Source: a virus. From it: 20,955 nt of DNA. How positions within the stretch are numbered: the stretch's first letter is position 1; the number at the start of each line of letters is the position of its first letter. The DNA is taken from positions 1 to 20,955 of the IMG/VR virus record IMGVR_UViG_3300020020_000174. One strand, given 5' to 3'. The notes beneath the pieces are model-generated. The model was not told where the DNA came from, did no database searches, and saw nothing but the letters and a program-made list of their open reading frames with translations. Both the position numbers and the translations under genes were made by a program. Shown one piece after another: positions 1 to 20,955 of the stretch.

Positions 1-456
1 CGCGAGTGTCTGGAGGATGTGATCGAGAGCGCCACCGGGCCGACCCTGCTGGTGTATGATTTCAACGAGGATCTGGCGCTGCTGCGCGACGCGCTCGGGG
101 AAGATCTGCCTTACCTCGGCGCCGGGGTCAGCGACCGTCAGGCGGCCGACAATATCGCGCGCTGGAACGCCGGCGAGCTGCCGTTCATGGCGCTGCACCC
201 GGCCTCCGGCGGCCACGGCCTCAACCTGCAGCACGGCGGCGCCGACATGGCGTGGCTGGCGCCGACGTGGTCGCCGGAGTATTGGGAGCAGACGATCGCG
301 AGGCTCAACAGGTCAGGACAGCAACGCCAAGTCATCGTGCGGGTCTGCGTCGCCAACAATACGGTCGACGACCTGAAGCTGGACCGGGTACACCACAAAA
401 TGTCGGCGCAGGAAGCCTTTGAGGCTTACCTGCGCCGGTGGCAGACGCAAAACTAG
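1..456 (+). CDS. SNF2/DEAD-type helicase, C-terminal fragment (5' end outside window)
   Basis: The reading frame is open from base 1 and ends at TAG 454-456, so this is the C-terminal ~151 residues of a longer protein. The visible GTG at 19 need not be its start. The block GGHGLNLQHGGADMAWLAP, followed by YWEQTIARLNRSGQ, matches helicase motifs V and VI of superfamily 2 SNF2-like enzymes, including the arginine finger region. Small phage SNF2-like helicases with this ending are usually found in replication modules, where they act as ATP-driven DNA translocases. Motifs I to IV lie off the left edge and cannot be checked. The stop overlaps the stop of the convergent gcrA-like gene through a shared CTAG. 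The family call is confident; the exact role in replication or recombination is inferred. Confidence 0.88.
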   Translation, partial: RECLEDVIESATGPTLLVYDFNEDLALLRDALGEDLPYLGAGVSDRQAADNIARWNAGELPFMALHPASGGHGLNLQHGGADMAWLAPTWSPEYWEQTIARLNRSGQQRQVIVRVCVANNTVDDLKLDRVHHKMSAQEAFEAYLRRWQTQN

Positions 457-920
457 ACTGCAACTTGGAACGGCCGCGGCGTGGTGTAGGCGGCCTTGTG
501 GTGCTTGGCGCAGTAGGGCGCCTCGATCGGGGCGTGCCCGCCGCAGTAGCGGTACGGCGGCCGGTCGGTCACCTCGCCGAGCGGCCAGCGGCAGACGCCG
601 CTGCCGAGCTGGTGGATGTCGACGCCGGGCGCCGGCGGCGCCACCGGCTCCGGCGGCGGCAGGATCGGGGCATCTATCCGCACCGGCGCCTTCACCATCT
701 TGGGCCGCGGCGTGACCGCGACCCGCGCCGGCTTGCCGGGGTCGCGCACCGGCAGCCCGAGACGGCGGGCTTTGCCGATGCAGGCGTTTTTCGTGATCGG
801 CATGGCAAACATCTCCGACATCATCCGGGAGATCTCGGCGAAGGAATGGCCGACGCCGTCGCGGTGCAGCCTGACGAAGGTGTCGACCATGTCACGGGTC
901 CATGCGTGCTTCTCGATCAT
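453..920 (-). CDS. gcrA: GcrA-family cell cycle regulator homologue (155 aa)
   Basis: This is a phage-encoded homologue of GcrA, the alphaproteobacterial factor that binds sigma70 RNA polymerase and activates promoters with methylated GANTC sites. The N-terminal DNA-binding part is recognisable as HAWTRDMVDTF (residues 5-15) and NACIGKARRLGL (45-56), matching the family's WT...NAVIGKxHRLGL pattern. After a Pro-rich linker (~60-105), the C-terminal part shows CRWPLGEV (110-117) and YRYCGGHAPIEAPYCAKH (123-140), the conserved cysteine/histidine pattern of the sigma-interacting region. I chose ATG 920 because GGGGATGGTGA precedes it and because it overlaps the upstream gene's stop as ATGA. An in-frame ATG at 986 would run deep into that gene. 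It is the last gene of the leftward operon. It probably redirects host transcription, which is inferred. Confidence 0.92.
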   Translation of the reverse strand: MIEKHAWTRDMVDTFVRLHRDGVGHSFAEISRMMSEMFAMPITKNACIGKARRLGLPVRDPGKPARVAVTPRPKMVKAPVRIDAPILPPPEPVAPPAPGVDIHQLGSGVCRWPLGEVTDRPPYRYCGGHAPIEAPYCAKHHKAAYTTPRPFQVAV

Positions 921-1120
921 TTCACCATCCCCATAAACAAGATCTCGTGAGGGCCAAAGACCTGCTTCTCGCCGCAGGCCTCGCACTTGTAGCGCCGGGC
1001 GTCCGGCTCGCAGCCGCCCTGCTCAAAGCCGCAGGCGAGGCAGAAGCCGTTCATCTCGTCGTTGGCGCGCTGGACGTCCTCCAGCGTGAACACGCGCTTA
1101 GTCGATGACGGGCTGGTCAT
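917..1120 (-). CDS. small zinc-ribbon-like protein (67 aa)
   Basis: The protein carries two Cys pairs, C27-x2-C30 and C46-x2-C49, plus C37 in the stretch GGCEPDARRYKCEACG, so a small structural zinc ribbon is likely. The pattern FCxxCG...CEPDAxxYxCexCG...VFG resembles short hypothetical proteins of alphaproteobacterial phages that I recognise only as a conserved family of unknown function. The start is well supported: AAGGAGG lies 6 bases before ATG 1120. The gene overlaps the end of the coiled-coil gene by 23 bases, and its own stop overlaps the gcrA-like start as ATGA. It may be a nucleic-acid or protein adaptor; nothing visible shows catalysis. Confidence 0.85.
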   Translation of the reverse strand: MTSPSSTKRVFTLEDVQRANDEMNGFCLACGFEQGGCEPDARRYKCEACGEKQVFGPHEILFMGMVK

Positions 1121-1442
1121 TGATCGCCTCCTTGCCGTCGGCCTCGGTCAGCTCGCGCACCGACATCACGATGTTCTGGGCGCGAACGGTCAGCAGCGAG
1201 ATGTTGGAAATGTCAGTCGCCAGTTCCACGCATTTGTCGCGGAACAGGTGCATCTCGCGGCGCGTCTTTTCGCTGTGTTCCATCAAGAAGCGAATGCGAT
1301 AATCCTTCTGGGCGTTGTCGGCCTTGAGCTGGCCGATCATGTCGAGGGCGCGGCGCAGGTCGTCGTGCATCTGCTGCACGTCCGCCAGCGCCGAGGCGCG
1401 ACGGTCGAGTTCGGTGGTCGGGATGGTCAGGTTGGTAGTCAT
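1098..1442 (-). CDS. conserved phage protein with predicted coiled coil (114 aa)
   Basis: The translation from ATG 1442 is mostly helical and charged. Its central part (roughly residues 20-75) has heptad-like spacing of Leu, Met and Ile, which suggests a coiled coil and oligomerisation. I see no enzyme motif. The frame stays open upstream to an ATG at 1730, but that extension would run through the HTH gene. ATG 1442 has GGAG upstream and overlaps the stop of the HTH gene as ATGA, so it is preferred. The gene sits second in the leftward regulatory operon. Function unknown. Confidence 0.8.
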   Translation of the reverse strand: MTTNLTIPTTELDRRASALADVQQMHDDLRRALDMIGQLKADNAQKDYRIRFLMEHSEKTRREMHLFRDKCVELATDISNISLLTVRAQNIVMSVRELTEADGKEAINDQPVID

Positions 1443-1672
1443 GGATGGCTCCGGTGATGGGTCGGGGTTGTCGCCTTGGTGCGTCGGGTCATGTAGCGGT
1501 AGACGCGGTCGATGGTGGTAAAGCGCGGCATCCGGCCGGCCTCCAGTCGGCGGATGAAGTAGCCGTCGCCGGCGGCCTTGAGGCCGAAGGCGGTGCGGGT
1601 GATGCCGGATCTGGCGCGATACGCCTCGACGTCGGCCAGCAGCTGGGCTGCGATCGGGTGTAGCTTTGGCAT
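1439..1672 (-). CDS. small HTH-type DNA-binding protein (77 aa)
   Basis: Residues ~10-61 contain ADVEAYRARSGITRTAFGLK, then GDGYFIRRLEAGRMPRFTTI and DRVYRYM. This fits a compact helix-turn-helix family seen in Rhizobiales genomes and phages, with the pattern TAFGxxAxGDxxFVxxLxxGRxPRxxTxxRV. It is expected to bind DNA as a repressor or regulator. It is the first gene of the leftward operon and faces an AT-rich divergent region with dyads at 1680-1699 and 1715-1732, which are obvious candidate operators (inferred). AGGGTG lies upstream of ATG 1672. The C-terminal tail (~62-77) is basic, His/Thr-rich and probably disordered. Whether it controls lysogeny or only early transcription cannot be told. 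Confidence 0.82.
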   Translation of the reverse strand: MPKLHPIAAQLLADVEAYRARSGITRTAFGLKAAGDGYFIRRLEAGRMPRFTTIDRVYRYMTRRTKATTPTHHRSHP

Positions 1673-1679
1673 GGCTGCA

Positions 1680-1699
1680 CCCTAAACAAATTGTTAGGG
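1680..1699. promoter_or_regulatory. inverted repeat CCCTAA-N8-TTAGGG before the HTH gene
   Basis: Perfect 6-bp arms at 1680-1685 and 1694-1699 flank an 8-base centre. The dyad ends 7 bases from the ATG of the leftward HTH gene and overlaps its AGGG ribosome binding site. It could be an operator for autorepression or an mRNA hairpin that masks the ribosome binding site. The sequence is certain; the function is inferred. Confidence 0.4.
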
Positions 1700-1714
1700 A
1701 TGCCGCAACAACTA

Positions 1715-1732
1715 AATTGACAATTATCAATT
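1715..1732. promoter_or_regulatory. 18-bp near-perfect palindrome, candidate operator
   Basis: AATTGACAATTATCAATT is palindromic except for one mismatched pair. It contains the TTGACA of the rightward promoter candidate, so a protein bound here would block that promoter. The small HTH protein encoded next door is the natural candidate ligand. The stretch is much more AT-rich than its surroundings. Confidence 0.45.
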
Positions 1733-1744
1733 CAGGCGGATAGT
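1717..1744 (+). promoter_or_regulatory. candidate sigma70 promoter for the rightward gene run
   Basis: A consensus -35 TTGACA (1717-1722) is followed after 16 bases by GATAGT (1739-1744), a 4/6 match to the -10 box. It points toward the small genes that begin at 1781. The -35 lies inside an 18-bp palindrome. No equally good leftward promoter was seen in 1673-1780. Confidence 0.45.
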
Positions 1745-1780
1745 GGCGTCACGTTCAATCACCAACCGGGGAACCATCAC

Positions 1781-1879
1781 ATGAATATCGACGTCACTGC
1801 CGTCCTCGCCGCCACCATTACGGTGGCCGCGGTGGTCATGATCTACGCGCTGCTGATCTCGGAGAGGGGCGCGCAATGA
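1781..1879 (+). CDS. 32-residue single-span membrane peptide
   Basis: This short ORF encodes MNIDVTAVLAATITVAAVVM followed by IYALLISERGAQ. Residues ~7-26 form one hydrophobic span, with a short charged C-terminal tail. It is supported by a GGGGA element upstream and by an exact ATGA overlap (1876-1879) with the next gene, the arrangement seen in other genes here. It would sit in the inner membrane. No family is recognised. It is the first gene after the promoter candidate. Confidence 0.6.
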   Translation: MNIDVTAVLAATITVAAVVMIYALLISERGAQ

Positions 1880-2064
1880 CCCCGCGCACTTACCCGCGCT
1901 ACGCCGTGGTGCGTGACTATCTCAGCGGCAGCTATGAGGTGGCGCGCTTCGACGCGCCCGAGGATTTTACGATCGTGCAGGCCAACATCCGCACGCTCGG
2001 CAAGGCGTGCAAGGCCTGTGAGGAGTGGATCCAGCGCGAGGAGAGCAAGCATGTCGAGGGATAG
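1876..2064 (+). CDS. hypothetical phage protein (62 aa)
   Basis: A small soluble, charged protein with no recognised domain. It includes a short Cys pair in KACKACEEW. GAGAGGGG precedes ATG 1876, which overlaps the stop of the membrane peptide gene as ATGA. The 3' end overlaps the next gene by 14 bases. Codon use fits the window. Function unknown. Confidence 0.75.
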   Translation: MTPRTYPRYAVVRDYLSGSYEVARFDAPEDFTIVQANIRTLGKACKACEEWIQREESKHVEG

Positions 2065-2329
2065 CATAGCGAAAGACCTGAGCCAGCACTTTGCCGACCG
2101 GCTGCGGGATCTGCTGGAGGACACTGCCGACACCATGACCCACGCCGATTTTGAGTACAGGGAGATTGCGGCCATGCTCATTTCCGGTCTGCTGGGCGAG
2201 GCGGCCACGGGCGTGCGCAGCCTCAACGGCGACAAGGCCACGTTCATGGCCGCCTGCAGGCTCGTCTACGACGCGGTCGAAGAAACGAGGCGAAGGACCC
2301 GGAAACGGGCGGCTAAAAAGACTAATTGA
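2051..2329 (+). CDS. hypothetical phage protein (92 aa)
   Basis: The start ATG 2051 has AGGAG 8 bases upstream, inside the end of the previous gene. The frame is open further upstream but has no comparable ribosome binding site. The protein looks helical, with an acidic N-terminal half and a strongly basic C-terminal tail (EETRRRTRKRAAKKTN) that could bind nucleic acid or simply be disordered. No family recognised. Its stop overlaps the TTGACA of the next promoter candidate. Confidence 0.75.
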   Translation: MSRDSIAKDLSQHFADRLRDLLEDTADTMTHADFEYREIAAMLISGLLGEAATGVRSLNGDKATFMAACRLVYDAVEETRRRTRKRAAKKTN

Positions 2330-2351
2330 CAGGGTTGCCATACTGTCATAA
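2326..2351 (+). promoter_or_regulatory. second rightward promoter candidate with embedded dyad
   Basis: TTGACA (2326-2331) is followed at 15 bases by CATAAG, a weak -10 match. Within it, TGACAG (2327-2332) and CTGTCA (2343-2348) form a perfect 6-bp inverted repeat around a 10-base centre. The -35 overlaps the stop codon of the preceding gene. As at 1717, a TTGACA box sits inside a dyad, which suggests a regulated promoter for the gene at 2382. Confidence 0.35.
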
Positions 2352-2381
2352 GTCTGTGCCATCGCAACCGGAGACAAGACA

Positions 2382-2594
2382 ATGCGTGTTCAGATCCCTG
2401 TCTACACCGACCGCTGGATGATGGGCGACCGCTACGGCGTGGTCGTCAAGTCCACCCGCATGCGCCCGGCAAACGCCGTGCGCGCCGCGCTGCTCACCCG
2501 CCACCCGCACGTCGCGCACGAGATCGCCCACGTCAAGCTGGATAAATCCGGCAAGACCGTCCGCGTCATCTTCAGCGACTGCACGGTCGTCTGA
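2382..2594 (+). CDS. hypothetical phage protein (70 aa)
   Basis: A small basic protein with alternating hydrophobic segments (RVQIPVYTDRW, YGVVVKSTRM, VRVIFSDCTVV) that suggest a small beta-containing fold. CCGGAGA lies upstream of ATG 2382. It is preceded by its own promoter-like sequence and followed by a strong GC hairpin at 2603-2634, so it may be a single-gene transcript. No family recognised. Confidence 0.72.
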   Translation: MRVQIPVYTDRWMMGDRYGVVVKSTRMRPANAVRAALLTRHPHVAHEIAHVKLDKSGKTVRVIFSDCTVV

Positions 2595-2602
2595 ACGAGA
2601 AA

Positions 2603-2634
2603 CGCCCGGCGGTGGGGGTATAAACCGCCGGGCG
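2603..2634 (+). terminator. strong GC hairpin, possible terminator or attenuator
   Basis: CGCCCGGCGGT (2603-2613) and ACCGCCGGGCG (2624-2634) form a perfect 11-bp stem with a 10-base loop, 8 bases after the stop of the gene ending at 2594. No T-run follows, so intrinsic termination is uncertain. A second, weaker GC-rich repeat lies just downstream at about 2642-2668. The rest of 2595-2721 shows nothing else apart from the ribosome binding site for the next gene. Confidence 0.5.
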
Positions 2635-2721
2635 CCTTACCACCGCCGGGGGGACACGCCGGCGGGCGCTCTGATCCATCACAAACCGAAGCAGGGGCAT
2701 GATAGCCCCGGAAAGGCGAAA

Positions 2722-3039
2722 ATGAAAACCGTTAAAATGTTGTTGCTGCAGCCGGAGGTCACCCCCGGCGTGTTCGGGCCGATCCCGATGTGGCTCGACC
2801 CGGAGGATCCGCGTCGCGCCGCCGAGCAGCTCAACGAGCACTACGCCCACGGCGGCGGCTGGCAGCCTTTCGAGGGCTTCAAGGAGCTGCCCGACGGCTC
2901 GATCGTCTACCCCGACGCCGAACCGCTGCGGCCGCTGGCGGCGATCAGCATGCGCGACGAGATCGTCGTCATGTACCCCTACAGCTGGGTCATGATCAGA
3001 CAAAAAGACGGCACCTTCGAAATCTGCAGGATGGATTGA
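2722..3039 (+). CDS. hypothetical phage protein (105 aa)
   Basis: The ORF begins at ATG 2722 after GGAAAGG. The protein has a mixed composition with a Gly/His-rich segment (HYAHGGGWQPFEGFKELPDG) and a C-terminal half with beta-strand-like stretches ending in ICRMD. Its wording resembles the small proteins of rhizobial phages that adapt to metadata-poor families, but no named family is recognised. The stop overlaps the next start by one base (TGATG), so the two are probably translationally coupled. Confidence 0.75.
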   Translation: MKTVKMLLLQPEVTPGVFGPIPMWLDPEDPRRAAEQLNEHYAHGGGWQPFEGFKELPDGSIVYPDAEPLRPLAAISMRDEIVVMYPYSWVMIRQKDGTFEICRMD

Positions 3040-3209
3040 TGGGCATCCGGCGCATGATCCCGATGGGCACCACGCAGCGGCGCTGCGTGGTGTGCGGCTG
3101 CCCGATCAATGCCACCGGGCCGGACCTGACGGCCCACGAACAGCTATGTATTGAAAAACTGATAACCCAACGCGCCGGCCTGACGCCGGCCCCTGACAAC
3201 AAGGACTGA
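3039..3209 (+). CDS. small zinc-finger-like protein (56 aa)
   Basis: C16, C19, C21, H33 and C37 in RRCVVCGCPINATGPDLTAH and EQLC suggest a single zinc-binding finger of CxxC...HxxxC type. ATG 3039 overlaps the preceding stop as TGATG. It is below typical gene-caller comfort length, but position and coupling support it. A DNA- or protein-binding role is possible but not shown. Confidence 0.68.
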   Translation: MGIRRMIPMGTTQRRCVVCGCPINATGPDLTAHEQLCIEKLITQRAGLTPAPDNKD

Positions 3210-3211
3210 AC

Positions 3212-3604
3212 ATGAAGAAGCTACTGACGACGATCGCAATCGTGGCGGGGCTGCTCGGCGTCGCTGTGGCGCAGGAAAGCACCCTCGAGCGCGAGCTGAC
3301 CCGCGAGGAGAAGAACGACGCCCTGCGGATGGCCTACCGGCTCAATGGGGGGCGCATGAACGGCCCGATGGTCGACCTCACCGACCCCCGCGTGCTGGAT
3401 AACTACGCCAGACTGGTGGCCGCGGACGGCGCGCCGCCGGCACCGCTGGTGCTGGAGCCACCGAAGAGGATCAAGACGGTGGTGGTGCCGGTGGACCCGG
3501 CGACGTCGGAGCCGCCGGTCAGGACGGCCGATCGCGCCGACATCTGCCGCCGCCACGGCATGCGCAAGGTGGCGTCGGGCAAATCATGGCGATGCAGGAG
3601 ATAA
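3212..3604 (+). CDS. secreted/periplasmic phage protein with signal peptide (130 aa)
   Basis: The N-terminus MKKLLTTIAIVAGLLGVAVA is a clear Sec signal peptide with cleavage expected after AVA (residue ~20), so the mature protein should be periplasmic. The rest is charged, then Pro-rich (~70-105). It ends in a basic segment DICRRHGMRKVASGKSWRCR with two cysteines that could form a disulphide. Similar Cys-flanked C-termini occur in small secreted proteins of rhizobial phages and prophages, function unknown. It starts 2 bases after the previous stop. Confidence 0.75.
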   Translation: MKKLLTTIAIVAGLLGVAVAQESTLERELTREEKNDALRMAYRLNGGRMNGPMVDLTDPRVLDNYARLVAADGAPPAPLVLEPPKRIKTVVVPVDPATSEPPVRTADRADICRRHGMRKVASGKSWRCRR

Positions 3605-3613
3605 CCATGACCA
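3596..3613 (+). repeat. duplicated translation-start cassette, copy 1
   Basis: AGGAGATAACCATGACCA includes the Shine-Dalgarno, spacer and start of the 62-residue gene. The same 18 bases occur at 3942-3959, again at a gene start. This suggests duplication of a gene front, or recombination between cassettes. Confidence 0.7.
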
Positions 3614-3795
3614 TTCCTACTACACGCATCAAGAGCCTGATCCACAACGGACGCCATTGGGATATTGTCCGCATCAACGATAGTTATTTCGCGCGTGCTT
3701 ACGGACAAGGCGACTACGCGGGTCGCCCCAGCGACACCGGTCCTTACAGCACCGCGCTTCAGGCCGAGGAATTTATCAAGGCGATCCGCCCATGA
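3607..3795 (+). CDS. hypothetical phage protein (62 aa)
   Basis: Start ATG 3607 is chosen over the in-frame ATG 3586 because AGGAG lies 6 bases upstream of 3607, while 3586 is inside the previous gene with no such site. The protein has beta-like segments (HWDIVRINDSYFARAYGQ) and ends AEEFIKAIRP. No family recognised. GC is lower than in the late genes. The 18 bases around its start (3596-3613) are repeated exactly at 3942-3959. Confidence 0.68.
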   Translation: MTIPTTRIKSLIHNGRHWDIVRINDSYFARAYGQGDYAGRPSDTGPYSTALQAEEFIKAIRP

Positions 3796-3952
3796 CACCG
3801 ATTTCCGAGTAGAACACTCGCTCCGCGTGGCGACGATATACCCATGCCGGTTAAAGAGTTCAGGCGGCAACGGCACGCCGGTCAGCCGTGGATTGACGTT
3901 GCCTGCGCACAGGTGCGGGCGCTGAAAGATCACCTCAAAGTAGGAGATAACC
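3796..3952. other. 157-bp gap with gene-remnant character
   Basis: No convincing gene is seen. A 6-codon ORF (3792-3812) starts as ATGA on the preceding stop, exactly as a coupled gene would, but ends at once. A second ORF (ATG 3844 to TGA 4020, 58 codons) has no ribosome binding site and runs into the next gene in another frame. The stretch holds copy 1 of the 26-bp repeat (3825-3850) and ends with a duplicated start cassette. A deleted or decayed gene is the simplest reading. Confidence 0.4.
3825..3850. repeat. 26-bp perfect direct repeat, copy 1
   Basis: The 26 bases from GCGTGGCGACG to CCATGCCGG recur without mismatch at 4926-4951, in the same orientation. Flanking bases differ at once on both sides. 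Here the repeat is in a non-coding gap. The other copy codes for the C-terminus of a membrane protein on the opposite strand. Confidence 0.85.
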
Positions 3953-3959
3953 ATGACCA
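3942..3959 (+). repeat. duplicated translation-start cassette, copy 2
   Basis: Identical to 3596-3613. Here it supplies the ribosome binding site and start of the Lar/DUF551-like gene. Confidence 0.7.
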
Positions 3960-4738
3960 CTCAGTGCGACGTGCAGACCGTGGAGGTAGCGGCGACCCCG
4001 CTCGGGCCGTGGCGCATTGAAGTGGGTTGCAAAGGCTCAGGCCCTTGGGACCGCACTACGATTGAGGCCGGAGACATTGTGGTTGCAACGGTCAACACCA
4101 TGATGAGGGGTGAAGAAGCCGTAGCAAGCGCGCGACAACTCGTTGAAAGAGCAAACGCCACCTTTGCTGCGTCCCCGGTGCCATCGGCTCAATGCGTCTG
4201 TCAAGACCAGCACCGCCGAGGGCGTTGCACCGAGCCGGGGTGCCCGTACTCGATCACCTCCACCGACCCCAAGACAGCAACGCTGTTGCCGTGTCCGTTC
4301 TGCGGCAGCGAGGCCGATCATGCGGCACTAGACAAAGGACCGTACAAATACGTCGTTCGCTGCCTCGACTGCGCTGCGCGGGTTCAAACCGTTGGCGACA
4401 AGGATGACGCCTTCCGATATTGGAACACCCGCACCCCTCAGTGCGACGTGCGCACTGCAACTGACTGGAAGCCGATCGAGACGGCGCCGCTGGATGGATC
4501 TGAGATATTGATCCTTACCGCAATTGGTGCGACCCAAGCTCGATTTGCCCCCGGCGGGTGGAGCGACCACCACGAGGGCCGAGAATATTACGGTCCTGTT
4601 TGGGTGTGCTGCGACGATAAGTGGCAGATAGAAATCGAAGATTGCGGCAAGGATGGGATGCATCACGGGATGGCGACGCATTGGATGCCGTTGCCCGCCG
4701 CGCCTCCCCAAACTGGTGGCGCCGGGCTGGGTACCTAG
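3953..4738 (+). CDS. multi-domain protein: Lar-like zinc domain fused to DUF551-like domain (261 aa)
   Basis: Four parts can be seen. Residues ~1-75 include VATVNTMMRGEEAVASARQL, a pattern like phage proteins ending in an ARLIAAAP-type helix. Residues 81-97 hold C81, C83, C92 and C97, a small zinc-finger-like cluster. Residues ~111-160 (LLPCPFCGSE, C137-x2-C140, YWNTR) match the Lar restriction-alleviation family. Residues ~171-250 (DWKPIETAPLDGSEILIL ... THWMPLPAAPP) match DUF551. In lambdoid phages Lar modulates host type I restriction; that role here is inferred from a short domain only. ATG 3953 has AGGAG upstream. A 15-base direct repeat (3960-3974 and 4437-4451) encodes QCDV at both the N-terminus and the Lar/DUF551 junction, consistent with assembly by duplication. 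It is the last + strand gene; its stop shares CTAG with the convergent gene. Confidence 0.8.
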   Translation: MTTQCDVQTVEVAATPLGPWRIEVGCKGSGPWDRTTIEAGDIVVATVNTMMRGEEAVASARQLVERANATFAASPVPSAQCVCQDQHRRGRCTEPGCPYSITSTDPKTATLLPCPFCGSEADHAALDKGPYKYVVRCLDCAARVQTVGDKDDAFRYWNTRTPQCDVRTATDWKPIETAPLDGSEILILTAIGATQARFAPGGWSDHHEGREYYGPVWVCCDDKWQIEIEDCGKDGMHHGMATHWMPLPAAPPQTGGAGLGT

Positions 4739-4911
4739 CGGCTGCAGCGCGCCATCTGCAGCATATTGCGGGCCTGTTCCTTGCAGGCCCGCTCTGCGTT
4801 GATGGCGTCGATCTCGGCGCGGGTGTAGACCTCGACCGTCGGCACCACCGGCGGCCGGTCGGAGATGTAGCAGCCGCCCAGCGGCAGCGCGATCAGCAGA
4901 GCCTTCCACAT
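4735..4911 (-). CDS. small lipoprotein, candidate outer-membrane spanin (58 aa)
   Basis: The N-terminus MWKALLIALPLGGC is a short signal sequence with a lipobox (LGGC), so C14 should be lipidated. The mature part begins with a Pro-rich stretch (DRPPVVPTVEVYTRAEI) and then a helical charged region. Small Pro-rich lipoproteins next to holin-like genes are typical of Rz1-type outer-membrane spanins, so this role is likely but not shown. No partner Rz with the usual N-terminal span and coiled coil is obvious unless it is one of the two neighbouring membrane proteins. GAGGTGAAGG precedes ATG 4911, which lies 5 bases after the preceding gene. The stop shares CTAG with the convergent + strand gene. 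Confidence 0.7.
   Translation of the reverse strand: MWKALLIALPLGGCYISDRPPVVPTVEVYTRAEIDAINAERACKEQARNMLQMARCSR
4741..4792. terminator. paired GC hairpins at the convergent junction
   Basis: Two perfect inverted repeats follow the + strand stop: GCTGCAG/CTGCAGC (4741-4747, 4756-4762) and GCGGGCCTG/CAGGCCCGC (4768-4776, 4784-4792). They lie inside the end of the opposing lipoprotein gene. They could end rightward transcription, but there is no T-run. Function inferred. Confidence 0.35.
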
Positions 4912-4916
4912 GGCCT

Positions 4917-5126
4917 TCACCTCATGCGTGGCGACGATATACCCATGCCGGCGAAATCCAGCAGGATCAGGATCAGGATCAGGACGCCGATCACGGTGAT
5001 TGCGACCTTGGCGACACGGTTGAACGGCTCCGCCAGCGGCACCATGTCGATGATGTAGAGCAGCAGCCACATCACCAGACCGAGCACCACGATCATGATG
5101 ACGAGGTGAATAAGGGACGTGATCAT
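4917..5126 (-). CDS. two-span small membrane protein, holin-like (69 aa)
   Basis: Two hydrophobic segments are seen: residues ~5-27 (LIHLVIMIVVLGLVMWLLLY) and ~41-60 (VAITVIGVLILILILLDF), joined by a short loop with IDMVPLAEPFNRVAK. This loop pattern is familiar from small prophage membrane proteins (Thivi_2564-like family). Size and topology fit a class II holin or a lysis accessory protein. ATG 5126 has GGAG upstream and overlaps the previous stop as ATGA. Its C-terminus GMGISSPRMR is encoded by copy 2 of the 26-bp repeat. No endolysin lies next to it in the window. Confidence 0.75.
   Translation of the reverse strand: MITSLIHLVIMIVVLGLVMWLLLYIIDMVPLAEPFNRVAKVAITVIGVLILILILLDFAGMGISSPRMR
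4926..4951. repeat. 26-bp perfect direct repeat, copy 2
   Basis: Identical to 3825-3850 and in the same orientation, 1101 bases away. Read on the - strand it encodes AGMGISSPR, the end of the two-span membrane protein. Confidence 0.85.
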
Positions 5127-5302
5127 GGGCGTACTCCCCTGTGCATGCAGTCGCGAGACAGCTCGGCGATCAGGGCGTCGCGACGCGCGCCCGATGCCGA
5201 CACCTCATGGACGACGTAGCCCAGAAACATCACGTTGACCACAACCAGCGCCAGCGCGTAGGGGTGCGCCTTGAGGGCTTCGAAGATGTGGTCGCCGACC
5301 AT
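5123..5302 (-). CDS. single-span membrane protein of the lysis cassette (59 aa)
   Basis: One hydrophobic span (residues ~15-33, PYALALVVVNVMFLGYVVHE) follows a short N-terminal segment. A charged helical tail (ARRDALIAELSRDC) follows the span. ATG 5302 overlaps the tail-fibre stop as TGATG; a GTG one codon upstream (5305) is the alternative start. The stop overlaps the next gene as ATGA. Small size and position immediately after the tail fibre fit a holin, antiholin or inner-membrane spanin component. The family is not recognised. Confidence 0.72.
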   Translation of the reverse strand: MVGDHIFEALKAHPYALALVVVNVMFLGYVVHEVSASGARRDALIAELSRDCMHRGVRP

Positions 5303-7074
5303 CACGCCGCGGCTTCGAGGGCCTCAATACGCGCCATCGCCTCCTGCAGCGCCTTGGTCAGCGCCGCTATCACGGTGAACGGGTTGGGCGACTGCACATA
5401 ATCGGGGCTGTCCTTGACGCCGGTCGCCGCGCTCGGCAGCAGCGTGTCCTGCAGCTCATGCGCGATGAAGCCCCACTGCTCAATGTCGTTGGCGACGAAC
5501 ATCGGCCCCTTGGCCGGTGCCGCCGGCAGCTGCTCGCCCTTCGCCTCGGCCTCGGCCCGCGCGTCGGCGGCGGCCTTGAGGTCCGCCGCGATCTGCGCCG
5601 GCGGCGTGAAATTTGCCTGCGTATATTTGATCGGGCGCAGTGCCTTCACGGTGTCCCACATGCTGGACAGGCCCGCCACGTCCTTCTTGGTGCGATAGTC
5701 CGACGTGATCGTGATGTTGCCGAGGTTGGAGACGTCGATCCACATCTGGACGGGACCGACATAGTTCAAGTTGAAGTAGTTACCGCCGTAAGGGCCGCTG
5801 CCACCTGATCGGCAATAGAAGCCTGACCCACCTTTAACTACATACCCCTCGCCGGCGGTTATGTTCTGAACAGCGGTGACCGACCCGTAGCAGGAAAAGT
5901 GTCCGCCATCTGTCAGGTTGGCGACGGCCAGAGTGTTGGCGTGGTTGATGAACTCCAGCGTTCCGCCGGAGTTGCGGATGTATTTCCAATAGCCGCTGGC
6001 GGTGTCAAACAGGCTGAGGTGCATGTTGCCGCCACCTGTCTTGGCGACGAAACTGCCAGCGGCGTTGATAAAGGCGCCGCCACCCTCAAGGTTAAAGTTA
6101 GTGCCATCATACTGCAGGAACTTCGTGCCGGAGGTGCCGAAATGAAACGCCCCTGCTGTCGTCGATGAAGCGGCGTACACCGCTCCATTTGCGACGACCG
6201 GGCCGCAATTGAACGTACCGCCGATTAAGTTAAATAAAGTACCGTCGTAGTTAAGGTATTTGTCGGCGGCACTGCTGAACCGGAGTACGGCGGTGGCCGT
6301 GGAGTAGCCGGTGTGCATCTCCCCCGCCGCATATATCCCGCTCGAGGTAAACAGGTTGCCGCCAGCGAGTGTGAAATTGGTGCCGTCAAAGTTCAGGTAC
6401 CCGGTAGCGGAAGAGCCGAAAGTGTAACGGCCAGAGGTACCGGCGCCGGAAAACACGCCACTGTAGGCGTACAGCGGACCACCCTCTAGCAGATAGTTGC
6501 CGCCGAAATTGCCGAAGTATTTGGTTGCGGTGTTACCGAAGTAGACCACGCCATTAGTGGGTGTGGTTGCGTCAGTTAGGGTGAGCGTGCCGGTCATGGT
6601 ATCGCCGGTCACATTGACGTAGCGCGCGTCGTTGTCAGCCTGCGAGCCGGGCTGCTCGGCCCACGCACCCCACACTCCAGCCTGCTTCTGCCGCACAAAG
6701 ACGCGACCGGGTACCGTGTTAATCAACTCCCTCGCCTCGAGGGTGATATTGTCGCCAGCGCCGTAGGCAACACCAAGAAAATAGGGGCCTGCTGCCGGTG
6801 CGGCAGTGGCCCCCGGATTGGAAATGAACGATCCAGCCACAAACGGGAAGCTGTCGTAATTGGTCACTGCCTGACTTGCGATCTCGCCGCTCAACGCGAT
6901 CATCGCATCGTGCGCGTTGTTGGCGCCGGTGCCGCCGGCCACGATCGGCCGCGGCGCATTGAGATCCTGCGCCACGTCGTTGGTGAAGCCGTTGTAGACC
7001 GTGCTCTCGATCGTGGTGCCCTCGACCACGTCGGGGAAGGGCAGCCCGTATTGTCCTGAACCGTCGCGCGGCAT
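5302..7074 (-). CDS. tail fibre with C-terminal S74 intramolecular chaperone (590 aa)
   Basis: The N-terminus (residues 1-60, MPRDGSGQYGLPFPDV ... IVAGGTGANNAHDAMIAL) matches the virion-anchoring start of many podovirus fibres, and YVNVTGDTMTGTLTL (152-166) is a common fibre-shaft motif. Residues ~179-345 carry about four imperfect repeats of ~45 residues around YLNFDGTNFTLAGG-type segments, probably a trimeric beta-structured shaft. The C-terminus from S458 (SDYRTKKDV ... WGFIAHELQD) is a Peptidase S74 chaperone. S458 and K463 match its catalytic Ser-Lys dyad, so self-cleavage just before S458 is expected after trimerisation. GGGGAG precedes ATG 7074. GC is visibly lower across about 5800-6550, which suggests exchange of the receptor-binding part. 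Confidence 0.92.
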   Translation of the reverse strand: MPRDGSGQYGLPFPDVVEGTTIESTVYNGFTNDVAQDLNAPRPIVAGGTGANNAHDAMIALSGEIASQAVTNYDSFPFVAGSFISNPGATAAPAAGPYFLGVAYGAGDNITLEARELINTVPGRVFVRQKQAGVWGAWAEQPGSQADNDARYVNVTGDTMTGTLTLTDATTPTNGVVYFGNTATKYFGNFGGNYLLEGGPLYAYSGVFSGAGTSGRYTFGSSATGYLNFDGTNFTLAGGNLFTSSGIYAAGEMHTGYSTATAVLRFSSAADKYLNYDGTLFNLIGGTFNCGPVVANGAVYAASSTTAGAFHFGTSGTKFLQYDGTNFNLEGGGAFINAAGSFVAKTGGGNMHLSLFDTASGYWKYIRNSGGTLEFINHANTLAVANLTDGGHFSCYGSVTAVQNITAGEGYVVKGGSGFYCRSGGSGPYGGNYFNLNYVGPVQMWIDVSNLGNITITSDYRTKKDVAGLSSMWDTVKALRPIKYTQANFTPPAQIAADLKAAADARAEAEAKGEQLPAAPAKGPMFVANDIEQWGFIAHELQDTLLPSAATGVKDSPDYVQSPNPFTVIAALTKALQEAMARIEALEAAA

Positions 7075-7077
7075 TGC

Positions 7078-9054
7078 TTACTCCCCTGCCCGGTATCGCG
7101 GCGGGCGATTGACGAATGGATTGACACCGCGGCGCCGCAGCTCGTAGTCGGCGATGCGCCGCCGCATGGCCTCGACGGCGTCGGGGCTGTTCGCCAGCAG
7201 CGCGCGGGCGATCGCGCTGCGCTGCGCCTCGCTCTCGCCGCGGCCGACGCGGGCGAGCATCTCGCCCCCGCCGCGCAATGCGCCCATGATGTTGCCGCTG
7301 ACGAGGTTGCCGGCGATGCCGAGCGCCTCGGAACCGCCGGGGGCCGCGTTTATGTCGGCGAGCCGGCCCGCGGTCTGCGAGCCGCCCATGACGCCGCGGC
7401 CAAGCCGCTGCATCGCCTCCTCGCGCGCCAGCGCCTCGCGCAGCGTCGCCGGGCCGTAGGGTGAGATCGCCTCCAGCTCCTGCGCGCCTTTCTGCGACTT
7501 GGCGCGGAGGTAGGGCGGGATGTTGCCGGTGCGCTCCAGATCGCCGCGGACCCGGTCGGCGACGCCGATGCGGACACCCTGCTGCGCCGGCGGGTTCATC
7601 TGCTCGATGTGCCGGATGTTGTCGGCGGCGCGGCCGGTGGTCGGCATGGCGCGGCCGAACTCGACCGCGGTATTGACCTGCATCGGACCGGCGTAGGCGG
7701 CCCGCGCCGCGCCGTACATCGGATTTTCGATGTCCATCTGCCCCAGCAGCCGGCGGCGCACCCCGTCGATCGCCTGCCCACGCGCCGTGAGCCGGCGGGT
7801 TTGCGGGTTGACCTCGCCCTCGATCATGCGGTCGAGGCCGACTTTCAGCGTGTGCAGCGTCTGCGCGTTCGGCACCCCGGTGATGACGGGGTCGCCGGCC
7901 GCGTTAAAGCCGGTGATCTGCGCGTCGGTCGGGTTGAACGGCCGGTCGGTGCCGAGCGAGCGCAGCCGCTGCAGCTCGACGCCGTGGCGCAGTCCCTGCT
8001 GCGAGATCGGATCCTCGATAATGCGCTGGATGGTTTCATTCCACGTCGGCACCCGCTCGGCCTGCCGGTACAGCGGCGCGGCGTCCTCGCCGGCGCGCTG
8101 GATCAGCGCCTCGCTCTCCTCCAGCGCGGTGCGCGGCGCGTTCAGCTTGCGGCCGACCAGCTCCCCGACCCGGTCAGGCATGTTGAGGTCGCGCGCCGTC
8201 AGCACCTCGGCGATGCGCTCGCGCGGCGCGCCCGGTATCTTGTGGAGGGCGTCGAGCTTTTTCTCGGCGGCGTGGCCCAGCGCGTCGGCAATCGTGTAAT
8301 CGGCCTGCCCCGCGGCACGGGCCGCCGCCATCCGGTTGGCGAGCTGCTCCATCGAGACGCCGGCCTCGCGGGCGACCGTGGCGATCTGCTCGGTGGCGAT
8401 CTTCTCGGGGTCGCGCAGCCGCGGCAGCTGCGCTGCGCGGGCCGCCCATTGACCGCCGGCGAGCAGGGGAGGCAATGCCGCCCCGAGCACGCCACCGACG
8501 CCACCGCCGATCGCAGCGCCCTTGAACCGATCCTCGAAGCTGTCGCCCTCGCCGGCGCCGGTCACGGCGCCCAGCCCGGTTGCCTTGGCGATGTTGGTGC
8601 CGTAGTTGACGGCGCCCGCCGGTAGGGTCTTGCCGCCGATTGTCACTGCAGCGGCGCGGGTGCCGGAGCCGAGCACGCCGGCGCCGGTCGCCAAGCCGCC
8701 GCCGATCTCGGCCAGCGTGCCGCCGACCCCGGCGGTGTTCTCGCGGGTGCGCTCGTTGGAAAGGTTCTCGCGCGCCTTGGCGTAGCGGTAGCCCTCGACA
8801 GGATTGACGCCGCGCCGGACGGCCTCGATCGGCGCCAGCGCCGCGGCCATGATCTCGTCGGACCACGGGATGCCCATGCCGGCGCGCTGGGTGTAACCCT
8901 GCGTGCCCCACGGCTGCGGCCGCGCCAGATCCGCCTCGGCGGCGATGCGATACTTGTCGGGCGGCGCGGTCGGAGCGACCGGCGGATCGGCCCACGCCGG
9001 TGCCGTCGCCGTGGCGGCGACCGGCGGGTCAGCCCATGATGGGGCGTCAGTCAT
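7078..9054 (-). CDS. probable internal virion/DNA ejection protein (658 aa)
   Basis: A large protein with an Ala/Pro-rich N-terminus containing two WADPPVA repeats (residues ~7-27). Gly/Ala-rich hydrophobic stretches follow (~110-170 and ~185-210, for example GGTLAEIGGGLATGAGVLG and GGVGGVLGAALPPLLAGG). The rest is long, helical and rich in Arg and Glu. Glycine-rich membrane-active segments plus long helices are typical of podovirus ejection proteins that form a channel across the cell envelope. The place between the transglycosylase-type virion protein and the tail fibre fits this. No enzyme motif is seen. It overlaps the upstream gene by 8 bases. The role is inferred from architecture and context. 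Confidence 0.7.
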   Translation of the reverse strand: MTDAPSWADPPVAATATAPAWADPPVAPTAPPDKYRIAAEADLARPQPWGTQGYTQRAGMGIPWSDEIMAAALAPIEAVRRGVNPVEGYRYAKARENLSNERTRENTAGVGGTLAEIGGGLATGAGVLGSGTRAAAVTIGGKTLPAGAVNYGTNIAKATGLGAVTGAGEGDSFEDRFKGAAIGGGVGGVLGAALPPLLAGGQWAARAAQLPRLRDPEKIATEQIATVAREAGVSMEQLANRMAAARAAGQADYTIADALGHAAEKKLDALHKIPGAPRERIAEVLTARDLNMPDRVGELVGRKLNAPRTALEESEALIQRAGEDAAPLYRQAERVPTWNETIQRIIEDPISQQGLRHGVELQRLRSLGTDRPFNPTDAQITGFNAAGDPVITGVPNAQTLHTLKVGLDRMIEGEVNPQTRRLTARGQAIDGVRRRLLGQMDIENPMYGAARAAYAGPMQVNTAVEFGRAMPTTGRAADNIRHIEQMNPPAQQGVRIGVADRVRGDLERTGNIPPYLRAKSQKGAQELEAISPYGPATLREALAREEAMQRLGRGVMGGSQTAGRLADINAAPGGSEALGIAGNLVSGNIMGALRGGGEMLARVGRGESEAQRSAIARALLANSPDAVEAMRRRIADYELRRRGVNPFVNRPPRYRAGE

Positions 9055-11230
9055 GTTGCGTTTTTACCCTTCTCATGTCGGGCGGGTCCGTCGCCAGACG
9101 ATAGGCCCGATTGCGCGGCAGGGCGTCCTTTTCCTCCTTGGTGCTGATGACCACCGGCGGCAGATCCGACAGCGGAGTGTTGTTGGGGACTTTTCCGGCA
9201 GCCTTGGCCGCCTTCAGCTCCTCCACCACCTTCATCTCCTCGGCCATCTTCTTGTCGAACCGCTCGACGATCGGCGTCGCCTTGCCGAGGCCGTCCTTGA
9301 TGCCCTCGAACACCGCCTCTCGAGCGCGCTTCATCTGCGCCACCAGTTCAGGCGACGAGCCGGGCTTGGGAATGTAGCGGTTGATAACGTCGGTTATTTC
9401 TGCCGCGGAGGTTCCGGCGCCGGTTTCCTTGCGCAGCGCGATCGAGGCGAACTCCTTGGCGGCGTTATACTTGGTCTGGAACTCGGCGCTGGACAGCGCC
9501 GTGCCGACCAGCGGAACGCCGCTGATGCCCCACTGCACCCAGTCATGCAGCTCCTTGCCGTCGCCGATGTTGTACAGCGCGCGGCGGCCGCGCTGGTAGG
9601 CGCTGATGTCCTTGGACTGCGCCTCGGTGACGTCGGTGTAATTGGCCGCGGCCGCGCCGGGCGGCGGCACCCATGTCCTGCTGCCGGGGTGCCACTGGTG
9701 GTCGACGCCGTTGATGGACTTGACGGTCGGCACATCCGCCTTGGCCGCGCGCTCGTTGCGCTCCTTGTAATGCTGCAGCTCCAGCGCCCGGTTCTGGGTC
9801 ATCTGGTCCTTGTAGGCCTCGTCGAGCTGCTTCTGCTCGGCTTGCCGGATCGCGGCCTCGCGCTGCGCCAGCGGTGCCAGCCGAGCCGCAATGGCGTCCT
9901 TCTCCGCAGGGCTGGCGTTGCGCAGTTCCTGCTGGATCCGCTGCTCCATCGGCCGCAGCGGCAGGATCGGCGGCGGCTGCAGCGCGCCCGGCCGGGGCGT
10001 GATGAAACCGTCGTCTGTAGGTGGGGCCGTCCTGATCGGCGCGGCCGGCGGGGCTGCCCTAATTGGGGAACCAGTTGCCGAAGGCGACGGGGAGCCGTCG
10101 AACGCCATCACCGGGGCGTTGACCCCGGCCTCCGTAGGGTTTGCTGGCGGCACCCCCTGCCGCTGCATGACTGCAGTCGCCAGCGCGTCGCGCGGGTCCA
10201 CCGGCCGCTCCGGCATGCCGTAGTAGCCCTTGATCCGCGCCGCGGCCGCCTCCGGCCCGGCGCCTGATGGCACGTTGTTAAGCGCCAGATTGCGGGGACT
10301 GGCGTTGCCGGCGCCGGTCAGCATGTTGGCGGCGGTGCCGGCGCCCTGCTGGTGCGCCAGTGCCAGATCCGCCATGGTCGGCGGCCGACCGGTGGCGCTC
10401 TGCAGCGTCGCCGCATTGTCGGTGGTGAGCGCCCGCAGCGCGTCCGCCGACGCCATGTCGTCGTCGGGATTGGCGAGGCCATACTGCCGGGCGGTGCCCG
10501 GCACGAACTGGTAGAGGCCGCGCGCCCCGGTCGACGAGGTGTCGCCCGGCCGCCTTTGCTCGCCGGCCCCAAGCTGCGAGGCGTAGGCCTGCATGTCGGG
10601 ATTGCCGGGGAAGGCACGCTCGGCGGCGGCCTGCCCCCGCGCGTTGCCGAGGCGCGGCATGCCGGCCTGCGCGTCGAGCAGATTGTAGCCGCCGTCCATC
10701 GGAGAGGCGGCGACGTTCTGCGGCGGCCGGGCCGGTGGCCTAGCCATCGGGCGCGGGTCCAGCATCGAGGGGGGCTGCTGCGGCGTGTTCACGCCCGGCG
10801 CGCGGGCGTCGGGCTGGTACAGGGTCGAGGCCGGTTGCCCGGCCGGCGGGGTGGTGAGGGCGTCCAGATCCGGCGCCGGCTGCACGTCCATGGGCGCGGG
10901 CGCCGGCACGATCGCGCGGTCGATCGCGGCCACGGCGGGCGCCACGCTGTCGGGCGGCGCGTAGCCGCTCGGCTGCCCGCCGCCGAGCACGCGGCTCTCT
11001 ACCGCCCTAGCCTTGGCATCGAGGGCGCCCTCCTCGTTGCTGAGTTGCTTCCGCCGCATGCGCTCGCCGAACGCCTCGCCGAGGGCGTGGATGCCCTCCC
11101 CGAGGTTCTTCGGCGCGGTGCGCTTGGTCGCCATCATCTGCAGGGCGAGGCGGCGCCGCAGCTCCTGATTGATGTTCGGGTCGTTCTGATTGTAGATATA
11201 GGACTGCAGCTCTTCCAGCGGGTTTGCCAT
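9047..11230 (-). CDS. internal virion protein with lytic transglycosylase-like domain (727 aa)
   Basis: Residues ~212-340 contain GAGEQRRPGD, then GARGLYQFVPGTARQYGL and LALAHQQGAG. This is the order of motifs in SLT-type lytic transglycosylases, with E224 as the likely catalytic acid. Such domains in virion proteins cut a local hole in peptidoglycan during DNA entry. Before it lies a Pro/Ala-rich linker (~85-200). After it come a second Pro-rich linker (~340-425), a predicted coiled coil (~425-500) and a C-terminal region with FASIALRKETGAGTSAAEIT, a pattern seen in rhizobial phage ejection proteins. ATG 11230 follows the upstream TAG directly, with GAGGG as ribosome binding site. Glycan cleavage is inferred from the motifs. 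Confidence 0.85.
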   Translation of the reverse strand: MANPLEELQSYIYNQNDPNINQELRRRLALQMMATKRTAPKNLGEGIHALGEAFGERMRRKQLSNEEGALDAKARAVESRVLGGGQPSGYAPPDSVAPAVAAIDRAIVPAPAPMDVQPAPDLDALTTPPAGQPASTLYQPDARAPGVNTPQQPPSMLDPRPMARPPARPPQNVAASPMDGGYNLLDAQAGMPRLGNARGQAAAERAFPGNPDMQAYASQLGAGEQRRPGDTSSTGARGLYQFVPGTARQYGLANPDDDMASADALRALTTDNAATLQSATGRPPTMADLALAHQQGAGTAANMLTGAGNASPRNLALNNVPSGAGPEAAAARIKGYYGMPERPVDPRDALATAVMQRQGVPPANPTEAGVNAPVMAFDGSPSPSATGSPIRAAPPAAPIRTAPPTDDGFITPRPGALQPPPILPLRPMEQRIQQELRNASPAEKDAIAARLAPLAQREAAIRQAEQKQLDEAYKDQMTQNRALELQHYKERNERAAKADVPTVKSINGVDHQWHPGSRTWVPPPGAAAANYTDVTEAQSKDISAYQRGRRALYNIGDGKELHDWVQWGISGVPLVGTALSSAEFQTKYNAAKEFASIALRKETGAGTSAAEITDVINRYIPKPGSSPELVAQMKRAREAVFEGIKDGLGKATPIVERFDKKMAEEMKVVEELKAAKAAGKVPNNTPLSDLPPVVISTKEEKDALPRNRAYRLATDPPDMRRVKTQHD

Positions 11231-12628
11231 CTACGCGGCCCTCAATATGCTGCCCATGACCCGGCTCGGGTTGATATACTTGGTGCCGTCGCGCGTGGTG
11301 CCGACCGCCCGCTTGTCGATCTTCTCGACGTCCTGCGCCATCGGCCCGACGTGCCGCGCCGGGTCGCCCTTGTAGGACCACTCCGAGATCGGCAGCTGCT
11401 TGCGCTTGCCGTCCTCGCCGGCGGCGAAAACGGTGCCCATCGGCACCACGTTCTCCTTGGCGCGCTCGTCGGAGATGATGCTGGCGCCGGCGCCGAGGAT
11501 GCCGCCCATCGTGCTCTGCCAGTTCTGGTTCTGGGCGTTGTAGTTCTGCATTTGCTGATTGTAGCTGTTGTTGATCAGGCCGCCGATGTCGGTGGTGGCG
11601 ATCTGGCTGCCCGGCGTGTTGATCCAGTTCGGCGACTGCACTTGGCTGCCCGACATCAGTGAGGTGATCTCGTTGATCGGCTGGTTGCGCGCGGCGTACT
11701 GCTCCTGCAGGTAGGCGTTGCGCGCGGTGTTTTGCGCGTTGAAGCCGGACTGCGCCTGCGCCAGCTGCTGGGCGAGGCCGGCGTTGTTGAAGCCGGCCTG
11801 CGCCGCGTTCTGGGTGAATTGCTGGCCCTGCGCGGCGTTTTCAAAAGTGCCCCGGCCAAGCTCCTGCTGGTAGGCCTGCCCCTGCGCGGCGTTCTGGAAG
11901 GCGGCGAGGCTGCCCGCCATCTGGTTCATGCGCTGCTGCTCGGCGCCGGCTTGGCCGACCGCGGCGAAGCGCGCGTCGGTGGCCTGCCGGTTGTAGTCGT
12001 CCATCGCGCTGGAATAAGCCTGCGAGCCGTAGCGGATGCCCTGATCGGCCAGCCGCTGTTCGATGTTCTTGCGCTCGATCGCCAGCTGCGGGTTCATCCG
12101 CTGCATCAAACTATCTTCGACGCGCTGCCGGTCGGCGGAGAAGTTGTCGGCCGGGCCGTAGGTGCGGGTGATGTCGCCGGCGTCACCAAACTGGCGCTGG
12201 ATCTGCCCGCCCGGGTCGAACGAGGTCGCCGCCTTTTGGGCGTTGGTGATGGTGCTGGGATCGCCGCGCGCCGGGCCGCCGGCGTTCGGGTTGAACGGCG
12301 TCGACAGCAGGCTGGAGACACGGCCGCTCTGCGCGTTCGCCATGCCGGCCAGATTGAAGGCCGCAGCCTCCTGCTGGCCTTGGATCGCCTGCTGTTGCGG
12401 CGACGGCGTCTGCGTCGCCGTGAACGACGGGATGTTGTAGGTCTGCCCGGTGGTCGGGTCGACCCAAGCGTAGTTTCCGGTCTGGTTGTAGTCCAGACGC
12501 CCCTGCGGCGTGACCTGATTGACTTGGTTCAGGTACTTGTTGGCGATCGCGGTGCCGACATTGGTGCCGGTCGCGGCGGCGGCCGTTGCGTAGGGGTTGG
12601 GCGGCTGCGGGGGATCTGGCTTGCTCAA
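11231..12628 (-). CDS. virion protein with C-terminal S74-like chaperone domain (465 aa, TTG start)
   Basis: The N-terminal part (PPQPPNPYATAAAATGTNVG ... TPQGRLDYNQTG) resembles a family of podovirus structural proteins often annotated as tail-fibre-domain proteins. The middle (~200-330) is Gln/Asn/Ala-rich with repeated NAAQGQ-type segments, probably helical or disordered. The C-terminus has SDERAKENV from S386, then WSYK (417-420) and HVGPMAQDVEKI (426-437), matching the start and the GxxAQDV segment of Peptidase S74 domains, with S386/K391 as the candidate dyad. The domain is only ~80 residues, shorter than in the fibre. The start codon is TTG at 12628, supported by AGGAAG 6 bases upstream; the first in-frame ATG is nearly 100 codons further on. 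It probably sits in the tail or ejection apparatus. Confidence 0.82.
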   Translation of the reverse strand: MSKPDPPQPPNPYATAAAATGTNVGTAIANKYLNQVNQVTPQGRLDYNQTGNYAWVDPTTGQTYNIPSFTATQTPSPQQQAIQGQQEAAAFNLAGMANAQSGRVSSLLSTPFNPNAGGPARGDPSTITNAQKAATSFDPGGQIQRQFGDAGDITRTYGPADNFSADRQRVEDSLMQRMNPQLAIERKNIEQRLADQGIRYGSQAYSSAMDDYNRQATDARFAAVGQAGAEQQRMNQMAGSLAAFQNAAQGQAYQQELGRGTFENAAQGQQFTQNAAQAGFNNAGLAQQLAQAQSGFNAQNTARNAYLQEQYAARNQPINEITSLMSGSQVQSPNWINTPGSQIATTDIGGLINNSYNQQMQNYNAQNQNWQSTMGGILGAGASIISDERAKENVVPMGTVFAAGEDGKRKQLPISEWSYKGDPARHVGPMAQDVEKIDKRAVGTTRDGTKYINPSRVMGSILRAA

Positions 12629-12637
12629 GGTAGCTTC

Positions 12638-12967
12638 CTATCGCTGGGGCATTCCGCCCGGCTGCATCTGCGGTGGCATCATCGGCGGCTGGCCTTGCGG
12701 CGGCGCGCCGCCCGGCGTCGGCGGCATGCCCTGCTGCGGCGGCATGCCGGGCGACAGCGGCATCGCGGTCGGGGGCGGCGTGCCGAGCGGCGCGCCCTGC
12801 GGCGGCGCGCCCGGAGCTGGCGTCTGCGGCATCTGCAGCTGCTGCGGCGTCGACTGCGGCAGCTGTGGCATTGGCGTCTGCGGCGGCGGCGAGGCGATGT
12901 TCATCAGCGCCCGCGTGATCGCATCACGCTGGTCGTTGACGCCCGTGTTCAGGTAGGGTGATGGCAT
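12638..12967 (-). CDS. Pro/Gln/Met-rich low-complexity virion-associated protein (109 aa)
   Basis: After a short ordinary N-terminus (MPSPYLNTGVNDQRDAITRA) the protein is almost all Pro, Gln, Met and Gly, in repeats such as PPQGQPPMMPPQ and GMPPQQGMPPTPGG. It is expected to be disordered. ATG 12967 overlaps the stop of the GNAT-like gene as TGATG, and the next gene starts 10 bases after its stop. Similar short Pro-rich proteins occur between tail and ejection genes of rhizobial podoviruses. No function is known to me. Confidence 0.72.
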   Translation of the reverse strand: MPSPYLNTGVNDQRDAITRALMNIASPPPQTPMPQLPQSTPQQLQMPQTPAPGAPPQGAPLGTPPPTAMPLSPGMPPQQGMPPTPGGAPPQGQPPMMPPQMQPGGMPQR

Positions 12968-13452
12968 CAGGCGGCCTCCTCGAAAAGATCAAGCTGTTGG
13001 GCAGGCCGCCTTCGGTTGGCGTTGTAGCGGCTTTTCTCCCAATCTTCCACCGTCAAGGTGCCGACCACACCGTCGCGATCGCGACCGCCGAGCCGCTTGA
13101 TGTAGTGCAGGGAGAAGCCGATCGCGGCCATGATGCGCAGCACGATGGCGTTGTCGGCCATGGTGGTCTTGATCACCATCTGGCAGCCGACCTGATAGAA
13201 CGGGTAATCGTACATGATCTGAATAGTTCTGCGGGATAACCAGTTGGTGCCGGGGATCGCCGCGCCTGATATTTCGATGGTGCCGACCTCCGGGCACCAG
13301 TTGCGGTAGACCAGCCCGCCGACGAGGCGCCCGTCGGCGTCGATCACGCCGATCGCCGCGCACTTGCCGAAGCCGCGCTCGCGGCACTCGGGGATCAGCT
13401 GCGCCACGAACTGCGCCACCGCCTCGTCATGTCCGAAAACGTAGTCGAGCAT
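12967..13452 (-). CDS. GNAT-like acetyltransferase-fold protein (161 aa)
   Basis: The layout fits the GNAT fold: an N-terminal helix pair, a beta hairpin (CAAIGVIDADGRLVGGLVY), a central strand (GTIEISG), a helix, and the C-terminal block DNAIVLRIMAAIGFSLHYIK followed by LTVEDWEKSRY. The acetyl-CoA pyrophosphate-binding RxxGxG/A signature is not clear, so activity is uncertain. GNAT-like genes are often found between tail tube and internal virion genes of podoviruses, where their substrate is unknown. AGGGGAG precedes ATG 13452. The product ends in QQLDLFEEAA. Confidence 0.78.
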   Translation of the reverse strand: MLDYVFGHDEAVAQFVAQLIPECRERGFGKCAAIGVIDADGRLVGGLVYRNWCPEVGTIEISGAAIPGTNWLSRRTIQIMYDYPFYQVGCQMVIKTTMADNAIVLRIMAAIGFSLHYIKRLGGRDRDGVVGTLTVEDWEKSRYNANRRRPAQQLDLFEEAA

Positions 13453-13464
13453 CGGTTTCTCCCC

Positions 13465-15003
13465 TTACCAATCGCCGCCACTGCCGCCGGGGCCGCCGCC
13501 GGGGCTGCCGGCGCTGCCGGCGTCGCCGGTGCCGCCGTCACCGCCCTGCCCGCCAGCGGTGCCGCCGCCTTGGCCGCCGCCGGCATCGCCGGCATTGCCG
13601 CCGGTGGCGCTGCCGCCAAGGCCGCTGTCGCCGGTGCTGCCGCCGCTGGGGCCGCCGTCGCCGCCGGCGGGACCGCCGGTGGCGCCGCCAGTACCGCCGG
13701 GGCCGCCGTCGCCGCCGCCGCCAACCCCGCTTGCACCGCCGCCACCGCCGCCGCCGCCCGCGCTGCCGCCACCGCCGCCGCCGCCCGCGCTGCCGCCACC
13801 GCCGCCGCCTGCGCTGCCACCGCCGTCACCGCCGCCGCCGCCGCCGCCGCCGCCGTCGCCGCCTGCGCCTATCCCGCCATCGCTGGTCGAGGGGGCGCTG
13901 AGGCCGAGACCGAGGCCCTCACTGACCGATTGCGCGCCGAGGCCGAAGCCGAAGCCACCCGACGGGCCGCTCATGCCCATGCCGAAGCCGCTGTCAGCCG
14001 GGCCAGTGTCATTGGCGTTAAAGCCCATCGGGCTGGGCGCGAGGCCCCTGCCCGCCGGCGCCGCCGGCGGTCCGAGGTTCGGACCCTGCTGCGTAACCGG
14101 GCCAGATGCCGGGCCGGGGCCAAAGCTGAGGCCCTGCTCGACGCTCTGACTGACGCCGGGCGTCGCCATGTTGGTCTTGCCCAGCCCGTTGGCGATCGCC
14201 CAGCCCAGCGCCTGCGACACGTCGCTCTGGGTAAAGCCCAGCCGACCGTCCGCGGCGGGCGCTGCGGGCGTTCCCGGCGTTCCCGGCGTTCCCGGCGGCG
14301 CGGGGGCCACGGGCGCCGTCGGCGGCGCCGGAGGGGCGTTGAACGGGGTGATGGTAAAGGTCTTATTCGGGTTCGGCGCTTGGTTGGTCGGCCCCGGCAC
14401 CACCGAGTAGCCCTCGTGGGGGCCGATGACGCCGAGCGGCGCGTTCGCGTTTTCCGGGTCCGACAAGTTGGGGTCGGTTTCTACGTTGACTTCGGGTCCG
14501 ACCACCGGGTTGGCAAGCGTGGGGCCGATGAAGCCAAAGTCTGGGTTGGGCGCGGGTGTGGGGGCCACGTCGACCGCGACGCTTGAGTTATGCTGAGATG
14601 GCGGTGTGCCGGGGTCGACCGAGACGTTCGAGTTGTGCGCGGAGGATGGGCCGGGCGCGCCGGGGTCACCCTCGACGCCGACATTGGAGTTGGTCGGGCC
14701 GGGGCCAAGGCCGGTAGCCGGGCCGCCAAGGGCGCCGGCGTCGCCGATGCCGCCGTCCGCGCCATCCGCGCCGCTGCCGCCATATCGCTGGCCGACGTCA
14801 CCGCTGCGCACGATCCACGTCGCGATCGCGTCGCGCTGCGCACTCGCCGGGTCGGCGTCCCGCCGAAACCACGGGTCTAGCGCCGGCGGGCGCCGCAGGT
14901 TGCGCGCGTTCCAGTCGGCGACGGCCGCCATCTGCCCCTCGTCGCCATAGATCCACGCCGGGGCGAATAGCCCTCCCAACGCGCCTGTCCGGTCCTGCAC
15001 CAT
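13465..15003 (-). CDS. glycine-rich low-complexity structural protein (512 aa)
   Basis: The N-terminal ~75 residues are ordinary globular sequence. Next comes a Gly/Pro/Asn-rich region with three related segments (TNSNVGVEGDPG, HNSNVSVDPG, HNSSVAVD) and a short collagen-like PGTPGTPGTP. A short helical patch follows (SQALGWAIANGLG), and the last ~130 residues are mostly Gly with Ser and Ala, encoded by GCC/GGC-type triplets. Such proteins may decorate the virion or form a flexible linker; function is unknown. I prefer ATG 15003, with GAGGG upstream, over ATG 15042, which lacks a ribosome binding site and overlaps the previous gene by 26 bases. The long plus-strand frames here are shadows of the repetitive GC-rich codons. 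Confidence 0.75.
   Translation of the reverse strand: MVQDRTGALGGLFAPAWIYGDEGQMAAVADWNARNLRRPPALDPWFRRDADPASAQRDAIATWIVRSGDVGQRYGGSGADGADGGIGDAGALGGPATGLGPGPTNSNVGVEGDPGAPGPSSAHNSNVSVDPGTPPSQHNSSVAVDVAPTPAPNPDFGFIGPTLANPVVGPEVNVETDPNLSDPENANAPLGVIGPHEGYSVVPGPTNQAPNPNKTFTITPFNAPPAPPTAPVAPAPPGTPGTPGTPAAPAADGRLGFTQSDVSQALGWAIANGLGKTNMATPGVSQSVEQGLSFGPGPASGPVTQQGPNLGPPAAPAGRGLAPSPMGFNANDTGPADSGFGMGMSGPSGGFGFGLGAQSVSEGLGLGLSAPSTSDGGIGAGGDGGGGGGGGGDGGGSAGGGGGGSAGGGGGGGSAGGGGGGGGASGVGGGGDGGPGGTGGATGGPAGGDGGPSGGSTGDSGLGGSATGGNAGDAGGGQGGGTAGGQGGDGGTGDAGSAGSPGGGPGGSGGDW
13741..13818. repeat. 27-bp tandem repeat, about three copies
   Basis: Two perfect 27-bp units (13741-13767 and 13768-13794) are followed by a 24-bp variant (13795-13818) with one triplet missing and one C-to-T change. 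Each encodes a Gly run ending in GSA within the glycine-rich protein. The surrounding 13465-13870 is a wider GCC-triplet tract. Unit lengths are multiples of three, so slippage would change protein length without shifting frame. Confidence 0.9.
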
Positions 15004-15016
15004 GTCGCGTAAACCC

Positions 15017-16636
15017 TCAGACGTTGACACCCAATCGTTCATACGTTGCCGCGATCGAGATGATCTCGACCTCGGGCTTGGCCTGCTGCGCCACCGTGAC
15101 CTGCACGATCGGCGCGTGGCTGTAGCCGGTCATGCCGATCGACACCCAGCCGGTGTTGCGCACCACCGGCGGCGGCGGCGTGCCGGCGTCCCAGATCGAA
15201 GTGCCCCACAGGCCCTGATCCCAGAGATCGAGCAGGCCGGGGTCCGGCCCCGCCAGCGGCGGCTGCGGCAGCGTCACGACGTAGTCGGTGGTGGCCGAGA
15301 TCTGCGGCACGAACGGCTCGCCGGCGCGGGCCGAGAACGAGACGCGCGACTGCCGCCAAGTGATGGTCTGCGAGGGCGAGGCGAACATCTCCCAGCCGCC
15401 GACCAGCGTGGCGATGTAGGGCACGCCGTCGTCGTAGCCGGTGCGGTCGGCCTGCATGATGCGGCCGGTCTGCGTGCCGAAGAACATATCGCCGCGCATC
15501 CGCATGAAGCACATCGCGTCCCAGCCGGTGAAGCGGCCCCACGCGCCGGTGGCGGCGTTGACGACGAGGCAGCGATACTTGCCCGGCGTGCCGCCCGGCA
15601 GCGTCACGAAGATGCCGCCGTATTCGTCCCACTTGCACATGGTCCAGCTGTGCTCGCGCTTGTCGAGCACCTCGGCGCGCCACGTCGGCTTGATCTGCCG
15701 GCTGACGGCGGCCAGCTCCAGCTCGGCGCGGTCCTTGGTGATGGCCCCCGATGTCGGCAGGATGCCGTCGACGGTGGCGATCAGAAGGTCGCCGCCGATC
15801 GCAAGGTGCGCGTTCATGCCGAGTGGCGGCGACATCTCGTAGCGGCCCTCTTGCCGCCAGTTGGCGGCGCTGGAGGGATCGCCGCCGGTGAAGATCAGCA
15901 GCTCCCCGAGATTGGTGCAGAACACCAGCTTGTCGTCGATGCCGTCGCCGGCGTCGATCGACCAGCTGGCGCAGAACAGCAGCTTGCCGCCCTTGGTGGC
16001 GGCGCCCGACAGCGGGATCATCGCCAGCGCGCCGCCGACCGCGTTGAGCGGCAGGTACCACGCATTCATGCTGTTCAGTTCGATGAAGAAGTAGCGGTTG
16101 CGGTACTTGCAGACGTAGGAAAGGTTGGCGCCGGCCGCGACCGGCGTGCCGGCCGGGCCGGTGATCTGGCCCGCGTTGAGCACTTCCCACGTCGTTCCGT
16201 TGTAGCGCAGCGGCGGGTCGCCGGCGTCGTTGACCGCGAGCAGCCAGTCGCCGCCCTGATTGGCGAGCTGCGAGGCGACGTAGTTGCCGCTGGTGCGGCC
16301 GCTGGCGACCATGACCGGCACCGCGGAGGTGACGTTGTAGACCTTGGCGGTGTTGGCGGCGAACATCTGGTGGATGATGCCGCTGGCGTATTCGAAGCCG
16401 GAGATAACAGGCGTTGTCTCCGGCAGCTGGCACCACTCCTCGCAACCGCCGCGCAGCTTGACGCCGCGCATGGTCGGCGCCCAGTTGTCGCAGATCACGG
16501 CGGCGCCCGGCTGCATGTAGGCGAAATTCTCGTTCTCGATGATGCCACGGGTCGGCGCCGGCAGCGTGATCGTCTCCAGCTTCTGCGCCACCTGCGCAGG
16601 CACCGCCACCCGCTTGAAGGCCTGATGCTGGCTCAT
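15017..16636 (-). CDS. tail tube B-like (gp12-like) protein (539 aa)
   Basis: The product has many short beta-rich blocks with repeated Trp, Gly and aromatic residues (for example LSYVCKYRNRYFFIELNSMN and DDKLVFCTNLGELLIFTGGD), suggesting a beta-propeller or nozzle-type fold. Length and place just after the adaptor gene match the tail tubular protein B / nozzle of T7-like podoviruses. The N-terminal segment TLPAPTRGIIENENFAYMQP matches the family's usual start, where the protein lists and positions itself on the adaptor ring. ATG 16636 overlaps the preceding stop as ATGA; the open frame further upstream lies inside the adaptor gene and is not used. It probably forms the distal tail tube that carries the fibres. 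Confidence 0.8.
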   Translation of the reverse strand: MSQHQAFKRVAVPAQVAQKLETITLPAPTRGIIENENFAYMQPGAAVICDNWAPTMRGVKLRGGCEEWCQLPETTPVISGFEYASGIIHQMFAANTAKVYNVTSAVPVMVASGRTSGNYVASQLANQGGDWLLAVNDAGDPPLRYNGTTWEVLNAGQITGPAGTPVAAGANLSYVCKYRNRYFFIELNSMNAWYLPLNAVGGALAMIPLSGAATKGGKLLFCASWSIDAGDGIDDKLVFCTNLGELLIFTGGDPSSAANWRQEGRYEMSPPLGMNAHLAIGGDLLIATVDGILPTSGAITKDRAELELAAVSRQIKPTWRAEVLDKREHSWTMCKWDEYGGIFVTLPGGTPGKYRCLVVNAATGAWGRFTGWDAMCFMRMRGDMFFGTQTGRIMQADRTGYDDGVPYIATLVGGWEMFASPSQTITWRQSRVSFSARAGEPFVPQISATTDYVVTLPQPPLAGPDPGLLDLWDQGLWGTSIWDAGTPPPPVVRNTGWVSIGMTGYSHAPIVQVTVAQQAKPEVEIISIAATYERLGVNV

Positions 16637-17361
16637 GGCGGCCCCGGAAAGTAGATGGTCTGTGTCGGGATCGCGACGCGGGTGTTGCCGGAGATCGGCT
16701 TGCGGCCGATGATGATCGGCGCCGGCTGGTCGTGGCCCATGGCGACCGCGAGTGCGTCGCCATAGGTGCCCATATCCTCGGCGTAGGGCGAGCCCTTCTG
16801 CGCCTTCCACTGCCAGATCATGCCCAGCTTGAGCAGCCGCTCGTCCAGCCTGAACTCGTCGAGGTCGTTGACGAAGCGATCGCCGTAGCCGCCCGACGTC
16901 AGCTTCACGCAGTTCTTATCGAGGTAGTAGTAACTGGCGACCTCGTCCACCGCCAGTTCCGGCATCACCTGCACCTCGCCGCCGAACAGGGTCCAGCTGC
17001 CGCCGCCAATGCCGCTGTCCCACGCATCGCCGCGGCCTTGGCGGACCCACTGGTCATGGTCGAGGATGAATTGCATCGGGTCGGTGCGGCTGGTGCCGCG
17101 CCACATATTGGAGGTCAGCATCAGCCGCTTGAAATTCGCCGGCAGCGGGAAGCCGCCGGCGACACCGTCGCCGGTGATCGTGGCACCAGTGCGCAGCACC
17201 TGCCAGTCACGGGTGTCGTAGGCAATGCGCTGCGCCATTTCGTTGGCGAGCGACACCATCTCCTGCATGGTGCGGTTGCCGGCGATGTTGGAAAATACCG
17301 ACGGCGGCTGTGTAACGCCGACCGTCGCGCATACGTCCTTGATCACCGACAACAGCGTCAT
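16633..17361 (-). CDS. head-tail adaptor / tail tubular protein A-like (242 aa)
   Basis: The protein begins with a helical N-terminus (MTLLSVIKDVCATVGVTQPP) and continues with MVSLANEMAQRIAYDTRDWQ, LPANFKRLMLTSNMWRG and GGEVQVMPELAVDEVASYYY. This is the pattern of podovirus adaptor (gp11/gatekeeper-like) proteins, which bind the portal ring and begin the tail. Length is in the usual range of 190-250 residues. It starts 3 bases after the HhH/SAP-like gene and overlaps the next gene as ATGA. The family call rests on sequence style plus position; fold comparison would settle it. Confidence 0.82.
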   Translation of the reverse strand: MTLLSVIKDVCATVGVTQPPSVFSNIAGNRTMQEMVSLANEMAQRIAYDTRDWQVLRTGATITGDGVAGGFPLPANFKRLMLTSNMWRGTSRTDPMQFILDHDQWVRQGRGDAWDSGIGGGSWTLFGGEVQVMPELAVDEVASYYYLDKNCVKLTSGGYGDRFVNDLDEFRLDERLLKLGMIWQWKAQKGSPYAEDMGTYGDALAVAMGHDQPAPIIIGRKPISGNTRVAIPTQTIYFPGPP

Positions 17362-17363
17362 GG

Positions 17364-18071
17364 CTATGCTACTTTCTCAGGCCGCACGTTCTCCGCCATC
17401 CGCACCAGCGTCTTGCGGTTCATGTTGTTGGCGCCGATCGGTTCCTGACCCGAATGCACCCGGACGTACTCGCGCAACTGCGGCAGGTCCATGCTGTCGA
17501 ACTCGCTGGCGGGTTCGGCAGCTTTCTTGTTGGCGGCGTCCTCCTCGAGGATGACGTTGCGGGCGCGCAGCTGCTCCAGCTCCGCCATCATCTGCTTGTT
17601 CGGCGCCGACGAGCGGCCCTCGGCGATGTATTCCTCGGCCTTGTTCTTCATCTCGCGGCCGCCGGGTCCGAGGTTCTTCAGCTCGATGCCGTCGATCGCG
17701 GCGAGCTGCTCCACGGTGTAGACGTTGAGCGCCCGCAGCTCGGCGCGGCGCGCGTCGCTGAGAAACGGCGCAATGTCGAGCGGCATGCCGACCTTGGTCT
17801 GCGTGGCGTCGCGCTTAAACTGCTGGTACTGGTGCCGGAAGCGTTCGGCGTAGCTCTCCTTGCGCTGGCTGCCGGTGTAGGGGTCGTCGACCCAGCGGCA
17901 CACGTCGGTCGAGGGAAACACCTTGATGTCCTTTGATCCGGCCGAGCGGATCTCGCAGACCTCGACATCCTCGTAGATCGGGCGGCCCTCCGCGAGACTG
18001 CGCGTCTCGTTGTGGATGGCGATGTGCTTGAACGTGACGACGAGAAGCTCGTCGGGATCCCGTGGTGGCAT
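17364..18071 (-). CDS. unknown phage protein with HhH-like and SAP-like regions (235 aa)
   Basis: Not recognised as a named family. Residues ~1-65 look beta-rich (LLVVTFKHIAIHNE, KDIKVFPSTDVCRWV). Residues ~105-150 (LRALNVYTVEQLAAIDGIE, LKNLGPGGREMKNKAEEYI) resemble a helix-hairpin-helix. Residues ~158-185 form a likely coiled coil. Residues ~191-228 (MDLPQLREYVRVHSGQEP ... RKTLVRMAENV) resemble a SAP/Rho-N-type helical motif. These suggest DNA contact, and the place between capsid and adaptor suggests a head-completion or DNA-stabilising role, both inferred. AAGGAAGGA lies 9 bases before ATG 18071 and is part of a pseudoknot-capable structure. Confidence 0.75.
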   Translation of the reverse strand: MPPRDPDELLVVTFKHIAIHNETRSLAEGRPIYEDVEVCEIRSAGSKDIKVFPSTDVCRWVDDPYTGSQRKESYAERFRHQYQQFKRDATQTKVGMPLDIAPFLSDARRAELRALNVYTVEQLAAIDGIELKNLGPGGREMKNKAEEYIAEGRSSAPNKQMMAELEQLRARNVILEEDAANKKAAEPASEFDSMDLPQLREYVRVHSGQEPIGANNMNRKTLVRMAENVRPEKVA

Positions 18072-18081
18072 GAGTAAACGT

Positions 18082-18152
18082 CCTTCCTTGGTTGAAGTGA
18101 TCAGGGGCCGCCTTCATGGAAGGAAGGCGTAAACCTACACGTCGGCGGCCCC
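18082..18152 (-). promoter_or_regulatory. pseudoknot-capable interleaved inverted repeats over a ribosome binding site
   Basis: In the leftward mRNA, GGGGCCGCC (18152-18144) can pair with GGCGGCCCC (18112-18104), a perfect 9-bp stem. Its loop contains CCTTCCTT (18127-18120), which is exactly complementary to AAGGAAGG (18089-18082), the Shine-Dalgarno of the gene starting at 18071. The arms are interleaved, which is H-type pseudoknot topology, with connecting stretches of 16, 7 and 14 bases. Allowing one bulge, the second stem extends to 11 bp. It could throttle translation after the capsid gene, or the 9-bp stem alone could act as a transcriptional attenuator. The rest of 18072-18192 shows nothing else. 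Confidence 0.55.
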
Positions 18153-18192
18153 ATCACCTGCTGCTCCCTGACAAAGAGGTAGCAGGATTGCG

Positions 18193-19230
18193 TCAGGCTG
18201 CCGGGTTGCTATCGTACAACCGCCAGTTGAACATCGGATTTGTCATCGTAAGTTCGCCCATCCACCCGATGAACTGGGCAATGGCGTCCTTGTCGATCGG
18301 CATCTGCCCGTCACCGTCGAACAGCTTGTCGAAGTTACGCGAGGGGTGATAGCGCAGCCGCAGCGTGTCGGTGTTGAGGCCGAACGTGGTGTTGGCTGGC
18401 ATGTTGGAGCCGATGCCGCCGTCGAGCACGATCTCGGCGCGCTTGCCGCCGCCGATGTATTCCAGCGCCGAGAAGCCGAGCGAGCCGAGGCTGGTGCTGC
18501 CCTGCTGGCGCTGCATCGCGACGGTGGCGGCGTCGTAGGCCGCGTAATGCTCGGGCGACATGATCAGCAGATCGGCGTAGTCACGGCCGCGCGACTGCTT
18601 GGTCATTGCGTAATTGAGCATCGGGCGGATGGTGGCCGAGGTCACCTGCGTGCCGATCGGCGTCAGCGAGATGGTGCCCGCGGCGCCGGAGGGATCGAAG
18701 GTCTTGGTCTGCCAGATCACGGCGGTGGCGCGATCGATGCCGCCGTAGACGCCGGTGTTTGGCAGCACGGGGACGGCGGTCGCAAGACCGGTGATCTGCT
18801 TGTTGCCATTGGCGGTGCCGTCGGAGTAGATGCCGGCGTCCATGGCATCTTCCAGCGCCTTCTCGGCCGCCGTCAGATAGCTCTCGAACACGTCCATCAG
18901 CTGCGCTTCGCCTTGGTTGTTCAGGATCTCCTGCATCGACAGGATCAGCGGAATAACCACCATCTTCGGCGAGTAGACCGCATCGTTGAACAGATCGATG
19001 GCCGGGTTGAGCAGCTGATCATAGCCGCTGTACCACTGCGAGACTTGCTTGCCGATCTGCAGGGTCTGGCGGATGGTCGGGCCGGAGTAGGTCTGCCACA
19101 GGCCCTTGCGCTTGAGCACGGCGAGCAGCGCGTTGTTGTTGGAGACGAGATCCTGATAGCTGGCCGATCGATCTTCGACGGCCATGGACAGCACCTGCTG
19201 GTACTGCGCGGTGGTAGCAATGTTGGGCAT
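18193..19230 (-). CDS. major capsid protein (345 aa)
   Basis: The length, composition and layout fit an HK97-fold major capsid protein of podoviruses. There is an N-terminal helical arm (MPNIATTAQYQQVLSMAVED), a segment with VVIPLILSMQEILNNQGEAQ and SYLTAAEKALEDAMDAGIYS (the long spine-helix region), then TSATIRPMLNYAMTKQSRGR, DLLIMSPEHYAAYDAA, and a conserved-looking C-terminal stretch with RYHPSRNFDKLFDG and IGWMGELTMTNPMFNWRL. The scaffold gene lies directly before it, as expected. GGGAGAGG precedes ATG 19230. No cleavage protease is seen in the window. It should form the icosahedral shell by self-assembly on the scaffold. Confidence 0.9.
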   Translation of the reverse strand: MPNIATTAQYQQVLSMAVEDRSASYQDLVSNNNALLAVLKRKGLWQTYSGPTIRQTLQIGKQVSQWYSGYDQLLNPAIDLFNDAVYSPKMVVIPLILSMQEILNNQGEAQLMDVFESYLTAAEKALEDAMDAGIYSDGTANGNKQITGLATAVPVLPNTGVYGGIDRATAVIWQTKTFDPSGAAGTISLTPIGTQVTSATIRPMLNYAMTKQSRGRDYADLLIMSPEHYAAYDAATVAMQRQQGSTSLGSLGFSALEYIGGGKRAEIVLDGGIGSNMPANTTFGLNTDTLRLRYHPSRNFDKLFDGDGQMPIDKDAIAQFIGWMGELTMTNPMFNWRLYDSNPAA

Positions 19231-19267
19231 AATGCCTCTCCCACGGGGTTCAGATTGAAAACAGATT

Positions 19268-20536
19268 TCAGCTGTTCAGGCGCGCCATGGCGTTCTGAAG
19301 AGCTTCGCGAGGCGATCCACTCGGTTTCTGCTTTCGCGATGCTCCGTTTGAGGGAGCCACATCGGGATTGCCGGAAATAGAGCGATCAGTCTGTCGGGTC
19401 TGAGCCGTCGTGGTGCGGGTCTGAGCCGCGTGTGTGGCGGGGTAGAGTAGCTCCGCCCGTCTATATGCCGTCTCGAGATCGAAGCCCAGCTTGAGCTCCT
19501 GCTCGATCGGCACTCCCAGTTCATCAAGCCGCGGGTGCGTGTCGGCAAAGATGTCGAGCGCGCTGCGCACCTGAGTGAACTGCTGCTGAGTATGCATCTG
19601 CTGTACGGTCTGTTTCAAGCCGCTAATTTCGTTATATAGCGCCCCGATCTGGCTGGCGGCGGCCTGCTGCTGGTTGCCCTGCTGGACCTGACGCAGCTGC
19701 TCCGGCGATGAATTGAGGATGTAGTGGGCGATGTCGCGCAGGCCAATCTTCTGCCCGGTCTGCGGATCCTTCAGTCCGAGATTGTTGACGATCTGGTCGA
19801 GGCCGGCGATTGGGTCGGCGCGCAGCTTGGTTTCGATGGTGGTGTAATTGTGCAGCGCCTGCTCCAGCGTGGTGCCGTGCTCCTGCGCCATCTGATGAAA
19901 GCGGGCAATCGGCTTGAACGCCTCGGCGACGCCCTGATACTGCTGCGCCGCCTTGCTGAACTCCTGATGCATGCGGTGGACGTCGCCCCGCACTGTCTCC
20001 GGCGTGTCGGCCCAGTCGCGCTTGGCGCCCTCGGCCATCCGCTGCAGCGGCTCGGCGTAGGGCGCGTGCGGCGGCAGCCGCTTGTAGGCCTGCGGCTGGC
20101 CGGGCTGCGCCGGGGGCGCGGAAGGCGCGGCGTTTTGCGCCGCCTGCGCGTCATCGGGCGCCTCGGGCTTCTGGCGGGGCGCGAACCGGCCGCGGTCGCG
20201 CGGGATCGTCTGGTCGCCCTGCGCCTCCGGCGGCTTGCGCAGGTTCAGCTTCGGCGTCTCTTCCGGCGGGTTGTTGTGGCCGGCCTTGGCCTCGGCAGCC
20301 TTGGGGGTGGGCTTTTCCGCCGGCTTCTCGCCCTTCGGCGGCGGGCTGTTGGCGCGGTCGAACGCGGCCTGCAGGCTGTTCCGCACGCTGGCCCGCTCCG
20401 GGGCCGGCGCGGTCTGGGCGCCGATCGGGTTCGGCAGCGACGGCTGGCTCGGGTTGATCGGGGTTTCGTTGGGGGTCGAGGCGGGGGCGGAGGGCGCGGC
20501 GCTGGGCGGCGCTGATGGGGCGCTGGTGTCAGACAT
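19268..20536 (-). CDS. scaffolding protein-like (422 aa)
   Basis: The N-terminal ~150 residues are Pro/Ala/Glu/Lys-rich and disordered. The middle and C-terminal parts are strongly helical (for example EFSKAAQQYQGVAEAFKPIA and QLRQVQQGNQQQAAASQIGA), with a likely coiled coil around residues 275-330. The end is basic (REALQNAMARLNS). This acidic/disordered-then-helical layout, immediately upstream of the capsid gene, is typical of podovirus scaffolding proteins that guide procapsid assembly and leave afterward. ATG 20536 is chosen because AGGAAGGAAG lies just upstream; the in-frame ATG at 20572 lies within a palindrome and lacks such a site. No protease motif seen. Confidence 0.82.
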   Translation of the reverse strand: MSDTSAPSAPPSAAPSAPASTPNETPINPSQPSLPNPIGAQTAPAPERASVRNSLQAAFDRANSPPPKGEKPAEKPTPKAAEAKAGHNNPPEETPKLNLRKPPEAQGDQTIPRDRGRFAPRQKPEAPDDAQAAQNAAPSAPPAQPGQPQAYKRLPPHAPYAEPLQRMAEGAKRDWADTPETVRGDVHRMHQEFSKAAQQYQGVAEAFKPIARFHQMAQEHGTTLEQALHNYTTIETKLRADPIAGLDQIVNNLGLKDPQTGQKIGLRDIAHYILNSSPEQLRQVQQGNQQQAAASQIGALYNEISGLKQTVQQMHTQQQFTQVRSALDIFADTHPRLDELGVPIEQELKLGFDLETAYRRAELLYPATHAAQTRTTTAQTRQTDRSISGNPDVAPSNGASRKQKPSGSPREALQNAMARLNS

Positions 20537-20563
20537 GGGTGGCTTCCTTCCTAAGACGCAAAC

Positions 20564-20602
20564 TGCGGACAAGTTGTCCGCATTGCGGACACTATGTCCG
20601 CA
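20564..20602. repeat. tandem pair of 19-bp palindromes, TGCGGACANNNTGTCCGCA
   Basis: Copies at 20564-20582 and 20584-20602 share perfect 8-bp arms around a 3-base centre (AGT and CTA), separated by one base, so the period is exactly 20 bp. The centre of the second copy is the TAG stop of the 101-residue gene. The pair sits 28 bases before the scaffold start. It may be a double operator, since 20 bp is about two helical turns, or two intercistronic hairpins that affect termination or mRNA stability. Confidence 0.85.
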
Positions 20603-20897
20603 CCTTGGTAATCGCTTTCCGCAGGGCTTCCCGGCGCGCGGCCTTGGCGGCCGGCGTCATTGAGCCTGCGCCCTTCGGCTTGGCGGGCAGCTTCTCGTTG
20701 CCGACCTCGATCAGGCCGAGCGATCGGCCGACCGCGCGGTACTGGCGCTTCGAGGTGTAGAACTTGCCGTCGACCTGCTCCAACGGGTCCATGGTGTCCG
20801 AGATCACCATCGGCGTCGGCAGATCCGATCGCGGCGGCTGTAGCACGTCCCGCTTGACCCGCCACCTGCCGGGGGCGATTTCGACCAGCTCAACCAT
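20592..20897 (-). CDS. conserved phage protein upstream of scaffold (101 aa)
   Basis: A small basic protein. Residues ~1-50 look beta-rich (MVELVEIAPGRWRVKRDVL). There follows KFYTSKRQYRAVGRSLGLIE, and a Lys/Arg/Ala-rich helical tail (TPAAKAARREALRKAITKVR). The pattern YTSKRQYRAxxRxxGxxEVG resembles short proteins found between portal and scaffold genes in podoviruses of Alphaproteobacteria, function unknown. GGGAAC lies before ATG 20897. The stop codon falls in the centre of a 19-bp palindrome. It is the first complete gene of the leftward late module in this window. Confidence 0.75.
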   Translation of the reverse strand: MVELVEIAPGRWRVKRDVLQPPRSDLPTPMVISDTMDPLEQVDGKFYTSKRQYRAVGRSLGLIEVGNEKLPAKPKGAGSMTPAAKAARREALRKAITKVRT

Positions 20898-20915
20898 TTG
20901 TTCCCTGCCTGTTCA

Positions 20916-20947
20916 GGGGCGCAAAAACCGCCGTGGTTTTGCGCCCC
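20916..20947. terminator. long hairpin in the leader of the late genes
   Basis: GGGGCGCAAAAACC (20916-20929) and GGTTTTGCGCCCC (20935-20947) pair over 13 bp with one bulged A and a 5-base loop. It lies 19 bases upstream of the leftward ATG at 20897. No T-run follows on either strand. It may end the upstream transcript (probably portal, outside the window), or act as a leader structure. CCCTGCCT occurs directly repeated on both sides (20903-20910 and 20946-20953). Confidence 0.45.
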
Positions 20948-20955
20948 CCTGCCTA

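Follow-up and report, generated by a model that had tools for sequence, protein, structure and literature searches.

In preQ1 riboswitches of class III and of class I type III, an H-type or nested pseudoknot takes the Shine-Dalgarno (SD) sequence into its helix (AAGG in the latter) and blocks the ribosome (PMC11625349). The operator of ribosomal protein S15 (rpsO) likewise has a leader pseudoknot by which initiation is controlled; it embraces the SD in E. coli and lies upstream of this site in mycobacteria (PMC10931766). In 2010, the pseudoknot of T4 gene 32 was regarded as possibly unique among viral pseudoknots in its use for translational autoregulation (PMC3014915). A further type of control has been reported for the T7-like phage LUZ100, where a strong terminator is found just downstream of the capsid gene (PMC10134795).

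Here, we discuss a junction in an IMG/VR virus record of 20,955 bases, analyzed at full length and called the window from here on. An earlier note on this DNA had proposed an RNA element behind the capsid gene that sequesters the ribosome binding site (RBS) of the next gene, and its overall picture proved largely right. Comparative sequence analysis makes it likely that the leader between the two genes carries a cis-acting translational operator, in which a hairpin loop and the SD form an H-type pseudoknot that gates the downstream gene. The parts of this candidate operator and its flanking genes are listed in RNA order.

18193–19230, minus strand: major capsid protein gene (phrog_9953, major head protein; E 1.5e-78), upstream of the element
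18153–18158, minus strand: lower extension of P1, GGUGAU, in the MFE fold paired with AUCACU (18101–18096) past a 2-nt UG bulge
18144–18152, minus strand: 5′ arm of P1, GGGGCCGCC (RNA 5′ end at 18152), exact inverted repeat, covarying in 46 homologues
18142–18143, minus strand: 5′ side of the internal loop, GA, facing AA at 18113–18114; the A here is at least 90% conserved (alignment A2)
18138–18141, minus strand: 5′ strand of P2, CGUG, partner of CAUG, with paired changes in relatives
18119–18137, minus strand: apical loop, UAGGUUUACGCCUUCCUUC, holding a near-invariant UAGGU and the anti-SD CCUUCCUU (alignment)
18120–18127, minus strand: 5′ strand of S2 (anti-SD), CCUUCCUU, within the apical loop, exact complement of AAGGAAGG at 18082–18089 and subject of the permutation tests
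18115–18118, minus strand: 3′ strand of P2, CAUG (CRYG in relatives; alignment and covariation)
18104–18112, minus strand: 3′ arm of P1, GGCGGCCCC, exact inverted repeat, covarying in 46 homologues
18096–18101, minus strand: 3′ side of the lower extension of P1, AUCACU (MFE fold)
18082–18089, minus strand: 3′ strand of S2, the SD AAGGAAGG of the downstream gene, 10 nt from its ATG
18069–18071, minus strand: ATG start codon of the HhH/SAP-like gene
17364–18071, minus strand: gene of the 235-aa HhH/SAP-like protein (phrog_20268, unknown function; PHROG E 7.6e-28), the presumed target

How does this element compare with the described systems? With the preQ1 riboswitches it shares a predicted pseudoknot that pairs the SD; its stems and loop differ, there is no link to queuosine genes and no ligand is known. 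The S15 operators resemble it as leader pseudoknots, and the contrast between E. coli and mycobacteria recalls the two classes A and B described below. Their genes and sequence are different, however, and in E. coli S15 entraps a bound 30S subunit. T4 gene 32 is likewise preceded on its mRNA by a pseudoknot, as is the presumed target here, but the T4 structure sits 67 nt upstream, and instead of pairing with the SD it nucleates cooperative gp32 binding that covers the ribosome binding site. Like the LUZ100 terminator, the element would be an RNA signal directly after the capsid gene that lowers downstream expression; the LUZ100 signal is transcriptional, and the window's element has no U-run.

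Searches for catalogued RNAs gave no Rfam 15 match at gathering score in the window or in eight homologous loci, which leaves no candidate riboswitch or other known RNA from this source. A preQ1 riboswitch can be set aside, as no covariance model matched and the downstream gene is a phage protein outside any preQ1 context. The best sub-threshold match, an L25 ribosomal protein leader at 18157–18186 on the plus strand (21 bits against a cut-off of 34.1), lies on the non-coding strand and is probably due to chance.

The two perfect, interleaved inverted repeats described in the earlier note are present: 18104–18112 (GGGGCCGCC) is the exact reverse complement of 18144–18152, and 18082–18089 (CCTTCCTT) that of 18120–18127. 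The latter sets the loop against the SD of the gene at 18071 in an exact 8-bp match. This SD, AAGGAAGG, stops 10 nt short of the ATG and occurs only here on the minus strand of the whole window. The proposed extent of 18082–18152 holds for the repeats and falls short at the 5′ limit, since the full element reaches about 18158: the 9-bp stem is longer than first described, as GGUGAU/AUCACU continues it downward and a further stem of 4 bp, CGUG/CAUG, follows above the GA/AA internal loop. The SD helix can be extended by ACG/CGU beyond a bulged A. Because interleaved 9+8 pairs of the same geometry are not rare in shuffled sequence (23 hits in 60 dinucleotide-shuffled windows, about 0.4 per strand) and the nested fold of the 141-nt region is just slightly better than that of its shuffles (z −1.64), the window sequence alone is weak evidence. 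The case for the element rests on its conservation in relatives.

Homologue searches with the two proteins, capsid and downstream, yielded 29 and 80 IMG/VR loci. The hairpin recurs at the capsid/HhH-SAP junction in dozens of contigs from phages, in each case on the coding strand and some 65–80 nt ahead of the same HhH/SAP-like gene. It is made up of a P1 of 9–11 bp, the GA/AA internal loop, a 4-bp P2 and the apical loop UAGGUnnnnGCCUUCCUUC, and most close relatives share the consensus CCGGGGCCGCC-GA-CGUG-UAGGUnnnnGCCUUCCUUC-CRYG-AA-GGCGGCCCCGG between capsid stop and downstream start; the lower extension of P1 is confined to the window's sub-branch. A covariance model built on the hairpin detected it at 67 of the 80 nearest downstream-gene loci; among 78 capsid loci, 37 have it. 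All of these lie on the gene's coding strand, directly before the downstream gene, and whatever else matched was weak or a mirror-strand shadow. When the loop was searched as a DNA pattern, 93 IMG/VR stretches matched, nearly all distinct sequences among them in the capsid/HhH-SAP context. The same pattern matched 36 times in 85k bacterial and archaeal genomes, never in this context, as expected for chance. Three 41–42 kb contigs that carry the element have one copy each. Among cultured phages no DNA match to the element was found; in the nearest of them, Rhizobium phage RHph_I3_18 (capsid 61%), an additional gene is present and the element is missing.

The junction has also been a repeated site of insertion: genes for HNH endonucleases of 184–191 aa sit behind the capsid stop, ahead of the next gene, in several loci (L030 4038–4720; L096 1257–1950; L091 4020–4700; L093 4023–4690; L055, L072 and L078), and both inserted genes that were tested contain Pfam HNH_3. 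Where the element is present at such loci, it remains beside the downstream gene.

The alignment of homologues that the earlier note had suggested revealed compensatory changes in the hairpin stem and in the loop-to-RBS helix, most strongly in the former. Across 46 sequences, 95.2% of the P1 and P2 cells are paired, as opposed to 35–46% in controls with slid partners. Changes on both sides occur in 12 of the 15 pairs and in 57 cells (5.4 and 17 in shuffled alignments), and the covariation score of 0.375 exceeds the 0.208 of the shuffles, none of 500 of which scored as high. P2 in particular changes in step, from C-G to U-A in L024 (and by eye in L001) and to G-C in L075, and it reads GGUG/CGCC in L281 and L283 with both strands altered. 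An inner hairpin within the loop, GCCUUC/GAAGGC (7 bp in the window), was discarded, as it has no compensatory change and is broken in several relatives. These patterns support the view that the element is a real RNA element under selection.

Does the loop co-evolve with the ribosome binding site? When apical loops were compared with the 26 nt preceding the start codon, own loop-RBS combinations paired at −15.2 kcal/mol and permuted ones at −14.1 (z −5.3), with none of 10,000 permutations, which ignore phylogeny, as low. The longest Watson-Crick helix averaged 7.7 bp for own pairs, 7.2 for permuted ones and 4.2 against the RBSs of element-less relatives. Reduced to one sequence per RBS cluster, and thus to 10 rows only, 17 of 20,000 permutations were as low. 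Within class A, where the helix covers the SD, the signal is modest (157/5000) because the S2 strands are nearly invariant there. GGAAGG-type SDs are found in 36 of 48 relatives with the element and in none of 26 without it, in counts that ignore phylogeny; the downstream-protein tree offers only one or two well-supported independent pairs for this contrast, too few for a test.

Individual relatives add to this picture. L284, which was found through the hairpin model and not through the loop pattern, keeps the pairing with altered letters: its loop GUCUCCUUUCCUUC, carrying CUUUCCUUC, faces the RBS GAAGGAAAG-A-GAGAC, and extension by GUCUC/GAGAC gives a helix of 14 bp with one bulge, its own loop being the best of 47 for this RBS. 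In L247 the pairing spans 16 bp, divided into two blocks, and its own loop ranks second. Clade B has GGAGAG as SD, and GAUGCCUU pairs in a shifted register with AAGGCAUC just upstream of it. Since the pairing is shifted in this way, a segment other than the SD can be the paired one: the strict SD (GGAG) stays outside the helix in clade B as well as in a few other cases. No preference for the own loop is seen in five diverged RBSs (L058, L067, L070, L075 and L276). Together, the permutations, L284, L247 and clade B support a loop-to-SD pairing. That homologues might keep the genes and lose the pairing had been raised as an argument against it; most close relatives keep the pairing, and where the loop is gone the matching SD is gone too. 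The proposed burial of the SD thus holds for class A, where the helix covers it, and is not universal, as the clade-B helix lies just 5′ of it.

The energetics are less clear-cut. A Dirks-Pierce-like pseudoknot penalty amounts to 9.6 kcal/mol. With this value, the knot is the better state in the window by 1.8 kcal/mol (−1.8) when set against the hairpin with an unpaired RBS. On average it is 3.6 kcal/mol less stable than that alternative, and it is favored in 17 of 73 sequences. A fold with the 9-bp stem and a free SD would have spoken against the element according to the earlier note, and this is in part what nested folding returns, a hairpin with the SD about half unpaired in the ensemble. 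By nearest-neighbor rules the predicted pseudoknot is thus at best marginally stable, which fits a tunable switch or the need for a partner, or means that its effect is small.

On the downstream-protein tree clade B forms one branch nested among class A, and about seven changes are needed to explain presence and absence of the element. Directly after P1, a U-run (6–7 T in 8 nt) is present at all 14 clade-B sites (including L118, L182, L144, L151 and L170), which also gives these hairpins the look of intrinsic terminators. Most element-less relatives keep strong junction hairpins, some of them terminator-like. We infer that a junction hairpin is the common theme, serving as a transcript-end device in some relatives and as a translational operator in others.

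In an alternative reading, the hairpin is mainly a transcript-end device — a partial terminator, a processing site or a stabilizer of the capsid mRNA 3′ end — and the loop-SD match secondary. The clade-B U-runs favor such a role, as do the terminator-like hairpins at the same junction in element-less phages (L098, L102, L106, L302, L310 and RHph_I3_18) and the post-capsid terminator of LUZ100. Yet most class-A sites lack the U-run, the window included, where a terminator scan finds no intrinsic terminator and no U-run follows the stem; nor would a terminator explain the conserved 20-nt loop and its co-evolution with the RBS. We therefore consider this reading unlikely as the main function, and both roles could coexist.

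The pseudoknot might instead promote initiation as a standby or loading platform, perhaps via ribosomal protein S1. Standby-mediated translation of tisB does require a pseudoknot (PMC7708055), S1 binds pseudoknots (PMC10931766), and the SD of clade B is free beside the helix. The helix of class A, however, covers the entire SD, and complementarity often reaches the bases ahead of the AUG, which makes a promoting role very improbable. That selection acts on the hairpin alone, and that the complementarity simply follows from a loop rich in pyrimidines opposite an SD rich in purines, is hardly credible: some pairing with a CCUUCCUU loop is expected of any SD (element loops still reach −9.2 kcal/mol against element-less RBSs) and the pseudoknot energies are marginal, but the fit to the own RBS exceeds that to others in the permutations above, and L284, L247 and clade B are compensated.

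The translational operator is thus the reading we prefer. A GC-rich hairpin (P1, the GA/AA internal loop and P2) would display the apical loop, whose CCUUCCUU would pair with the SD AAGGAAGG about 30 nt downstream to form the H-type pseudoknot. The paired SD would be closed to the 30S subunit, so initiation at the downstream gene would be low or gated, with the upstream capsid gene unaffected. The element probably keeps down the output of the HhH/SAP-like protein. Its purpose may be the ratio of capsid to minor protein or its timing, with the downstream protein held below the capsid level. The comparison itself shows the structure with its covariation, a strict position, and a loop that co-evolves with the RBS.

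UAGGU (18133–18137, minus strand) is near-invariant in all classes and has no covarying partner within the hairpin. A helix between UAGGU and the bases before the AUG was considered and rejected: it is enriched in class A over element-less relatives (p 0.009) and over clade B, but permutation of the spacer halves is not significant (1848/5000). Clade B has no complement to UAGGU near the start codon. As UAGGU is only partly explained by class-A pairing and partnerless in clade B, a protein or tertiary contact is possible. One may speculate, with considerable doubt, that the UAGGU/GA-AA region is recognized by the HhH/SAP-like product (or by the capsid protein), which would stabilize the marginal pseudoknot and shut off its own synthesis, and that clade B moved the pairing off the SD and gained the terminator-like U-run.

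The downstream protein itself offers a faint structural signal. Its AlphaFold2 (AF2) model, from an alignment of window and locus proteins only, has a mean pLDDT of 86 and shows an HhH-like segment followed by a long helix. Foldseek matches in the PDB include the HhH parts of DinB and RAD51, none of them significant, so that the HhH-like fold is weakly matched; no solved relative was found by sequence and no significant one by fold, and its viral matches are unnamed Caudovirales proteins. Elsewhere on the minus strand of the window, the gene at 11231–12628 encodes a virion structural protein (phrog_6121) with an S74 chaperone-of-endosialidase domain at its end, which also weakly resembles a DNA ejection protein. 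A 525-aa ORF at 13465–15042 has a very glycine-rich and repetitive C-terminal half, and its antisense strand is also open.

As in the class of SD-sequestering pseudoknots, the loop-SD pairing is interleaved with the stem in the window and its relatives, though not strictly in clade B, whose helix avoids the SD, and compensation is found in both helices, strongly in P1/P2 and for S2 in tests that ignore phylogeny. By comparison and by analogy, the element is a real, uncatalogued family of phage cis-regulatory RNA that would work like these known pseudoknots. To our knowledge, control of translation initiation has been described for few viral pseudoknots. With this family, phage genomics gains a structured RNA that had not been catalogued, located where the levels of capsid and minor protein are expected to diverge widely. 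Its members form a natural series — element-less with a hairpin or terminator only, class A with the knot over the SD, and clade B with the knot beside it — which lets the evolution of expression control be followed. If the protein-gated switch were true, it would be another phage system of pseudoknot autoregulation beside T4 gene 32, and it would document a shift between translational and possibly transcriptional control.
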